From assembly GCF_033971325.1 (NCBI RefSeq), contig NZ_CP117180.1, forward strand, positions 564,041 through 628,040: a DNA stretch of 64,000 nucleotides, in the 5' to 3' direction. Shown here one piece after another: positions 1-64,000 of the stretch. The number at the start of each line of letters is the position of its first letter. Within the stretch, counting starts at the first letter, position 1. A program made the translations under genes and the position numbers. Source of the DNA: Hydrogenobacter sp. T-2. Lineage in GTDB: Bacteria > Aquificota > Aquificia > Aquificales > Aquificaceae. The notes under the pieces are model-generated. The model saw nothing but the letters and a program-made list of their open reading frames with translations, ran no database searches and was not told the origin of the DNA.

Positions 1-756
1 GTTTTCAAAAAACACTCCTTTGACTGTGTAATAAACGAGGCGGCGAGAGCTGGAGTGCGTTATTCCATAGAAAACCCTTATGTTTACTTTACCACGAACA
101 CCATAGGCACTTTGAACCTGCTTGAGCTATGCAAAGACTTTGGTATTAAGAAGTTCGTATTGGCTTCTACATCTTCTCTCTATGCGGGACAGGAGATGCC
201 CTTTAGAGAAGACCTGCCTGTTAACACACCCATATCTCCCTACGCTGCTTCAAAGAAGTCCGCAGAAGTGCTCTGCTACACTTACCACTACCTTTATGGC
301 ATAGATATGTCAATTGTTCGCTACTTTACCGTTTACGGTCCTGCAGGCAGACCAGATATGAGCATATTTAGGTTCATAAAATGGGTGCTTGAGGGCAAGC
401 CTCTTGAAGTCTTTGGTGATGGTTCTCAAAGCAGGGACTTTACCTACATAGACGATATAGCGGAAGGGACTATTTTGGCTACAAAGCCTCTCGGGTATGA
501 GGTTATAAACCTTGGGAATAACAAACCACACACACTTTCGGAGGTTATATCTCTAATTGAAAAATACACAGGAAAAAAGGCTGTGCTTGAGTTAAAGGAC
601 TTTCACAAGGCGGACATGAAAGCCACATGGGCGGACATACAAAAGGCTCAAAGCCTTCTTGGCTGGAAGCCACAGGTAGACCTTGAGGAGGGAATAAGAA
701 GAACCGTGGAGTGGACTTTGGAAAACTGGGAGTGGGTAAGGGAAGTGAAGATATAA
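1..756 (+). CDS. NAD-dependent sugar-nucleotide epimerase/dehydratase, 5' end outside window
   Basis: This is the C-terminal part (about 250 residues) of an extended short-chain dehydrogenase that epimerises a nucleotide sugar, probably UDP-glucuronate or UDP-glucose, for surface polysaccharide. The reading frame is open from base 1, and the residues before the first possible start (EAARAGVRYSIENP) match the family, so the gene begins upstream of the window. The catalytic Tyr-x3-Lys appears in SPYAASKK, preceded by the Ser-rich strand LASTSSLYAG. The substrate-binding region RYFTVYGPAGRPDM and the later RDFTYIDDIAEG are typical. The UDP-glucuronate 4-epimerase subgroup is the best guess; the exact sugar cannot be settled without the N-terminus. 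Confidence 0.85.
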   Translation, partial: VFKKHSFDCVINEAARAGVRYSIENPYVYFTTNTIGTLNLLELCKDFGIKKFVLASTSSLYAGQEMPFREDLPVNTPISPYAASKKSAEVLCYTYHYLYGIDMSIVRYFTVYGPAGRPDMSIFRFIKWVLEGKPLEVFGDGSQSRDFTYIDDIAEGTILATKPLGYEVINLGNNKPHTLSEVISLIEKYTGKKAVLELKDFHKADMKATWADIQKAQSLLGWKPQVDLEEGIRRTVEWTLENWEWVREVKI

Positions 757-780
757 AAGGCTATTCACTATAAGCCAGCT

Positions 781-809
781 TTATAGAGTTAATAAGTGAG
801 GCTTATAAT
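781..809 (+). promoter_or_regulatory. candidate promoter for the soeA-like operon
   Basis: A perfect TATAAT lies at 804-809, with a weak -35-like TTATAG 17 bp upstream at 781-786. It sits in the 119-bp gap before the molybdoenzyme gene, which has a strong Shine-Dalgarno (AAAGGAGG) just before its ATG, so a normal leader of about 60 nt is implied. The rest of the gap shows no gene. Confidence 0.35.
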
Positions 810-875
810 GATATAAAAACTCTGAAAGGTATTAAAGCTGTCGTGCGTATATCTTTTTACTAAAGGAGGTCTATC

Positions 876-3719
876 ATGGAGATAGGCGGTAGCTTTTACG
901 ACAGGAAAGCCTACAGCACTTGCTATATGTGTGCCTGCAGATGCGGTATAGAGGTCTATGTGAGAAACAACAAGGTGACATACATAAAGGGTAATGACAC
1001 CCATCCAACTAATAAGGGTGTTCTATGTGCCAAGGGTTCATCTGGAATAATGAAAGAATATAGCCCCGCAAGGCTCAGGAAACCTCTTCTGAGAGTGGGT
1101 CCAAGAGGCTCTGGCCAGTTCAAGGAAATAGAGTGGGAAGAAGCACTTGAGATAGCTACCCAGTGGCTGGAAGAGGCAAGAAGGAAGGGACCCTATAAGA
1201 TTGCCTTCTTTACAGGAAGAGACCAGATGCAACAGATAAACAGCTGGTTTTCCAGCCAGCTCGGGACGGTCAACTGGGCGGCGCACGGAGGTTTTTGTTC
1301 TGTAAATATCGCTGCCTCTGGTCTGTATTCCATTGGTGGCTCTTTCTGGGAGTTTGGAGAGGCGGACTTTGAAAACACAAAATACTTTATGCTCATAGGC
1401 GTGGCGGAAGACCACTCTTCTAATCCCTTCAAGCTGGGTATTCAAGAAATGAAGCGCAAAGGTGGAAAGTTTGTGGTGGTAAACCCAGTGAGATGGGGCT
1501 ATGGTGCGGTAGCGGACGAGTGGGTGCCTATAAAGCCCGGCACGGACGGTGCTTTCTTTATGGGTATAATGCACGTTCTTTTTAAATACAACCTTGTTAA
1601 CTGGGAGTTTCTAAAAGAATACACCAATGCAAGCTGGCTTGTAATTCAAGCACCGGGCACCTCAAAGGACGGTCTCTTCTACAGAAACGCAGAAGGTAAG
1701 CCTATGGTCTATGATAAAAGGTCTCAGTCCTTTAAGCCTGCGGACAGGATAGTGCCAGACAACCTTGACCCTGCCTTTATAGGAGAGTTCACCACGCCAG
1801 AAGGCTACAAGGTGAGACCTGCCTTTGACATATTCGCAGAAAGGCTCGTAAAGGACTATAGCCCAGAGAAGGTGGAAAAGATAACGGGCATACCTGCAAG
1901 GGATATAGAAAGAATAGCCAAGGAAATGGGAACTATAGCCCTGTATCATCCAATAGAACTACCCATAGAGTGGACGGATGTATGGGGAAGAAGGCACAAG
2001 AAGGTTATAGGTAGACCTGTTTCCTTCCATATGATGAGGGGTGTGGCATCTCATAGCAATGGCTTTCAGAGTGCAAGGGCTGTTTTCTTGCTTATGATGA
2101 TGCTGGGTGTGGTGGATGTGCCTGGAGGTTTTCTTAATAAGCCACCTTATCCCAAACACATAGAAGACCTTCCAAAGCCTTACAAGATTACCAGACCTGA
2201 TGAGATAAAGTATGGAGAGGTGTATCCCGGACCACATCTTGGTTATCCTCAAAACCCCGATGACCTTCTTGTGGACAAAAAGGGCAACCCTGTAAGGATA
2301 GACCATGCCTATAGTTGGTGGTTTCCTCTAACCGCTCACGGTCTTATACACAATGTCATACCCGCAGCATACGAGGGTAATCCTTATCACATTGAGGTGC
2401 TTATAATTTACATGGCAAACATGGCATGGAACTCCTCTCAGAATATACCCTACATAATCCAAGCCCTAACTGCCACAGACCCTGCGGGTAATTACATAAT
2501 CCCTAAGGTTATAACCATAGATGCCTTCTATAGCGAGCAGGTTGCATACTCGGACTTGGTCTTTCCGGATGCCACTTACCTTGAGCAATGGTTTGCTCTG
2601 TCTTTGCTTGATAGACCACCCTCTGCGGTAGATGGTCCTGTAGATGCCCTAAGACATCCCATAGTAGACCCTCTGGCAAAAGGCTACGATGTGAGAGGTT
2701 GGGGTGATGTGATGGTGGAGCTTGGCTCAAGGTTAAAGCTACCAGGCTTTTTAAACCCAGATGGCTCAAGAAAATACAAGGACTTCAAGGACTTTCTTAT
2801 AAACTGGCAGATAAGACCTGGTGTGGGTGCTCTTGCAGGATGGAGAGGCAAAAACGGAGACAAGCACTTTGTGGGAGAACCAAACCCTAACCAGCTTGAA
2901 ATGTATATAAAGAATAAAGGCTTTTTCTACTACAAACTGCCAGAGAATATGAGGTTTTACAGGCATGCAAACAAGGACTACCAAGAGTGGGCTGTAAGCG
3001 TAGGCTTTATAAAGAAGGTAGCTCCTATAGTCTTTAACTTTTACCTTGAAACGTTACAAACCTTTAGGCTTGCGGGTCAAGGATTGTGGGAAGGCAAAAA
3101 CCAGCCATCCAACGACCCCATACTCAGAGAAAGACTTGTTAAATACTTTGACCCTCTACCCTTCTGGTATCCACCCTTTGAGGAAGAGGTCTCCAATAAA
3201 GACTATCCTCTTTATGCCTTTACACAGAGACCCCAGTGGATGTATCACTCTTGGGACTCTCAAAATGCATGGCTAAGGCAGATATCTTCAAGGAACTACC
3301 TGTATATGAACCCCAAGACCGCAGAGAAACTTGGTATAAAGCACCTTGACTGGGTATGGGTTGAGTCCAGAATAGGAAGGGTAAAATGCCAAGTATTCCT
3401 AACAGAGACCACAGAACCCAACTCCGTCTGGACCTGGAACGCCATAGGCAAAATGAAAGGAACATGGGGTCTAAAGCCAGAAGCGGAAGAAGGGCGTGAA
3501 GGCTTTCTCCTCAACCATGTTATACCCCATAGCATACGCATAGGAGGAAGGGAAGTCTACTATGGAGACCCAATAACAGGACACCTTGCTTGGTTTGATA
3601 CAAAGGTAAAGGTCTACAAAGCGGAAGACCAAACTCCAGAAACCTATCCACAGTTTGAAGTAGAGCCACTTGACTATATTAAGGAAAGGTGGACTCCTGT
3701 GCTGAGGTATAAACCATGA
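876..3719 (+). CDS. soeA: molybdopterin oxidoreductase catalytic subunit, SoeA-like (sulfite:quinone oxidoreductase type)
   Basis: Catalytic subunit (947 aa) of a DMSO-reductase-family bis-MGD enzyme. The N-terminus carries a [4Fe-4S] motif, C16-x2-C19-x3-C23 with a fourth Cys at 51. The likely molybdenum ligand is Cys141 in HGGFCSVN. There is no twin-arginine signal peptide, so the enzyme should face the cytoplasm, as the SoeA branch does. A four-cluster ferredoxin subunit and a DmsC-type membrane anchor lie downstream, completing an A-B-C complex. By family resemblance it oxidises cytoplasmic sulfite to sulfate and feeds the quinone pool; a polysulfide or other sulfur/arsenic substrate is not excluded. 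A strong SD (AAAGGAGG) supports the ATG. Its stop overlaps the first Uma2 gene by 4 bp (ATGA). Confidence 0.8.
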   Translation: MEIGGSFYDRKAYSTCYMCACRCGIEVYVRNNKVTYIKGNDTHPTNKGVLCAKGSSGIMKEYSPARLRKPLLRVGPRGSGQFKEIEWEEALEIATQWLEEARRKGPYKIAFFTGRDQMQQINSWFSSQLGTVNWAAHGGFCSVNIAASGLYSIGGSFWEFGEADFENTKYFMLIGVAEDHSSNPFKLGIQEMKRKGGKFVVVNPVRWGYGAVADEWVPIKPGTDGAFFMGIMHVLFKYNLVNWEFLKEYTNASWLVIQAPGTSKDGLFYRNAEGKPMVYDKRSQSFKPADRIVPDNLDPAFIGEFTTPEGYKVRPAFDIFAERLVKDYSPEKVEKITGIPARDIERIAKEMGTIALYHPIELPIEWTDVWGRRHKKVIGRPVSFHMMRGVASHSNGFQSARAVFLLMMMLGVVDVPGGFLNKPPYPKHIEDLPKPYKITRPDEIKYGEVYPGPHLGYPQNPDDLLVDKKGNPVRIDHAYSWWFPLTAHGLIHNVIPAAYEGNPYHIEVLIIYMANMAWNSSQNIPYIIQALTATDPAGNYIIPKVITIDAFYSEQVAYSDLVFPDATYLEQWFALSLLDRPPSAVDGPVDALRHPIVDPLAKGYDVRGWGDVMVELGSRLKLPGFLNPDGSRKYKDFKDFLINWQIRPGVGALAGWRGKNGDKHFVGEPNPNQLEMYIKNKGFFYYKLPENMRFYRHANKDYQEWAVSVGFIKKVAPIVFNFYLETLQTFRLAGQGLWEGKNQPSNDPILRERLVKYFDPLPFWYPPFEEEVSNKDYPLYAFTQRPQWMYHSWDSQNAWLRQISSRNYLYMNPKTAEKLGIKHLDWVWVESRIGRVKCQVFLTETTEPNSVWTWNAIGKMKGTWGLKPEAEEGREGFLLNHVIPHSIRIGGREVYYGDPITGHLAWFDTKVKVYKAEDQTPETYPQFEVEPLDYIKERWTPVLRYKP

Positions 3720-4267
3720 AGACCCTTGAGAAGAAGACTGTAGTGGACTACGAGGCATTGCCAGAGGGTAGTCCATACCAGCTTATTGAAGGAGAGCTTA
3801 TTATGAGCCCAGCACCGGGGTTTGAGCATTTTGGAAGCTCTTTTAACCTTGTCATAAGGCTTGCAGATGCTGTTTATCGCACCGGCAAAGGAAGGGTCAT
3901 CTACGCTCCAGTGGACTTATATCTTGACGAAGAGAACGCCTACCAGCCAGATATAATGGTGGTTTTAAAAGGCTCAAAGGCAAAGATAACAAGCAAAGGC
4001 GTGTATGGACCGCCTGATGTGGTGGTGGAGATACTTTCACCTTCCACTGCATACTATGACTTGACTCAAAAGAAGGATGTTTATGAGAGGTCTGGAGTAA
4101 GAGAATACTGGCTTGTGGACCCTCTTAGGAGAACCTTTGAGGTATATCTCAATACAGAAGAAGGCTTTAAACTCATAAGCAAGGCAAAGGGTAAGGGTAT
4201 GGTGAGGTCTGAGGTGCTTTCTTTGGAGCTTGAGCTTGAAGAGGTTTTTGAGGGTATAGAGCCATGA
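3716..4267 (+). CDS. Uma2 family (DUF820) putative endonuclease, array copy 1
   Basis: A 183-residue member of the Uma2/DUF820 family, which has a PD-(D/E)XK nuclease fold; cellular role and target are unknown for the family. The expected residues are present: E26/E28 in EGEL, D79 in QPDI, E105 in VVEILSPST and the Lys pair at 119-120 before YERSGVREYW. The protein therefore looks catalytically intact. It starts inside the soeA stop codon (ATGA), so its translation is probably coupled to soeA. The variable stretch covers residues ~38-60 (HFGSSFNLVIRLADAVYRTG). Confidence 0.8.
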   Translation: MKTLEKKTVVDYEALPEGSPYQLIEGELIMSPAPGFEHFGSSFNLVIRLADAVYRTGKGRVIYAPVDLYLDEENAYQPDIMVVLKGSKAKITSKGVYGPPDVVVEILSPSTAYYDLTQKKDVYERSGVREYWLVDPLRRTFEVYLNTEEGFKLISKAKGKGMVRSEVLSLELELEEVFEGIEP

Positions 4268-4809
4268 AGACCCTTGAGAAGAAGACTGTAGCAGATTACG
4301 AGGCATTGCCAGAAGGTAGCCCATACCAACTCATTGAAGGAGAGCTTGTTATGAGCCCAGCACCAGCACCTGACCACCAAGTAGTCTCTGGAAATATCTA
4401 CCTCTTGCTTAGAATGGCTGTAAGAGGTAAGGGCGTTGTCTTGTATTCACCCCTTGATGTATACTTGGACTTGGAAAATGCCTATCAACCTGACATAGTG
4501 GTAATTCTCAAGGGTTCAAAGGCAAGGATAACCAGAAAAGGCGTTTATGGACCACCTGATGTGGTAGTGGAGATACTTTCACCTTCCACTGCATACTATG
4601 ACTTGACGCAAAAGAAGGATGTTTATGAAAGGTCTGGAGTGAGAGAGTATTGGATAGTGGACCCTCTTAGGAGAACCTTTGAGGTATATCTTAATACAGA
4701 AGAAGGCTTTAAACTCGTAAGCAAGGCAAAGGGTAAGGGTGTGGTGAGGTCTGAGGTGCTTTCTTTGGAGCTTGAGCTTGAAGAGGTTTTTGAGGGTATA
4801 GAGCCATGA
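4264..4809 (+). CDS. Uma2 family (DUF820) putative endonuclease, array copy 2
   Basis: A 181-residue paralogue of copy 1 with all acidic and lysine positions of the PD-(D/E)XK core kept. Its variable segment after MSPAPAP differs most from the others (DHQVVSGNIYLLLRMAVRGK) and is two residues shorter, and it has DLEN where copies 1, 3 and 5 have DEEN. Translation is coupled to copy 1 by ATGA, with a GAGGG motif 11 nt upstream as a modest ribosome site. Confidence 0.8.
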   Translation: MKTLEKKTVADYEALPEGSPYQLIEGELVMSPAPAPDHQVVSGNIYLLLRMAVRGKGVVLYSPLDVYLDLENAYQPDIVVILKGSKARITRKGVYGPPDVVVEILSPSTAYYDLTQKKDVYERSGVREYWIVDPLRRTFEVYLNTEEGFKLVSKAKGKGVVRSEVLSLELELEEVFEGIEP

Positions 4810-5357
4810 AGACCCTTGAGAAGAAGACTGTAGCAGACTATGAGGCATTGCCAGAAGGTAGTCCATACCAGCTTGTTGAAGGAGAGCTTGTTATGAGCCC
4901 AGCACCGGGGTTTGAGCACTTTAGAAGTCAGAGAAACATTCTTTTGAGATTATTCAGGCTTATACTCGAAGCAGGCAAAGGTGAGGTCATCTATGCTCCA
5001 GTGGACTTATATCTTGACGAAGAGAACGTCTACCAGCCAGATATAATGGTGGTTTTAAAAGGCTCAAAGGCAAAGATAACCAGAAAAGGCGTTTATGGAC
5101 CACCTGATGTGGTGGTGGAGATACTTTCACCCTCTACCGCTTACTATGACTTGACGCAGAAGAAGGATGTTTATGAGAGGTCTGGAGTGAGAGAATACTG
5201 GCTTGTAGACCCTCTTAGGAGAACCTTTGAGGTATATCTCAATACAGAGGAGGGTTTTAAACTCATAAGCAAGGCAAAGGGTAAGGGCTTGGTGAGGTCT
5301 GAGGTGCTTTCTTTGGAGCTTGACCTTGATGAGGTTTTTGAGGGTATAGAGCCATGA
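4806..5357 (+). CDS. Uma2 family (DUF820) putative endonuclease, array copy 3
   Basis: A 183-residue paralogue, coupled by ATGA to the copies on either side. The variable segment reads HFRSQRNILLRLFRLILEAG, followed by the shared VIYAPVDLYLDEEN block. The nuclease core (EGEL, QPDI, VEILSPST, KK) is intact. Its C-terminal block matches copies 1, 2 and 4 almost exactly, with the ELDLDEV variant it shares with copy 4. Confidence 0.8.
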   Translation: MKTLEKKTVADYEALPEGSPYQLVEGELVMSPAPGFEHFRSQRNILLRLFRLILEAGKGEVIYAPVDLYLDEENVYQPDIMVVLKGSKAKITRKGVYGPPDVVVEILSPSTAYYDLTQKKDVYERSGVREYWLVDPLRRTFEVYLNTEEGFKLISKAKGKGLVRSEVLSLELDLDEVFEGIEP

Positions 5358-5905
5358 AGACCCTTGAGAAGAAAACTATAACAGACTATGAGGCATTGCC
5401 AGAAGGTAGCCCATACCAGCTTATTGAAGGAGAGCTTGTTATGAGCCCAGCACCAGGGTTTGAGCACCAGCAGACTTCTATAAACATAAGCCACAAGCTT
5501 TATAGTTTCCTCAAGCAAAAGGGTATTGGAAGAGTGCTATACGCACCCCTTGACGTGTATATTGACGAGGAAAACGCCTACCAACCTGACATAGTGGTAA
5601 TTCTTAAGGGTTCAAAGACAAGGATAACAAGCAAAGGCGTTTATGGACCGCCTGATGTGGTGGTAGAGATACTTTCACCTTCTACCGCTTACTATGACTT
5701 GACGCAGAAAAAGGATGTTTATGAGAGGTCTGGAGTGAGAGAGTATTGGATAGTGGACCCTCTTAGGAGAACCTTTGAGGTATATCTCAATACAGAAGAA
5801 GGCTTTAAACTCGTAAGCAAGGCAAAGGGTAAGGGCTTGGTGAGGTCTGAGGTGCTTTCTTTGGAGCTTGACCTTGATGAGGTTTTTGAGGGTATAGAGC
5901 CATGA
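5354..5905 (+). CDS. Uma2 family (DUF820) putative endonuclease, array copy 4
   Basis: A 183-residue paralogue with the variable segment HQQTSINISHKLYSFLKQKG and an intact nuclease core. In the strand after the variable region (VLYAPLDVYIDEEN) and in the PDIVVILKG block it agrees with copy 2 rather than copies 1 and 3, giving a mosaic pattern that suggests exchange between copies. Coupled by ATGA to copy 5. Confidence 0.8.
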   Translation: MKTLEKKTITDYEALPEGSPYQLIEGELVMSPAPGFEHQQTSINISHKLYSFLKQKGIGRVLYAPLDVYIDEENAYQPDIVVILKGSKTRITSKGVYGPPDVVVEILSPSTAYYDLTQKKDVYERSGVREYWIVDPLRRTFEVYLNTEEGFKLVSKAKGKGLVRSEVLSLELDLDEVFEGIEP

Positions 5906-6447
5906 AGACCCTTGAGAAGAAAACTATAACAGATTATGAGGCATTGCCAGAAGGCAGTCCATACCAGCTTATTGAAGGAGAGCTTATTATGAGCCCAGCA
6001 CCGGGGTTTGAGCATTTTAGAAGCTCAAAGAGGGTCTTTGTGAGATTATATAGGCTCATCGAAGATGCAGGCAAAGGTGAGGTCATTTACGCTCCGGTGG
6101 ACTTATATCTTGACGAAGAGAACGTCTATCAGCCAGATATAATGGTGGTTTTAAAAGGCTCAAAGGCAAGGATAACGAACAAAGGCGTGTATGGACCGCC
6201 TGATGTGGTGGTGGAGATACTTTCACCTTCCACTGCATATTATGACCTAAGGCTCAAGAAAAAGGTTTACGAAAGGGCAGGAGTGAGAGAGTATTGGATA
6301 GTGGACCCTATGGAAAGAAGCCTTGAAATATACACAAACTCAGAAGAAGGTTTTAAGCTAACTTCAAGGGTCGTGGAAAAGGGTAAGGTATTTTCTAAAG
6401 TTTTAGATATAGATTTAGACCTTGAAGAAGTTTTTAAGGAGGTATAG
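5902..6447 (+). CDS. Uma2 family (DUF820) putative endonuclease, array copy 5 with divergent C-terminus
   Basis: A 181-residue last member of the array. It matches the others up to about residue 112, then diverges: DLRLKKKVYERAGVREYW replaces the DLTQKKDVYERSG form, and the C-terminal third is clearly different while keeping the family fold. The nuclease residues remain. It ends just before soeB, and its final codons supply the AAGGAGG ribosome site of soeB. The divergence suggests copy 5 is the oldest unit, with copies 1-4 amplified later. Confidence 0.8.
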   Translation: MKTLEKKTITDYEALPEGSPYQLIEGELIMSPAPGFEHFRSSKRVFVRLYRLIEDAGKGEVIYAPVDLYLDEENVYQPDIMVVLKGSKARITNKGVYGPPDVVVEILSPSTAYYDLRLKKKVYERAGVREYWIVDPMERSLEIYTNSEEGFKLTSRVVEKGKVFSKVLDIDLDLEEVFKEV

Positions 6448-6449
6448 GT

Positions 6450-7148
6450 ATGGCACAGTTTGCACTTGTGATAGACCTTAACACCTGCGTTGGCTGTCAT
6501 GCCTGTGCGACAAATTGCAAGGAATGGAACACACAGGCGGCTTTTGGACCGCTTTCTGACTTTGACCCATACGGTAGAGAGCCTCAGGGCGTGTGGTATA
6601 ACAGAATAATGACCTACGAAATGGGCGAGTTTCCAAATACGCAGGTCTTTCACCTTCCTAAGTCTTGCCTGCACTGTCAAGATTCTCCTTGCGTCCCAGT
6701 TTGTCCCACAGGTGCAAGCTACAAGAGAGAGCAGGATGGCATAGTGCTCGTAAATTATGATGACTGCATTGGTTGTAAGCTCTGCTCTTGGTCTTGTCCT
6801 TATGGTTGTAGAGAGTTTGACGAAGCGGACAAGGTGATGAAAAAATGCACCCTTTGTATAGATAGAATATACGACGAGTCCCTTCCACCAGAGCACAGAA
6901 AACCTGCCTGTGTCCTTACATGCCCTGCTAAGGCAAGGTTCTTTGGAGATATAGAAGACCCAAACAGCGAAGTATACAATGTCATAAAGGAGCGTAATGG
7001 CTTTGTGTTATTCTCTGACGCAGGCACAAACCCAGGTAATCACTACCTGCCAAGAACGGAGACAAAAGTCCATGTGGACGAGCACCTTCTAAAGCACGAT
7101 AACCCTCTTTTCTTAGAGGTTTTAAGAAGACATCATGTAGGAGGTTAA
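6450..7148 (+). CDS. soeB: four-cluster ferredoxin-like electron-transfer subunit, SoeB-like
   Basis: A 232-residue iron-sulfur subunit of the DmsB/PsrB/SoeB type. Four cysteine groups can be seen: CVGCHACATNC near the start, CLHCQDSPCVPVC around residues 73-85, CIGCKLCSWSC around 106, and CTLC paired with CVLTC further on; together they fit four [4Fe-4S] clusters. It would pass electrons between the SoeA-like molybdenum centre and the membrane anchor. It has no signal peptide, again placing the complex on the cytoplasmic side. A perfect AAGGAGG lies in the end of Uma2 copy 5, and the SoeC-like gene begins 3 bp after its stop. Confidence 0.88.
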   Translation: MAQFALVIDLNTCVGCHACATNCKEWNTQAAFGPLSDFDPYGREPQGVWYNRIMTYEMGEFPNTQVFHLPKSCLHCQDSPCVPVCPTGASYKREQDGIVLVNYDDCIGCKLCSWSCPYGCREFDEADKVMKKCTLCIDRIYDESLPPEHRKPACVLTCPAKARFFGDIEDPNSEVYNVIKERNGFVLFSDAGTNPGNHYLPRTETKVHVDEHLLKHDNPLFLEVLRRHHVGG

Positions 7149-7151
7149 GAC

Positions 7152-8162
7152 ATGCATCCACCCATCTCTTTGATATGGTTTTTCTTAACCGCAGGCGTTT
7201 CTATAGGGCTTTTCAACTTTACCTACTTTATGGAGTTTCTCACACTCTTTGGTAAAAACACCGCAATGCCAAGACAGGCAGTTATTATCTCACTGGTTAT
7301 CTCTCTTGTCCTCATAGGGCTTGGTGCTATTGGTGCAAGTTTTCACCTTGGACACAAAATGAGAGCCTGGAAGGCTATAAAGCGTTTTCATACCTCTTGG
7401 CTTTCCCGTGAGGCGGTCTTTAGTGGAGCCTATGGCTTTGTCCTTTTTCTGTATGGTCTTGCCTATTACTTTAATGCAAACCTCTTTATACAGCACTCTT
7501 TGGGTATCCTTACCTTTGTTCTTGGATGGCTTTCTGCCTTTTCCACTGCCATGATATACGCCAGCAACAAGTTTGTGCTTGAATGGTATACTTCTCTCAC
7601 AGTGCTTTATTACCTCAACATGTATCTTATGCTTGGCTCCTCTGCCTTTTTGTCTTTGACCTATTTTTACAGACCAGAGTTTGTCCCCACTTATCTTTTC
7701 CTCACATTTCTATTTGTTTCCCTTGGGCTTGCCTTTAGGATAGCCTTTAACATAAGGCAGTTTATCATTCCAAGACCCACCATAAATGAAGCCCTAAACC
7801 TACCACACAACAGACCCATAAGAGTTCTTGACACAGGCACAACCACGAACAATTACTGCACAGAGGAATTCTATTACAAAAAGGGTAAAGACCTACTTGG
7901 CTCTGTCCTTCCCGTTGCCTACATACTTACCTTCATTGTGCCACTTTTCCTTATACTCTACGCTTGGATAACTGGAAACTATAACTACAACTTTTTTAAG
8001 ATAGCCTTTGCAAGCCTCGTGTTAGGTAGCTTTTTAGAGAGATGGTGCTTCTTTGTGGAAGGCAACCACGTGCAAAACCTCTTCTATGGACTATACCCAG
8101 AAGAAGGCTATAGACTGAGAAAGGGCTATATGGAAAGAAAGAAAACGGTCATAAGGCTCTAA
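7152..8162 (+). CDS. soeC: DmsC-type membrane anchor subunit, SoeC-like
   Basis: A 336-residue polytopic membrane protein with about eight hydrophobic segments. The motif HLGHKMRAWKAIKRFHTSWL followed by SRE is the DmsC-family signature. It would anchor the SoeA/SoeB-like pair and exchange electrons with quinone. It ends at the convergent HEPN gene, overlapping it by 4 bp. The DmsC type, rather than the NrfD/PsrC type, is one reason for preferring the sulfite-oxidoreductase label. Confidence 0.82.
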   Translation: MHPPISLIWFFLTAGVSIGLFNFTYFMEFLTLFGKNTAMPRQAVIISLVISLVLIGLGAIGASFHLGHKMRAWKAIKRFHTSWLSREAVFSGAYGFVLFLYGLAYYFNANLFIQHSLGILTFVLGWLSAFSTAMIYASNKFVLEWYTSLTVLYYLNMYLMLGSSAFLSLTYFYRPEFVPTYLFLTFLFVSLGLAFRIAFNIRQFIIPRPTINEALNLPHNRPIRVLDTGTTTNNYCTEEFYYKKGKDLLGSVLPVAYILTFIVPLFLILYAWITGNYNYNFFKIAFASLVLGSFLERWCFFVEGNHVQNLFYGLYPEEGYRLRKGYMERKKTVIRL

Positions 8163-8581
8163 TCTTCCTTTTGGCACTCCTCCCTTATTTTCCTAACCAC
8201 CGCCCTGAAAAGATGCAGGGCGGTCTCCATTATGCTTATGTAAGCCTTTTCCGCCAAAGAAAAATCGTATATATGAACCACTTCATTTTTTAGTCTAACC
8301 ACGCGGGGAATATTGTCTCCAAAACCCTTCTCTAACATTCCAACGGAGTAAAAACTCTTAAAACAATCCATGGGTGAATTACATTCAAGCCCTTTTCGCT
8401 CTAAAAGAAAAAGCCTGACCGTTTTCCACGAGGTTTCAAAGGTGTATTCAAACCTTTTTACACAAACTTCATAAAGAATCTCTTCCTCAAGCCTTTCTTT
8501 GAGGTCCTTTACCTGCTCCAATTTGCCTAAAGCCCTTTCCGTTTGAGCCAGCTTTTTAAGTAATCTTTCCCCACATGCCAT
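8159..8581 (-). CDS. HEPN-domain protein, HI0074/HepT-like partner of the nucleotidyltransferase
   Basis: A 140-residue helical protein of the HI0074 family (nucleotidyltransferase substrate-binding-like, HEPN superfamily). The first half is a coiled helix (LAQTERALGKLEQVKDLKER), followed by the family's FEYTFETSWKTVRLFL and SPMDCFKSFY regions. The expected RNxxxH ribonuclease motif reads LKNEVVHIYD, so the usual Arg next to Asn is Lys here; another Arg lies seven residues before the His. It overlaps the upstream MNT gene by 55 bp on the same strand, so the two are expressed together. In known HEPN/MNT pairs HEPN is the toxin and MNT the antitoxin; that role here is inferred. Confidence 0.72.
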   Translation of the reverse strand: MACGERLLKKLAQTERALGKLEQVKDLKERLEEEILYEVCVKRFEYTFETSWKTVRLFLLERKGLECNSPMDCFKSFYSVGMLEKGFGDNIPRVVRLKNEVVHIYDFSLAEKAYISIMETALHLFRAVVRKIREECQKED

Positions 8582-8877
8582 AACACCGCTCCTGTAAGTA
8601 TGCTATCTAAGAATTCCTCAGACAATCTCCTTAACTCTACAAACTCAATCCTCTTTGGTGTGTCCACATACAGGTTTAGCTCTTTCTCAAGCTGTAGAAA
8701 AAGCCTATCCTCTATAGGCTCAAGGCAGTCCAAAGCAAGGTCCAAATCTGAAAGCTCTGTGTCTTCTCCTAAGGCAGTTGAGCCATACAGGAGAAGAAGA
8801 CACTTGTCTATGTTTAGCTTAGACCCAAGAACTTCAAGCACTTGTTTCCTTAGTTTCCACAGCTCTCCACTTTCCAT
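8527..8877 (-). CDS. minimal nucleotidyltransferase (MNT), antitoxin-like
   Basis: A 116-residue MNT-fold protein. The active-site signature GS-x10-D-x-D is visible in LYGSTALGEDTELSDLDLAL, so it should be active in transferring nucleotides. The ATG at 8877 is preferred over a TTG two codons upstream, because it overlaps the moeA stop as TAATG, a normal coupled start. In MntA/HepT systems this protein AMPylates and silences the HEPN toxin. Its place behind moeA is probably incidental. Confidence 0.75.
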   Translation of the reverse strand: MESGELWKLRKQVLEVLGSKLNIDKCLLLLYGSTALGEDTELSDLDLALDCLEPIEDRLFLQLEKELNLYVDTPKRIEFVELRRLSEEFLDSILTGAVLWHVGKDYLKSWLKRKGL

Positions 8878-10082
8878 TACCAATCAAAAGGCACAATATC
8901 CACCTGCTGACCTGCCTTTAGCTCATGCACCCCTTCGTATACTACCATATAACAGTTGGCATCCACATATGAGGTAAGCATGTGAGATTGTGTTTTCGGA
9001 GAATAATCACAAAATAGCCTGCCATCCTTCTCCATATACTTCGCTCTTACGAACTCTCTTCTTTCCGCATCCCTTCTTGAAAAATCCCTAAGAAGCTCTG
9101 CCTTTAGAAACTTGGGTCTATGTTCTTCTACTCCCTGCATTTTCAAAAGGGCTGGTTTAACAAGCATATCAAAAGCCATAGCACAGGATACAGGATTGCC
9201 CGGCAGACCAAAGAATAGCGTCCTTCCTCTTTTGGCAAAAAGCACAGGTTTTGCAGGCTTTATCCTTAGCTTGTGAAAGACCACCTCAAAGCCCATATCC
9301 TTTACCAACTTATGGACAAAATCCTTCTCTCCTGCGGAGACTCCACCTGTGGTAATAAAGACATCATAATCTTCCACCCTTTGGAGGACTTCCTCTATAC
9401 TCTCGGGTTCATCCCTTATTATCCCCAACTGGTGCACTTCACAACCAAGCTCCCTTGCCCTTGCATACAGAAGGTGATTATTTGTGCTCCTTATCTGTGA
9501 TGGCTTTTCTATGGGTTCTCCTGGCTCTTTTATTTCGTCGCCAGTAGAAAGCACTGCTACTCTTGGCTTTTGATACACTTCCACAAAGACCTTGTTGGCA
9601 AAGGCAAGCAGACCTACCTCATAGCCCCTTATTCTCGTGCCTCTCTTGAGGATAAGTTCTCCCGCCTTTATTTCTTCTCCCCTTCTCCTTATGTTAGCAC
9701 CTTCTTTGAAAGACCTCTCTATGAGCACATACTCGCCTTCAAGTTTTGTGTATTCCACAGGGACAACTGCGTTTGCACCCACTGGAATAGGTGCACCCGT
9801 GAATATCCTTATGGCTTGCCCTCTCTCTAAGCATCCAGAAAACTCGCTACCTGCAGACACTTCCCCCACCACCTTTAGCTTTGCTGGAATTTCTTCAAGG
9901 TCTTGAGAAACAACCGTATAGCCGTCCATGGCTGAATTGTCAAAGGCTGGGCTATCTCTGTCTGCAAAGATGTCTTCTGCCAAAACTCTGCCTATGGCAT
10001 CCCACAGAATAACCTTCTCTGTAGGTAGTCTATCAACCCTTTCGAGCAAGGATTCCAAAGCCTCTTCATAAGGTGTAAGCAT
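8877..10082 (-). CDS. moeA: molybdopterin molybdenumtransferase MoeA
   Basis: A 401-residue enzyme that inserts molybdate into adenylylated molybdopterin. Typical blocks are DSPAFDNSAMDGY near the N-terminus, IFTGAPIPVGANAVVPVE, the STGDE motif, TTGGVSAGEKDF and FFGLPGNPVS in the C-terminal half. Length is normal. It lies close to the SoeA-like enzyme that needs this cofactor, though on the opposite strand. It follows the small cytochrome by 9 bp and overlaps the MNT gene start by one base, so cytochrome-moeA-MNT-HEPN probably form one transcript. Confidence 0.95.
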   Translation of the reverse strand: MLTPYEEALESLLERVDRLPTEKVILWDAIGRVLAEDIFADRDSPAFDNSAMDGYTVVSQDLEEIPAKLKVVGEVSAGSEFSGCLERGQAIRIFTGAPIPVGANAVVPVEYTKLEGEYVLIERSFKEGANIRRRGEEIKAGELILKRGTRIRGYEVGLLAFANKVFVEVYQKPRVAVLSTGDEIKEPGEPIEKPSQIRSTNNHLLYARARELGCEVHQLGIIRDEPESIEEVLQRVEDYDVFITTGGVSAGEKDFVHKLVKDMGFEVVFHKLRIKPAKPVLFAKRGRTLFFGLPGNPVSCAMAFDMLVKPALLKMQGVEEHRPKFLKAELLRDFSRRDAERREFVRAKYMEKDGRLFCDYSPKTQSHMLTSYVDANCYMVVYEGVHELKAGQQVDIVPFDW

Positions 10083-10091
10083 GGAAATATT

Positions 10092-10346
10092 TTAACGCGT
10101 ATTTACGCCCGCAAGCCACTTGCTTACAAGCTCTATCTCCATATCCGACAAGCCTTGACCCCATGGGCATCTTTTAGCAAGCTCCATAACCGCCTCAGGA
10201 TTACCCTTATACTTCTCCTTCAGATAGCTCAAGGGCTTTCTATCCTTGTCCGTATGGCATCTCATACAGGAATTTTTAAAGATAAGCTCTCCCTCTGAGG
10301 CAAAGCCAAGGCTTACAAGCAAAAGGGATATATAAAACTTTTTCAT
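10092..10346 (-). CDS. small secreted c-type cytochrome
   Basis: An 84-residue protein with an N-terminal signal peptide (MKKFYISLLLVSLGFAS) and one haem c site, CMRCH. A C-terminal segment ending MEIELVSKWLAG fits the last helix of class I cytochromes. No clear Met ligand stands out in the usual place. The ATG at 10346 is chosen over a GTG two codons upstream because a GGAGGT site lies at the right distance from it. It is probably periplasmic and carries electrons; first gene of the moeA transcript. Confidence 0.78.
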   Translation of the reverse strand: MKKFYISLLLVSLGFASEGELIFKNSCMRCHTDKDRKPLSYLKEKYKGNPEAVMELAKRCPWGQGLSDMEIELVSKWLAGVNTR

Positions 10347-10375
10347 GACCACACCTCCGTTTAAAATATCTCTTA

Positions 10376-10990
10376 ATGCTAAATATAGCCCTAACGGGAA
10401 ATCTTGGTTCAGGAAAATCTACCGCGGGAAAATTCTTTCAAGAAGCTGGCTTTCATGTCCTTGATGCGGACAGAATAATAAGGTCCTTCTACGAAGAGAA
10501 GGGTGAAGTCTACAGAAAGGTGGTAGAGGCTTTTGGTGATAGGGTGCTTGACAGGGAGGGAAACATTGACAGAAAAACACTCGCACAGATAGTTTTCTCA
10601 GACCCACAGAGCCTAAGACTGTTGGAAAGTATAACTCATAGTGAACTCTACAGAAGGCTTGATGAGGAGTTTAGAAGGCTTCCTCAAAAGAGCATAGTGG
10701 TCGTGGAGGCGAGCCTACTTATAGAAAAAGGGACATATAGAAACTACCACGTAACCCTGCTTGCTTATGCTCCCTATCAACTCTGCAGAGAGCGAGCCTT
10801 GAGGGCTGGCTATAGCATAGAGGACTTTGAGAGAAGATGGGCAAACCAGATGCCTCCAGAAGAAAAGAAAAAATACGCTCACTTCATAATGGAGAATACG
10901 AAGACCCTTGAAGCCTTAAGGAGTAGGGTCTTTGAGCTTGCAAAAGTCTTTAAAAACTGGGTGGAGTTTCAGCATGAAGAATTTCCTTGA
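10376..10990 (+). CDS. coaE: dephospho-CoA kinase
   Basis: A 204-residue kinase for the last step of coenzyme A synthesis. The P-loop is GNLGSGKST near the N-terminus, followed by the family motifs VLDADRI and, later, VVVEASLLIEKG. No Shine-Dalgarno is seen; a TAAAAT box at 10362-10367 ends 8 nt before the ATG, suggesting a leaderless transcript. The 3' end overlaps the PLD-HerA gene by 17 bp. Confidence 0.93.
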   Translation: MLNIALTGNLGSGKSTAGKFFQEAGFHVLDADRIIRSFYEEKGEVYRKVVEAFGDRVLDREGNIDRKTLAQIVFSDPQSLRLLESITHSELYRRLDEEFRRLPQKSIVVVEASLLIEKGTYRNYHVTLLAYAPYQLCRERALRAGYSIEDFERRWANQMPPEEKKKYAHFIMENTKTLEALRSRVFELAKVFKNWVEFQHEEFP

Positions 10991-12824
10991 GCTTATAGGG
11001 GAGGAGGTAGCAAAAGCTAAGAAAAGCCTTAAGATAGCTTCTCCTTGGATTGACCAGTGTATACTGGAAAAGACCCTTGAAAGGCTTCCCGAGGGTGTAA
11101 AACTTGAGGTTATACTTAAGGTAGGAGACTTAAAAGACCTCCATATAACCGGTGGAGGAACCTTTAGAGTTTTGGAAAGGTATGGGGCGGAGATATACAT
11201 AAACGAAAGGCTTCACGCAAAGATAATACTGATAGATGACAGGATAGCCTTTGTGGGCTCTGCAAACCTAACCAGGGCTGGGCTTGAGGAAGAGGGTAAT
11301 TTGGAGGTAGTTATTCCTGTAAAGGGGGTGGAGCTCCAGAAAACACTTGAGCTCTTTGAAGATTACAAAAAGGAATCTACAAGGCTCTTTGAGGAGGTGG
11401 TGGCAGTTGTTATGTCTTCAGAATCTTCTGTGGAGGCTTTGGTTCTTCTTTTTGACAACCTTCCAGAGCAGTCCTTTCTCTGGGCAAAGAGTGAAAGGGG
11501 AAGGCTACTCTGCAAGCTTACAAGGGTATACACCCAGATTAACCTACAGGACTCTATAGAAGGGCTCTCTGAGAGCAAAAGCTGGCTTGTTGCTTACTAC
11601 AGAACGCTCTTAAAAAAATCTATCCTTGTGGGAAAGGTCAAAGTGCTTCTTGAGCTGATAGAGGATGAAAAAGGATACTTTGGCACACCTATCTCTGGTC
11701 TTTTACCAGGAGACCAGCTTCTACCCGTTAAGGAAGAGGATGAGGCTCTACGCAAGGTAATGAAAACTAACCTTTCTGGTTATTCAATGGACTTGCCCGT
11801 AAATGTTGGAAAGCTTGTAGGTAAGGGAGTTTCTGTTTTCGTAGACCTCGCAAAGGTAAGTGGTATGCATATGGCTGTCTTTGGGACAACAGGCTCTGGG
11901 AAAACTACCTTTGTAGTTAGGCTCGTGGAAAACATCCCGCGGGGCACATGCAAGACCCTTATCTTTGACCTTTTTGGAGAATACAAGCAAAAGTTGAAAA
12001 TTGAAGAAGACAGAGTGCATCGCGTAAGCCTGCCCTACACTCTACTTCCCATCTGGATAGAGGACATAAAAGACCTATTCAGAGAATATGGTCTTAACCT
12101 CTATGAGAGAGGTGAAGAGGAAAAAGCCTTTTTTGCTCAACTGAGAACTTCTCTAAAGCCTGACTTTAAGCTCTCCACTTACAGGGAGAAAGAGCTGGGA
12201 AATATACTGCTTGATGCTTCAAAGGGTGGACTAAGAAGGGAGGTGCTTGAGATACTCCAGATGGTCTCAAAAGATATGGGGCAAGAGGCACTTCAGAATC
12301 AACCAGAAGTCTTTAGACTGCTGGACGATGCCTTAAATTCCTCAAAAGATGTGATTATAATAGACCTAAGAGATGTGGTGAATCCTACGACACGTCTTAA
12401 CTTAACTGGGCTTGTGCTCAAGGAAATCCTATCCTTGGCAAGGTCCAATCCTCTGAGAAGACTTGTGGTGCTTGAAGAAGCACATAACTTTGCTCCAGAA
12501 AGGGGAGCTACTGATGTGCCTACAGGCAGGGAAAACCTTGCCATAGCAATGACAAAAAGGATAGCTCTGGAGGGAAGGAAGTTTGGTGTTGGTCTTGTGG
12601 CGGTATCTCAAAGACCCGCAAACCTTAGCAAATATGTGCTTTCACAGCTAAACACTCAGGCGATTTTCAGGCTCATCACCCAAAACGATATAAATGCGGT
12701 ATCTCAGTTCTTTGAATATCCTTCGGAGGACCAGTTAAGGCTTCTACCAAATCTCAAGCCAGGTCATCTGTTTTTAAGCGGTATAGCGATGCCCTTTAGT
12801 ATGCTGATAGAGATTGAGCTCTAA
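10974..12824 (+). CDS. PLD-nuclease/HerA-type ATPase fusion protein
   Basis: A 616-residue protein joining two modules. Residues ~1-115 are a phospholipase-D-type nuclease domain with one HKD motif, H81-x-K83-x4/5-D then GSAN at 95-98; one motif per chain implies a dimer. From about residue 290 comes a HerA/FtsK-like ATPase (DUF87): Walker A GTTGSGKTT at ~304-312, then FDLFGEY, an IIIDLRD strand near 460, the VLEEAHNF block near 499 and VSQRP near 541. Such ATPases pump or thread DNA as hexamers. The start is the ATG at 10974 (MKNFLEL), not the longer frame, because the PLD fold begins there. It is coupled to coaE. It could be a DNA-processing, repair or defence enzyme; no partner gene is adjacent. 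Confidence 0.8.
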   Translation: MKNFLELIGEEVAKAKKSLKIASPWIDQCILEKTLERLPEGVKLEVILKVGDLKDLHITGGGTFRVLERYGAEIYINERLHAKIILIDDRIAFVGSANLTRAGLEEEGNLEVVIPVKGVELQKTLELFEDYKKESTRLFEEVVAVVMSSESSVEALVLLFDNLPEQSFLWAKSERGRLLCKLTRVYTQINLQDSIEGLSESKSWLVAYYRTLLKKSILVGKVKVLLELIEDEKGYFGTPISGLLPGDQLLPVKEEDEALRKVMKTNLSGYSMDLPVNVGKLVGKGVSVFVDLAKVSGMHMAVFGTTGSGKTTFVVRLVENIPRGTCKTLIFDLFGEYKQKLKIEEDRVHRVSLPYTLLPIWIEDIKDLFREYGLNLYERGEEEKAFFAQLRTSLKPDFKLSTYREKELGNILLDASKGGLRREVLEILQMVSKDMGQEALQNQPEVFRLLDDALNSSKDVIIIDLRDVVNPTTRLNLTGLVLKEILSLARSNPLRRLVVLEEAHNFAPERGATDVPTGRENLAIAMTKRIALEGRKFGVGLVAVSQRPANLSKYVLSQLNTQAIFRLITQNDINAVSQFFEYPSEDQLRLLPNLKPGHLFLSGIAMPFSMLIEIEL

Positions 12825-12829
12825 AGCTC
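12816..12829. terminator. short inverted repeat holding both stop codons of convergent genes
   Basis: GAGCT-CTAA-AGCTC forms a 5-bp perfect stem whose 4-base loop contains the overlapping stops of the PLD-HerA gene and dtd. There is no T-run, so it is a weak candidate for a bidirectional terminator or 3'-end hairpin. Confidence 0.25.
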
Positions 12830-13264
12830 CTTAGTATCAAGGATTATGGTCACAGGTCCCCAATTGACTATATGCACTTCCATTGTAGCACCAAATACAC
12901 CACATTGAGTGGGCACATACTCTGAAAGTTTCTTTACAAAGAGTTCATAGAGCTCTCTTGCTCTGTCTGGCTTCTCCGCAAACTCAAAACTTGGTCTTCT
13001 ACCCTTTTTTACGTTAGCGTAAAGAGTAAATTGAGAAACTACGAGGGCAGAGCCCTTCACATCAAGAATAGAGAGGTTAAACTTTCCAGAGCTGTCTTCA
13101 AATATTCGGAGGTTTACCGTTTTTTCTACAAGTTTTTTCACATCTTCCTCTGTATCTCCCACACCTACACCTAAAAGGATATTTAACCCCTCTCCTATGC
13201 TCGCCACCTCTACACCATCCACAAAAACCTTAGACTGCTTTACTCTTTGCAGGACTGCCCTCAT
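12821..13264 (-). CDS. dtd: D-aminoacyl-tRNA deacylase
   Basis: A 147-residue proofreading enzyme that removes D-amino acids from tRNA. Typical blocks are MRAVLQRVKQSKV at the start, the catalytic VVSQFTLYANV, RRPSF and the C-terminal NWGPVTI. The start at 13264 matches the family's N-terminus; the longer frame adds unrelated residues. A TAAAAT box on the minus strand (13273-13278) lies 8 nt upstream, so the mRNA is probably leaderless. It overlaps the convergent PLD-HerA stop by 4 bp. Confidence 0.93.
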   Translation of the reverse strand: MRAVLQRVKQSKVFVDGVEVASIGEGLNILLGVGVGDTEEDVKKLVEKTVNLRIFEDSSGKFNLSILDVKGSALVVSQFTLYANVKKGRRPSFEFAEKPDRARELYELFVKKLSEYVPTQCGVFGATMEVHIVNWGPVTIILDTKEL

Positions 13265-13308
13265 GGCGTAAAATTTTATTGTAGAATAAAAGAGAACGGA
13301 GGGAAAGC

Positions 13309-14406
13309 ATGAAAAGATTTGTGCTTTTGGTGGTAAGCTCCACTGTCCTTTTTGCACAGGACTTTTCTAACATGAGGCTTCTTGAGGGTCTAAATCAGGT
13401 TCAAAAAGGTATTGAGCTCGCAAAGAGGGAAGAGGCGGACAAGAAGGGCCCTTATCATTTTGAAAAGGCAAAGGCAAACAGGGATGTGGCTAAAATACTG
13501 GCTTCTGAGATGGATGAAGTAGGCTCAAGGGTCTTTATGATAAAGAGCTTTAATGCTCTCTCTAAGGCTGGTTCAGGTAAGTTAGAGCTTGACAGCATAG
13601 AGTTCATAACTCAGACAGAAATCAAGAAGGTTAAAAGGGTTGAATACGGCGAGTATGGAGAACCATTATACTATGATGAAGAGGAGGGTTCAAAAATAGG
13701 GGTAGAATACCAAAAGGCTCTTGGGCTTGATATAAGCTCTCTTAATGCGGGCTTGGAGTATATTAGAGAAAACAAAGCTATAAGCTGTGCTCCTGCTGAG
13801 CTTGCAAGGGCGGAAGTCTATTACGATGCTATGGCTTACGAGCTTTCAAAACCCAGACCTCATATTACAAGGCTTGTAGATTTCTACTCAAAGGCTCAAG
13901 CAGAAATAAACAGTGCCACTGAAAAGGTCAATATAGCAAAAGAGGGAAACCTTGAGTGCTATACAGGCAAGCCCTTCGTTCCAGAGCTTGCAAAGGTTGA
14001 AGAGCCCACAATAAGACCCACGCTTACTCCTATACCTTCTCGGATCCAAGAAGAACCCCTCATGGTAACTGCAAGGGTTCACTTTGATTTTAACAAGTCC
14101 AATATAAAGAGGGAATACATCCCCCTTCTTAACGAAGTGGTAAAGGTGCTTAAGGAAAATCCAAATGTAAGGGTAAGGATAGAAGGCTTTACAGATGATA
14201 TAGGCTCAAAGGCATACAACGATAGGCTCGCCTTAAGAAGGGCTCAGGCGGTAAGAGACTATCTTGTAAGAGCTGGTATACCTGCGGACAGGATAGAAGT
14301 TGCTGGCTTTGGAAAAGAGAGATACATAGCGGACAACGCCACTCCCATAGGGAGGTTTACCAACAGAAGGGCGGAGTTTATTGTGATTCAAGTCCCCGGT
14401 CAGTAA
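13309..14406 (+). CDS. OmpA-family outer membrane/peptidoglycan-binding protein
   Basis: A 365-residue exported protein. The N-terminus is a signal peptide (MKRFVLLVVSSTVLFAQ). The middle is helical and charged, without an evident barrel. The last ~115 residues are an OmpA C-terminal domain: HFDFNKSNIKREY, then IEGFTDDIGSKAYNDRLALR, RAQAVRDYL and NRRAEF, which bind peptidoglycan. The likely role is tethering the outer membrane to the wall. An SD (GGAGGG) precedes the ATG. The 3' end overlaps the glycosyltransferase gene by 7 bp. Confidence 0.87.
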   Translation: MKRFVLLVVSSTVLFAQDFSNMRLLEGLNQVQKGIELAKREEADKKGPYHFEKAKANRDVAKILASEMDEVGSRVFMIKSFNALSKAGSGKLELDSIEFITQTEIKKVKRVEYGEYGEPLYYDEEEGSKIGVEYQKALGLDISSLNAGLEYIRENKAISCAPAELARAEVYYDAMAYELSKPRPHITRLVDFYSKAQAEINSATEKVNIAKEGNLECYTGKPFVPELAKVEEPTIRPTLTPIPSRIQEEPLMVTARVHFDFNKSNIKREYIPLLNEVVKVLKENPNVRVRIEGFTDDIGSKAYNDRLALRRAQAVRDYLVRAGIPADRIEVAGFGKERYIADNATPIGRFTNRRAEFIVIQVPGQ

Positions 14407-15881
14407 AGGCATACGCCAAAATCCGCAAAGTTTTTGTCTTTGCGCGCATCCATGAGGAATTTAAACAGTCTGCTTTCTGAGCCAGTATAGAGCCTAAAAG
14501 TCCTGACTGGCTCACAGTCATTAAAGGAATTGAGCCTGAAAACTACCACAGACCCCCTTTCCGGTTGGCTGTCTCTTATTATCCTCCTTTCCGCATAGAA
14601 GGGTAGGCTATGGTGGAAGTGTCCTACTTCATAAACAGGTTTTGAAGCCTTGGCGTCCAGCATCTTTATGAACTCTCCCACCTCTCTCACCTTTCTCTTT
14701 TCCTCAAGTGAAGGAAGAAGTGCAAACTTGAGAAGGACAACTATCAAAATGCCAACCATAGCAGGAGCAAGCCTATAATCCCTCAAAAACAAAAGGAAAG
14801 GTAGTGGCAATAGGGTAAGTATTAAGGGGTTCAAAGAAAAGAAGAGCACGGCAAAAAGAACTGCAAGGGCTACAAGAAGAGAAACCACAAAGGAGAGGAA
14901 TTTCTTGAACCTTTCCCAATCCTCAGAAAGCAAGAAGGCAGAGGTTATAAGTGCAAGTGCGGGAAAGGCTGGCATAACATAGACAGGTATCTTTTGGGCT
15001 ATAAGACTAAAGAGTCCGTAAATAAAGGCGAACCACACAAGAGGAAAGGCATACTCTCTTTTAAGTTTTATGAGCACCCATAGGAGGGCTGGAAAGAAGA
15101 TAAGAGAATAGGGCAGGAAGCTAACATTTAGGTCCGCCAAGTAAAAGTATATGGGCTCGCTACCGTGATAGACTCTCCTGAGGTTTTCTTTGTAGAAAAC
15201 TTCCCAGAAAAGACCTCCCTTTGTGAATATCTGATACGCTTGCCACCAAAGACCAAGCAATAAAGCCAATACGCTAAGTATGTAATACCTGAGCTTAAGA
15301 AGTTCTCTTGGGTCTTTAAGGAGCAGGTATATAAACACGGTGCCTGCAGGTAGCACAAAGCCGGCAGGTCCCTTTACCAGCATGGCAAGAGAGGAGGCAA
15401 AAAAGGCTAAGGGTAAAAGGAAAAGGTAGCCTCTTTTGTAGTAAAGAAGCCATAGATATAGGCTAAGGGTTATAAAGAAGGTAAAGGGCACTTCTGGAGA
15501 GGCGTATTGAGAATTGGCAAAAAACTGCACAGACAGACTTAGTGCCAAAAAGCTATATACTCCAGCCTTCCAGCTCCCCGTAAGTTCCTTTGCCATAAGC
15601 ATGGTTATAAAAGCAGTTCCCAAGCCAAGAAGTGCATGCATAAACCTAAGACCAAACTCGTTGACACCAAAGAGGGAATAGCCGATAGCCACAAGCCAGT
15701 AGGTCATGGGTGGCTTGTTGAGCCTTAGTTCTCCGTTGTAATATGGGTTTATAAAGTCTCCATTCTGTAGCATCCTACGAGTAGAGTCCGCATAGAAGGC
15801 TTCGTTGGGAGACCAAACCTGAAAAGCACCAAGATTAAGAAAATACAGCAAAGCCACAAGAAGGGCTAACACATATAGCAT
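14400..15881 (-). CDS. ArnT/PMT-like membrane glycosyltransferase
   Basis: A 493-residue membrane protein of the GT-C fold, related to ArnT and dolichyl-phosphate-mannose mannosyltransferases. The first periplasmic loop has [20 protein letters not shown], carrying the acidic residue expected to bind the lipid-phosphate donor, and [10 protein letters not shown], the family's conserved block. About ten to twelve hydrophobic segments follow, then a small soluble tail. It probably adds a sugar from a polyprenyl-phosphate donor to lipid A or another envelope acceptor. The ATG at 15881 has a minus-strand TATAAT (15888-15893) 6 nt upstream and no SD. Confidence 0.8.
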
Positions 15882-15883
15882 GC

Positions 15884-15893
15884 TAAAATTATA
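15884..15893. promoter_or_regulatory. overlapping divergent -10 boxes between the glycosyltransferase and secF
   Basis: The gap between the two start codons is only 15 bp. TGcTAAAAT, an extended -10 (box 15884-15889), points to secF 7 nt ahead. TATAAT on the minus strand (15888-15893) points to the glycosyltransferase 6 nt ahead. The two boxes share two bases, so the promoters should exclude one another. Confidence 0.55.
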
Positions 15894-15896
15894 AGC

Positions 15897-16760
15897 ATGA
15901 AAAACATACCCTTTATGAGTTTTAGATATTACGCTTATGGTGTATCCCTCTTGCTTGTCCTTTTGAGCCTTTTATCCCTTTTTTACAGGGGTCTCAATCT
16001 TGGGCTTGACTTTACGGGTGGTAGCGTTATTGAGGTAAAGTTTGAAAAACCTGTAAAGGTTGGGGAGGTAAGAAAACTCCTTGAAGATGCGGGTTATTCT
16101 CACTTTCAAGTGCAAGACACAGCACAGGGAACAGTTATAGTAAAGCTAAGACTTGGAGACCCAACACAGCCTGCCCTTGAAAGCCTAAAAAACCTGTCAA
16201 GCTACGAACTAATAAGGTCTGAAAGCATAGGAGGAATAATAACCTCTGAGCTTCGTCAAAAGGCAATATGGGCGATGCTAATTGCCATTGGAGGCATACT
16301 ACTTTACCTTGGATACAGGTTTGAACCTCTTTGGGCTTTGGGAGCGGTTTTGGCTTTGGCTCATGACGTTCTTATAGTAGTGGGTGCTTACTCTATAAGT
16401 CAAAGGGAGGTAAACCTTGATGTGGTGGCCGCTCTTTTGATAGTGGCGGGTTATTCTGTCTCGGACACGGTAGTGGTCTTTGACAGGATAAGGGAAAACC
16501 TCAGGATAAGGAAGGGAACACCCTTTAGAGACTTGATAGACCTCTCCATAAACCAAACCCTTGCCAGAACCCTTATGACCTCTCTTACCACCTTTGTGGT
16601 TTCTCTTATGCTCTTTGTGTTTGGCGGTCCTGCTCTTTCTAATATAATGTTTGCCTTTGTGGTGGGTGTAGTGGTGGGAACTTTGTCCTCAATATTCGTG
16701 GCAAGTGCTCTGGTATACGACATCAAGCACAGGCTAAAAGCCCAGCCTGTAGGTGTATAA
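15897..16760 (+). CDS. secF: protein translocase subunit SecF
   Basis: A 287-residue inner-membrane protein that assists SecYEG with the proton-driven late steps of export. Visible are the first membrane segment, [17 protein letters not shown], the periplasmic region, and the conserved [17 protein letters not shown] between later membrane segments. Length is normal. Its partner secD is not in this window, so the two genes are split here. Leaderless start is likely (see the divergent -10 boxes). Confidence 0.95.
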
Positions 16761-16768
16761 TCTTATTA

Positions 16769-17335
16769 ATGAGGGATATTTTTTTAAGGGTAGGTGGTCT
16801 TATAGCAGTCCTTGTTCTTCTTGTTGGAGGCTTTCTCCTTTGGGATAACTACAGGAATCGTAAACTTCAGGAGGCTTCTTACAAGGAATACGAAATAAGA
16901 AAACTCTTGCAGGCAGGCAACTACGAAAAGGCGAAGGAGCTTATTGACTCAGCTTCTAACAGTTCCATGAAGCCCCTTTTCCTCTCTTACAAGCTGTATA
17001 TTGCGGACAATTCAAAAGAGCAGAAGGTCAACACCTTAGAAGTGCTTCGTGAAATTACAAATAGCCTCAAGGATAGGGAGCTGTTAGCCTTCTATAGGGA
17101 AAGATACGCTTATGAGCTTTTCAAAGAAGGTAAAAACAAGGAAGCCCTAAGTGAATTGGAGAAGATAAGGGAAGAGGACTTTAATTACGTAAGCTCTCTC
17201 TTGTTAAAGGCTCAAATTCTCAAGGCGGAAGGGAAAATAGAAGAGGCAAAGGCGGTTTTGAAAAAAATAGAGGAAAAAAGCCCCAACACTTACTTTGCCA
17301 ATATGGCACAAGCCTTCTCCTTGATAGGAGACTAA
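16769..17335 (+). CDS. membrane-anchored TPR protein, YfgM-like
   Basis: A 188-residue protein with one N-terminal membrane segment (about residues 7-25), then a helical domain with tetratricopeptide-like repeats (LLQAGNYEKAKELID; FKEGKNKEALSELEKI; ILKAEGKIEEAKAVLKKI). YfgM-type proteins bind the Sec translocon and periplasmic chaperones, and this gene sits 8 bp after secF, which fits such a role. The function remains an inference. Confidence 0.65.
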   Translation: MRDIFLRVGGLIAVLVLLVGGFLLWDNYRNRKLQEASYKEYEIRKLLQAGNYEKAKELIDSASNSSMKPLFLSYKLYIADNSKEQKVNTLEVLREITNSLKDRELLAFYRERYAYELFKEGKNKEALSELEKIREEDFNYVSSLLLKAQILKAEGKIEEAKAVLKKIEEKSPNTYFANMAQAFSLIGD

Positions 17336-17336
17336 C

Positions 17337-19313
17337 ATGAAAGACCTTCTTATAGAAATAGGCACTGAGGAGCTACCCGCAAGCCACATCCCTCTGGCGG
17401 TAAACCACCTAAAGGAAAAACTCTCCCAGATACTACACAGACAGGACATACAGACCTTTTCAACCCCCAGGAGGCTTGCCTTTTTTGTTAAAAACTTTGA
17501 AAATAGTAGTCCTGAGAAGGAAGAAACCATCTACGGTCCACCAGTTAAAGTAGCCTATGAAGACGCAAAGCCCACGAAGGCACTCCTTGCCTTTCTTGAA
17601 AGAAACAAGGCAAGCATAGAAGAAGTCATTGAAGTTCAAAAGGGTGAGGGTCTGTATGTGGCTATAAGGAGGAGGGTGAAAGAGGATTCACCCCTTGAGA
17701 GGCTTTCAGAGGTCTTTGAGGAGCTCCTAAGGAACGTTCCTTTCCCCAAGACAATGAGATGGGACTCCTCAAATCTTAGGTTTTCAAGACCAATTAGATG
17801 GATATGTGCCTTGTATGGCGATGAAGTTTTGCCCCTTTCTTTTGGAAGGTTAAAGGCAGGCAGGATAACATACGGACACAGGATAATCTCTCCAAAGGCT
17901 ATTGAACTTAAGAGTGCGGGGGAATACCAAGAGGTGCTTAAAGAAAATTATGTAATTGCGGACTACAAGGAAAGGCTTGGTATGGTGCTTGCCTTTCTTC
18001 GGGATGAGGCTTACGCTCTTGGTGGAAAGCCCCTGTATCCAGAAGGTCTGGAGGAAGAGGTGGCAAACCTTGTAGAGTTTCCCTTTGCGGTGGTGGGAAA
18101 GTTTGAAGAAAAATACCTTGAGCTTCCAGATAAGGTTATAATGACCGTCCTTGCACATCATCAAAGGTTCTTCTGCGTAGAGAAAGACCGCAAACTCCTG
18201 CCTTACTTTATAGCCATAAGCAACAACTATCCAAGAGATGGTTTGGTAGTTAAAGGCTACGAAAAGGTTATAAGAGCGAGGCTTGAGGATGCACTGTTTT
18301 TCTATAGAGAAGACCTTAAAAGACCTCTTGAGGAGTTGGTTTCTGGACTTTCTGAGGTGCTTTTCCATCCAAAGGCTGGCAGTATGTTAGAGAAGGTGAA
18401 AAGGGTAGGAGCCCTTGCCATAAAGCTGGCAGAGCTACTCGGGCTCTCTGAAGAGAAAAAGAAAAAGATAGAAAGGGCTTGCCAGCTCTGTAAGGCAGAC
18501 CTTCTCACTCAAATGGTAAGGGAGCTTGACGAGCTTCAAGGTTATATGGGATATATATACGCTCTTAAGCAGGGTGAAGACCCAGAAGTTGCCCTTGCAC
18601 TCTATGAGCATTACCTACCAGTGCGGACTTCTGACCCACTACCTTCAAATGATATCTCTGCGGTGTTATCTGTGGCGGACAGGCTTGACAGCATAAACAC
18701 CCTTATCACCGTAGGTGAAAGCCCTAAGGGTAGCTCAGACCCTTACGGTATGAAAAGACTTGCTCATGGACTCTTTGCCATATTAGAGCACTTTGGATGG
18801 GACATAGACCTTTCTGTATTGCTTGAAAGCTATACTAAAGAATTGGAGAAGTTTCTTGAGGCAAGGCTTGAAGCCTACCTTGACCCCTACGGCTACGACC
18901 TTGTGAGAGCGGTTCTTGAAGTAAAGAATCCACTTAAACCCTATGAAATTATAAGCATGGTAAAAACCCTTGCCAGCCTCAGGGAAGAGGAAGAATTTAA
19001 ACATATAGTGGAAGTATACAGAAGGGTAGTAAGGATACTACCCTCAGAATGGGAGGAAGATATGGTGGAAGAAGGGTTAATAACTGAAAAAGAAGAGGGA
19101 GAGCTTTGGAAAGTCCTCAAAAGCCTTAAAAATACGCAGGATATGCTAAGCCTTTACGCTCTTAAAGAACCTATAAACCGCTTCTTTGATAAAGTTTTGG
19201 TAATGGACCCAAGAGAAGAGATAAGGAAAAACAGGCTTGCACTTCTTTACAGAATAAAAAAACTTTTTAACAGATTTGCGGATTTTAGCAAGATAGTAAT
19301 AGAAGGAGGTTAA
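17337..19313 (+). CDS. glyS: glycyl-tRNA synthetase beta subunit
   Basis: The 658-residue beta chain of the tetrameric glycyl-tRNA synthetase. It begins with the typical LLIEIGTEELPA and contains FSTPRRLAFFV, PKTMRW, FSRPIRWICALYG, HHQRFF and LARLEDALFFYRED-like blocks (here IRARLEDALFFYRED). The alpha-chain gene glyQ is not adjacent. It starts one base after the TPR gene stop and is followed 3 bp later by ppsA. Confidence 0.95.
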   Translation: MKDLLIEIGTEELPASHIPLAVNHLKEKLSQILHRQDIQTFSTPRRLAFFVKNFENSSPEKEETIYGPPVKVAYEDAKPTKALLAFLERNKASIEEVIEVQKGEGLYVAIRRRVKEDSPLERLSEVFEELLRNVPFPKTMRWDSSNLRFSRPIRWICALYGDEVLPLSFGRLKAGRITYGHRIISPKAIELKSAGEYQEVLKENYVIADYKERLGMVLAFLRDEAYALGGKPLYPEGLEEEVANLVEFPFAVVGKFEEKYLELPDKVIMTVLAHHQRFFCVEKDRKLLPYFIAISNNYPRDGLVVKGYEKVIRARLEDALFFYREDLKRPLEELVSGLSEVLFHPKAGSMLEKVKRVGALAIKLAELLGLSEEKKKKIERACQLCKADLLTQMVRELDELQGYMGYIYALKQGEDPEVALALYEHYLPVRTSDPLPSNDISAVLSVADRLDSINTLITVGESPKGSSDPYGMKRLAHGLFAILEHFGWDIDLSVLLESYTKELEKFLEARLEAYLDPYGYDLVRAVLEVKNPLKPYEIISMVKTLASLREEEEFKHIVEVYRRVVRILPSEWEEDMVEEGLITEKEEGELWKVLKSLKNTQDMLSLYALKEPINRFFDKVLVMDPREEIRKNRLALLYRIKKLFNRFADFSKIVIEGG

Positions 19314-19316
19314 GGC

Positions 19317-21872
19317 ATGGCGTTTCTTGTTTGGCTTGATGAGGTAGGTATTGAAGACATCCCCCTTGTGGGAGGCAAAAACGCATCCCTTGGAGAGATG
19401 ATAAGAAACCTCTCCTCTTTGGGTGTAAACGTGCCCTACGGATTTGTGGTTACATCAGAAGCCTACTATGAGTTTATAAGGTATAACAGGCTTGAGGGAG
19501 AGATAAAAAAGATACTTCAAGGACTTGACCCAAGCAACGTAGAAGACCTGGCTCGCAGAGGGCACTTGATTAGGGAGCTTATAAAGGGTGGAGAGTTTCC
19601 AAGAGAAATAGAGGAGGGTATAAAGGACTATTATCAAAAACTCTCAGAAAGGTATGGCTCCTTTGCTATAGATGTAGCGGTGCGTTCCTCAGCTACAGCA
19701 GAAGACCTTCCCCATGCATCCTTTGCAGGACAGCAAGAGACCTACCTCAACGTGGTGGGCGCAGAAAACGTGCTAACTGCGGTAAAAAACGGCTTTGCTT
19801 CTCTTTTTACAGATAGAGCCATATCCTACAGAGAGTCCTTTAACTTTGACCACTTTAAGGTGGGTATAGCTATGGGTGTGCAAAAGATGGTCCGCTCCGA
19901 CATGGGTGCGTCGGGTGTTATGTTTACCCTTGATACAGAATCAGGCTTTAAGGATGTGGTGGTGATAAATGCCACCTACGGGCTCGGTGAGCTCTTGGTG
20001 CAGGGTATGGTTACACCCGACGAATACATGGTCTTTAAGCCTACCCTTCAAGCGGGATACTCCGCCATAATTGAAAAAAAACTGGGAAGAAAAGACAGAA
20101 AGATGGTATATGGCACTGGGCAGGAAAGGGTAAAGGTGGTAAACGTGTCCCTTCAGGAGCAAAAGCAGTTCGCCCTTTCTGACGATGAAATACTCCAGCT
20201 TGCAAGGTGGGGCATACTCATAGAGGACTACTACTCAAGAAAGAACGGCAGGTGGATGCCTATGGATATAGAATGGGCAAAGGATGGAATTCTCAACCAA
20301 CTCTTTATAGTGCAAGCCAGACCCGAAACAGTCCACTCAAGAAAGGAAGAAAACATACTCAAGGTTTACAAGTTTACCCAGCCTATCGAAGAAAGGTTAA
20401 AGGGAAGAATAGTCTATGGCATAGCAGTTGGCGATAAAATAGCTCACGGAAAGGTAAGGGTAATACATGACCTAAAGGATGCGGGGCAGTTTCAAGAGGG
20501 CGAGATACTTGTAACGGACATAACGGACCCAGACTGGGAACCCATAATGAAGAAAGCAAGTGGAATAATAACCAACAGAGGTGGAAGGACCGCTCACGCA
20601 GCCATAGTGGCAAGAGAGCTTGGAATACCTGCTATCGTTGGCACTCACAAGGCAACTGAGATACTAAAAACAGGTATGGAAGTCACCCTTTCCTGTGCGG
20701 AAGGAGAGATAGGATACGTTTACGAAGGCTTTATACCCTTTGAGGTTGAAGAGATAAACCTTGAAAAGCTTCCAAAGACTAACACAAAAATAATGATGAA
20801 CGTGGGAAACCCTGAATCTGCCTTTAGTTACTCTTCTATACCTAACGATGGCGTAGGACTTGCCAGAGAAGAGTTCATCATAGCTAACTACATAAAAATA
20901 CACCCCCTTGCACTGCTTCATTATGAGGAGCTAAAGGCTCTTTATCAAGAACTCAAGGCTCAGGGTCTTATAGATGACAGAGGAAATGTGAGCATGGCTG
21001 TGGTATATAGGTATGCCAAACCACCGCTCTCTGAAAGGCTTGCAAAGGGCAAAGACAGAAAACAAGTAAACCTTCAAAAACTTATAGAAGACATAGAAAG
21101 CCTAACCTTCGGATACGAGGACAAGGCTCAATACTTCGTCAAAAAGCTCTCCTACGGAATTGCCAAAATATCCTCCGCTTTCTATCCAAACCCTGTGATA
21201 GTGAGGTTTTCTGACTTTAAGTCCAACGAATACAGAGGACTTATAGGTGGTGAGCTTTTTGAACCAGAAGAAGAAAACCCCATGCTCGGTTGGAGGGGTG
21301 CATCAAGGTATTATTCAGAGGTCTATAAGCCTGCTTTTGGGCTTGAGTGTCAGGCAATCTTAAGGGTTAGAAATAAAATGGGTTTGACAAATACAAAGGT
21401 TATGATACCATTTTGTAGAACACCTGAGGAGGGAGAAAGGGTGCTTATGGTAATGGAGGAATACGGGCTCAGGAGAGGAGAGAATGGGCTTGAAGTTTAT
21501 GTGATGGCAGAGCTTCCAAGCAATGTGGTTCTTGCGGACAAGTTCGCAGAGATATTTGATGGCTTTTCCATAGGCTCTAACGACCTTACACAGCTTACAC
21601 TTGGGCTTGATAGAGACTCTGGGCTTATTGCCCACCTTTACGATGAAAGAAACGAAGCGGTAAAAAGACTTATAGCACAGCTTATACAAACTGCAAAGGA
21701 AAAGGGCAGAAAGGTGGGGATATGCGGTCAGGGACCTTCGGACTTTCCAGAGTTTGCAGTCTTTCTGGTAGAGCAAGGCATAGACAGCATATCTCTAAAC
21801 CCAGACTCTGTGCTTAAGACCATGCTCGTGGTTGCGGAAGCAGAGAGTAAAACGAAAGAGGCTGTGTCATGA
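19317..21872 (+). CDS. ppsA: phosphoenolpyruvate synthase
   Basis: The 851-residue enzyme converts pyruvate and ATP to PEP, the route from acetyl-CoA/pyruvate into sugars expected in a reductive-TCA autotroph. The N-terminal ATP-binding domain shows VGGKNASLGEM and VRSSATAEDLP. The phosphohistidine is in GGRTAHAAIVARELG, followed by GIPAIVG. The C-terminal PEP-binding barrel has GLAREEF, VRFSDFKSNEYRGL, MIPFCRT, GSNDLTQLTLGLDRDS and GICGQGPSD. Full length. It overlaps pilM by 4 bp. Confidence 0.95.
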   Translation: MAFLVWLDEVGIEDIPLVGGKNASLGEMIRNLSSLGVNVPYGFVVTSEAYYEFIRYNRLEGEIKKILQGLDPSNVEDLARRGHLIRELIKGGEFPREIEEGIKDYYQKLSERYGSFAIDVAVRSSATAEDLPHASFAGQQETYLNVVGAENVLTAVKNGFASLFTDRAISYRESFNFDHFKVGIAMGVQKMVRSDMGASGVMFTLDTESGFKDVVVINATYGLGELLVQGMVTPDEYMVFKPTLQAGYSAIIEKKLGRKDRKMVYGTGQERVKVVNVSLQEQKQFALSDDEILQLARWGILIEDYYSRKNGRWMPMDIEWAKDGILNQLFIVQARPETVHSRKEENILKVYKFTQPIEERLKGRIVYGIAVGDKIAHGKVRVIHDLKDAGQFQEGEILVTDITDPDWEPIMKKASGIITNRGGRTAHAAIVARELGIPAIVGTHKATEILKTGMEVTLSCAEGEIGYVYEGFIPFEVEEINLEKLPKTNTKIMMNVGNPESAFSYSSIPNDGVGLAREEFIIANYIKIHPLALLHYEELKALYQELKAQGLIDDRGNVSMAVVYRYAKPPLSERLAKGKDRKQVNLQKLIEDIESLTFGYEDKAQYFVKKLSYGIAKISSAFYPNPVIVRFSDFKSNEYRGLIGGELFEPEEENPMLGWRGASRYYSEVYKPAFGLECQAILRVRNKMGLTNTKVMIPFCRTPEEGERVLMVMEEYGLRRGENGLEVYVMAELPSNVVLADKFAEIFDGFSIGSNDLTQLTLGLDRDSGLIAHLYDERNEAVKRLIAQLIQTAKEKGRKVGICGQGPSDFPEFAVFLVEQGIDSISLNPDSVLKTMLVVAEAESKTKEAVS

Positions 21873-22732
21873 AGCTAAGCCTGCCTCTTCCATCTCTTGG
21901 GAAGAAAACTAAGACAGTCTTAGGTCTACATTATACAGACAAGGTTATAAGGCTCTTGGAATTGGGGAAGGACAAAAAACCCGTTTCTGAACCCGTTGAG
22001 TTAAGTCTTGAGGGAAAGGATAAGGAAAGGGTGCTAAGGGAGCTTGTTCAGAAGCACGGGCTTTCTGGAAAGAGGGTAGCCGCTTGTGTGTCTGTCGACG
22101 ATGGACTTCTAAAGTTCTACAAGTATCCTACATCCATGAGCAAGAAAGACTTACAGAGTGCTATAGAGTGGTCCATAAAGAGAGAGCTTTCTGCTATGAA
22201 GGAAGAAACCTATTACGACTACTTTATACTTGAGCCGGGAGCTGAAGAAAAACAAGTGGGTGTGGTTCTCGTGCTTTCTCGCAAGGAAACGGTTGAAGGT
22301 ATAAGAAAAATGCTTGAAAATGCAGGGCTCAAACTTCATATCCTTGATTACGAACCTTTAGCCATAATAAACTACGGAATCTATCACAGGCTACCTGTTC
22401 CCTATTCCATTCTCTACGTGGACTACAACTACTCTATACTTACCACCTATTCACCCACCAACATAGGCTACTATGTGACCTATTGGAGCTTTATGGAGTT
22501 TTTGAAAAGTAAAGACGAGGAGTCTCTTGAGAGCTTTTTTGCAGAAATAAGAAACATAGTAGTCCTCAATGACCTTTCCAGTATGTATGTGGCTGGTCCC
22601 ATTCTTGCGGAGGAGGAAATGCTCACCAGAGTGATGGAAAACCTTCCCATACTTGGCTTGCTTGACCTTGAAGAGCTTAAACCAAACTTCTTTATTCCGT
22701 ACATATTAAGTATAAGGGGGATGGAAGGATGA
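21869..22732 (+). CDS. pilM: type IV pilus inner-membrane platform protein PilM
   Basis: A 287-residue actin-like cytoplasmic protein of the PilM family. It has the LGLHYTDKVIRLLEL start and the SMSKKDLQSAIEWSIKREL block, plus a second half-domain with ILYVDYNYSILTTY. It binds the PilN N-terminus and links the pilus alignment complex to the cytoplasmic motor. First gene of pilMNO(P)Q; joined to ppsA and pilN by 4-bp overlaps. Confidence 0.85.
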   Translation: MKLSLPLPSLGKKTKTVLGLHYTDKVIRLLELGKDKKPVSEPVELSLEGKDKERVLRELVQKHGLSGKRVAACVSVDDGLLKFYKYPTSMSKKDLQSAIEWSIKRELSAMKEETYYDYFILEPGAEEKQVGVVLVLSRKETVEGIRKMLENAGLKLHILDYEPLAIINYGIYHRLPVPYSILYVDYNYSILTTYSPTNIGYYVTYWSFMEFLKSKDEESLESFFAEIRNIVVLNDLSSMYVAGPILAEEEMLTRVMENLPILGLLDLEELKPNFFIPYILSIRGMEG

Positions 22733-23379
22733 TAAGGATAAACCTTGCAAAGGTAAGGAAGGAGGAGGGAAAAAGGGGCATAGCCTTTGACTTATCATCT
22801 TTGAAAACTTTAAAGGTGCAGGACTTACTCAAAGCTGGGGGAGAGTATTACGTAGGACTTTTGCTGTGGCTTGGTGTGGTAGGCATATTGGCTTATTATT
22901 GGAAAGTCAAAGCAGAAGTGGACTCTCTTAAGGCGGAGCTTGACAATTTAAACGCAGAAAAGACAAGGCTTCAAGCACAGGCAGAAAAATTTCTCAATGA
23001 GAAAAAGGCTATAGAAGAGAGGATAGCAAGGATAAAAAAGGGCATACAAGATATTGAAAGTAGCAAGGATATAATCATAGGACTAAAGGCTTACTATGAG
23101 CCTTTTAACTCAGGCTTTTTCCTCTACACATCAAGAGTGCCAAGAGCTTCTTGGATTAGCTCCTACACACAATCTCTGAATATAAACCAAGGTAAGCTAA
23201 CCTCAGAGCTTGAAATAAGCTCCCTTGATTATGAGAGTCTCAGCCTTTATAGTAAGGCACTAAGTAATGCTTCTCAAGGTGTTTATTTTTCTCAGCTTGA
23301 AAGAAAAGTAAACCCGCATGGATTTGAATATTATTCTGCCAAGCTGTCTTCTGAAAAAAGCCTGCAGGAAGGGAGGTAA
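22729..23379 (+). CDS. pilN: type IV pilus alignment protein PilN
   Basis: A 216-residue bitopic protein. It opens with IRINLAKVRKEE, the short cytoplasmic tail known to bind PilM, then a membrane segment at ~42-58, a coiled coil (VDSLKAELDNLNAEKTRLQA) and a small periplasmic domain. The N-terminal INL motif and its position between pilM and pilO make the call firm. Confidence 0.85.
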   Translation: MIRINLAKVRKEEGKRGIAFDLSSLKTLKVQDLLKAGGEYYVGLLLWLGVVGILAYYWKVKAEVDSLKAELDNLNAEKTRLQAQAEKFLNEKKAIEERIARIKKGIQDIESSKDIIIGLKAYYEPFNSGFFLYTSRVPRASWISSYTQSLNINQGKLTSELEISSLDYESLSLYSKALSNASQGVYFSQLERKVNPHGFEYYSAKLSSEKSLQEGR

Positions 23380-23382
23380 ACC

Positions 23383-24087
23383 ATGCAAAAACTCATAGAA
23401 CAGTTTAAGGCACTTCCTCCTTGGCAGAAGTATGTCCTACTTCTTGGTCTCCCCTCTGTTTTAATCGTATACACTTGGCTAATGCTGATATCTCCAGCTA
23501 TGGACGAAGTAAGCAAGCTGAGAGTGGAAGCCGATAATGCTAAAGCTGATATTCAACGCATAAGGGCAAGCCTTAATCCAGCGGTCCTTGAAAACCTAAG
23601 GAAGGAAGAAAAGGCTCTCAAAGAGGAATACCTTAGAAAACAGGCGGAACTTGTTAGTTTGGTGGGAGAGATACCAACAGAAAAAGACGTGGGTAAAGTA
23701 ATTGCCAACATAGGGCGTATAGCTAAAAGGTCAAAAGTTACCATACTCAACATGCAGGTCTCTGGAGCTCAAAGGGTAAGCTATACAGTAGTCCAAGAGG
23801 GTGAAAGGAAGGTGGTAAAAGAATTACAACAACAGCAACAACAAGCTCAACAACAGCCTGGGCAACAAGCTCAACAAAAACAGCCTAAAGAGAGTATAAC
23901 CCTTTTAAGAACTGAGGTGAGGATTACACTTCTCGGAGACTACAACTCTGTGAGGGCTTTTCTTGATAACATGAGAAGGGAAGGAATAGTATCCTATCCA
24001 GCATCTCTAAGTCTTAACGCCGAGGGTAATAAGTTGAGAGCGGAGTTAGTGATAAATATCTTGATGAAGGAGGGACAGGAGCTATGA
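23383..24087 (+). CDS. pilO: type IV pilus alignment protein PilO
   Basis: A 234-residue bitopic protein with one membrane segment near residues 18-37, a coiled coil, and a periplasmic ferredoxin-like domain. A glutamine-rich insert (about residues 146-172, bases 23818-23895) breaks the periplasmic domain and looks like a flexible low-complexity loop. Position after pilN supports the call. It overlaps the next gene by 4 bp. Confidence 0.82.
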   Translation: MQKLIEQFKALPPWQKYVLLLGLPSVLIVYTWLMLISPAMDEVSKLRVEADNAKADIQRIRASLNPAVLENLRKEEKALKEEYLRKQAELVSLVGEIPTEKDVGKVIANIGRIAKRSKVTILNMQVSGAQRVSYTVVQEGERKVVKELQQQQQQAQQQPGQQAQQKQPKESITLLRTEVRITLLGDYNSVRAFLDNMRREGIVSYPASLSLNAEGNKLRAELVINILMKEGQEL

Positions 24088-24314
24088 AGAGATTACTATT
24101 TCTGTTGACTTGTTTTGGTTTTGTTTTTGCACAGCAACCCTTTCAAAACCTTGAGGGTGCGGTAGGCTATATAGTGATTGAAAGGCAGGGAAGGGTGGAA
24201 AACTACATCGTGGTTGAGGACAAGGACGGCTCGGTAAGGAACATAAGAGTAGACAGAAACCCATCACAGTTTATGAAGAAGACCGAGGAACAGAGGGAAG
24301 GAGGTAGAAGATGA
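24084..24314 (+). CDS. short periplasmic protein in the pilP position
   Basis: A 76-residue protein with a signal peptide (MKRLLFLLTCFGFVFAQ) and a small beta-rich region (GYIVIERQGRVENYIVVE). Normal PilP is about 170 residues, with a lipobox and an HM-type domain; neither is clear here. It lies exactly where pilP belongs, between pilO and pilQ with 4-bp overlaps on both sides, so a reduced PilP or a lineage-specific secretin helper is the best guess. Confidence 0.6.
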   Translation: MKRLLFLLTCFGFVFAQQPFQNLEGAVGYIVIERQGRVENYIVVEDKDGSVRNIRVDRNPSQFMKKTEEQREGGRR

Positions 24315-26254
24315 GGAAAGTATTAGGCTTTCTTGTGGTGCTTTTGCTTGTAGGTTTTTCCTATTCTCAAACCATAAGAGAAATGAGGTTTGAGAATGTT
24401 AAATTGGAAATAGTCCTAAAGGCACTGGCGGAAGTTTCTGGTATGAATGTCATATTTGACCCAGCAGTTTCTCAAGATCTTCAAAAGACGGTAAGCGTTG
24501 CCATATACAGACCTGTGCCTGTAGGAGAAGCTATGAACATTATACTGAAAACTCATAATCTCATTGCGGTGCCTGTGGATACGAGAGTTTTCAGAATAAC
24601 AAAGTCTGGAGACTTAACCTTTGATGTGGCAAGATATACTGACGCACAAATAAAAGAGCTCGTAGACCTTTTAAAGGCAAGGGTTAGCCCCTCTGCGGAG
24701 ATAGTAGTAGATAGAACACTTAAAAAGGTCTTTGTTAGAGATGAACTTTCAAGGATAGAACAGCTTAGAAGACTTCAAAGGGACATAGAAAGGGCAAGCC
24801 TTCAAGCAGAAGAAAGGGAAGAATACATAACAAAGGTGTTCTACATAAGAAGGGATATATCTTACAAAGACATAGCAAAGGCTCTGCAGGAGCTTAATAT
24901 CAAAGATATGACTGTAACTGAAGCTCCTGAGTTTAACGCTCTTATAGTTTCCGCTAACAGAAGAGACCTTGAAAGGGTAGAAAAGGCTCTTGAGAGATAT
25001 ATAAGAAGCACAACCTCAGAAAAGCCAATACTTACAAAGGCTCTGTATGTCAAATATGTTCCTGCGGAAGAGTTTAGAAGAATGATACAACCCATGCTCT
25101 CCGAAGTTGGTGAGGTTTATGTTTTAGGCACTGGCATTGCAACCACTGTGGCAGAAGAGAGGGAGCTAAGAGACCTCCAGCAAAGGGCTCAGGCAATTGC
25201 AGAAAGACTTAGGGATGCATCACCCGAAGAGAGAACACAGCTACAGCAAGAGCTACAAAGACTTCAGCAAAGACAACAGGAGCTTCAGAGGGTTCTTCAA
25301 GCTCCCGCCGGTCAGAGAGGAGACAGCGTTAGTATGTCAGGCTTTCCTACAGCAAGGGAAGGCATACTCGGTCCAGAGTTTAGAAAGGAAAAATCCGCAA
25401 GGGTGGTATTCCAAAATGCGGTCGTGATTAGGGACTATGCGGACGTGGTATATAGAGTAATGGAAAGATACAAGGATATAGTATCAGAGCAACCCATTCA
25501 GATAAAGATAGAGGCAAGGGTTGTGGAGCTTTCTTCCAGTGCGGTTAGGGAGCTTGGAATAAACTGGAATGCTCTTCTTTCTCAAGCAAGGGTGCCTCAA
25601 TTTTGGAGCGGTGGAGCGGGTTCTAATCTTGGAATAAACGTTTCTCCTCCGCTTAGTCCCGGACTTTCCGCAACACCCGGAGGAATACTTGCCTTTACCT
25701 TCCAGAGGGGTGTGTTAAATGCTCTTAACCTAAGGCTCTCTGCCTTTGAGCAGGTGCAGAAAGCTAAAACCCTCTCAAGGCCTGTTATTATGACCCTTAA
25801 CGGTGAGCCAGCTACCATACAGAGCGTGCTTGAGTATCCAATAAGAAGAGTCACCGTTGTCCCTGGAGGAACTACAACGGTCAGCATAGACTACAAGCTA
25901 ATACCCCTAAACCTCACCGTCACGCCTGTCCTTCTCCCAGAGGGCAATCTTATGCTGGATATCACCATAACAAAATCAGAGATAACAAACATTGAAAAGT
26001 TTATCACAGAAACAGGCTCTGTTTTTGACATTCCAACAGTTCAAAGCCAAAGGGCGGACACAAAGGTTATAGTAAGGGATGGAGACCTTGTGGTGCTTGG
26101 AGGTCTGGTAAAGGCTGTGGATAGAAACACAGAAAGAGGCATCCCGGGTCTTATGAGAATTCCCTTTTTTAGATGGCTCTTTATGGAGCAGAGGACAGAA
26201 AAGGAAGACACAGAGCTTCTTATCTTTATACAGCCAACGCTTATAACCCAGTAG
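24311..26254 (+). CDS. pilQ: type IV pilus secretin PilQ
   Basis: A 647-residue outer-membrane secretin. In order: signal peptide (FLVVLLLVGFSYS), an STN-type N0 domain with MRFENVKLEIVLKALAE, N1-like domains, a Gln/Arg-rich coil (bases ~25155-25310), then the secretin barrel with ARVVELSSSAVRELGINW and VPGGTTTVSIDYKLIPLNL. The C-terminus has VVLGGLVK and GIPGLMRIPFFRWLF, typical of the GspD/PilQ core. No AMIN domains are seen, so it is shorter than proteobacterial PilQ. Confidence 0.88.
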   Translation: MRKVLGFLVVLLLVGFSYSQTIREMRFENVKLEIVLKALAEVSGMNVIFDPAVSQDLQKTVSVAIYRPVPVGEAMNIILKTHNLIAVPVDTRVFRITKSGDLTFDVARYTDAQIKELVDLLKARVSPSAEIVVDRTLKKVFVRDELSRIEQLRRLQRDIERASLQAEEREEYITKVFYIRRDISYKDIAKALQELNIKDMTVTEAPEFNALIVSANRRDLERVEKALERYIRSTTSEKPILTKALYVKYVPAEEFRRMIQPMLSEVGEVYVLGTGIATTVAEERELRDLQQRAQAIAERLRDASPEERTQLQQELQRLQQRQQELQRVLQAPAGQRGDSVSMSGFPTAREGILGPEFRKEKSARVVFQNAVVIRDYADVVYRVMERYKDIVSEQPIQIKIEARVVELSSSAVRELGINWNALLSQARVPQFWSGGAGSNLGINVSPPLSPGLSATPGGILAFTFQRGVLNALNLRLSAFEQVQKAKTLSRPVIMTLNGEPATIQSVLEYPIRRVTVVPGGTTTVSIDYKLIPLNLTVTPVLLPEGNLMLDITITKSEITNIEKFITETGSVFDIPTVQSQRADTKVIVRDGDLVVLGGLVKAVDRNTERGIPGLMRIPFFRWLFMEQRTEKEDTELLIFIQPTLITQ

Positions 26255-26281
26255 AACCTATATTTATAGGTGGAGGCTGTT

Positions 26282-26482
26282 ATGAACCTAACAGAGGTGG
26301 TTACCATAATCTCTGCCATTACTGTGGTGGTAGGTATAGCGGTTAGTTTGCTTAACAAACGTATTGATGACACTAATAAGCGTATTGATGAGCTTAGACA
26401 GGAGCTGAAAGAGGAGATACGGGAAATCAGGATGCTTCTTTATAAGGTCTTAGAAGTGCCGCATAAGGAGGACAAAGGATGA
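26282..26482 (+). CDS. small membrane-anchored coiled-coil protein, array copy 1
   Basis: A 66-residue protein: membrane segment at about residues 4-24 (EVVTIISAITVVVGIAVSLL), then KR and a short coil of two 7-residue units, and the common tail. The positive residues after the membrane segment suggest the coil faces the cytoplasm. The start is the ATG at 26282 with GGAG upstream; the frame extends to a GTG at 26270, but that would lie within the ribosome site. The family is not recognised. It follows pilQ by 27 bp. Confidence 0.7.
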   Translation: MNLTEVVTIISAITVVVGIAVSLLNKRIDDTNKRIDELRQELKEEIREIRMLLYKVLEVPHKEDKG

Positions 26483-26745
26483 ACATAACAGAGGTGGTTA
26501 CCATCATTTCAGCCATCACCGTGGTGGTAGGTATAGCAGTTAGTTTGCTTAACAAACGGATTGATGATACCAACAAGCGTATTGATGAGCTAAAGCAGGA
26601 TATGGACAAGAGGTTTGACGAGCTTAGGCAGGAGCTAAAGGGGGAGGTGCGAGAAACAAGGCAGGAGCTAAAAGAGGAGATACGCGAAATAAGAACACTT
26701 CTCTACAAAGTTTTAGAAGTCCCTCATAAGGAGGACAAAGGATGA
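26479..26745 (+). CDS. small membrane-anchored coiled-coil protein, array copy 2
   Basis: An 88-residue paralogue with a longer coil: two 7-residue units followed by two 11-residue units (QDMDKRFDELR, QELKGEVRETR) before the shared tail. The protein is identical to copy 4, 481 bp downstream, which points to a recent duplication of a two-gene unit. A strong SD is encoded in the end of copy 1. Confidence 0.7.
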   Translation: MNITEVVTIISAITVVVGIAVSLLNKRIDDTNKRIDELKQDMDKRFDELRQELKGEVRETRQELKEEIREIRTLLYKVLEVPHKEDKG

Positions 26746-26963
26746 ACATAACAGAGGTGGTTACCATCATCTCAGCCATCACTGTGGTGGTAGGTATAGC
26801 AGTTAGTTTGCTCAACAAACGCATTGATGACACAAACAGACGCATTGACGATACCAACAAACGCATTGATGAACTAAGACAGGAGCTAAAAGAGGAGATA
26901 AAAGAAATCAAGATGCTTCTTTATAAGGTCTTAGAAGTGCCGCATAAGGAGGACAAAGGATGA
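26742..26963 (+). CDS. small membrane-anchored coiled-coil protein, array copy 3
   Basis: A 73-residue paralogue with three 7-residue units (KRIDDTN, RRIDDTN, KRIDELR) and no 11-residue unit. Membrane segment and tail match copy 1. Together with copy 2 it forms the unit that seems to have been duplicated. Confidence 0.7.
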   Translation: MNITEVVTIISAITVVVGIAVSLLNKRIDDTNRRIDDTNKRIDELRQELKEEIKEIKMLLYKVLEVPHKEDKG

Positions 26964-27226
26964 ACATAACAGAGGTGGTTACCATCATCTCAGCCATCAC
27001 TGTGGTGGTAGGTATAGCAGTTAGTTTGCTTAACAAACGGATTGATGATACCAACAAGCGTATTGATGAGCTAAAGCAGGATATGGACAAGAGGTTTGAC
27101 GAGCTTAGGCAGGAGCTAAAGGGGGAGGTGCGAGAAACAAGGCAGGAGCTAAAAGAGGAGATACGCGAAATAAGAACACTTCTCTACAAAGTTTTAGAAG
27201 TCCCTCATAAGGAGGACAAAGGATGA
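26960..27226 (+). CDS. small membrane-anchored coiled-coil protein, array copy 4
   Basis: An 88-residue protein identical in sequence to copy 2. At the base level it differs from copy 2 at only a few third positions near the start. Such identity, without obvious decay, means either very recent copying or gene conversion. Confidence 0.7.
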   Translation: MNITEVVTIISAITVVVGIAVSLLNKRIDDTNKRIDELKQDMDKRFDELRQELKGEVRETRQELKEEIREIRTLLYKVLEVPHKEDKG

Positions 27227-27456
27227 ACATAACAGAGGTGGTTACCATCATTTCAGCCATCACTGTGGTGGTAGGTATAGCAGTTAGTTTGCTTAACAAA
27301 CGGATTGATGATACCAACAATCGTATTGATGAGCTAAAGCAGGATATGGACAAGAGGTTTGACGAGCTTAGGCAGGAGCTAAAAGAGGAGATACGCGAAA
27401 TAAGAATACTTCTCTACAAAGTTTTAGAAGTCCCTCATAAGAAGGACAAAGGATGA
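27223..27456 (+). CDS. small membrane-anchored coiled-coil protein, array copy 5
   Basis: A 77-residue paralogue with two 7-residue units and one 11-residue unit (QDMDKRFDELR). Its tail has KKDKG in place of KEDKG, which weakens the ribosome site for copy 6 from AAGGAGG to AAGAAGG. Otherwise as the other copies. Confidence 0.7.
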   Translation: MNITEVVTIISAITVVVGIAVSLLNKRIDDTNNRIDELKQDMDKRFDELRQELKEEIREIRILLYKVLEVPHKKDKG

Positions 27457-27728
27457 ACATAACAAAGGTGGTTACCATCATCTCTGCCATTACTGTGGTG
27501 GTAGGCATAGCGGTTAGCCTGCTTAATAAACGCATAGAGGACACAAACAAACGCATTGACGATACCAACAAACGCATTGACGAACTAAGGCAGGATATGG
27601 ACAAGAAGTTTGATGAGCTAAGGCACGACACAGATAGGAGGTTTACAGAGCTAAAGGAGGAAATTCGTGAAATACGCCTACTCCTATACAAAGTCTTGGA
27701 AGTGCCTCAAAAAGAGGGCAAGACATAG
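27453..27728 (+). CDS. small membrane-anchored coiled-coil protein, array copy 6 with divergent tail
   Basis: The longest copy, 91 residues: three 7-residue units and two 11-residue-like units (QDMDKKFDELR, HDTDRRFTELK). The tail ends PQKEGKT, unlike the others, as expected if the tail codons are no longer held by the need to form a ribosome site for a next gene. Its codon choices also differ more than those among copies 1-5, suggesting it is an older unit. Confidence 0.7.
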   Translation: MNITKVVTIISAITVVVGIAVSLLNKRIEDTNKRIDDTNKRIDELRQDMDKKFDELRHDTDRRFTELKEEIREIRLLLYKVLEVPQKEGKT

Positions 27729-27737
27729 CTCATTCCT

Positions 27738-27757
27738 TTCGTGAAATTTTCGTGAAG
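27738..27757 (+). promoter_or_regulatory. direct repeats upstream of the pilA promoter
   Basis: TTTCGTGAA occurs at 27738-27746 and again at 27749-27757, an 11-bp spacing that puts both on the same face of the helix. The second copy ends 5 bp before the -35 box of pilA, a usual place for an activator site. No regulator gene is nearby. Confidence 0.4.
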
Positions 27758-27762
27758 TCTAT

Positions 27763-27790
27763 TGACATCTCCTACAAAAGAGATAAACTA
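27763..27790 (+). promoter_or_regulatory. pilA promoter
   Basis: A consensus -35 TTGACA (27763-27768) is followed after 16 bp by TAAACT (27785-27790) as the -10. The leader then runs about 50 nt to a strong SD (AAAAAGGAGGG) and the pilA ATG. This is a sigma-70-type promoter; no -24/-12 sigma-54 motif is seen. Confidence 0.55.
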
Positions 27791-27846
27791 ATATCATCCT
27801 CTCTAGCCCGGGCAAGGGAGGAAAAACTCAAAAAGGAGGGTTTACC

Positions 27847-28275
27847 ATGAGAGCACTCTACGAAGCAACCGCAAGGTCCATGAGGACCAACAAGGGTTTC
27901 ACCCTCATTGAGCTCCTTGTAGTGGTCGCCATCATAGCCATACTTGCAGCCATAGCCATACCCCAGTTCAACAAATACCGTGTAACCGCAGCAAAAAACG
28001 CTTGCCTCTCTGATGTAAGAAACGCAGTAACCGCATGTGCAGCACACCTTGCAGAAAACCCGAACGCAACCGACTGCCCAAGTTTTGCGGGTGCTAATGT
28101 TACCATTGATACCACCAGTGGGACTATCACCGCTACAAAGGCATGCACTGGAGCTGCAGCAGGCAACACCGCAAGCTGCACTTCAAGCAACGACAGCATA
28201 AATTGTTCAGTTACTGGTACTGGTGGCGGCACTGGTACTGGTGACGGCACTGATACTGGTGACGGCACTGAATGA
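27847..28275 (+). CDS. pilA: type IV major pilin (PilA-like) with a C-terminal hexapeptide repeat tail
   Basis: A 142-residue prepilin. The leader of about 17 residues ends in KG, followed by FTLIELLVVVAIIAILAAIA, with Glu5 of the mature protein present for assembly. The globular part has six cysteines, enough for three disulfides. The C-terminus is a Gly/Thr/Asp tail made of three 18-bp tandem units (28216-28269). It has its own promoter, a strong ribosome site and a classic terminator, as expected for a highly expressed structural subunit. Confidence 0.92.
   Translation: MRALYEATARSMRTNKGFTLIELLVVVAIIAILAAIAIPQFNKYRVTAAKNACLSDVRNAVTACAAHLAENPNATDCPSFAGANVTIDTTSGTITATKACTGAAAGNTASCTSSNDSINCSVTGTGGGTGTGDGTDTGDGTE
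28216..28269 (+). repeat. three 18-bp tandem units in the pilA 3' end
   Basis: Units at 28216, 28234 and 28252 encode GTGGGT, GTGDGT and DTGDGT. They differ by one or two bases each and form the end of the pilin. Copy number could change by slippage. Confidence 0.85.
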
Positions 28276-28300
28276 ATAATGTTTAAATAATAACACCCCC

Positions 28301-28328
28301 AAGCCCCCTTGTGGGGCTTTTTTTTATT
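28301..28328 (+). terminator. intrinsic terminator after pilA
   Basis: A 7-bp GC-rich stem (AAGCCCC / GGGGCTT, loop CTTGT) is followed by a run of eight further T residues. It lies about 25 bp after the pilA stop. The ribosome site of the next pilin begins only a few bases later, so that gene depends on readthrough or an unseen promoter. Confidence 0.9.
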
Positions 28329-28345
28329 TTGGAGGTTTTTATACC

Positions 28346-28654
28346 ATGAGGAGGGTATATGGGTTTTCTCTGATTGAGCTAATGGTTGTTGTTTCTGTAA
28401 TTGCAATTTTGACTCTTATAGCCCTACCATCTTACCAATCCTATGTAAAGAACGCCTATAAATCCAAGGCTTTGGCTAACGCAAGGGTGTGTCTTGGAGA
28501 GAAGGCACATTCTGGTGTTAATAATTCCTCTTACAATCCTCCAGAAGGTTGCACTGTTGCGGAGGATGGTTCTTCTTGCACTTGCACTGTTTCTGGGTTG
28601 GTTGGCTCTGTGACCTGTAGTCTTGGAGAGGGTGGCTCGGTGAGCTGTGAATAG
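28346..28654 (+). CDS. second type IV pilin-like protein
   Basis: A 102-residue prepilin with a very short leader (MRRVYG) and the mature start FSLIELMVVVSVIAILTLIA, including Glu5. Six cysteines occupy the C-terminal half. It is shorter than PilA and ends with a Ser/Gly/Cys-rich stretch. A minor pilin or alternative subunit is likely. It has a GGAGG site, but no promoter between the pilA terminator and the start. Confidence 0.85.
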   Translation: MRRVYGFSLIELMVVVSVIAILTLIALPSYQSYVKNAYKSKALANARVCLGEKAHSGVNNSSYNPPEGCTVAEDGSSCTCTVSGLVGSVTCSLGEGGSVSCE

Positions 28655-28681
28655 TGTGGCGTGCGTAAGTCTTGGCAACCA

Positions 28682-28893
28682 GTCTCTGAAAATATTGACA
28701 CCCAATAATGGTAATTTGTTGCTTGAATTGTTTCACACACAAACTCACAAGCAAAAGCTATAATATCCCTACGTATAGGGCTATTGAAGTCTCTTGCCCT
28801 ACCACAAAAAGAAAAAGCACCCTTATAGCTCATGTCCTAAAGCTATACAGAAAAACCGCTGAAATAATAGCAAAATTCCAGTGGTTTCTTTAG
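28682..28893 (+). pseudogene. decayed left-end fragment of a TnpB (IS605/IS1341-type) element
   Basis: From 28682 to about 28888 this is nearly identical to the left end and tnpB start of the intact element at 37941, with a few base changes and a short gap near 28700. The tnpB start codon is ACG here instead of ATG, and the frame runs out at 28893, just after similarity stops at CCAGTGG. The CCCTA/TAGGG inverted repeat around the start is kept. No right end is recognised. The remaining gap up to fabZ (28894-29008) has no gene, only the imperfect inverted repeat at 28935-28972. Confidence 0.85.
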
Positions 28894-28934
28894 CTCCTTA
28901 AGGAAAGAGGAAAAATAAAGCCAGAATAGGCGGC

Positions 28935-28972
28935 GAGCTTACTGTCCGCTCCCTTTTTCAAGTAAGAAGCTC
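28935..28972. repeat. imperfect inverted repeat between the IS remnant and fabZ
   Basis: GAGCTTACT (28935-28943) faces AGTAAGAAGCTC (28961-28972) across a 17-nt loop. A nested AGCTC/GAGCT pair lies beside it on the fabZ-sense strand. It may be a fabZ 3' hairpin or IS debris; no T-run makes it a clear terminator. Confidence 0.3.
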
Positions 28973-29008
28973 CCTAAGAGAGCTAACTCAGGTAGAGAAG
29001 CTACTATA

Positions 29009-29458
29009 TTAACGCTTTATATCTTCAAGCTCCCTCGCCGCTGCATAGAGCACTGCGGTAGCTACCACTTCGGAGTCTACCCTTGCTGTGCCTTTCATTT
29101 TAGACAGGCTTTTCTTTAGGGATATGACTTCAAGCTCTAAAAGGAGTTGGTCGCCGGGATAGACTGGTCTTTTGAACCTTGCATCATCTATGCCTGCAAA
29201 GACTATGGCGTATTTACCTATCTCAAGCCCAAGGGATTTTATCATAAGGATTCCACCCACTTGAGCCATGGCTTCAAGGATATATACGCCCGGCATTAGA
29301 GGAAAGTCTGGAAAGTGTCCCTGAAACACAGGCTCGTTTACAGACACATTCTTTATGCCTACTATCCTCTTGCCAAGCTCCATCTCCACAATTTTGTCTA
29401 CAAGAAGTATAGGATACCTGTGTGGTAGGATTTCCATTATCTCTTTTACGCCCAGCAT
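29009..29458 (-). CDS. fabZ: 3-hydroxyacyl-ACP dehydratase FabZ
   Basis: A 149-residue hot-dog-fold enzyme of the fatty-acid elongation cycle. The catalytic His is in [11 protein letters not shown], and the catalytic Glu in [11 protein letters not shown], after GHFPDFPLM. Length is typical. It is transcribed alone, away from the fabH-plsX cluster at 58-60 kb. Confidence 0.95.
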
Positions 29459-29543
29459 GGCTATAGATTATAAGCCAAAATTTCATGAATTTTTAACCTT
29501 TGGTGATGTATACTCTTTAAATAGAACTATTGGAGGTTTTAGC

Positions 29544-30026
29544 ATGAAGAGGGTTGCCTACTTGACGTTGGCTTCTGGATTAATCTTTGCACTTTCTTGC
29601 CAACAAAAGCCTGCGGAACAGCCAGCACAACAAGCACAACCTCAAGAGCAAGCACAACAACCTGCAGAGCAACCTGCACAGCAAGAGGAGCAAAGACCGG
29701 CAGAACAGCCTAAGGCAGAAGAAAAACCCGCACAACAAGAAGCTAAGGCTCCAGCGGGACAGCAAGTAGCTCAAGCAAAGGATATGCAGGCTTTCGCCCA
29801 GCAGAAGGGCTGTTTTGCCTGCCATGGCATGGACGCCAAAAAGGTGGGACCCTCCTTCAAGGAGGTTGCAAAAAGGTTTGCAGGACAGCCTAATATAGAA
29901 GAAGAGCTTGCCAAAAGGATAAAGAACGGTGGTGTAGGAGTATGGGGGCAAGTGCCAATGCCTCCTCAAAACGTTACAGAGCAAGAGGCTAAAGACCTGG
30001 CTAAGTGGGTGCTCAGCTTAAAGTGA
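29544..30026 (+). CDS. lipoprotein-like c-type cytochrome with Gln/Ala/Glu-rich linker
   Basis: A 160-residue exported protein. The signal sequence LTLASGLIFALSC ends in a cysteine, suggesting a lipid anchor, though the lipobox is not ideal. A low-complexity linker of about 55 residues rich in Q, A, E and P follows. The last ~80 residues are a cytochrome c domain with CFACH and a Met ligand candidate in GQVPMPPQ, as in the cytochrome c-552 group. The linker would hold the haem domain off the membrane to shuttle electrons. The ATG at 29544 has a TGGAGG site; the longer frame has no support. Confidence 0.82.
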   Translation: MKRVAYLTLASGLIFALSCQQKPAEQPAQQAQPQEQAQQPAEQPAQQEEQRPAEQPKAEEKPAQQEAKAPAGQQVAQAKDMQAFAQQKGCFACHGMDAKKVGPSFKEVAKRFAGQPNIEEELAKRIKNGGVGVWGQVPMPPQNVTEQEAKDLAKWVLSLK

Positions 30027-30259
30027 AGGAAATTTTCAGAGGTTTTATAGAGCTTCACTTTAAAAAGCCTGTGGAGGTCTCTCAGTCTCATGTGAGGGAC
30101 CTCCTTTTGCTTTCTGTTTTCTTGGACTACTTTGGTCTTGATAATCCTCTTGGCGTGTATGTGCTTGACCTGTATCCTCTAATGCTTTATGAGTTTCATA
30201 TATGGCATAAGAGCTTAGGGCTTGAAAGGGGAGGTTTGGACTTCCTGCCGTGTTGTTAA
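30023..30259 (+). CDS. small protein ending in Cys-Cys, coupled to an ArsA-like ATPase
   Basis: A 78-residue protein with no recognised domain. The preferred start is the GTG at 30023, which overlaps the cytochrome stop as GTGA. It is hydrophobic in the middle (VRDLLLLSVFLDYFGL) and rich in Tyr/Leu. The last three residues are Pro-Cys-Cys directly before the stop, and its end overlaps the start of the ATPase gene. The terminal Cys pair could bind metal, carry a thiol or be recognised by the ATPase; this is inference. Confidence 0.6.
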   Translation: MKEIFRGFIELHFKKPVEVSQSHVRDLLLLSVFLDYFGLDNPLGVYVLDLYPLMLYEFHIWHKSLGLERGGLDFLPCC

Positions 30260-31059
30260 AGAGGCTTGTATTCTTTGGTGGTAAAGGAGGAGTGGGTAAA
30301 AGCACACTTTCTTGTGCGGTCGCCCTTGAGCTTTCAAAGAGGGAAAAGACCCTTTTGGTCTCCATAGACCCAGCCCATTCTCTTTCTGGCATTTTTCTGG
30401 TAGAAGTGGGAGACCAGATAAAAAGACTAAAAGACCAGCTATTTGCCATTGAAATGAAAGCGGAAGCCCTTGTTGAAGACTATGCGGAAAAGGTTTTGTC
30501 TACTCTTACTGAGCTTTTACCTACTGTAAGGTCTGGAATAAAAGAGTATGCCAAGTATATAAGACATTCTCCTACCGCTCAAGAGACCGCAATTCTTGAC
30601 AAGATATTGGATTACTGTGAGGAGTTTACCTATGTGGTGGTAGACTCCGCACCCACTGGTCAGATGCTAAGGCTTTTTGAGACTTTTCACATGGTAAGTG
30701 GCTGGTTTGACTTTTTAAGCCAAGTGGCAAAGGAAAGGCACAAAGTGGAAAGGTTTATGGGAAGAGAGGACAGATTACCAAAGCTCATAGAAGAGAGAAA
30801 GCAAAAACTTCAAAACTTGGCTAACATACTAAGAGAAAGGACCACAGTTTTTGCAGTTGCCAACGAAGAGCCTCTATCTTTGCAAGAAGCCCAGAATATA
30901 CGCAATAAGCTCAAGGATATAGAGGTTCAACTTGTAATTAACCGCTGGCACTATATGGAATGTGATTGTATAAAAATTCCTGGGATTGAAAAACCCTATG
31001 GCTTTGAAGCCCTTGAGAGACTCTCTATAAAGCCCATTCTGGACTACCTCCTAAGATAG
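30250..31059 (+). CDS. ArsA/GET3-family ATPase
   Basis: A 269-residue single-domain P-loop ATPase. It has the deviant Walker A GGKGGVGKST, the switch I-like SIDPAHSLSG, and VVVDSAPTGQMLRL as the Walker B/switch II region. A CDC motif occurs in YMECDCIKIP, near the C-terminus. Real ArsA has two such domains, so this is closer to the single-domain GET3/ArsA-like group, which handles membrane proteins or metal cofactors. The start is a GTG at 30250 (or TTG at 30253). It overlaps the Cys-Cys protein gene and is convergent with the P-type ATPase gene (16-bp overlap). Confidence 0.82.
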   Translation: MLLKRLVFFGGKGGVGKSTLSCAVALELSKREKTLLVSIDPAHSLSGIFLVEVGDQIKRLKDQLFAIEMKAEALVEDYAEKVLSTLTELLPTVRSGIKEYAKYIRHSPTAQETAILDKILDYCEEFTYVVVDSAPTGQMLRLFETFHMVSGWFDFLSQVAKERHKVERFMGREDRLPKLIEERKQKLQNLANILRERTTVFAVANEEPLSLQEAQNIRNKLKDIEVQLVINRWHYMECDCIKIPGIEKPYGFEALERLSIKPILDYLLR

Positions 31060-33542
31060 ACAAACCACTTCCTAAGCTCTATTCCAAAGAAGGTAAAGAC
31101 TGGAAGAAGGACCACATAGGGTATATGCTCAAGAGATAGGCTGACCGCATGGAAGTAATCCGCAAGAAAGGTTATGGCAGAAAGTTGAAGTAGAGTTCCT
31201 ATGAATATGCCAAGATAGACGTATGGGTTGAGCTTTATATGTTCCACTGGGTTTCTAAAGAAGGGTTTCTCGCTTACCTCTTGTACACCTACCGCCCACT
31301 GGCTTGCTACCGCAGAGGTAAAGCTAATGGTGAGTGCTATTTCATAGGGATAAGTTTTTAGAAGATAGACAAAAAGCATATAATGTGTAATCGCCATCAA
31401 AAGCCCGTTGTAAAGCAAGGTAATGAGCTGTTCCCTGCCCATAAAGACCTCTATAGGGTTCTTTGGCTTTTCCTTCATAGGGTCTCCTTCGTATTTGGTA
31501 AAAGGATAAGCCTTGTCTTGGACTCCGTCGGTTACCAAGTTTATCCAAAGTATTTGGGTAGGATATAAGGGTAAAGGTAGTCCTGTGATTATGGCGAAGG
31601 AGTTGTAGAAAATCTGAAAGGAGTTGGCAGAAAGGAGATACCTTATGACCTTTGAGATGTTTTTGGCTATGAGCCTGCCTCTTTTTATGGCGTTGACTAT
31701 TATGGCGAGGTTGTTGTCCACTATTACCATCTTGGCGGCGTCCTTTGCCGCTTGAGAGCCAGAACCCATGGCTATACCAAGGTCTGCCACCCTTAAAGCG
31801 GGTGCATCGTTTGCTCCATCTCCAGTTACCGCCACTATCTCACCCCTTGACTGTAAAACCCTTACTATTCTGTATTTGTCTTCTGGCGTAGCCCTTGCCA
31901 CTATGCTCACCCTTTTGAGTATGTTGTAGAGCTCCTCATCGCTATATCTTTGCATTTCCTTTCCCTCTATGGCTAAGTCCTTGTCTTGGTATATTCCCAC
32001 CATCCTCCCTATAGCCTTTGCGGTCAAAAGGTTGTCTCCTGTTATCATTATCACCCTTATGCCTGCCCTTTTTGCGGTCTCTACCGCCTCCTTTACTCCT
32101 TCCTTTGGAGGGTCCATAAAGCCCACAAGTCCCACTATTTTTATCTTTGCCTCGTCCACATGTTCTGGAATTCTCTCTAACTTTGCATATCCAAAGGCTA
32201 AGACTCTCAAACCCTCCTGAGCCATTTTGTCATGTATTTCCCAAACTTCCTCAGGGCATTCCTCCCTGCACATACCCACAAGACTTTCTAACGCACCCTT
32301 CACATAAAAGTCAAAACCACCAGACCCGTCGGAAACCACCACAGCCATAAGCCTCCTTTTTGTATCAAATGGGTGTTCCCACAATCTTTCGTAGGTCTTT
32401 CTAAGAGCTTCCCAGTTTACCCTTTCTTCCTCTAACCACTGCAAGAGGGCTATCTCAAGGGGGTCTCCTTTAACAGCGTCCGCATCGTTGCAAAGGGCAG
32501 AGCAAAGAAATAGTCTTTTTCTATCGTAGGCTTCATACTGGCTAACTTTTAGCCTGCCAAGTGTGATAGTTCCAGTTTTGTCGGAGCATATGTAAGTGGC
32601 ACTTCCCAAGGTTTCTACCGCAGGCAGGTATTTTACAAGCACCTTTTCCCTTGATAGCCTGACCGCACCTACCACGAGGGCTATGGTTACCACTATGGGA
32701 AGTCCTTCGGGGACTGCAGAAACGAGCTGTGCTATGGCAAAAAAGACTATTGTTTTTGAGTCTCTTCCTTGAAGGATTCCAATGACTACCAGCAGGGAAA
32801 GGAATACAAGCAAGAAAAGTATCCACCTTTTCCCAAAAGTGCCAAGAGCTCTCGTTAAGGGACTTTCTGGAGATTTCTCCTGCACCCTCTGGGCTATCTT
32901 GCCAAGCTCTGTGTTTCTACCTGTGGCAAAGACCACACCAAGAGCCTTTCCTCTTACCACAGTAGTGCCCTTGTATAGGCAATTACTACGAGCATGCAAA
33001 GGTGTATCCGCTTGCAATACAACACCTGCCTCTTTTTCCACCGGTAGGGATTCACCTGTGAGCATAGCCTCGTCCACCATAAGCCCAACACTTTCTATGA
33101 GTCTTATGTCCGCAGGAACAACATCTCCTTCACTAAGTAAAACGAGGTCTCCAGGCACAAGCTCCTTGCTGTCTATCTCCCTTTCCACACCATCTCTTAT
33201 GACCTTAACCTTTAGAGCTGTTAGAGACCTCAGGGCTTCTATGGAAGCCATAGCTTTTAGCTCTTGATAGAAACCCAGAATCCCGTTTGCCAACAAAATT
33301 CCATACACAACAAGAGCATCCTTGAGGTCTCCAAGGAAAAGTGCTATAAATCCTGCTGTCAAAAGTATAAGCACAAAGGGGCTTGTAAACTGCCTAATAA
33401 AGACTCTTAGCTTACTTTCCTTTTCTTCCTTGAGTAGGTTATAACCGTAGGAGGCAAGCCTGCTTTTTGCTTCCTCTTCGCTTAGACCCTCCAACCCAGT
33501 TTTTAGCTCTTTTAGAGTGGCTTCAGTACTTTTGTTATGCAT
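31044..33542 (-). CDS. P-type cation ATPase (P2, calcium-pump-like)
   Basis: An 832-residue membrane pump. It has the N-terminal cation ATPase domain, VPGDLVLLSEGDVVPADIR in the actuator with TGES following, VSAVPEGLP in M4, the phosphorylation site CSDKTGTITLG, MITGDN and TGDGANDAPAL, and WINLVTDGVQD in M6. M4 and M6 residues fit Ca2+ or a related cation. The phosphorylation signature has Ile and Gly where DKTGTLTxN is more common. The start at 33542 (MHNKSTEATL) is chosen because a minus-strand TAAAAT lies 7 nt upstream and the family N-terminus begins there. Confidence 0.88.
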   Translation of the reverse strand: MHNKSTEATLKELKTGLEGLSEEEAKSRLASYGYNLLKEEKESKLRVFIRQFTSPFVLILLTAGFIALFLGDLKDALVVYGILLANGILGFYQELKAMASIEALRSLTALKVKVIRDGVEREIDSKELVPGDLVLLSEGDVVPADIRLIESVGLMVDEAMLTGESLPVEKEAGVVLQADTPLHARSNCLYKGTTVVRGKALGVVFATGRNTELGKIAQRVQEKSPESPLTRALGTFGKRWILFLLVFLSLLVVIGILQGRDSKTIVFFAIAQLVSAVPEGLPIVVTIALVVGAVRLSREKVLVKYLPAVETLGSATYICSDKTGTITLGRLKVSQYEAYDRKRLFLCSALCNDADAVKGDPLEIALLQWLEEERVNWEALRKTYERLWEHPFDTKRRLMAVVVSDGSGGFDFYVKGALESLVGMCREECPEEVWEIHDKMAQEGLRVLAFGYAKLERIPEHVDEAKIKIVGLVGFMDPPKEGVKEAVETAKRAGIRVIMITGDNLLTAKAIGRMVGIYQDKDLAIEGKEMQRYSDEELYNILKRVSIVARATPEDKYRIVRVLQSRGEIVAVTGDGANDAPALRVADLGIAMGSGSQAAKDAAKMVIVDNNLAIIVNAIKRGRLIAKNISKVIRYLLSANSFQIFYNSFAIITGLPLPLYPTQILWINLVTDGVQDKAYPFTKYEGDPMKEKPKNPIEVFMGREQLITLLYNGLLMAITHYMLFVYLLKTYPYEIALTISFTSAVASQWAVGVQEVSEKPFFRNPVEHIKLNPYVYLGIFIGTLLQLSAITFLADYFHAVSLSLEHIPYVVLLPVFTFFGIELRKWFVYLRR

Positions 33543-33549
33543 GCATGAA

Positions 33550-33564
33550 ATTTTATGGTATAAT
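33550..33564. promoter_or_regulatory. back-to-back divergent promoters, P-type ATPase and atpB
   Basis: Only 31 bp separate the two start codons. TAAAAT on the minus strand (33550-33555) serves the P-type ATPase; TGgTATAAT, an extended -10 (box 33559-33564), serves atpB. The boxes are 3 bp apart, so each -35 region would fall on the other gene's start codon. Both transcripts would begin at or next to their start codons. Confidence 0.6.
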
Positions 33565-33573
33565 CTTATTATC

Positions 33574-34233
33574 ATGCAAGAGCTAAACCTAAGCCATGTA
33601 TACTTTGGCGTGCTGGCGATGGCAATTTCCACAGGTCTTGTGCTAATGGCAGGCAAGCCATCCCTAAAACCCACAAGGTTTCAAGCCTTTTGGGAAGGCT
33701 ATGTGCGATTTGTTAGAGGTATGGTTCTTGAAAACATGGGACACGAAGGTCTTAGGTATGTGCCACTCATAGCAAGCATAGGGCTCTTCGTGTTCTTTTC
33801 CAATCTCCTTGGTATGGTTCCCGGGCTTGAGGCTCCAACGGGTAATGTGAACACAAACTTGGCATTGGCTCTTATAGTCTTTTTCCTATACAACATAGAG
33901 GGTTTTAGGCTACACGGCGTAGGATACCTTAAGCACTTTGCGGGTCCAAACCCATACCTTGCACCTGTCTTCTTCCTTATAGAGGTAATCTCTCACCTTG
34001 CCAGACCCATAACGCTCACCCTCAGGCTTTTTGCCAATATGAAGGGTGGTGCAATGCTTCTTGTGGTGCTTGTAGGGCTTGTGGTTCAAAACTACGTGGC
34101 TATGGCTTTCTCTCCTATATTTTTAATATTCATCATAGCTATAAAGTTTCTTGCGGTCTTTATACAGACCTACATTTTTATGATACTTTCTACCATATAC
34201 CTTGCAGGTGCGGTAGCTCATGAAGAACACTGA
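33574..34233 (+). CDS. atpB: ATP synthase F0 subunit a
   Basis: The 219-residue proton-channel subunit. The start is the ATG at 33574 (MQELNLSHVYFG), 9 nt after a TATAAT box. The conserved LARPITLTLRLFANMKGG holds the essential Arg, and KFLAVFIQTYIFMILSTIYL is the last helix. Length is slightly short but normal for this type. Only atpE accompanies it; the other ATP synthase genes are not in this window. Confidence 0.93.
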   Translation: MQELNLSHVYFGVLAMAISTGLVLMAGKPSLKPTRFQAFWEGYVRFVRGMVLENMGHEGLRYVPLIASIGLFVFFSNLLGMVPGLEAPTGNVNTNLALALIVFFLYNIEGFRLHGVGYLKHFAGPNPYLAPVFFLIEVISHLARPITLTLRLFANMKGGAMLLVVLVGLVVQNYVAMAFSPIFLIFIIAIKFLAVFIQTYIFMILSTIYLAGAVAHEEH

Positions 34234-34239
34234 AAATAA

Positions 34240-34557
<318 letters not shown>

Positions 34558-34558
34558 T

Positions 34559-34580
34559 GGGGGTGCTTCCCCCTTTTATC
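34559..34580 (+). terminator. terminator between atpE and rpmH
   Basis: GGGGG-TGCTT-CCCCC is followed by TTTTAT. It starts 2 bp after the atpE stop. The rpmH ribosome site begins about ten bases later, leaving no space for a promoter, so rpmH must rely on readthrough; the hairpin may act as an attenuator. Confidence 0.75.
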
Positions 34581-34596
34581 ATTTTGGAGGCATAAC

Positions 34597-34740
34597 ATGG
34601 CAACACAGAGAAATATAACTCGTATTTCAAACCTAAAGCGTAAACGCAAAAGCGGTTTTCTCGCTCGGATGGAAACAAAAAGCGGAAGAGCCATAATCAA
34701 GAGGAGAAGGCAGAAGGGAAGAAAAAGGTTAGCACCTTGA
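34597..34740 (+). CDS. rpmH: 50S ribosomal protein L34
   Basis: A 47-residue basic protein ([20 protein letters not shown], then [20 protein letters not shown]). The FLARM and GRxIIKRRRxKGRKRL pattern is diagnostic of L34. A TTTTGGAGG site lies upstream. The gene ends in TTGA, which is the start of yidD; the rnpA gene normally found here is missing. Confidence 0.95.
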
Positions 34741-34943
34741 AGAAGATAGTTATTGGGTTTTTAAGATTTTGGCAGGTGTTTATCTCGCCTCTATACCCTC
34801 CAAGCTGTAGGTATTACCCTACCTGCTCAAGTTATGCCATAATGGCTGTGGAAAAGCATGGAGTTCTAAAGGGTATGCTAAAAGCCATTTGGAGGGTTCT
34901 AAGGTGCAACCCCTTCTCTAAAGGCGGAGTAGACTATCCCTGA
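34737..34943 (+). CDS. yidD: membrane protein insertion efficiency factor YidD
   Basis: A 68-residue protein with the family pattern: amphipathic N-terminal helix, then [20 protein letters not shown] and RCNPFSKGG. It helps YidC insert proteins into the inner membrane. It starts with TTG, overlapping the rpmH stop by 4 bp (TTGA), and its stop overlaps the yidC ATG by one base. Confidence 0.95.
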
Positions 34944-36445
34944 TGGAAAGGAAAGACCTTGACCTGAGAGGACTTCTCATAATCTTTGTGGTTATGACAC
35001 TCTTTCTCTTTGCCTATCAGGCATATCTTATCTTTTTTACTCCTCAACCCGCACCCCAAACACAAGAAAAGATAGAAGAAAAGCCTCAAAATGTGCCATC
35101 TCTCCTTCTTGGCACTAAAAGAGAAGCTCAAAAGCCACAGGCTCTCAAGACCTTTGACTTTGAAAAGTTTACCCTCACGCTTGCTGAGGAAGGTGCTCGT
35201 GTTGTAAAACTTGTGGATAAAAGGTATAAAAAGGACTTGATAACAGAGGAGGAAAAAAGACTTCACATATACCCCCTTGAAGTCTTTACTGGAGACCCAG
35301 AGGTTGACACTTTGCTAAATTTCTCTCCCTATGAGATAACTTCAGAAGGCGATAGGATAATTGCCACTCTAAAAGGTGAGACCTTTGAACTTAAGAAAAT
35401 TCTTGAGTATAAGGGTGATTACTTTACTCTTAAACTGGAAAGCAAGGGACTACCTTCCCTTTTTGTCAACTCTGGCATGCGTGTAAAGGAGGATGACTTC
35501 TTTACTCACTCTGGTCCCGTATTTAAGATAGGTGATAAGGTAGAAAGGCTTGAACCCAAGAAGATAGAAGGTAGAGAGCTTATAACGGGAGACATAAGGT
35601 TTGCTGGAGAGGAGAGCAGGTATTACTTTAAGGGTTTTGCTGGAAGCATAAATGCGGTTGCGGTTTATAGACTACAGGAACGAGAGACTATAACCTTAGT
35701 CAACGCCAAGGATGAGCTTATCTTCTATGCAGGAGCAAAGGAGTATTCAAGGCTGAGAGGTATTGGGCTTTCTGATGTGATAGACTTTGGCACTCTTAGG
35801 CTTATTGTTAAGCCACTCTTTGTGTTTATGTATTGGATATACGAGCATCTTCACTCTTGGGTTTTTTCCATAGTTGCACTAACTCTGATAATAAGACTTT
35901 TGATGTTCCCTCTTACCTACAAAAGCACCGTAGCTATGAGTAAGATGGCGGAGCTTGCACCTAAGATGCAAGAGTTAAAAGAAAAATACAAAAACGACCC
36001 TGCAAAATTCCAAGAAGAGATGATGAAGCTATACAGTGAGGTGGGCTTTAATCCCATGTCAGGATGTCTTCCTATTCTTCTTCAAATACCTGTCTTTTTT
36101 GCTCTCTATAAGGTTCTTACCATAACCACAGACCTTCAGCTTGCAAGTTTTCTCTGGGCTCCAAGCCTTGCAGAAAAGGACCCATACTACATCTTACCTA
36201 TACTTATGGGTGCTACCATGATAGCACAGCAGTTTATTAGTCCAAGTCCAGAGAAATCGCAAAACTACATAATGATAATAGTCTCTGTGGTCTTTACCTT
36301 TCTCTTTGCCAGCTTTCCTGCAGGACTTGTCATATACTGGACGCTTAACAACATATTCAACCTCGGGCAGACTTACATAATAAAGAAGCTCACCTTTAAG
36401 GATAAACCCTCACAACCTCAGAAGAAGAAAGGAAAGAAAAAATGA
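34943..36445 (+). CDS. yidC: membrane protein insertase YidC
   Basis: A 500-residue insertase of the Gram-negative form: N-terminal membrane segment (about residues 12-30), a large periplasmic beta domain, then the five-helix core. The core has IVALTLIIRLLMFPLTYKS, with the hydrophilic-groove Arg, the coiled PKMQELKEKYKNDPAKFQEE loop, and GCLPILLQIPVFFALYKVL. A Lys-rich tail ends the protein. It overlaps hldD by 4 bp. Confidence 0.95.
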   Translation: MERKDLDLRGLLIIFVVMTLFLFAYQAYLIFFTPQPAPQTQEKIEEKPQNVPSLLLGTKREAQKPQALKTFDFEKFTLTLAEEGARVVKLVDKRYKKDLITEEEKRLHIYPLEVFTGDPEVDTLLNFSPYEITSEGDRIIATLKGETFELKKILEYKGDYFTLKLESKGLPSLFVNSGMRVKEDDFFTHSGPVFKIGDKVERLEPKKIEGRELITGDIRFAGEESRYYFKGFAGSINAVAVYRLQERETITLVNAKDELIFYAGAKEYSRLRGIGLSDVIDFGTLRLIVKPLFVFMYWIYEHLHSWVFSIVALTLIIRLLMFPLTYKSTVAMSKMAELAPKMQELKEKYKNDPAKFQEEMMKLYSEVGFNPMSGCLPILLQIPVFFALYKVLTITTDLQLASFLWAPSLAEKDPYYILPILMGATMIAQQFISPSPEKSQNYIMIIVSVVFTFLFASFPAGLVIYWTLNNIFNLGQTYIIKKLTFKDKPSQPQKKKGKKK

Positions 36446-37374
36446 GGTTTTTAGTCACAGGTGGTGCAGGCTTTATTGGTTCAAACTTGGGAAAAGCCTT
36501 AGAGAAAAAGTATCCTAAGGCAAGGGTGTATGTGCTTGATGACTTTTCCTCGGGGCACTTTAAAAACCTTATAGGTTTTCGTGGTGAGGTCATTACCGCA
36601 GACCTTTCAAAAAGAGACCTTTGGGAGTGGCTAAAGGGTAATTTTCATTTTGATGTGGTATTCCATCAGGGTGCTATTACAGACACTACCATACAAGACC
36701 AAAGGAGGATGATGGAGGTAAATGCAGACAGTTTAAGGTATATCCTTGATGCTTGTCTGTATTGGAAGGCTAAGCTAATTTATGCCTCATCCGCAGGAGT
36801 ATATGGCAACAGCGAGCCACCTATGAAGGAAGAAGAGGGGCTTGAGCCAGAAAACATATATGGCTTTTCCAAGCTAACTATGGACAGGATAGCTATTAAC
36901 TCCTTGGAGGAGCATCCAGAAATTCAAGTGGTGGGTCTTAGATACTTTAATGTCTATGGACCTGGGGAACACTACAAGGGCAAGACCGCAAGCATGATAT
37001 ACCAGCTATACAGACAAATGAAAGAGGGAAAGCGTCCAAGACTTTTCAAGTGGGGAGAGCAGAAAAGGGATTTTGTCTATATAGAAGATGTGATAAGGGC
37101 AAACCTCTTGGCTTTTGAGGGAAATGTTTCTGGCGTGTTTAATGTGGCTACTGGCGTGCCAAGAAGTTTTAATGAGATAGTGGACACACTCAACAGATAT
37201 CTTGGGACAAACTACGAGGTGGAATACTTTGACTGTCCCTATGACTTTTATCAAAACTTCACTCAAGCAGACCTTTCAAAGGCAAAAGAGTTTTTGGGCT
37301 ACGAGCCTTTATATGGCTTAGAAGAGGGTATAAGGGAATACCTTGAAAAACTGGGAGAAAGTCCTCGGGCTTGA
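36442..37374 (+). CDS. hldD: ADP-glyceromanno-heptose 6-epimerase
   Basis: A 310-residue SDR enzyme of the inner-core lipopolysaccharide pathway. It has the Rossmann GGAGFIGSN, DDFSSG, FHQGAITDTT, catalytic Tyr-Lys in NIYGFSK, RYFNVYGPGEHYKGKTASMI and RDFVYIEDV. The HYKGKTASM stretch and FHQGA are typical of HldD/RfaD rather than GalE. Its presence implies heptose-containing LPS. It overlaps the DUF429 gene by 32 bp. Confidence 0.87.
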   Translation: MRFLVTGGAGFIGSNLGKALEKKYPKARVYVLDDFSSGHFKNLIGFRGEVITADLSKRDLWEWLKGNFHFDVVFHQGAITDTTIQDQRRMMEVNADSLRYILDACLYWKAKLIYASSAGVYGNSEPPMKEEEGLEPENIYGFSKLTMDRIAINSLEEHPEIQVVGLRYFNVYGPGEHYKGKTASMIYQLYRQMKEGKRPRLFKWGEQKRDFVYIEDVIRANLLAFEGNVSGVFNVATGVPRSFNEIVDTLNRYLGTNYEVEYFDCPYDFYQNFTQADLSKAKEFLGYEPLYGLEEGIREYLEKLGESPRA

Positions 37375-37942
37375 CCTTGCAGGAAGTGAAAGGAGAAAGA
37401 CGGGCTATGCCTATTGGGAAGGAAGTAGCCTAAGGATAGGCGTGGTATACACAGACAGAGAGGTGCTTGAGCTCTCAGAAGGTTTTTCTTTGATAATGAT
37501 AGATGCTCCGCTTTCCATACCAGCTGGAAGAAGCAGTCTTGAAGATAGAGGACCACATTTGAGAGAGTGCGACCTTTTGCTGAAGAAACAGGGGCATAGG
37601 TTTTTCCCTGTAACCTTGGGTCCTATGAGGATGCTCACCAAAAGGGCTATGAGCTTGGCAAAAGATATGAAGGAAAGGGGAGCGGAGGTTTTTGAAACCT
37701 TTCCCGGTGCTACCTATGACCTGCTTGGGCTTGATAGAAAGGACAGGAGTTTGATACTTAACTTCTATATGAAATTGCCTTTGGAACTTGAGGAGAGAAA
37801 ATACTCGCAGGATGAGTTGGATGCGGTTGCCTGTTGGCTTGCGGGCATTTGTCATCTAATGGGCAGAAGCCTTGTATTTTCTGGCAAGGATGGACAGATA
37901 GTTGTTGCAAGCAGGGAATGTGTTGAAGGTCTTTGCGACTAG
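37343..37942 (+). CDS. DUF429 family protein (RNase H-like fold)
   Basis: A 199-residue protein with LGLDLAGSERRKTGYA, MIDAPLSIP and the C-terminal YSQDELDAVACWLAG, three acidic motifs of the DUF429 group, related to RNase H/resolvase folds. The function is unknown. The start is a TTG at 37343 inside hldD; no better start exists before the first conserved motif. Its TAG stop (37940-37942) falls at the point where similarity between the two TnpB-element copies begins, so the last residues or the stop may come from the insertion. Confidence 0.72.
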   Translation: MKNWEKVLGLDLAGSERRKTGYAYWEGSSLRIGVVYTDREVLELSEGFSLIMIDAPLSIPAGRSSLEDRGPHLRECDLLLKKQGHRFFPVTLGPMRMLTKRAMSLAKDMKERGAEVFETFPGATYDLLGLDRKDRSLILNFYMKLPLELEERKYSQDELDAVACWLAGICHLMGRSLVFSGKDGQIVVASRECVEGLCD

Positions 37943-38032
37943 TCTCCGAAAATATTGACATTTATACCTAATAATGGTAATTTATTGCTTGAATTGTTTC
38001 ACACACAAACTCACAAACAAAAGCTATAATAT

Positions 38033-38046
38033 CCCTATGTATAGGG
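38033..38046. repeat. inverted repeat spanning the tnpB start codon
   Basis: CCCTAT-GT-ATAGGG is perfect and covers the ATG at 38037. The decayed copy (CCCTACGTATAGGG) has lost the ATG but keeps the CCCTA/TAGGG stem, with the change in the loop. It could be a left-end hairpin recognised by a transposase, or a translation-limiting hairpin. Confidence 0.55.
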
Positions 38047-39518
38047 CTATTGAAGTCTCTTGCCCTACCACAAAGAGAAAAAGCACCCTTATAGCTCATG
38101 TCCTAAAGCTATACAGAAAAACCGCTGAAATAATAGCAAAATTCCAGTGGTCTTTATTCTTTAAGACTGGCTCCTTTAACAGAAAAGCCAACATAAAACA
38201 CTTAAACTGCCCACTTTCAGAAAGGTTCAAGTCCACTATCCAATACCATGTGGTAGTCCCTACACTGGAAAGTTTTATCGCCAATGTCCAAGAAAGGTTC
38301 AAAGAGATAGTCCTTAGCTCTACTCTTCCTGAAAAGACAAAAAGAGTTTTGCTATACATAAACTCCAGAGAGGAATGGCTTATTCCAAAAAGTGAGAAAG
38401 CCCTGTGGATAGACAAAGACAAAAACAAACATGAGTATGAGATGGTCAAGGAAGAAAGACTGCTTGCTAAGAAGATATTCAAGCATATTCTCAAAAGCTG
38501 GAAAAAGCCAAGTTTTAGAGGTATCTCTATGCTTTTAGACAGCAAGTGTGCCTTGCTGGAAAGACCAAAGAGAGCAAAAGCCTTTGACCTCTGGATAAGG
38601 CTGTCAACTCATGAAAAAAGAAAGCCTATATATCTGCCTGTGAAACTTCATGAGTATTTTGAGGAAAGAGGTGGAAAGCTAACAAGCATGGTTCAGATAG
38701 CAGAGGATGGCAAACTAAGGCTTGTGAAGGAGATAGAGAGGAAGGAGATAGCTTTCAGTGGAGAGGTAGCCCTTGACTTTGGCATGGAGTGTTTTCTTGT
38801 TTCAGACAGAGGAGACCTCTTTGGCAGGAAGTTTTACAGCAAGGTCAGGGAGTATGCGGATAAGATAGACAGAATTCAAAGAGAGATACAAAGGAGAGGG
38901 AAAAAGCCAACAGAGAGCAGAAGGTATTTAAGACTTCAACACAGGCTAAGTGAGTATGTGAAGAATGAGGTAAGGAGGGTAATAAACAGGGTTATAGAGC
39001 TATACAGACCACGAAGGCTTGTGCTTGAGAACCTAAGAGGATTTCTGCAAAGGGTAATAAACAACTTCCCAAAATCAATAAAGCGAGTGCTTATAAGGTT
39101 TGGGCTTGGGGAGATAAGGAGGAAGTTAAAGGAGATAAGCGAGGAATATGGCATAGAGGTGGTGTATGTAAATCCTGCCTATAGTTCGCAGGCATGTAGT
39201 AATTGTGGGTATGTAGACAAAGAAAATAGGAAGGCAAGGAGTGAGTTTGAGTGTAAGCTATGCAATAGAAAACTCCATGCGGATGTGAATGCAAGCAGGA
39301 ATCTGCTTAGCCGTGCTAAGTGGAGCTTGCATTTACGTCGTATGGAGCAAGCCCTTATCAAGCAGGTAGAGGAGTTTATGGCTCGCCTGTTTGATGAGCG
39401 GTTTAAGTGCCTCTGGAGTAAGGCACTGGGATTGATTGAGAGAAATCCATACTTTCAGTCAGTCCCTAAACCCGAGGTGTGGATAAATGTCCCTAAAAGG
39501 GATATTTGTCTATGCTAA
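38037..39518 (+). CDS. tnpB: RNA-guided endonuclease TnpB
   Basis: A 493-residue TnpB with all catalytic parts visible: RuvC D247 in VALDFGMECF, E331 in LVLENLRGF, a zinc finger C387-x2-C390...C406-x2-C409, and D416 in HADVNASRNLL. It should cut DNA matching a guide taken from beside the element. The protein is longer than common TnpBs (~400 aa), with a ~75-residue tail after the last RuvC motif. The start is the ATG at 38037 (MYRAIEV); it lies within the perfect inverted repeat CCCTATgtATAGGG, and a TATAAT (38025-38030) sits just upstream. Confidence 0.88.
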   Translation: MYRAIEVSCPTTKRKSTLIAHVLKLYRKTAEIIAKFQWSLFFKTGSFNRKANIKHLNCPLSERFKSTIQYHVVVPTLESFIANVQERFKEIVLSSTLPEKTKRVLLYINSREEWLIPKSEKALWIDKDKNKHEYEMVKEERLLAKKIFKHILKSWKKPSFRGISMLLDSKCALLERPKRAKAFDLWIRLSTHEKRKPIYLPVKLHEYFEERGGKLTSMVQIAEDGKLRLVKEIERKEIAFSGEVALDFGMECFLVSDRGDLFGRKFYSKVREYADKIDRIQREIQRRGKKPTESRRYLRLQHRLSEYVKNEVRRVINRVIELYRPRRLVLENLRGFLQRVINNFPKSIKRVLIRFGLGEIRRKLKEISEEYGIEVVYVNPAYSSQACSNCGYVDKENRKARSEFECKLCNRKLHADVNASRNLLSRAKWSLHLRRMEQALIKQVEEFMARLFDERFKCLWSKALGLIERNPYFQSVPKPEVWINVPKRDICLC

Positions 39519-39576
39519 GGGATACTCTTGACAAAAGGTGAATTGCGAATTATTATCATTTACAAGGAGGTAAAGG

Positions 39577-41136
39577 ATGGACAGAGTATATATCTTTGAC
39601 ACAACGCTGAGAGATGGAGAACAGGCACCGGGCTTTTCAATGACCACAGAGGAAAAACTCCAGATGGCACAACAGCTTGCAAAACTTGGCGTAGATGTAA
39701 TAGAAGCAGGCTTTTCTGCGGCATCAAAGGGGGATTTTGAAGCGGTTCAAACCATAGCAAGAGAAGTAAAAGGACCCATAATATGCTCCCTTGCAAGGGC
39801 TTTAGAGAGGGACATAGAGCTTGCAGGACAAGCACTTGAGCCTGCGGAGAGAAAAAGAATTCATACCTTTATAGCCACCTCTGAAATACACATGAAGTAT
39901 AAGCTGAGGATGTCTCCAGAAGAGGTCTTAGAAAGGGCAAAAAGGGCTGTGGAATACGCAAGGAAGTTTACCGACGATGTGGAGTTTTCTTGCGAAGATG
40001 CAACCAGAAGTCAGAGGGATTTTCTGTATAAGGTAATAGAGACCGCCATAAAGGCTGGTGCTACCGTTATAAACATACCAGACACCGTTGGCTATACAGT
40101 TCCAGAGGAGTTTGCGGACCTCATAGAGGGTATAAGAAACAACGTTCCCAACATTGACAAGGCAATAATAAGCGTTCACTGTCATGATGATCTTGGGATG
40201 GCGGTTGCCAATTCTCTTATGGCGGTAAAGCATGGAGCAAGACAGGTAGAATGCACCATAAACGGCATAGGAGAAAGGGCGGGAAACGCAGCCTTGGAAG
40301 AGATAGTTATGGCTCTAAGGGTTCGCAAGGACTTCTTTGGAGGTCTATACACCAACATAAACACCAAAGAGCTATATAGGACAAGCAGGCTCTTGTGTAG
40401 GATTACAGGCAGTTTTGTCCAGCCCAATAAGGCGGTAGTAGGTGATAACGCCTTTGCTCACGAGTCTGGCATTCACCAACATGGTGTGCTGTCTAATCCT
40501 CTCACCTATGAGATTATGTCGCCGGAAGATGTAGGCTTTCCATCAACGCGCATAATCCTCGGTAAACATTCAGGAAGGCACGCCCTAAAGAGCAAGTTAA
40601 AAGAAATGGGTTTTGAGTTCTCAGAGGAAGACTTGGACAGGGTTTTTGAAAAATTCAAAGCCCTTGCGGATAAGAAGAAGGATGTCTACGAAGAGGACAT
40701 AGAGGCACTGGTTTATGAGGAGTTTGTAAAGCATGAAGAGGAAGAGCCCATAAGGGTTATCCACTATCAAGTTCAGACAGGAGACAAACTCTTACCTACC
40801 GCCACCGTGGTGCTGACCTTTAAGGGAGAGGAAAGAACCGCTACCTCTACTGGTAATGGACCTGTAGACGCCATAATAAGAGCAATACAGAAAGCTCTCG
40901 GTGTAGAACCTAAGCTCTTGGACTTTTCTATCAAAGCACTAACTCCTAACACGGACGCTCAGGCGGAGTCAAGGCTTGTGATAGAGCTGGATGGAGTTAA
41001 GGCAAGCGGAAGAGGTGTGGACGTGGATATAATAAGGGCAAGCGTAAGCGGTTTTGTGGACGCGCTCAACAGGGCTATGATGAGGAAAAGCTACATAGTT
41101 TCAAGGGAAAGCCTAAGAAGGGAAGGCACAGTTTGA
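39577..41136 (+). CDS. leuA: 2-isopropylmalate synthase
   Basis: A 519-residue enzyme condensing acetyl-CoA with 2-oxoisovalerate, the first step of leucine synthesis. The N-terminal barrel has FDTTLRDGEQAPGFSM, the metal-binding HCHDDLGMAVANS and GIGERAGNAALEE; HESGIHQHG follows. The C-terminal regulatory domain (GRGVDVDIIRAS) is present, so leucine feedback is likely. A strong AAGGAGG precedes the ATG. Confidence 0.95.
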   Translation: MDRVYIFDTTLRDGEQAPGFSMTTEEKLQMAQQLAKLGVDVIEAGFSAASKGDFEAVQTIAREVKGPIICSLARALERDIELAGQALEPAERKRIHTFIATSEIHMKYKLRMSPEEVLERAKRAVEYARKFTDDVEFSCEDATRSQRDFLYKVIETAIKAGATVINIPDTVGYTVPEEFADLIEGIRNNVPNIDKAIISVHCHDDLGMAVANSLMAVKHGARQVECTINGIGERAGNAALEEIVMALRVRKDFFGGLYTNINTKELYRTSRLLCRITGSFVQPNKAVVGDNAFAHESGIHQHGVLSNPLTYEIMSPEDVGFPSTRIILGKHSGRHALKSKLKEMGFEFSEEDLDRVFEKFKALADKKKDVYEEDIEALVYEEFVKHEEEEPIRVIHYQVQTGDKLLPTATVVLTFKGEERTATSTGNGPVDAIIRAIQKALGVEPKLLDFSIKALTPNTDAQAESRLVIELDGVKASGRGVDVDIIRASVSGFVDALNRAMMRKSYIVSRESLRREGTV

Positions 41137-41243
41137 AATTTTAGAACTTTTTTATCCTTAATGCCCTACCAGTCCTAATGGTTAATGGAAAGGCTCTGCG
41201 TATAGGTAAACACATCCCCACTACCGGAGCCCTTAGGGAGATA

Positions 41244-42260
41244 CTAACTAACATAAACCCTTAGCCCTTCTCCCTCCTCTACTTTTCCTATGACCCACAC
41301 CCTTAAGCCCAAGTTCTCCGCTTCCTTCTTAAATGTTTCTTCCTTATCCTCTGGAAATGTAAAAAGCAAACCCCCTGAGGTTACAGGATCTGTAAGCAGT
41401 AAAATCTGCCACCATTCAACCCCTTCGTTTATAGTCTTGTCCTTTACAAAATTGTAGTTATCAAGAGCACCTTTTGGGTATATCTTCTGCTTTATTAGAG
41501 ACACAGACTCTTCGTATATGGGAACCTTAGAAAAGTCTATGGCGAGCCTTACCTTGGACTTTGTCGCTATGTTCATGGAATGACCCAAGAGACCAAAACC
41601 CGTTACATCAGTGCAGGCACTTGCCTCTACAGCCTTTGCAAGCTCAGAAGCCTTTTCGTTTAGCATAAGCATATATCCTATGGCATCGCCTATATCCCTC
41701 TCTCTAATTTTTCCTTCTTTTATCCCCTTCGTAAGCACACCCACACCCACGGGTTTTGTAAGGGCTATAAGGTCTCCGGGCTTAGCTCCTTCTTGGGTGA
41801 AGTATCTTCCCTTCTCGCATACACCCATAACCGCAAGACCAAACTTTGGCTCTTTGTCGTCAATGGTATGTCCACCCAGGAGGGCAGTTCTTGCCTCTCT
41901 CAGCTTATCTGCACAACCCCTCATAACTTCCTTAAGAACATCTATCTCAAGGTCGCAGTTGTTAAAACCTACTATGGCTAAGGCATTCAATGGCTTGCAC
42001 CCCATAGCATAAACATCGCTCAAGGAGTTAGCGGAGGATATGGCACCCCAGAGGTATGGGTCGTTAAGTATAGGAGTTATGAAATCCACTGTATGGACAA
42101 AAACCTGCCCACCGTAAGCGTAGACTCCCGCATCATCACCCACGCCCAAGAGGGTCCGTTCATCTGTGTAGAGGTCTATACCCTTTATCAACTTCTCAAG
42201 GTCCGCCGGACCCAACTTGCTCGCTCAACCAGAAGCCCTAACAAGTTTCAAAAGCTCCAT
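41244..42260 (-). CDS. selD: selenide, water dikinase (SelD) with an in-frame UGA read as selenocysteine
   Basis: SelD makes selenophosphate from selenide and ATP. Reading the minus strand from the ATG at 42260 gives MELLKLVRASG-U-ASKLGPADLEK: the UGA (42227-42225) falls at the catalytic Cys/Sec position, with Lys three residues later, the same spacing as Cys17-Lys20 of E. coli SelD. Downstream motifs fit: VGDDAGVY, VHTVDFITP, the DVYAMG block, LLGGHTIDD and TDVTGFGLLGH. A hairpin (42200-42212) follows the UGA at SECIS distance. Length with Sec is 338 residues. A call from the TTG at 42215 would lose the active site. A TATGAT box 8 nt before the ATG suggests a leaderless mRNA. Confidence 0.9.
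42200..42212 (-). promoter_or_regulatory. candidate bacterial SECIS hairpin in selD
   Basis: On the mRNA strand GGUCC-GGC-GGACC forms a perfect 5-bp stem with a 3-nt G-starting loop. The stem starts 12 nt and the loop 17 nt after the UGA, within the range of bacterial SECIS elements, which bind SelB to insert selenocysteine. Confidence 0.6.
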
Positions 42261-42369
42261 AGCCTTATATCATAAAACAGCTCTTTAGAAGAATACTTTG
42301 AACTTTTCAAAGAACCCATAACTCATTCTTTAAAGATTTCAAAGGCTATCATGATTTAAAATTTCTACT

Positions 42370-43383
42370 ATGAAGGAGATACTAAAAAAGCTATCTGAGT
42401 TTCAGAACCTTACAAAGGGAGAAGTCAGGCAAGCCCTTGAGGACATAGTGGAAGGTAGAGCCACCGACGCCCAGATAGGTGCCTTTATTATTGGCACAAA
42501 GATGAAAGGAGAAACGCCAGAGGAGATAGAGGGTGCTGCGAGCTTTTTCAGAGAAAAAGCAACAAGGGTTGAAATAACAGACAAGGAAAACTTGGTGGAT
42601 ACCTGCGGAACGGGTGGCGATATGACGGAGACTTTCAATGTCTCTACTGCGGTTGCTTTTGTTTTAGCGGGTGCTGGCATAAGGGTTGCCAAGCATGGCA
42701 ATAGGTCTGTATCTTCAAAGAGCGGTAGTGCAGACCTCTTAGAGTATCTTGGAGCAAAAATAGACCTCAATGCGGAACAAGTAAAGAAACTCATAGAAGA
42801 GATAGGAATAGGCTTTATGTTTGCTCCTATGTTTCACCCTGCCATGAAAAGGGTCATAGGTCCAAGAAGGGAAGTAGGCTTAAGGTCCATATTTAACTTG
42901 GTGGGACCCCTTTCAAATCCAGCGGATGCAAGAAGACAGCTCTTGGGAGTTTTCTCCGACCATCTTGTGGACAAGGTAGCCTTTGCCCTAAAGGGTATGG
43001 GAATAAAAAGAGCCTTTGTAGTGCATGGAAAGGATGGTATGGACGAGGTATCCATAAGTGCACCTACGCGTATTGCGGAGTTAAAGGATGGTGAGGTCTT
43101 TTTGTATGACTTTCATCCAGAAGAGGTGGGTTTTAAGACTTATCCCATTGAATACATACGGGTATCTTCTGTAGATGAAAGCTCAAAAATGGTGCTTTCT
43201 GTGTTAAAGGGTGAGGTTTCACCTGCATACTACATGGTTTTATTAAATTCCATGTTTGGAATACTTGTTTCTGGAGCTACAGAGGACAGAAATACCGCCC
43301 TTGATATGGCAAAGGAATCCATCCATTCTGGAAAAGCCTACAAAAAACTGCAAGAATTTATAGAGCTTTCAAGAAAGGTTTAA
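42370..43383 (+). CDS. trpD: anthranilate phosphoribosyltransferase
   Basis: A 337-residue enzyme of tryptophan synthesis. It has the PRPP-binding VDTCGTGGD, KHGNRSVSSKSGSADLLEYLG, the GPRREVGLRSIFNLVGPLSNP stretch and VVHGKDGMDE. Length is typical. TAAAAT (42357-42362) lies 7 nt upstream of the ATG without an SD, so the message is probably leaderless. No other trp gene is nearby; mqnA follows with a 1-base overlap. Confidence 0.95.
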   Translation: MKEILKKLSEFQNLTKGEVRQALEDIVEGRATDAQIGAFIIGTKMKGETPEEIEGAASFFREKATRVEITDKENLVDTCGTGGDMTETFNVSTAVAFVLAGAGIRVAKHGNRSVSSKSGSADLLEYLGAKIDLNAEQVKKLIEEIGIGFMFAPMFHPAMKRVIGPRREVGLRSIFNLVGPLSNPADARRQLLGVFSDHLVDKVAFALKGMGIKRAFVVHGKDGMDEVSISAPTRIAELKDGEVFLYDFHPEEVGFKTYPIEYIRVSSVDESSKMVLSVLKGEVSPAYYMVLLNSMFGILVSGATEDRNTALDMAKESIHSGKAYKKLQEFIELSRKV

Positions 43384-44114
43384 TGATAAGTGTAGGTAAA
43401 GTAAGTTACTTAAACACTTTACCTCTTTTCTACCGATGGGACAATTCCAAAGTGAGCTTGGTAGAAGGTCATCCCTCAGAGCTTGTAAAAAAACTTAGAG
43501 AAGGTCATATACAAGCTGGTATAGTCTCCTCTGTGGAGTTTTTGCTCTATCCAGAAAACTACAGGGTTGTCCCTGATGTATCCATATCCTCAAAGGAAAA
43601 GGCTTGCTCTGTCCTTATATTTTCCAAAAAGCCTCTTGGGTTTATAGAAAGTTTATACCTAACTCCTGCCTCTATGACATCCAAACTGCTTGCCCTATAT
43701 ATAGTGAAGGAAGTATACAAAAACAGTCCAAACATAGTTCAAGCCAAAGATGATGCGGATGCTCTTATGTTAATAGGTGATGAAGCTATAAGGGAAAAAT
43801 CTTCTGACAGATGGCAGTATGTATATGACCTTGGTGAAGAGTGGTTTCGCCTCTACGGACTTCCCTTCGTCTTTGCTCTTTTTTTAGTAAGAAGAGATGC
43901 TCCAGAGTGGTTAGAAGGCTTTATATGGGAACAGTGTAAAAGGTCAAAGGAGGAGTTTTTCAAAGACCTAAAAGAAGGAAACCTTCAAGTTCACGGTTAT
44001 GGACAAGAATACATCAAGGACTACTTTACTCTTTGCCTTGACTATGGGCTTGACCAAGGAGCATGGAGGTCTCTGGAAATTTTTAAGGAAATTTTAACAA
44101 AAGAGGTCTTATAA
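43383..44114 (+). CDS. mqnA: chorismate dehydratase MqnA (futalosine menaquinone pathway)
   Basis: A 243-residue periplasmic-binding-fold enzyme that turns chorismate into 3-enolpyruvylbenzoate, the first step of the futalosine pathway. It opens with VGKVSYLNTLPLFY and has GIVSSVEFLLYPENY and SISSKEKACSVLIFSK, all family hallmarks. It lies behind trpD, another chorismate-derived pathway gene, with a TAATG overlap. It points to menaquinone or a derivative as the respiratory quinone. Confidence 0.87.
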   Translation: MISVGKVSYLNTLPLFYRWDNSKVSLVEGHPSELVKKLREGHIQAGIVSSVEFLLYPENYRVVPDVSISSKEKACSVLIFSKKPLGFIESLYLTPASMTSKLLALYIVKEVYKNSPNIVQAKDDADALMLIGDEAIREKSSDRWQYVYDLGEEWFRLYGLPFVFALFLVRRDAPEWLEGFIWEQCKRSKEEFFKDLKEGNLQVHGYGQEYIKDYFTLCLDYGLDQGAWRSLEIFKEILTKEVL

Positions 44115-44136
44115 TCATAGACAAGGAGGTGTCAAT

Positions 44137-44535
44137 ATGAGAAAGAAGGCAATGATTCTTTTTACAGTTTTCTCCGCAGGTTTTATCTTTTCCTGTGGTC
44201 AAGTAACCACACAGAGAACCTATGAAGGTGCCACTGTGGGAGCAGTAGGTGGTGCTATAGCAGGAGCTCTCATTGATAAAAACAACAGATGGCGTGGTGC
44301 GGTTATCGGCGGTGCGTTAGGTGCGGTTATAGGAGGAACAATAACTGAAGTGGCTGCAAGAGCATCAAGGGAAGCTGCCATGCAAAATAAACCTGTGGAG
44401 TATAGGTCTGAGGACGGAAGAGAAAGGGTATATGCTGAGCCTGTGGCTTCAAGGGGTAACTGTAGGATCGTAAAGACCACCTACTATCAGGATGGAAAGG
44501 TGGTAAAAGTTGAGGAAAGAGAGGTGTGCCCCTAA
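44137..44535 (+). CDS. glycine-zipper lipoprotein
   Basis: A 132-residue protein with a lipoprotein signal (FSAGFIFSCGQ). A glycine-zipper pair follows (GATVGAVGGAIAGALI and GAVIGGALGAVIGGTI), which packs in the outer membrane, then a short soluble C-terminus with two cysteines. Similar proteins include the Rickettsia 17-kDa antigen and SlyB groups; the precise role is unknown. It has AAGGAGG before the ATG and a TATAAT at 44110-44115. Confidence 0.8.
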   Translation: MRKKAMILFTVFSAGFIFSCGQVTTQRTYEGATVGAVGGAIAGALIDKNNRWRGAVIGGALGAVIGGTITEVAARASREAAMQNKPVEYRSEDGRERVYAEPVASRGNCRIVKTTYYQDGKVVKVEEREVCP

Positions 44536-44549
44536 GGGGCTACCCCTTA
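44533..44549. terminator. bidirectional hairpin made from two convergent stop codons
   Basis: TAAGGGG-CTA-CCCCTTA is a perfect 7-bp stem with a 3-nt loop. The TAA at its left end is the stop of the glycine-zipper gene, and the TTA at its right end is the stop (TAA) of hpf on the other strand. There is no T-run, so it may protect 3' ends rather than end transcription. Confidence 0.5.
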
Positions 44550-45149
44550 TAAACCCTTACACTTGGTGTTTATAACCCCGTAATTTCCACCTCTTTTCCT
44601 GTATACTATTCTAAGCGTACCTGTTTCTGCATCAATGAATGGGAGGAAATAAACTCCAGAGTCTTGAAGTTCAAAAACTGCATCTTCCATGCTCATAGGC
44701 TTCTCTATTAAAAGCTCCTCCTCCACTATAAGAGGTCTTTCCTCTTCTTCGTGAGGTCTTATTTCTTGCCTTATCATTTCCTCCTTTATCTTATGCCCCT
44801 TGCGTCTTAACTCATGCCTTCTTTGCTTTAGCTTTATAAGCTGTCTTTCTATTTCATCCATAACCCTGTCAAGGGCTGAAAAGGGGTCAATGTCCTCATC
44901 CCAAGCGTGCAAGGCACCACCACCCCAGGTCTTGAGGTATATGTCCATGTCAACTCTATATAGGGTTGGTCTGCTTTCACCTGCAAAATCTTTCTGTTTT
45001 GCTCTTGATGTAGATAGGGTTACGACTACTTCTACTTGGTCTTCCTCAGCCTCCTTTAAAAACCTGTTGAACCTTTCAACCTTACCCTCTACAAAGGCTT
45101 TCATTGAGTCTGTCCACTCAATACCCTTACCTATAAACTCTACGTTCAT
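44547..45149 (-). CDS. hpf: ribosome hibernation promoting factor, long form
   Basis: A 200-residue protein. The N-terminal ~100 residues are the S30AE/YfiA domain (FIGKGIEWTDSMKAFVEGKV; MDIYLKTW, DIDPFSALDRVMDEIERQL). The C-terminal ~55 residues (PMSMEDAVFELQDSGVYFLP, DAETGTLRIVYRK) are the dimerisation domain of long HPF, which pairs 70S ribosomes into 100S dimers in resting cells. The long form is usual outside the gamma-proteobacteria. Confidence 0.93.
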   Translation of the reverse strand: MNVEFIGKGIEWTDSMKAFVEGKVERFNRFLKEAEEDQVEVVVTLSTSRAKQKDFAGESRPTLYRVDMDIYLKTWGGGALHAWDEDIDPFSALDRVMDEIERQLIKLKQRRHELRRKGHKIKEEMIRQEIRPHEEEERPLIVEEELLIEKPMSMEDAVFELQDSGVYFLPFIDAETGTLRIVYRKRGGNYGVINTKCKGL

Positions 45150-45192
45150 TTCCTAACCTCCTCTAACCTTCTATGGAGTAGAATATGATACC

Positions 45193-45840
45193 ATGAATTT
45201 AGGAGTTCTTGTATCAGGGCGTGGTTCTAACCTTCAGGCTATCATTGATGCTATTGAGGCTGGAAAATTGAATGACAGTATATCTATGGTTATATCTGAC
45301 AAGGAAGGTGTTAGAGCCGTAGATAGATGTCTAAAGCATGGTATTCCATACAGAGTTATAAAGCGAAAGGACTTTCGTAGTAAAGAAGAGTTTGAGAAGG
45401 CTCTCGTAGAGGCTCTAAAGGAAGCGGAAGTAGACTTGGTTGTTCTTGCAGGCTTTATGCGTATCCTTTCTGCCACCTTTCTTGGTCATTTTCCCATGAA
45501 GGTAATAAACATACATCCCTCTCTTATACCCGCTTTCCAAGGAATGCATGCCCAAAGGCAGGCTTTGGATTACGGTGTGAAGATAACTGGTTGCACTGTT
45601 CATTTTGTTACAGAAGAGTTAGATAATGGTCCAGTTATAGCTCAGGCGTGCGTGCCAGTTTTTCCAGAAGACACAGAAGAGAGCCTGTCTGAACGGATAC
45701 TCCACCATGAGCATAGGATACTGCCACAGGTAATAAGATGGATATCAGAGGGAAGGGTTAGGGTTGAGGGCAGAAGGGTGGTGGTGGAAGGGGCAAGGTA
45801 TGGAACTTTACCCTTTAACCCTGAGCTTGAAGACTTTTGA
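45193..45840 (+). CDS. purN: phosphoribosylglycinamide formyltransferase
   Basis: A 215-residue folate-dependent enzyme of purine synthesis. It has [17 protein letters not shown], the catalytic [16 protein letters not shown] with Asn and His, and [18 protein letters not shown] with the Asp. No SD; a TAGAAT box (45179-45184) ends 8 nt before the ATG. It is apart from purC (46739), so the pur genes are scattered. Confidence 0.94.
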
Positions 45841-45846
45841 TATAAT
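45838..45846 (+). promoter_or_regulatory. extended -10 promoter sharing the purN stop codon
   Basis: TGATATAAT: the TGA is the purN stop, and TG-n-TATAAT is an extended -10 element. It should drive the PA2779-like gene about 30 bp downstream, which has its own AAGGAGG. Confidence 0.55.
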
Positions 45847-45875
45847 CTTAGGAAAACTGACAAGGAGGTGGAAAC

Positions 45876-46268
45876 ATGTTAAGTCTTTTTAGAAGACGCC
45901 TGCTTGTGCTTGGAGTGGCTGGTTGTTTTTTTGCCTTCAATTCGTCTCCAGCCCTTGCTGGACTTGTGGGTTCAAAGCCTGCCTCTGAAACTCTGACTAT
46001 GAAGAGAGAGGAAGATATAGCTAAAATTCAAAGAGCCCTTGAAAGCAAACAGCTTCAGGAAAAACTAAAAGCTTACGGTCTCACAAAGGAGGAGGTGGAG
46101 AAAAAGCTCTCTGAGCTAAATGACGAGCAGATACACATGTTGGCAAAGGCTTCCGATAGGGTTCTTGCCGGTGGGGATGGTGTGGGTCTCGCCATAGGTA
46201 TACTCATAGTGGCTATTCTTCTCGTTATACTCCTCAAACTTCTAAACAAGGAGATAATTATAAGGTGA
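45876..46268 (+). CDS. PA2779-family small membrane protein
   Basis: A 130-residue protein with a signal peptide (LVLGVAGCFFAFNSSPALA), a helical, charged middle and one C-terminal membrane segment (VGLAIGILIVAILLVILLKLL). This layout, and the following C39-like protease gene, match the PA2779/PA2778 pair described from Pseudomonas; the function of that pair is unsettled. The middle carries KREEDIAKIQRALESKQLQE, typical of the family. Confidence 0.72.
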   Translation: MLSLFRRRLLVLGVAGCFFAFNSSPALAGLVGSKPASETLTMKREEDIAKIQRALESKQLQEKLKAYGLTKEEVEKKLSELNDEQIHMLAKASDRVLAGGDGVGLAIGILIVAILLVILLKLLNKEIIIR

Positions 46269-46271
46269 GGA

Positions 46272-46751
46272 ATGTTCCTTCTTTTACTTCTCTTCCCTCT
46301 TTTGCTATACTCCAAGAATCTTGATGTTCCTTTCGTTAAACAGCAGGACCAATTCTGCGGTCCTGCCTCTTTAAGTGCTGTGCTTTCCTACTATGGTATA
46401 GAGGTTTCTCAAGAAGATATAGGAAAAGAGGTTTACAACCCTAAGCTGAAAGGTGCACTCATAACGGACCTTGAGAATTATGCAAAGAAGAAGGGTTTCA
46501 GAACCGAGACAAGGGTCTTAAGGCTTGAAGAAATAAAAAGCTATATAGATAGAGGCATACCATCCATACTGCTTGTAGACCTTGGTAGATTGTGGGTAAG
46601 CGTGCCTCATTATGTGGTAGTGGTAGGATACGATGGAGATGTTTTTTATCTCCACACAGGCTATGAAGATAGAAAACCCATTAAAGCCAGAGAGCTTGAT
46701 CGAATCTGGTCAAAGATGGGAAGGGTTGCTTTGATAGTTTATCCACCTTGA
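46272..46751 (+). CDS. C39-like cysteine peptidase, PA2778-family
   Basis: A 159-residue papain-fold protein with a short signal peptide. The catalytic Cys is in QDQFCGPASL, the His in VPHYVVVVGYD, and an Asp follows in YDGDVFYLH. It likely cleaves or processes a small periplasmic partner; the preceding PA2779-like protein is the obvious candidate, but this is inference. It overlaps the convergent purC by 13 bp. Confidence 0.8.
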   Translation: MFLLLLLFPLLLYSKNLDVPFVKQQDQFCGPASLSAVLSYYGIEVSQEDIGKEVYNPKLKGALITDLENYAKKKGFRTETRVLRLEEIKSYIDRGIPSILLVDLGRLWVSVPHYVVVVGYDGDVFYLHTGYEDRKPIKARELDRIWSKMGRVALIVYPP

Positions 46752-47437
46752 ACCCTTTCAAGCACCCTTCTGTAGCCCTCAAGGAGGTCTCCCAAATCAA
46801 ACCTAAACCTATCCTTGTCTAACTTCTCTCCAGTCTTTGCATCCCATAGTCTACATGTATCCGGAGATATCTCGTCTATCACCGCAAGGGCACCATCGGG
46901 AAGCCTCCCAAACTCTAACTTGAAATCCACGAGCAAAAGACCATGAGATTTAAAAAACCTTTTTAGTATGGTGTTTACCTTAAGGGCTATTTTCACTATA
47001 TCCCTCAAAGTCTTTTTATCCGCTATACGGAGAAGGATTGCGTGTTCAACACATATAAGTGGGTCATGTAAGTGGTCGTTTTTGTAGAAAAACTCCACTA
47101 AGGGCTTTCTTAGTTTTTCTCCTTCTCTGAAGCCAAGTCTTTTGCATATGCTCCCAGCGGTTATATTCCTTATTACCACCTCTAAGTCAAACCTTTCTGC
47201 CTTCCAGACAAGCATCTCCCTTTCGGAAACACGCTCTATAAAATGGGTTTTTACACCCTTTTCTTCCAGCAATTTAAACATTATGCTTGATATGGTGTTG
47301 TTAAGAACACCCTTGCCCTCCACCTCAGCTTTTTTGGTGGCATCAAAGGCTGTCGCAGTGTCTTTGAAGTATATCAGGCATTTATCTCTGTCAACCTCGT
47401 AGACTTTCTTAGCCTTGCCTTCGTAAAGAAGTTTCAT
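46739..47437 (-). CDS. purC: phosphoribosylaminoimidazole-succinocarboxamide synthase
   Basis: A 232-residue SAICAR synthetase. It has YEGKAKKVYEV, FKDTATAFD, VEVVIRNITAGS-like residues (here LEVVIRNITAGSI) and VDFKLEFGR, EISPDTCRLWD. The ATG at 47437 is chosen because the family starts there and a minus-strand TAAAAT (47445-47450) lies 7 nt upstream; the longer frame adds an unrelated segment. Confidence 0.95.
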   Translation of the reverse strand: MKLLYEGKAKKVYEVDRDKCLIYFKDTATAFDATKKAEVEGKGVLNNTISSIMFKLLEEKGVKTHFIERVSEREMLVWKAERFDLEVVIRNITAGSICKRLGFREGEKLRKPLVEFFYKNDHLHDPLICVEHAILLRIADKKTLRDIVKIALKVNTILKRFFKSHGLLLVDFKLEFGRLPDGALAVIDEISPDTCRLWDAKTGEKLDKDRFRFDLGDLLEGYRRVLERVQGG

Positions 47438-47466
47438 ATAATGTATTTTATAGCAAGGAGGGTAAA

Positions 47467-48570
47467 ATGACACCAACACAAAAAGTTGAATCACTAACAC
47501 AGAGTATAAAGTTGACAGATATACTTTACAAAGCTGTTCAGGCAAATGCCTCTGACGTGCATATAACAGCAGGTGCAAGACCATCGCTAAGGATTGATGG
47601 AAAAATAACACAGCTCGTTGAGTATCCCATATTAACTCCAGATATAACCCAAACGCTTGCCTATTCTGTCATGTCCGAAAGACATAGAAAAACACTTGAA
47701 GAAAAGGGGCAAGTAGACTTTTCCTTTGGTGTCAAAGACCTTGCTAGGTTCAGGGCGAACGTTTTTTACCAAAGAGGAAGTATTGCGGCGGTCTTTAGAA
47801 GGCTCCCCAGCAAGATACTAAGCATTAAAGATTTAGGGTTAAGTGATAGGGTTCTGGAGGTTTGCCATAAAAGTATGGGTCTCGTTCTTGTAACCGGTCC
47901 TACGGGATCTGGAAAGACTACAACCCTTGCAGCGTTGATAAATTACATAAATGAAAACTTTCCTCATCACATTATAACCATTGAAGACCCTATAGAGTAT
48001 GTGTTTCAACATAGAAAAAGCATAGTAAACCAGAGAGAGATAGGTGAGGATGTCCACAGCTTTGCAGATGCTCTTAGGGCTGCTTTGCGTGAAGACCCAG
48101 ACGTTATCCTTGTGGGTGAAATGAGAGACCTTGAGACAATAGAAATAGCACTAAGGGCTGCAGAAACGGGACATCTTGTTTTTGGAACACTGCATACAAA
48201 CACTGCCATATCAACTATTACAAGGATAATAGACGTATTTCCTCCAGAACAGCAAGAGCAGGTTAGGGTTCAGCTCTCTTTTGTGCTTCAGGGTGTTATA
48301 TCTCAGAGGCTGTTACCAAAAATTGGTGGTGGAAGGGTTCTTGCTTATGAGCTTATGATACCAAATACTGCAATAAGAAACCTTATAAGGGAGAATAAAC
48401 TTCAGCAGATATACGCCATAATGCAGAGTGGGCAGGCTCAAACGGGCATGCAAACCATGAACCAATCACTCTATGGACATTACAGGGCAGGGCTTATAAC
48501 ACTTGAAGATGCATACAAGTATTCACCAGATATAAAAGAGTTAGAGAGAATGACACAGAGAGGAGGGTAA
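47467..48570 (+). CDS. pilT: type IV pilus retraction ATPase PilT
   Basis: A 367-residue hexameric ATPase that pulls pili back for twitching. It has the Walker A GPTGSGKTTTLAAL, the Asp box ITIEDPIEYVF, the Walker B region DPDVILVGEMRDLETI, the His box TGHLVFGTLHTN and the C-terminal AIRNLIRENK motif diagnostic of PilT rather than PilB. An AAGGAGGG site precedes the ATG. The pilC gene follows 2 bp later. Confidence 0.94.
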   Translation: MTPTQKVESLTQSIKLTDILYKAVQANASDVHITAGARPSLRIDGKITQLVEYPILTPDITQTLAYSVMSERHRKTLEEKGQVDFSFGVKDLARFRANVFYQRGSIAAVFRRLPSKILSIKDLGLSDRVLEVCHKSMGLVLVTGPTGSGKTTTLAALINYINENFPHHIITIEDPIEYVFQHRKSIVNQREIGEDVHSFADALRAALREDPDVILVGEMRDLETIEIALRAAETGHLVFGTLHTNTAISTITRIIDVFPPEQQEQVRVQLSFVLQGVISQRLLPKIGGGRVLAYELMIPNTAIRNLIRENKLQQIYAIMQSGQAQTGMQTMNQSLYGHYRAGLITLEDAYKYSPDIKELERMTQRGG

Positions 48571-48572
48571 GA

Positions 48573-49805
48573 ATGCCGAGGTTTAGGTATAGAGCCTTTG
48601 ACGAGACGGGAAGCTTTGTAGAGAGTGAAGCAAACTATCCAACTCAGGAAACCTTAATAGCGGACTTACAACAAAGAGGTTTGAGTATCATAGAGGTAAT
48701 AAAGGTTGATAAGGAAGAAAAAGAAGAGGGAAAGAAGGAACTATCCTTCAAACTCCCAATAGGTGGTAAAGTAAGCGATAGAGACCTTTCCATATTCTGC
48801 AGACAGCTCGGAACTATGATAAACGCAGGGCTTAACATAATAGACGCTCTTAATATATTGGGAGAACAGCTTCCTAACAAAAAACTTGCGGAAGCCAGTA
48901 AAAAGGTCGCGGTAATGGTGAGCGAGGGAAGACCTATATCTAACTCTATGGCTGAGTTCCCTGCAGTTTTCCCAGAGTTTATTGTAAACTTGGTAAGAGT
49001 GGGTGAGGAAACGGGTAATCTTGATATTGCTCTTATGAGGGCTGCAGACTATTACGAAAAGATGGCAATGATAAAGAGCAAGATAAAGAGCGCAGCTTTT
49101 TATCCTACCTTTGTGGTTATAATAGCTACCGCCATAGTTACGGGTATACTCTATTTTCTTGTTCCAACCTTTGGAGAGATATATGCCTCTCTTGGTGGAG
49201 AGCTTCCCGCTCCTACTCAAATGCTTATCGCTGCCTCTAACGCCCTTAGGTCAAACCTTATCTTTATACTTGGTTTCATAGTAGCTTTTTCTTTAATATT
49301 TAGATTTTTACTCAACAATAGCTACCAGTTTAGAAAATCTGTGCATTCCTTTATGCTTAGAGCTCCAAAGATGGGTGAGCTTGTAATGAAAAGCACCATG
49401 GCAAAGTTTGCCAGAACTATGGCAACTCTCTTTTCGAGTGGTGTAGCTCTTGAAAAGGCTTTTGAGATAGCAGGTCAGGTAACGGGAAACGTGGTAATAA
49501 GGGAGGCTCTTGAGTCCGCAAAGAAGGGTGTTATAGAGGGTGAGCCCATGCACAAGGCTCTTGAAAAAACTGGTATGTTTCCAAAACTTATAATAGCCAT
49601 GGTGAGAGTAGGTGAGGATACAGGTAGGCTTGATGATATGTTAGATACTATAGCGAGATTCTATGAAGACGAGTTTGATAAGGCTGTGGAAGGAATGATA
49701 AAGCTAATAGAACCAATGCTTATAGTCTTTATAGGCGGTATAGTGGGAGCTATACTCATAGCCCTATACATGCCCATATTCAAGATGGGTGAGTTGATAA
49801 GGTAA
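48573..49805 (+). CDS. pilC: type IV pilus inner-membrane platform protein PilC (GspF family)
   Basis: A 410-residue membrane protein with two GspF domains. It has FRYRAFDETG at the start and RDLSIFCRQLGTMINAGLNI for domain one. The second domain reads FARTMATLFSSGVALEKAFEIA. Three membrane segments follow the usual plan, with the last at IVGAILIALYMPIF. It anchors pilin polymerisation and retraction beneath the pilus. It forms an operon with pilT, away from the pilM-pilQ cluster. Confidence 0.92.
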   Translation: MPRFRYRAFDETGSFVESEANYPTQETLIADLQQRGLSIIEVIKVDKEEKEEGKKELSFKLPIGGKVSDRDLSIFCRQLGTMINAGLNIIDALNILGEQLPNKKLAEASKKVAVMVSEGRPISNSMAEFPAVFPEFIVNLVRVGEETGNLDIALMRAADYYEKMAMIKSKIKSAAFYPTFVVIIATAIVTGILYFLVPTFGEIYASLGGELPAPTQMLIAASNALRSNLIFILGFIVAFSLIFRFLLNNSYQFRKSVHSFMLRAPKMGELVMKSTMAKFARTMATLFSSGVALEKAFEIAGQVTGNVVIREALESAKKGVIEGEPMHKALEKTGMFPKLIIAMVRVGEDTGRLDDMLDTIARFYEDEFDKAVEGMIKLIEPMLIVFIGGIVGAILIALYMPIFKMGELIR

Positions 49806-49831
49806 GCCTTGGAGTTTATAATTAATAGCTT

Positions 49832-50938
49832 ATGGCTCTGAGTGTAGGAATTGTAGGACTGCCTAATGTAGGAAAGTCTACCTTGTTTAACGCCCTAATA
49901 CAGTCCGCAAAGGCGGCCGCAGCAAACTATCCCTTTTGCACTATAGAGCCAAACGTGGGCACGGTGGAAGTGCCAGACAAGAGGCTCTACCACATTGCAG
50001 AGCTTGAAAGGTCAAGAAAAATAACACCCACCTTTATAGAGTTTGTGGATATCGCTGGACTTGTTAGAAACGCCAGCAAGGGAGAAGGTCTTGGAAATCA
50101 GTTCCTCGCCCATATAAGGGAAGTGGATGCAATTGCTATGGTGTTAAGGTGCTTTGAAAACCCTGACGTGGTTCATGTAGAAGGCAGTGTTGACCCCATA
50201 AGGGATGCTCAGATAATAGACCTTGAGCTTATAGCAAAGGACTTGGAGACGGTAGACAAAAGGCTTGAGAAGGTGGAAAAGATGGCAAGGCTGGGAGACA
50301 AAAAGTCAAAGGAAGAGTTGGAAATGCTAAGAGCCATAAAGGCGGTTTTGGAAAATATGGAGACTCTAAGAAAGCACATAAAGGACCTTGGCTCAGAGGT
50401 CTTTGAGTATGCCAAAAGGAATCTTTTTCTCCTCACCACCAAGCCTCTTATGTATGTGGCAAATGTGAGCGAGGCAGACCTGCCAGAGGGTAATCAACTA
50501 AGCGAGAGGGTTTTTCAATACGCACAAGAGGAAGGCTCTTCTGCGGTATTGATATGTGCAAAACTTGAAGAGGAGCTTATTGGTCTTGAAAAGGAAGAAA
50601 AAGAAGAGCTCCTTAGGTCTTATGGATTTGAAGAGCCAGGGCTAAACAAACTTATAAGGTCCGCTTACTCACTCCTTGAGCTTATAACCTTCTTTACCGC
50701 GGGGGAAAAGGAAACGAGGGCATGGACCGTAAAGAGGGGCACAAAGGCACCGCAAGCTGCAGGCAAGATACACTCAGACTTTGAAAGAGGCTTTATCGCT
50801 GCGGAGGTGATAAACTACGAGGACTATGTAAAGGTTGGCTCTATGACTAAGGCTAAAGAGCTTGGTCTTGTAAGGCTTGAAGGGAAAGAGTATGAAGTCA
50901 AAGATGGCGACATTATCTATTTTAGGTTTAACGTTTAG
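49832..50938 (+). CDS. ychF: redox-regulated ATPase YchF
   Basis: A 368-residue Obg-family P-loop protein that prefers ATP and binds ribosomes. It has GLPNVGKSTLFNAL, the switch region DIAGLVRNASKGEGLGNQFL, a coiled-coil middle and a TGS domain ending DGDIIYFRFNV. TATAAT (49817-49822) lies 9 nt before the ATG with no SD, implying a leaderless message. Confidence 0.95.
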   Translation: MALSVGIVGLPNVGKSTLFNALIQSAKAAAANYPFCTIEPNVGTVEVPDKRLYHIAELERSRKITPTFIEFVDIAGLVRNASKGEGLGNQFLAHIREVDAIAMVLRCFENPDVVHVEGSVDPIRDAQIIDLELIAKDLETVDKRLEKVEKMARLGDKKSKEELEMLRAIKAVLENMETLRKHIKDLGSEVFEYAKRNLFLLTTKPLMYVANVSEADLPEGNQLSERVFQYAQEEGSSAVLICAKLEEELIGLEKEEKEELLRSYGFEEPGLNKLIRSAYSLLELITFFTAGEKETRAWTVKRGTKAPQAAGKIHSDFERGFIAAEVINYEDYVKVGSMTKAKELGLVRLEGKEYEVKDGDIIYFRFNV

Positions 50939-50955
50939 GCTTATATTTTAAACTC

Positions 50956-51801
50956 ATGTATAGAGACCTTGACGCACAAACCAGGGAAGACCTAAGGCTC
51001 TATTTTCAGGACAGAGACTACATGGTGGTTTCCGTGCCAAAGGATGAGCTTATAAGGGTTTATACCCTGCAGGCAAACCATGCAGTGGCGGTTGCCAAGA
51101 GAATACATGACTTGGAAGGGCAAAGGGCGGAGCTTATGGGCTATGCCATAATGTCCGCTTTACTTTTGACATCCCTTGTGAAACATGCAACAGAACAAAA
51201 GGTGCTTTTTAAGGTGCAAACAGATTATGGAGTTGTAGTCTCAGAGGCGGACGGAAAGGGGAGGGTAAGAGGTTTTATAGAAGGTAACCCACAAGAAGGT
51301 TGGGCTTCTGGAGTTTTAACCGTAGTAAAAGAGCTAAGACTTGGTACACCTTACACAAGCATAGTCCCCGTGGTGGGTAGAAATCTAAAGGAGGCACTTT
51401 CCTTTTACTTTGAGCAGTCAGAACAAACAAGGACCTATTTGGATATGCATTTGGAGTTTACTTCAGCAGGAGCTCAGGCAAAGGCTTATCTTGTGCAGGT
51501 GCTTTCTGGAGTTTCTCAAAGAAGCATTGACCTTATAGAGGAAAACCTAAGAAACCTCTCCTTTTATGACAAGAGACCAGAGGAAATTGCGATTGAAATA
51601 CTCAAGGGTATGGAACCAAGGCTTATAGGTTTAAAGGAAGTAGAATACTACTGTCCCTGTAGCGAGGAAATAGCCCGTTCAAGCCTTATGCTCCTGCAGG
51701 AAGAGGAGCTCCAAGATATACTAAGCGAGGGTCCTGCAGAAGTGGTCTGTAAGTTTTGTAAGAGGGTCTATCGCTTTAGCAGGGAACAGCTTATGATATA
51801 A
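50956..51801 (+). CDS. hslO: redox-regulated chaperone Hsp33
   Basis: A 281-residue chaperone activated by oxidation. The C-terminal zinc centre reads YYCPCSEE and VVCKFCKRVY: C-x-C followed by C-x2-C, the exact Hsp33 pattern. GFIEGNPQEG and the FTSAGAQAKAYLVQ block are typical of the core. TATATT (50942-50947) ends 8 nt upstream of the ATG. Its stop lies inside the rpsB extended -10 box. Confidence 0.94.
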   Translation: MYRDLDAQTREDLRLYFQDRDYMVVSVPKDELIRVYTLQANHAVAVAKRIHDLEGQRAELMGYAIMSALLLTSLVKHATEQKVLFKVQTDYGVVVSEADGKGRVRGFIEGNPQEGWASGVLTVVKELRLGTPYTSIVPVVGRNLKEALSFYFEQSEQTRTYLDMHLEFTSAGAQAKAYLVQVLSGVSQRSIDLIEENLRNLSFYDKRPEEIAIEILKGMEPRLIGLKEVEYYCPCSEEIARSSLMLLQEEELQDILSEGPAEVVCKFCKRVYRFSREQLMI

Positions 51802-51802
51802 T
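51794..51802 (+). promoter_or_regulatory. extended -10 promoter of the rpsB operon
   Basis: TGaTATAAT at 51794-51802 overlaps the hslO stop. Transcription would start near 51809, giving a leader of about 75 nt before rpsB that holds the paired structures described separately. Confidence 0.6.
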
Positions 51803-51808
51803 TTTTCC

Positions 51809-51882
51809 AAGACCGCACCTTTCCCGACTGGGTTGACCCGAAAGGGTTTTGGGAAAGGGTGGCAAAACCCAAGGAGGAAAAT
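51809..51882 (+). promoter_or_regulatory. structured rpsB leader with two competing hairpins
   Basis: Structure A: ACCTTTCCC (51817-51825) pairs with GGGAAAGGGT (51851-51860, one bulged G), enclosing ACCC-GAAA-GGGT (51836-51847), a GNRA tetraloop hairpin. Structure B: GGGTTTTG (51844-51851) pairs perfectly with CAAAACCC (51863-51870), directly beside the SD AAGGAGG (51871-51877). A and B share 51844-51851, so both cannot form. This layout fits autogenous control by S2 or another ligand; the effector is unknown. Confidence 0.65.
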
Positions 51883-52707
51883 ATGGCTGTAGTTTCTATG
51901 AGAGACCTTTTGGAAGCGGGTGTCCACTTTGGGCACTCAAAGGGCAGGTGGAACCCTAAAATGGCACCCTACCTCTACGGTGTGCGTAATGGTATACACA
52001 TCGTAGACCTCAACAAAACGGTGGTTTTCCTTGAGCAAGCCTATCACTTTATAGCGGACAGTGTGGCACAGGGCGCAGAGGTGCTCTTTGTAGGCACAAA
52101 AAAGCAGGCAAAAGATGTGATAAAGGAAGAGGCGGAAAGGGCTGGCGTGCCATATGTGAACGAAAGATGGGTTGGAGGACTTCTTACCAACTTTAGGACT
52201 GTCCGTAAAAGTATCCTCAAGCTCCATACCCTTGAGAGGATGGAATCGGAAGGTGTCTTTGATGTGCTTCCTAAGAAAGAGGTAAGAGAGCTAAAGAGAA
52301 AGATGGAAAGGCTCAGAAAGCTGTATGGTGGTATAGTAAACATGGAAAGGCTACCCAGCATCATCTGGGTTGTGGACACAGTGAGAGAAGCCATAGCGGT
52401 CCAAGAGGCTAAAAAGCTGGGTATAACGGTGGTAGCAATAGCGGACTCCAACTGCGACCCAGATGTGATAGACTACCCTGTTCCAGGAAATGACGATGCC
52501 ATAAAGTCCATAAAGCTACTTACTTCAAAGATAGCGGATGCGGTTCTCGAGGGTAAACAAAGAAGGGAAAACCTTGGAGAGGCGGCGATTGAAGTTCCAA
52601 GGAGAAGGGTCATTGCGGTTGAAGAAGAAGAAAAGGTGCTCTTTGAGAAGGCTATGGAGATGTCTGAGAAATACGAATACATTGACAAAGGTGCAGAGGA
52701 GGAGTAA
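51883..52707 (+). CDS. rpsB: 30S ribosomal protein S2
   Basis: A 274-residue ribosomal protein. It opens [20 protein letters not shown], then [30 protein letters not shown] and [12 protein letters not shown], all hallmarks. The ATG at 51883 with AAGGAGG upstream is chosen over a GTG at 51859 that lies within the leader helix. The C-terminus has a charged extension ([17 protein letters not shown]) longer than in E. coli. Confidence 0.96.
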
Positions 52708-52709
52708 GC

Positions 52710-54292
<1,583 letters not shown>

Positions 54293-54293
54293 C

Positions 54294-55172
54294 ATGAAAA
54301 CAAAAACAAGCAGGTTTGGAAGTAACGGAAGGATAGCTCATGACTCCTCGGATTTTTATCGCAGAAGGCTATACTCTGAATTTATGCCGATGGAGGCTCA
54401 AGGGGACCAGAAGGAAATCCTATTTCCTGACAACCTCAAAAATACTATCCTTTGCAAATCCTCAGAAGATATGTCAGAAATTCCTGACAATAGCGTTCAC
54501 CTTATGATAACTTCACCTCCATACAACGTGGGCAAAGAATACGATATGGATATGAGTTTTACAGAATACAGAGAATTTCTTAAGAGGGTTTGGAGAGAGG
54601 TTTATAGAGTTCTTGTTCCCGGTGAGAGGGCATGCATAAATGTGGCTAATCTTGGTAGGAAACCTTACATTCCACTTCATGCCTTTATAATTCAGGACAT
54701 GCTTGAGTTGGGTTTTTTAATGAGAGGTGAGATAATATGGGCAAAAGCTGGTGGTGGTGCACCATCAACCGCATGGGGCACTTGGCTTAGTGCAAAAAAT
54801 CCAGTGATAAGGGACGAGCACGAATACATTCTTGTCTTTTCAAAGGGCAGTTTTGAAAGAAAAAGCACGGGACAAAGCACTATAAGTAGAGAGGAGTTCT
54901 TGAATTTTACGAGAAGTGTGTGGCATATGAAAAGCGAAAGTGCCAAAAAGGTGGGACACCCTGCAGTTTTCCCTACGGAGCTTCCCTATAGGCTAATTCA
55001 GTTGTATACCTTTAAAAATGATGTAGTGCTTGACCCTTTTATGGGTAGTGGTCAGACTGCTATAGCAAGTCTGATGTGTGATAGATATTACATTTGCTAC
55101 GAGATAAACCCTGAATATGGGGAGCTTGCAAACAGAAGAATACAAACATACACACAAGGAGGACAGCCATGA
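54294..55172 (+). CDS. site-specific DNA methyltransferase (beta-class, SPPY type)
   Basis: A 292-residue enzyme. Motif IV is TSPPYNVGKEYD near residue 75, and motif I is DPFMGSGQTAIA near the C-terminus, so the order IV-then-I marks a beta-class amino-methyltransferase acting on cytosine N4 or adenine N6; SPPY favours N4-cytosine, but both occur. HPAVFPTELPYRLIQLYT is the usual motif X-like block. The first ~40 residues are polar and look like an extension. No restriction enzyme is adjacent. It sits between pyrH and frr and overlaps frr by 4 bp, so it is expressed with the translation genes. Confidence 0.87.
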   Translation: MKTKTSRFGSNGRIAHDSSDFYRRRLYSEFMPMEAQGDQKEILFPDNLKNTILCKSSEDMSEIPDNSVHLMITSPPYNVGKEYDMDMSFTEYREFLKRVWREVYRVLVPGERACINVANLGRKPYIPLHAFIIQDMLELGFLMRGEIIWAKAGGGAPSTAWGTWLSAKNPVIRDEHEYILVFSKGSFERKSTGQSTISREEFLNFTRSVWHMKSESAKKVGHPAVFPTELPYRLIQLYTFKNDVVLDPFMGSGQTAIASLMCDRYYICYEINPEYGELANRRIQTYTQGGQP

Positions 55173-55714
55173 TAGAGGATATTTTTAAAAGTGCGGAAGA
55201 GGATATGAAAAAGGCGGTAAACTACTTTAAGAACGAAACCGCAGGGCTAAGGACAGGTAGGGCAAGCACATCTCTTGTAGAGGAGCTAAAGGTAGAATAT
55301 TACGGTTCAAAGGTCCCTCTTAAACAGCTTGGAAGCATAAGCGTAAGCGATGTGAACCAGCTAACCATCCAACTTTGGGATGCTAACGCAGTCTCAGGCG
55401 TGGAAAGGGCAATAATGGAAAACTTAAACCTTACACCTCAAAGACAGGGCAATGTGATAAGAATAACCCTACCACCTCTCACACAAGAAAGAAGAAAAGA
55501 GCTGGTAAGGATGCTCCATAAAATGGCGGAAGAGTCAAGGGTGGCGGTTAGAAACATAAGGAGAGACGCAAAGGAAATGCTGGAAGACCTTGAGGGAGTT
55601 TCTGAAGATGAGATAAAGAGGGCTTTAGAAAGGCTTCAAAAGCTCACGGACAAATACATAGAAGAGATAAACGCCATTACAGAGGCTAAGGAAAAGGAGA
55701 TAATGGGAGGATGA
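55169..55714 (+). CDS. frr: ribosome recycling factor
   Basis: A 181-residue two-domain protein that, with EF-G, splits post-termination ribosomes. It has FKNETAGLRTGRASTSLVEE, YYGSKVPLKQLGSISV, the MENLNLTPQRQGNVIRITLP hinge region and VAVRNIRRDAKEML. Coupled to the methyltransferase by ATGA and to the next gene likewise. Confidence 0.96.
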   Translation: MIEDIFKSAEEDMKKAVNYFKNETAGLRTGRASTSLVEELKVEYYGSKVPLKQLGSISVSDVNQLTIQLWDANAVSGVERAIMENLNLTPQRQGNVIRITLPPLTQERRKELVRMLHKMAEESRVAVRNIRRDAKEMLEDLEGVSEDEIKRALERLQKLTDKYIEEINAITEAKEKEIMGG

Positions 55715-56415
55715 GGCTCTTTTCCAACACCCTGCTTCCTGACCCAGAGGAACACAAAAACCTCAAGTGGCAATGCCTTAAGTCAAACTGTCCGCAGAGC
55801 TGTTGCTTCATTCCAGATAGAACTTTTGTGGTTCTTGAAGAGGTGCTTTCCCTCTCAAGACACTTTCCAGTGGTTATAAACATTGAGGTTGACCAAGAAG
55901 GTAAAGAGCAGAGGCTTCTTTGTGCCTATTTTAGACTTAAGGAAGATAAGAAAGGCTGTGTATATCTCAAAGATGGTATGGGCTGTCTTATAGAAGAAGA
56001 AAAACCATACACCTGTAGGCAGTATCCCTTCTTTATAAGGGAAGGGTATTTAGCACTTGACCTTACTTGTCCTGGATTTTCCGAGGTGGAAGGTGTAGCC
56101 TTTTGGGAAGGCCAGTTTGTAAATCCGCTCTTTGAGAGAGATTTCTATACATACTCGCTCAGAATTGAAGAAGGAAAAGCCCAAACAGAAGAGTTTGTTA
56201 ACACCCTATTTGACCTTGGGCTTGTGGTGGGTGGGCGGATAAGCTACGAGGATGTTGAGGTGTCTTTTAACATGGTGGACGAAGAAAGGCTCTTTGAACT
56301 TCCTACAGACACACTCAGACTGCTTTCAAAGAAGGGATATACGAAGCTCATCTATTCCCATCTTAACTCCTTACAAAACTGGGAGCGTCTCATAAAAAGA
56401 TATATTAGCGGTTAG
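55711..56415 (+). CDS. YkgJ-family cysteine-cluster (Zn/Fe-binding) protein
   Basis: A 234-residue protein with a cysteine-rich first half: WQCLKSNCPQSCCF, then GCVYLKDGMGCLIEEEKPYTC and LTCPGF. These match the YkgJ/CxxCxxCC group, thought to bind zinc or iron; function unknown. The C-terminal half has no known domain. It ends the rpsB operon with an ATGA coupling to frr and overlaps the convergent NlpC/P60 gene by 11 bp. Confidence 0.78.
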   Translation: MRLFSNTLLPDPEEHKNLKWQCLKSNCPQSCCFIPDRTFVVLEEVLSLSRHFPVVINIEVDQEGKEQRLLCAYFRLKEDKKGCVYLKDGMGCLIEEEKPYTCRQYPFFIREGYLALDLTCPGFSEVEGVAFWEGQFVNPLFERDFYTYSLRIEEGKAQTEEFVNTLFDLGLVVGGRISYEDVEVSFNMVDEERLFELPTDTLRLLSKKGYTKLIYSHLNSLQNWERLIKRYISG

Positions 56416-56923
56416 AAAGGATAAAGATTAGGTCCGCTATTTCATCCTCATTAAAGTTTTTAGTTAGAGGTTTTGCTTGTCTTTCAGACTTTGTATAGAT
56501 GATGTTAGGTTGCTCCATCCTTCTTGCAAAGAGAAACCTTCTGCTCCAATAGGGTTCATCTATTCTGTTTATTGTTATGCCGTTTTTTTCACTTGCATGC
56601 ACGAACCTACCGTTGCCTATGTATATGCCTACGTGGGATGGGCCAGGTCTGTATGTGGTAAAGAAGAGAAGGTCTCCGGGCTTTAGGTCCTCAAGCCCTA
56701 CCTGCACTCCCACGCGGGACTGCTCTGCAGTGCTTCTTGGTAGCCTTATACCGTTTACCTCAAAAACCCTCTGCACAAAGGCGGAGCAGTCCATCCTGTA
56801 TAGGTCGTTAGCACCGAATTGATAGGGTCTTTCCATATAGGTGAGAGCGGTAAGCACGATGTTATCTGAGTTTGCAAACACGAAACTAAAACTCAGTATT
56901 AACCCTACCAAGCCTCCCCTCAT
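56405..56923 (-). CDS. NlpC/P60-family cell-wall endopeptidase
   Basis: A 172-residue secreted peptidase. A signal peptide (LVGLILSFSFVFA) leads to the NlpC/P60 domain: catalytic Cys in MDCSAFVQRVF, then LKPGDLLFF and the His in SHVGIYIGNGRFVHAS. It should cut the stem peptide of peptidoglycan. A polar tail of about 35 residues follows the domain. Its start overlaps the end of the reductase gene by 38 bp. Confidence 0.9.
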   Translation of the reverse strand: MRGGLVGLILSFSFVFANSDNIVLTALTYMERPYQFGANDLYRMDCSAFVQRVFEVNGIRLPRSTAEQSRVGVQVGLEDLKPGDLLFFTTYRPGPSHVGIYIGNGRFVHASEKNGITINRIDEPYWSRRFLFARRMEQPNIIYTKSERQAKPLTKNFNEDEIADLIFILSNR

Positions 56924-58028
56924 GCTTTCTGAGTATATAAGTTATTTTCTCCTTTGTCAAGTGTTTTATAAACTCAAGCCAACCCTTCCAGTAGATATCC
57001 TTATAAGTTTTATCTCCTGTGAGCACACGATAAAAATTTCTCAATGCGTAGTCTCTTCCCATTCTAAAGGCAACCTTTTGAAATCTATAAGCAAGCCTTG
57101 CTATCTTCCCTGCGTATATGAGCTCCTCTACAAGTGGTTTTAGCAATATCTCATAGGCTTTTGTTGGTTCAGAGGGGTTTTGTGCTATGGCTTTTGCAAG
57201 GATCTCTCCTGCCCAGAGGGCGTAGTATATGCCTTCACCAAGCAATGGGTCTGTCATATTGGCAGAATCTCCTGCAAGCAAAACTCTCTCTTTACCTATT
57301 TGAATGTCCTTTTTCCCTTCTGGAAAGGGTATATGCCAACCCTTTGGATGTTTAAAGTTTATGTTTTTACTGAGAGCGTAGTCCCTTAGTATTTCAAGCA
57401 GGTTTTCCATTCCAGTGGTTGCAATGCCAAGGCTTATGCCATCACCATGAGGAAACATCCACAGATAACCTCTACTTACCCATCCTATTTCAATTAAAAC
57501 CTTGTCCCTCATACTACCTTCTGTAAACAGCTCAAGACTTCTGAAAAACTTCCTCTTTTTGTATCCGAGAAGTTTTGCGGTTCTTGAATGAAAGCCGTCC
57601 GCACCGATTAGATAGTCTGTGTAGAAGTTACCCTTGCTGGTGTAGACCTTGTATCGGTTTCCTTCCTTCTCAAAACCTACAAACTCTCCAATAAGGAGCT
57701 CCGCACCTGACTTGAGAGCTTCTTGCACCAAAAAGTGGTCAAACTCAGACCTATCAACTATGTAAGCAACCTCTCTGTTTGCCTCCACCTCATACTCCTG
57801 CAAACCTCTATAGCCAAGTTTTCCAGAGCTTATCGTGTTTAGTATTAACCCTTTGTAGCCCTCTGGCAGAAGCCCTAGGGTTCTTGCGGACAGACAGCCT
57901 GCGCAGAGTTTAAACCTTGGAAGTTTTTCCTTTTCAACTATTAGAACCTTAAGACCAGATTTTGAAAGGTGGTAGGCAGTGGAAGCCCCAGCGGGACCAC
58001 CACCCACAACTACAGCGTCGTAAAGCAC
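56886..58028 (-). CDS. geranylgeranyl reductase-family FAD oxidoreductase
   Basis: A 380-residue flavoprotein. It has the FAD-binding VVVGGGPAGASTAYHL, then EKEKLPRFKLCAGCLSART, the substrate-side cysteine motif of the family, and LLAGDSANMTDPLLGEGIYYA near the middle. Such enzymes saturate isoprenoid chains of lipids or quinones; the latter fits a menaquinone-type organism. The start is a GTG at 58028. Lies 14 bp after fabH, within a lipid-gene run. Confidence 0.85.
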   Translation of the reverse strand: MLYDAVVVGGGPAGASTAYHLSKSGLKVLIVEKEKLPRFKLCAGCLSARTLGLLPEGYKGLILNTISSGKLGYRGLQEYEVEANREVAYIVDRSEFDHFLVQEALKSGAELLIGEFVGFEKEGNRYKVYTSKGNFYTDYLIGADGFHSRTAKLLGYKKRKFFRSLELFTEGSMRDKVLIEIGWVSRGYLWMFPHGDGISLGIATTGMENLLEILRDYALSKNINFKHPKGWHIPFPEGKKDIQIGKERVLLAGDSANMTDPLLGEGIYYALWAGEILAKAIAQNPSEPTKAYEILLKPLVEELIYAGKIARLAYRFQKVAFRMGRDYALRNFYRVLTGDKTYKDIYWKGWLEFIKHLTKEKITYILRKHEGRLGRVNTEF

Positions 58029-58042
58029 ATATAAAGTTTAAC

Positions 58043-58969
58043 CTAAAACCTTATGAGACTTGCACCCCATGTAAGTCCGCCACCCATAGCGGTCAAAAGA
58101 ACCAAGTCCCCTCTTTTTAGCCTCCCTTCCTTGTATGCCTCACAGAGAGCTATAGGAATGGATGCGGCGCTTGTGTTTCCATACTTATGAATGTTTGAAT
58201 AGACCCTTTCCATTGGCACATTGAGTTTTTCCACAAGTGCCTGCATTATCCTTATGTTTGCCTGATGAGGAACTATAAGGTCTATATCCTGTGTGGAAAC
58301 TCCGGCACTTTGTAGAACTTCCTCACACACATCCGCCATAGAACGGACCGCAAGTTTAAAGAGCTCCTTCCCCTTCATCTTTATGTATCCACACCTTTCC
58401 GCATAGAGGATTTCCCAGTAGTTGCCGTCAGAACGCATCACAGAGGCAAGAAGCTCACCTTCACCCTCGGAGCTAAGCACCACCGCACCCGCCCCATCAC
58501 CAAAAAGAACACAAGTAGACCTGTCTGTCCAATCCACTATCTGGGAGAGTTTCTCCGCCCCCACTAAAAGCACCCTTTTAGCCCTTCCAGAGGATAGCAT
58601 AGAACTTGCTATCTCAAGACCATACAAAAAGCCACTGCAGGCTGCGGATATGTCAAAGGCGTAAGCCCTGTTTGCACCAAGTCTTGCCTGAAGAAGACAG
58701 GCACTTGCAGGAAAGCCAAGGTCTGGAGTAAGGGTTGCAAAGATTATGGCGTCAATCTCTTGAGGGTCAATCTGCGCAGACTCTAAGGCTTCAAGACTTG
58801 CCCTATAAGCCATATCTGTAAGACTTTCCGAACCTGCTATCCTCCTTTCCCTTATACCCGTTCTTGTGGTAATCCAATCGTCAGAGGTGTCCACCATCTT
58901 TTCAAGGTCAAAGTTTGTAAGCACCTTATCAGGCACATAATAACCCATGCCCCTTATGGTTATGCCCAT
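58043..58969 (-). CDS. fabH: beta-ketoacyl-ACP synthase III
   Basis: A 308-residue enzyme that starts fatty-acid synthesis from acetyl-CoA and malonyl-ACP. It has DDWITTRTGIRERR, the catalytic Cys in AACSGFLYGLEIA, His in LIVPHQANIRIM and Asn in KYGNTSAASIP. Full length. It overlaps plsX by one base. Confidence 0.95.
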   Translation of the reverse strand: MGITIRGMGYYVPDKVLTNFDLEKMVDTSDDWITTRTGIRERRIAGSESLTDMAYRASLEALESAQIDPQEIDAIIFATLTPDLGFPASACLLQARLGANRAYAFDISAACSGFLYGLEIASSMLSSGRAKRVLLVGAEKLSQIVDWTDRSTCVLFGDGAGAVVLSSEGEGELLASVMRSDGNYWEILYAERCGYIKMKGKELFKLAVRSMADVCEEVLQSAGVSTQDIDLIVPHQANIRIMQALVEKLNVPMERVYSNIHKYGNTSAASIPIALCEAYKEGRLKRGDLVLLTAMGGGLTWGASLIRF

Positions 58970-59973
58970 TAGACCTTTACCTCTTGTGGAAGGAGTTTTT
59001 TCAAGTTCTCTGAGAGCCTTTCGTTAAAGTGGTGTGTTAAAAACTCGTTGGCAACCCTTATGGCGTTCTTTATAGCCTTTGCATTTGCCCTTCCGTGGGT
59101 TATTATCACAGGCTTTTTTGCCCCAAGAAGAGGAATACCACCATACTCTGCAAAGTCCGCCTTTTTCTTAAAGTTGTTAAGTGTAGGCTTCATAAGAAGT
59201 GCTCCAATCTTTGCCAAAAAACTTTTTTGTACCTCCTCTTTTATCATCTGAAGGACTGCAAAGCCTAAGCTCTCGCTCGCTTTTAGCACCACATTGCCCA
59301 CAAAGCCATCGCACACTATCACATCAAAGGTCCCTGCGTATATGTCTCTTCCCTCAGCGTTTCCAAGAAAGTTTAGTTTGCTGGCTTTTAAGAGGGGATA
59401 GGTTTCCTTGACAAGCTCGTTACCTTTACCCTCCTCCTCTCCTATGCTTAGAATACCTACCCTTGGGTTTTTTATGCCCAATATTTCCTCCGCATGGGTA
59501 TGTCCTATCACGGCAAAATGGAGTAGGTGTGAGGGTTTACAGTCCACGTTTGCTCCCACATCAATGAGAACCGTTTTCCCCTTTGGATTAGGCAAAGCGA
59601 CCGCTATGGCTGGTCTTTCAAGGTCAGGAATAGAGCCTATTACAAACTTGCCTACCGTTAGCACCGCACCAGTGTTTCCTGCAGAAACAAGACCATCCGC
59701 TTTGCCCTCTCTTACCAACATGCCTGCCACATACAGAGAGGAGTTTTTCTTTCTCAGGACATTAGAGGGTGCTTCGTGCATCTGCACCACATCCTCTGCG
59801 TGAACTACCTGCAGACCGTCAAACTTCTCCCTTTCAAGTACCTGTCTTATTTTTTCTTCGTCCCCTACAAGGATGCTTTCAAGACCAAGATCCTTGTAGG
59901 CAAGAATACAACCCTTTACTATCTCCTCAGGGGCGTAGTCCCCTCCCATACAGTCAACTGCTATTTTTGTCAT
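58969..59973 (-). CDS. plsX: phosphate acyltransferase PlsX
   Basis: A 334-residue enzyme that makes acyl-phosphate from acyl-ACP for phospholipid synthesis. It begins IAVDCMGGDYAPEEIV and has RKKNSSLYVAGMLVREGKAD, LIDVGANVDCKP and VCDGFVGNVVLKASE. It overlaps rpmF by 4 bp in the common yceD-rpmF-plsX-fabH order. Confidence 0.95.
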   Translation of the reverse strand: MTKIAVDCMGGDYAPEEIVKGCILAYKDLGLESILVGDEEKIRQVLEREKFDGLQVVHAEDVVQMHEAPSNVLRKKNSSLYVAGMLVREGKADGLVSAGNTGAVLTVGKFVIGSIPDLERPAIAVALPNPKGKTVLIDVGANVDCKPSHLLHFAVIGHTHAEEILGIKNPRVGILSIGEEEGKGNELVKETYPLLKASKLNFLGNAEGRDIYAGTFDVIVCDGFVGNVVLKASESLGFAVLQMIKEEVQKSFLAKIGALLMKPTLNNFKKKADFAEYGGIPLLGAKKPVIITHGRANAKAIKNAIRVANEFLTHHFNERLSENLKKLLPQEVKV

Positions 59974-60155
59974 GAAGTCTTGAGAACTTCCCTACCCTTG
60001 TAGTATCCACAATATGGACATGCCCTATGTGGCATCATAAGCTCACCACAGTTAGGGCAGGTGGCAAGGGACAAAGAACTCAGTTTTGCAAAAAAGTTTT
60101 GTGCTCTCCTTTGGTCTCTTCTCCACTTTGAGGTCTTTCTCTTTGGAACTGCCAT
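59970..60155 (-). CDS. rpmF: 50S ribosomal protein L32
   Basis: A 61-residue ribosomal protein: AVPKRKTSKWRRDQRRA at the start and a four-cysteine zinc site, CPNCGELMMPHRACPYCG. The zinc-binding form is complete. It lies 35 bp after yceD. Confidence 0.96.
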   Translation of the reverse strand: MAVPKRKTSKWRRDQRRAQNFFAKLSSLSLATCPNCGELMMPHRACPYCGYYKGREVLKTS

Positions 60156-60190
60156 CTTATAGCCTCCATAAGGTCGTAGTGGGAATTGTA

Positions 60191-60679
60191 TTATAACACA
60201 TTCGCCTTTTTGAGAAGGTCACCAAGGGTGGTGGTTTTTACCTCAAGGTTTTCATAGAATCCCGCACTGCAGTCAGGACTGCAAAGGGGCTTTGTAGGTA
60301 TGCTAAGTATTATCTGCTCTTTCACAAGCTCTGTAAGGTCAAAGGCTTCCTCATCCTCAAAGAAGGACACTTCAAGCTCTGAAGGCTTTAGATATAGCAC
60401 GTCCTTAGTAGGATATGGCTCTATCCTAATGGACTCACTCCTACCTATGTCCTTATGGAACACGGTCAAACACCTGCTACACTCAAGCACCACATAGCCT
60501 TCGATCTCCATGTTTACTCTGTATCCGCCTTTCTCTCGGGTTATTTCCACATAAACGCTTACGGGCTCTCTTATCTCACCAAGGTCTGGAGGTAGCTTTA
60601 GGTCTTGGGGGCTAAAAACATAGCTCTGGGAGAACCTGTTTTTTGTTTTGAATATCTCTTTGAGGTTTAACTTCGCCAT
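60191..60679 (-). CDS. yceD: YceD/DUF177 family protein
   Basis: A 162-residue protein of the YceD family, which is found upstream of rpmF in most bacteria and is linked to 23S rRNA/ribosome assembly. Two cysteine pairs, LECSRC and PLCSPDC, could bind zinc, and the central FDLTELVKEQIILSIPTKPL is the conserved core. First gene of the lipid/L32 operon; divergent from yvcK with 47 bp between starts. Confidence 0.87.
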   Translation of the reverse strand: MAKLNLKEIFKTKNRFSQSYVFSPQDLKLPPDLGEIREPVSVYVEITREKGGYRVNMEIEGYVVLECSRCLTVFHKDIGRSESIRIEPYPTKDVLYLKPSELEVSFFEDEEAFDLTELVKEQIILSIPTKPLCSPDCSAGFYENLEVKTTTLGDLLKKANVL

Positions 60680-60726
60680 AATGGTTTAAAATATCTCAAA
60701 GCTAAGAAAATTTCAAGGAGGTCCTC

Positions 60727-61704
60727 ATGAGGCTTGTAGCCATTGGAGGAGGAACGGGGCTCTCCACGCTTTTGAGAGGTCTAAAAGAGAAGGTGGGAAA
60801 GGACATTGAAGACCTCTCTGCCATAGTCACGGTGGCGGACAGTGGAGGAAGCACGGGAAGGCTCAGAAAAATATACAACATGCCAGCACCAGGAGACATA
60901 AGAAACTGCATTGTTGCTCTTTCGGAGAGCGAGGAGATAATGCAAAAACTTTTCCAGTTTAGGTTCAAAGGTGGAGAACTTGAGGGTCATGCCTTTGGCA
61001 ATCTTTTCCTTGTAGCACTTACGGAGATAACAGGTAGCTTTATGAATGCAATAAACATAGCATCACAGATATTAAGGACAAAGGGTGAGATAATACCTGC
61101 AACCCTTGAAAGTATTCAGCTTTGTGCGGAGTTTAGCGACGGGAAAATTATTTGTGGTGAAGAGGACATAACCGAGTATGGAAAGCACGACAGCGTAAGA
61201 ATTAAAAACATATGGATAGAGCCAAGGGAAGCAAGAGCACCCATAGATGCTATTGCAAAGATAGAGTCTGCGGATATGATAGTTTTTGGTCCTGGGAGCT
61301 TATATACGAGCATAATCCCTAACCTACTCATTCAAGACATAAGGGAAGCGGTAAACCACTCCTTAGCTGTAAAGGTTTTTGTGGTAAACGCCATGACCCA
61401 GCCTGGAGAAACTGACAGCTTTACCGCCTATGACCATATAAAAGCCTTTAAAGAGTATACGGGCATTGAGAGGATAGATGTGGCTGTGGTAAACACAAAA
61501 ATGCCATCAAGTTCTGTTTTGAAGAGGTATTTGGAACAAAAACAAGAACCCGTAGTGCCAGATGTGGCAAGGATAGCAAAGGAAGGCATAGAAGTATATA
61601 CGGAAGACCTAATAGGCGATAAGGACGACTTTGTAAGGCACGACCCACACAGGCTTGCGGATCTTATAGTGGAAATATACAAAAAGCATGGCGTTTTTTC
61701 TTAA
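60727..61704 (+). CDS. yvcK: gluconeogenesis factor YvcK (CofD-like)
   Basis: A 325-residue protein with [30 protein letters not shown] and [13 protein letters not shown], then [12 protein letters not shown] and [16 protein letters not shown]. It binds UDP-sugars and is needed for cell shape and growth on gluconeogenic carbon in model species. A perfect CAAGGAGG site precedes the ATG. Overlaps nadB by 17 bp. Confidence 0.92.
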
Positions 61705-63211
61705 CTTTGACATTTCAAGGCTTTCTGTAGAAGAAGCCAAGGTAGTGATATGTGGCAGTGGCATTGCTGGACTTACCAGTGCCATAGTTTTAAAGGAGCT
61801 TGGCATAGAGCCTATTGTCCTCACAAGGGGGATAGGAAACACCTACTACTCTCAGGGTGGTATTGCTTGTGCTATTGACCCAAAGGACAGCCCATACCTT
61901 CATATGCTTGATACACAAAAGGCAGGAAGGGGGCTATGCAAAGAGGAAACCCTCAAAATTCTCGTAGACGAAGGCATCCAAAGAATGGCAGACCTCAAAA
62001 GGTGGGGCGTGGTCTTTGATGAAGAGACCACCATAGAAGGAGGTCATTCCTTTCCAAGAGTATACAAGGTAAAGGACTACACGGGCAAAGCCATATACCA
62101 AGCCTTGTGGAAGAGGTCTCAAAGCTTAGGCATTAGGGTAATAAGGGGAGAGTTAGAGGAAATCCTTGGAGAGGAAAGGGTAGAAGGGCTTGTTTACCAT
62201 GAGGGGCAAAGCCTTAGAGTTATAAAAACACCTGCCATCCTTTTGGCAACGGGTGGGTCTGCGAGTATGTTTTTGCATACCTCTAACCCAGTAAAGGTAA
62301 GAGGAGACGCACTGGGCATAGCACTAAGGAAGGGCGTAAAACTAATTAACCCAGAGTTTGTGCAGTTCCATCCCACAGTGGTGAAAAACACCAGCATACT
62401 CATCTCAGAAGCGGTTAGGGGAGAAGGTGCTATTTTGGTGGATTCAAAAGGTGAAAGGTTTGTGGAAGAGCTCCAGCCAAGGGATGTGGTAGCAAGGGCA
62501 ATATACAAAAAGCTAAGACAAGGGCAAGAGGTTTTCCTTGACCTAAGACCCATAAAAGCCAAAGGAGTAGACCTCTCCAAAAGGTTTCCCACCATATACT
62601 CCATGCTAAGGGAAGCAGGCTACAACCCAGAAACCCAACCCATACCCATCACACCCGCATCTCACTACTTTATAGGTGGCATTGAGGTAGACAGCTATGG
62701 AAAAACCACCTTTGAAGGTCTCTATGCGGTAGGAGAATGTGCCTGCACGGGCGTGCATGGGGCAAACAGACTTGCCTCTAACTCCTTGCTTGAGGGCTTG
62801 GTTTTTGGATACAGAACCGCCTACAGAATTTTTCATGACCTTTCCTTTTTGAAAAAGCCAAAGGAGACCTATTACAAAAACAAAAGGGAAGGGCAAAAAG
62901 ACCCACCTTACACCTTTGAAGACCTGAGAAGGCTTATGTGGGAAAACTGTGGACTGGAAAGGGAAGAGACCTCTCTCAAACAGGCACTTGAAAAGCTAAG
63001 CACATGGCTACAAACATGGAAAGACTGGAAACCCACCATAGAAAACCGCCAGCTTTTTGACATAAGCCTTGTAGCCATGGCTACCCTTAGCTGTGCTCTT
63101 TGGAGAAGGGAAAGCAGGGGAGTGCACTACAGGGTGGACTATCCTTTTGAGAGGGAGGAGTTTAGAAAAGACAGCGTTTTTGCTCCTCGTTTTCTTATGT
63201 TGGGAGAGTAG
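61688..63211 (+). CDS. nadB: L-aspartate oxidase
   Basis: A 507-residue flavoprotein for the first step of NAD synthesis. It has the FAD motif [50 protein letters not shown] and [20 protein letters not shown], ending [20 protein letters not shown]. The RGEGAxLxD and [11 protein letters not shown] blocks separate it from succinate dehydrogenase. Its stop lies in the loop of a short GGAGA-TCTCC hairpin. Confidence 0.93.
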
Positions 63212-63218
63212 TCTCCTT
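63205..63218 (+). terminator. weak hairpin at the nadB stop codon
   Basis: GGAGA-GTAG-TCTCC is a perfect 5-bp stem with the TAG stop in the loop, followed by only TTT. It is a weak terminator candidate. The region from here to 63418 has no convincing gene, only a short frame end discussed among the rejected items. Confidence 0.3.
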
Positions 63219-63418
63219 TAGGGGTTTCTGAGGGTTTCTGTTTTTTGTCTTTACTTGCATCCCTCACAGTGGGCTTAAAACGGGCTAAAGAGTTTGAGGA
63301 GTATTATGAAGAGCTCAGGGAAGATATCTAAGGTTTTTCCTAAGTGCTCTGTCCAACAATGCAAATTTTAAACTCCCATCAAAATTCCACTTCCTGTTTA
63401 TACTATATTACATATACC

Positions 63419-64000
63419 TTAAGTTCCCAAATTAAGAAATAGATTTATTATCCATACCTTAAACACAACCTCTTTCCTTATGTTCTCAAATTTTACATGA
63501 CTTACATACTCGCCAAACCATCGCTTGAATACAGAAAAAAAGCTCTCTACAAGCCATCGCTTGCCATAACCACTCGCTTCTTTCCACACCCTCTTACTTC
63601 TCCTTATTAGCCTTATAACCTTATCCCTCGCTATATTTCCACTTATCCTCGCAGATGACCTCGGCAATATACACGCCTCTATTCCTCTCTCATGCATGTC
63701 CCTGAATATCCTGTGTGTGTCATAGCCTCCGTCCGCTATTACCTTCTCTACTCTCTTGCACTTCTCTTTAGCTTTCTGCCTTGCTGTCTCTACAAGCTCC
63801 TCTGCCTTCTGGCTATCATGTGTCTTCTCATCAGTTACTTCAACACTAACCACCTGCTTGCTATTTATGTCAAAGGCTACGTGTAGCTTTATCCATCCCT
63901 TCCTTGTCCTCCTACCATGCTTTTTTCTAAGCCACTCTCCTCTGTTTGTGACCTTTAACCCAGTTGAGTCAAGCACTATGACAAAGTCATCTTGTAGCTT
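63419..64000 (-). CDS. IS5-type DDE transposase, N-terminal part outside window
   Basis: The visible part holds the DDE core of an IS5/IS1182-like transposase: first Asp in VIVLDSTGLKV, then GEWLRKKHGRRTRKGWIKLH, second Asp in VIADGGYDT, and the Glu in RWLVESFFSVFKRWFGEY. The frame is open to the window edge (KLQDDFVIV before the LDSTG motif), so the real start lies beyond 64000. It appears intact as far as can be seen. The end of the IS is somewhere in the AT-rich 63370-63418 stretch; no inverted repeat could be fixed without the other end. Confidence 0.87.
   Translation of the reverse strand, partial: KLQDDFVIVLDSTGLKVTNRGEWLRKKHGRRTRKGWIKLHVAFDINSKQVVSVEVTDEKTHDSQKAEELVETARQKAKEKCKRVEKVIADGGYDTHRIFRDMHERGIEACILPRSSARISGNIARDKVIRLIRRSKRVWKEASGYGKRWLVESFFSVFKRWFGEYVSHVKFENIRKEVVFKVWIINLFLNLGT

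Follow-up and report, generated by a model that had tools for sequence, protein, structure and literature searches.

Selenophosphate synthetase (SelD; selenide, water dikinase) is itself a selenoprotein in many organisms. The selenocysteine-containing enzymes of bacteria, archaea and animals, known as Sec-SelD or SPS2, carry selenocysteine (Sec) as the catalytic residue, with a conserved lysine after it, and they make the donor for their own selenocysteine. According to the literature, archaeal and eukaryotic genes of this kind rely on another type of SECIS element, located in the 3´ UTR, whereas the bacterial element generally lies within the coding region. A 2006 survey described FdhA and SelD as the most widespread selenoproteins and assigned to Aquificae two selenoproteins in two families (PMC1794560); a 2026 review ranks SelD as the second most expansive prokaryotic selenoprotein family. 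The selenide, water dikinase of Aquifex aeolicus was already listed as a UGA-encoded selenoprotein in a 2005 survey, as was its formate dehydrogenase (PMC1242214). Structures 2ZAU, 2ZOD and 2YYE all represent A. aeolicus SelD (PMC7595633), and among the reports cited by PMC7595633 is one on the structure of the N-terminally truncated protein. Misannotation of selenoprotein genes is stated to be a general problem (PMC4561486).

The window analyzed here, a stretch of 64,000 nucleotides, belongs to the closed 1.69-Mb genome of Hydrogenobacter sp. T-2. On its minus strand (42260 to 41244) lies a selD gene that, judging from comparison with its relatives, almost certainly encodes a SelD with catalytic selenocysteine. 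Such an enzyme is not new, being known from A. aeolicus, where its structure has been solved, and from many other organisms. The A. aeolicus protein is an orthologue from the same bacterial family, about 59% identical over a full-length alignment. PDB entries 2yye and 2zod match the window SelD with E value of 1e-132 and align from residue 1, with Cys where the window protein has Sec; entry 2zau, the same protein, starts at the position aligned to window residue 25. Locus L030 and its genome G001 were taken as A. aeolicus because the protein agrees with 2yye over the 35 N-terminal residues that were compared and because the genome consists of two contigs. This locus contains UGA at the same codon (ATGGTTGAACTATTAAAG...TGA) and the same GGUCC-type hairpin behind it, the two apices being one or two bases apart (GGUCCGGGUGACC against GGUCCGGCGGACC in the window gene). 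The genomes differ in selU, the gene for tRNA 2-selenouridine synthase, which is present in Hydrogenobacter sp. T-2 and gave no match in G001.

Reading frame and catalytic codon of selD

With TGA translated as Sec, selD encodes 338 residues. It starts with ATG at 42258..42260, continues through eleven codons (MELLKLVRASG) to the in-frame UGA at 42225..42227 (codon 12), and ends with TAG at 41246-41244. The UGA is followed by Ala-Ser-Lys-Leu-Gly-Pro, which places the catalytic lysine (AAG, codon 15, 42216..42218) three residues after Sec, as expected for this enzyme; all 31 UGA genes that were aligned encode this lysine. Against the TIGR00476 equivalog model, the readthrough protein scores 315.4 bits over residues 4-305 (curated cut-off 125), and it contains the Pfam domains AIRS and AIRS_C. 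The original prediction placed the ATG at 42260, the TGA at 42227-42225 and the lysine three residues further on, and all of these positions proved exact on the minus strand.

Without readthrough, mechanical ORF calling starts at TTG 42215 (codon 16, 42213..42215) and yields a 323-aa product that has no catalytic residue and scores 299 bits against TIGR00476. This truncated frame had been anticipated as well, together with the warning that automatic annotation would adopt it, and the gene indeed must be annotated through the UGA. One might argue that the N-truncated, Sec-less protein is the real product and that the UGA merely closes a short upstream frame, the more so as the A. aeolicus protein was crystallized in truncated form too (2zau, from the position aligned to residue 25). 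However, the eleven codons between ATG and UGA are kept as protein across relatives and homologues with Cys read straight through the site. The TTG, on the other hand, is not conserved, as codon 16 is CTG, GTA, GTG, TTG or TTA in different genes, and a protein initiated there would lack both the catalytic Sec/Cys and the lysine. We thus consider initiation at the TTG very improbable.

The original prediction held that only Cys or Sec could occupy the catalytic position, and the relatives examined agree with it. A selD interrupted by a single in-frame TGA occurs in 35 of 112 genomes from the order, all 35 belonging to the same family. At codon level, 37 selD genes of the family were read; 34 have TGA, each at the same codon, and the remaining three have TGT (Cys). 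Of 80 loci taken from named genomes, a set that may overlap with the family genomes, 46 have TGC, 19 TGA and 15 TGT as the catalytic codon, and no other codon occurs. Recurrence of a single TGA in selD of 35 genomes, at the same codon in all 34 genes read, means that the UGA is neither a chance event nor a sequencing error. Although TGA is one base away from TGC and TGT, so that a misread or disabled Cys codon in a Cys-type gene or pseudogene might be imagined, the identical TGA is found in independent assemblies, the rest of the frame is intact, as are selA, selB and selC, and within the family the hairpin described below accompanies TGA only. These comparative data refute a sequencing error or a disabled Cys codon for this lineage, and we give that reading practically no credence.

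Elsewhere in the window, a 514-aa ORF at 37974-39518 combines a Cas12f1-like/TnpB domain (PF07282) with a weak match to OrfB_IS605. Situated between housekeeping genes, it is TnpB-like and belongs to an element of the IS605 type.

The hairpin downstream of UGA

The predicted bacterial SECIS hairpin occupies 42200..42212 on the minus strand and consists of GGTCC (42212-42208), the loop GGC (42207-42205) and GGACC (42204-42200). Its stem begins 12 nt after the UGA, so that the apical loop begins at nucleotide +18; sequence and spacing are precisely those originally noted (GGUCC-GGC-GGACC, 12 nt). Published criteria for bacterial SECIS elements ask for an upper stem of 4-16 bp, an apical loop of 3-9 nt with G in its first two positions, a distance of 16-37 nt from the UGA and minimum free energy (MFE) of at most -7.5 kcal/mol (PMC13188914). 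In the window hairpin the stem measures 5 bp (6 bp when G-U is included), the loop is GGC and is separated from the UGA by 17 nt, and MFE is -9.2 kcal/mol (centroid -7.9 kcal/mol), all within these limits. Shuffled sequences of the same base composition fold with similar energy (z -0.46), and the structural case for the hairpin is therefore made by its conservation.

This conservation is considerable. In all 34 UGA genes the TGA is followed at the same place by a hairpin of the form GGUC-CGNNN-GACC, which is missing from the three Cys-SelD genes of the family. We measured the constraint in 31 full-length UGA genes, i.e., the window gene and 30 others that are 58-96% identical to it. Codons 17 (GGT), 18 (CCG) and 20 (GAC) are the same in all 31. 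Their third bases show 0 bits of variation, whereas 40 other four-fold codons at invariant positions average 1.73 bits, and each of the nine other invariant Asp codons mixes GAC with GAT. The constraint on these sites thus exceeds what the protein code demands and lies at the RNA level. Stem bases are nearly invariant across the UGA genes, leaving no compensatory changes to count. A genome-wide search for UGA followed by 12 nt and GGTC-5 nt-GACC returned three matches (control 0), one of them selD; the other two we judged to be chance. Taken together, the agreement with published criteria and the constraint on synonymous sites are strong evidence that the hairpin acts as a functional bacterial SECIS element.

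Genes for selenocysteine decoding in the genome and the family

If selD is decoded with Sec, the necessary machinery should be encoded elsewhere in the genome, as the original prediction implied, and selA, selB and selC were all found there. Both selA (C1:1382650-1383726, minus strand; TIGR00474, 588 bits) and the adjoining selB (C1:1383939-1385624, minus strand; TIGR00475, 428 bits) are present, the latter encoding 570 aa that match nearly the whole model. The selC gene for tRNA-Sec with anticodon TCA is located at C1:1409086-1409180, also on the minus strand, and was recognized by RF01852 (69.9 bits) and by ARAGORN. A formate dehydrogenase gene with UGA, suggested as an example of further selenoproteins to look for, exists too: in fdhA an in-frame UGA falls within LARETQARIUHAPTV and is followed, at a similar distance, by a triloop hairpin of its own, GGCCA-GUU-UGGCC. 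A targeted look for a third selenoprotein found none, as the HesB-like gene (PF01521), a member of a common selenoprotein family, has no in-frame stop in this genome. The selU gene lies outside the window (G000:C1:635922-636824; 341 bits).

That a near-cognate or suppressor tRNA places Cys or Trp at the UGA can be dismissed as scarcely believable, since no evidence for it was found in this genome, which has canonical tRNA-Sec, SelB and SelA, and the SECIS-type hairpin is conserved with the UGA and lacking from the family Cys genes, whose genomes are without SelB.

Across the family, selB scores above the cut-off in 30 of the 35 genomes with UGA-selD. Four of the exceptions (G015, G016, G021 and G027) are many-contig assemblies in which selA and selC are present, and the missing selB is therefore likely an assembly gap. 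The fifth, G057, is a closed genome with a broken selB: only residues 1-75 and 454-570 are left, in different frames, and about 380 residues are missing. No selA match was obtained in this genome and what is left of selU lies in an open frame of 50 aa, while selC and UGA-selD with its hairpin look intact (loci L137:5722-6290, i.e., G057:C1:433721-434289, L138, L026 and L054:3610-3709). This looks like a recent loss of Sec decoding in which selD has yet to decay. Because G057 retains both UGA and hairpin next to a broken selB, these two features by themselves do not prove decoding.

In the window, purN adjoins genes for a small protein of hydrophobic character and for a C39-like peptidase (45193-46751). 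The same arrangement occurs in G057 (L137) and is directly followed there by the selB remnant; the Hydrogenobacter sp. T-2 selB is located elsewhere.

The three Cys-SelD genes (L047, L048 and L049) come from genus g10 (G058, G060 and G061). They encode the same protein as the window gene, 51-56% identical over the aligned part, but with TGT in place of TGA and without the hairpin, and their genomes contain neither selA nor selB above cut-off. Like the window genome, they do possess selU, as expected if Cys-SelD serves selenouridine only; it seems that the enzyme has been kept in g10 for tRNA selenouridine alone. In the whole order, selU exceeds the cut-off in 37 of the 112 genomes. It is common in the family, although the 2006 survey had found no selenouridine trait in any of the Aquificae sequenced by then (PMC1794560).

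Proposed selenium flow and possible self-regulation

From these gene contents and motifs we infer the following course of events. SerRS and SelA would produce Sec-tRNA(Sec), which would be carried by SelB. Upon binding of SelB to the hairpin just past the UGA, Sec would be inserted at position 12 of SelD. Sec12 and Lys15 at the ATP site would then take part in formation of selenophosphate from selenide and ATP. The selenophosphate would supply SelA, for synthesis of SelD itself and of the Sec-containing formate dehydrogenase, and likewise SelU, leading to 2-selenouridine in tRNA.

Because SelD needs its own product, it is conceivable that UGA decoding in selD works as a selenium-dependent self-regulatory switch, even though we regard this as unlikely. 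At low selenium, the ribosome would stop at codon 12 or restart at TTG 42215, and the resulting SelD would be inactive or act differently. If such a switch existed, G057 with its broken selB and intact UGA-selD would offer a natural setting in which to see whether the truncated protein is retained for some use.

As to Sec decoding itself, the lineage carries it together with a selenouridine enzyme and a minimum of two selenoprotein genes, those for SelD and formate dehydrogenase. The family comparison adds that synonymous sites of the hairpin do not vary among the UGA genes examined and that the Cys genes of the family lack this structure; otherwise, the biology is as known for Aquifex aeolicus.
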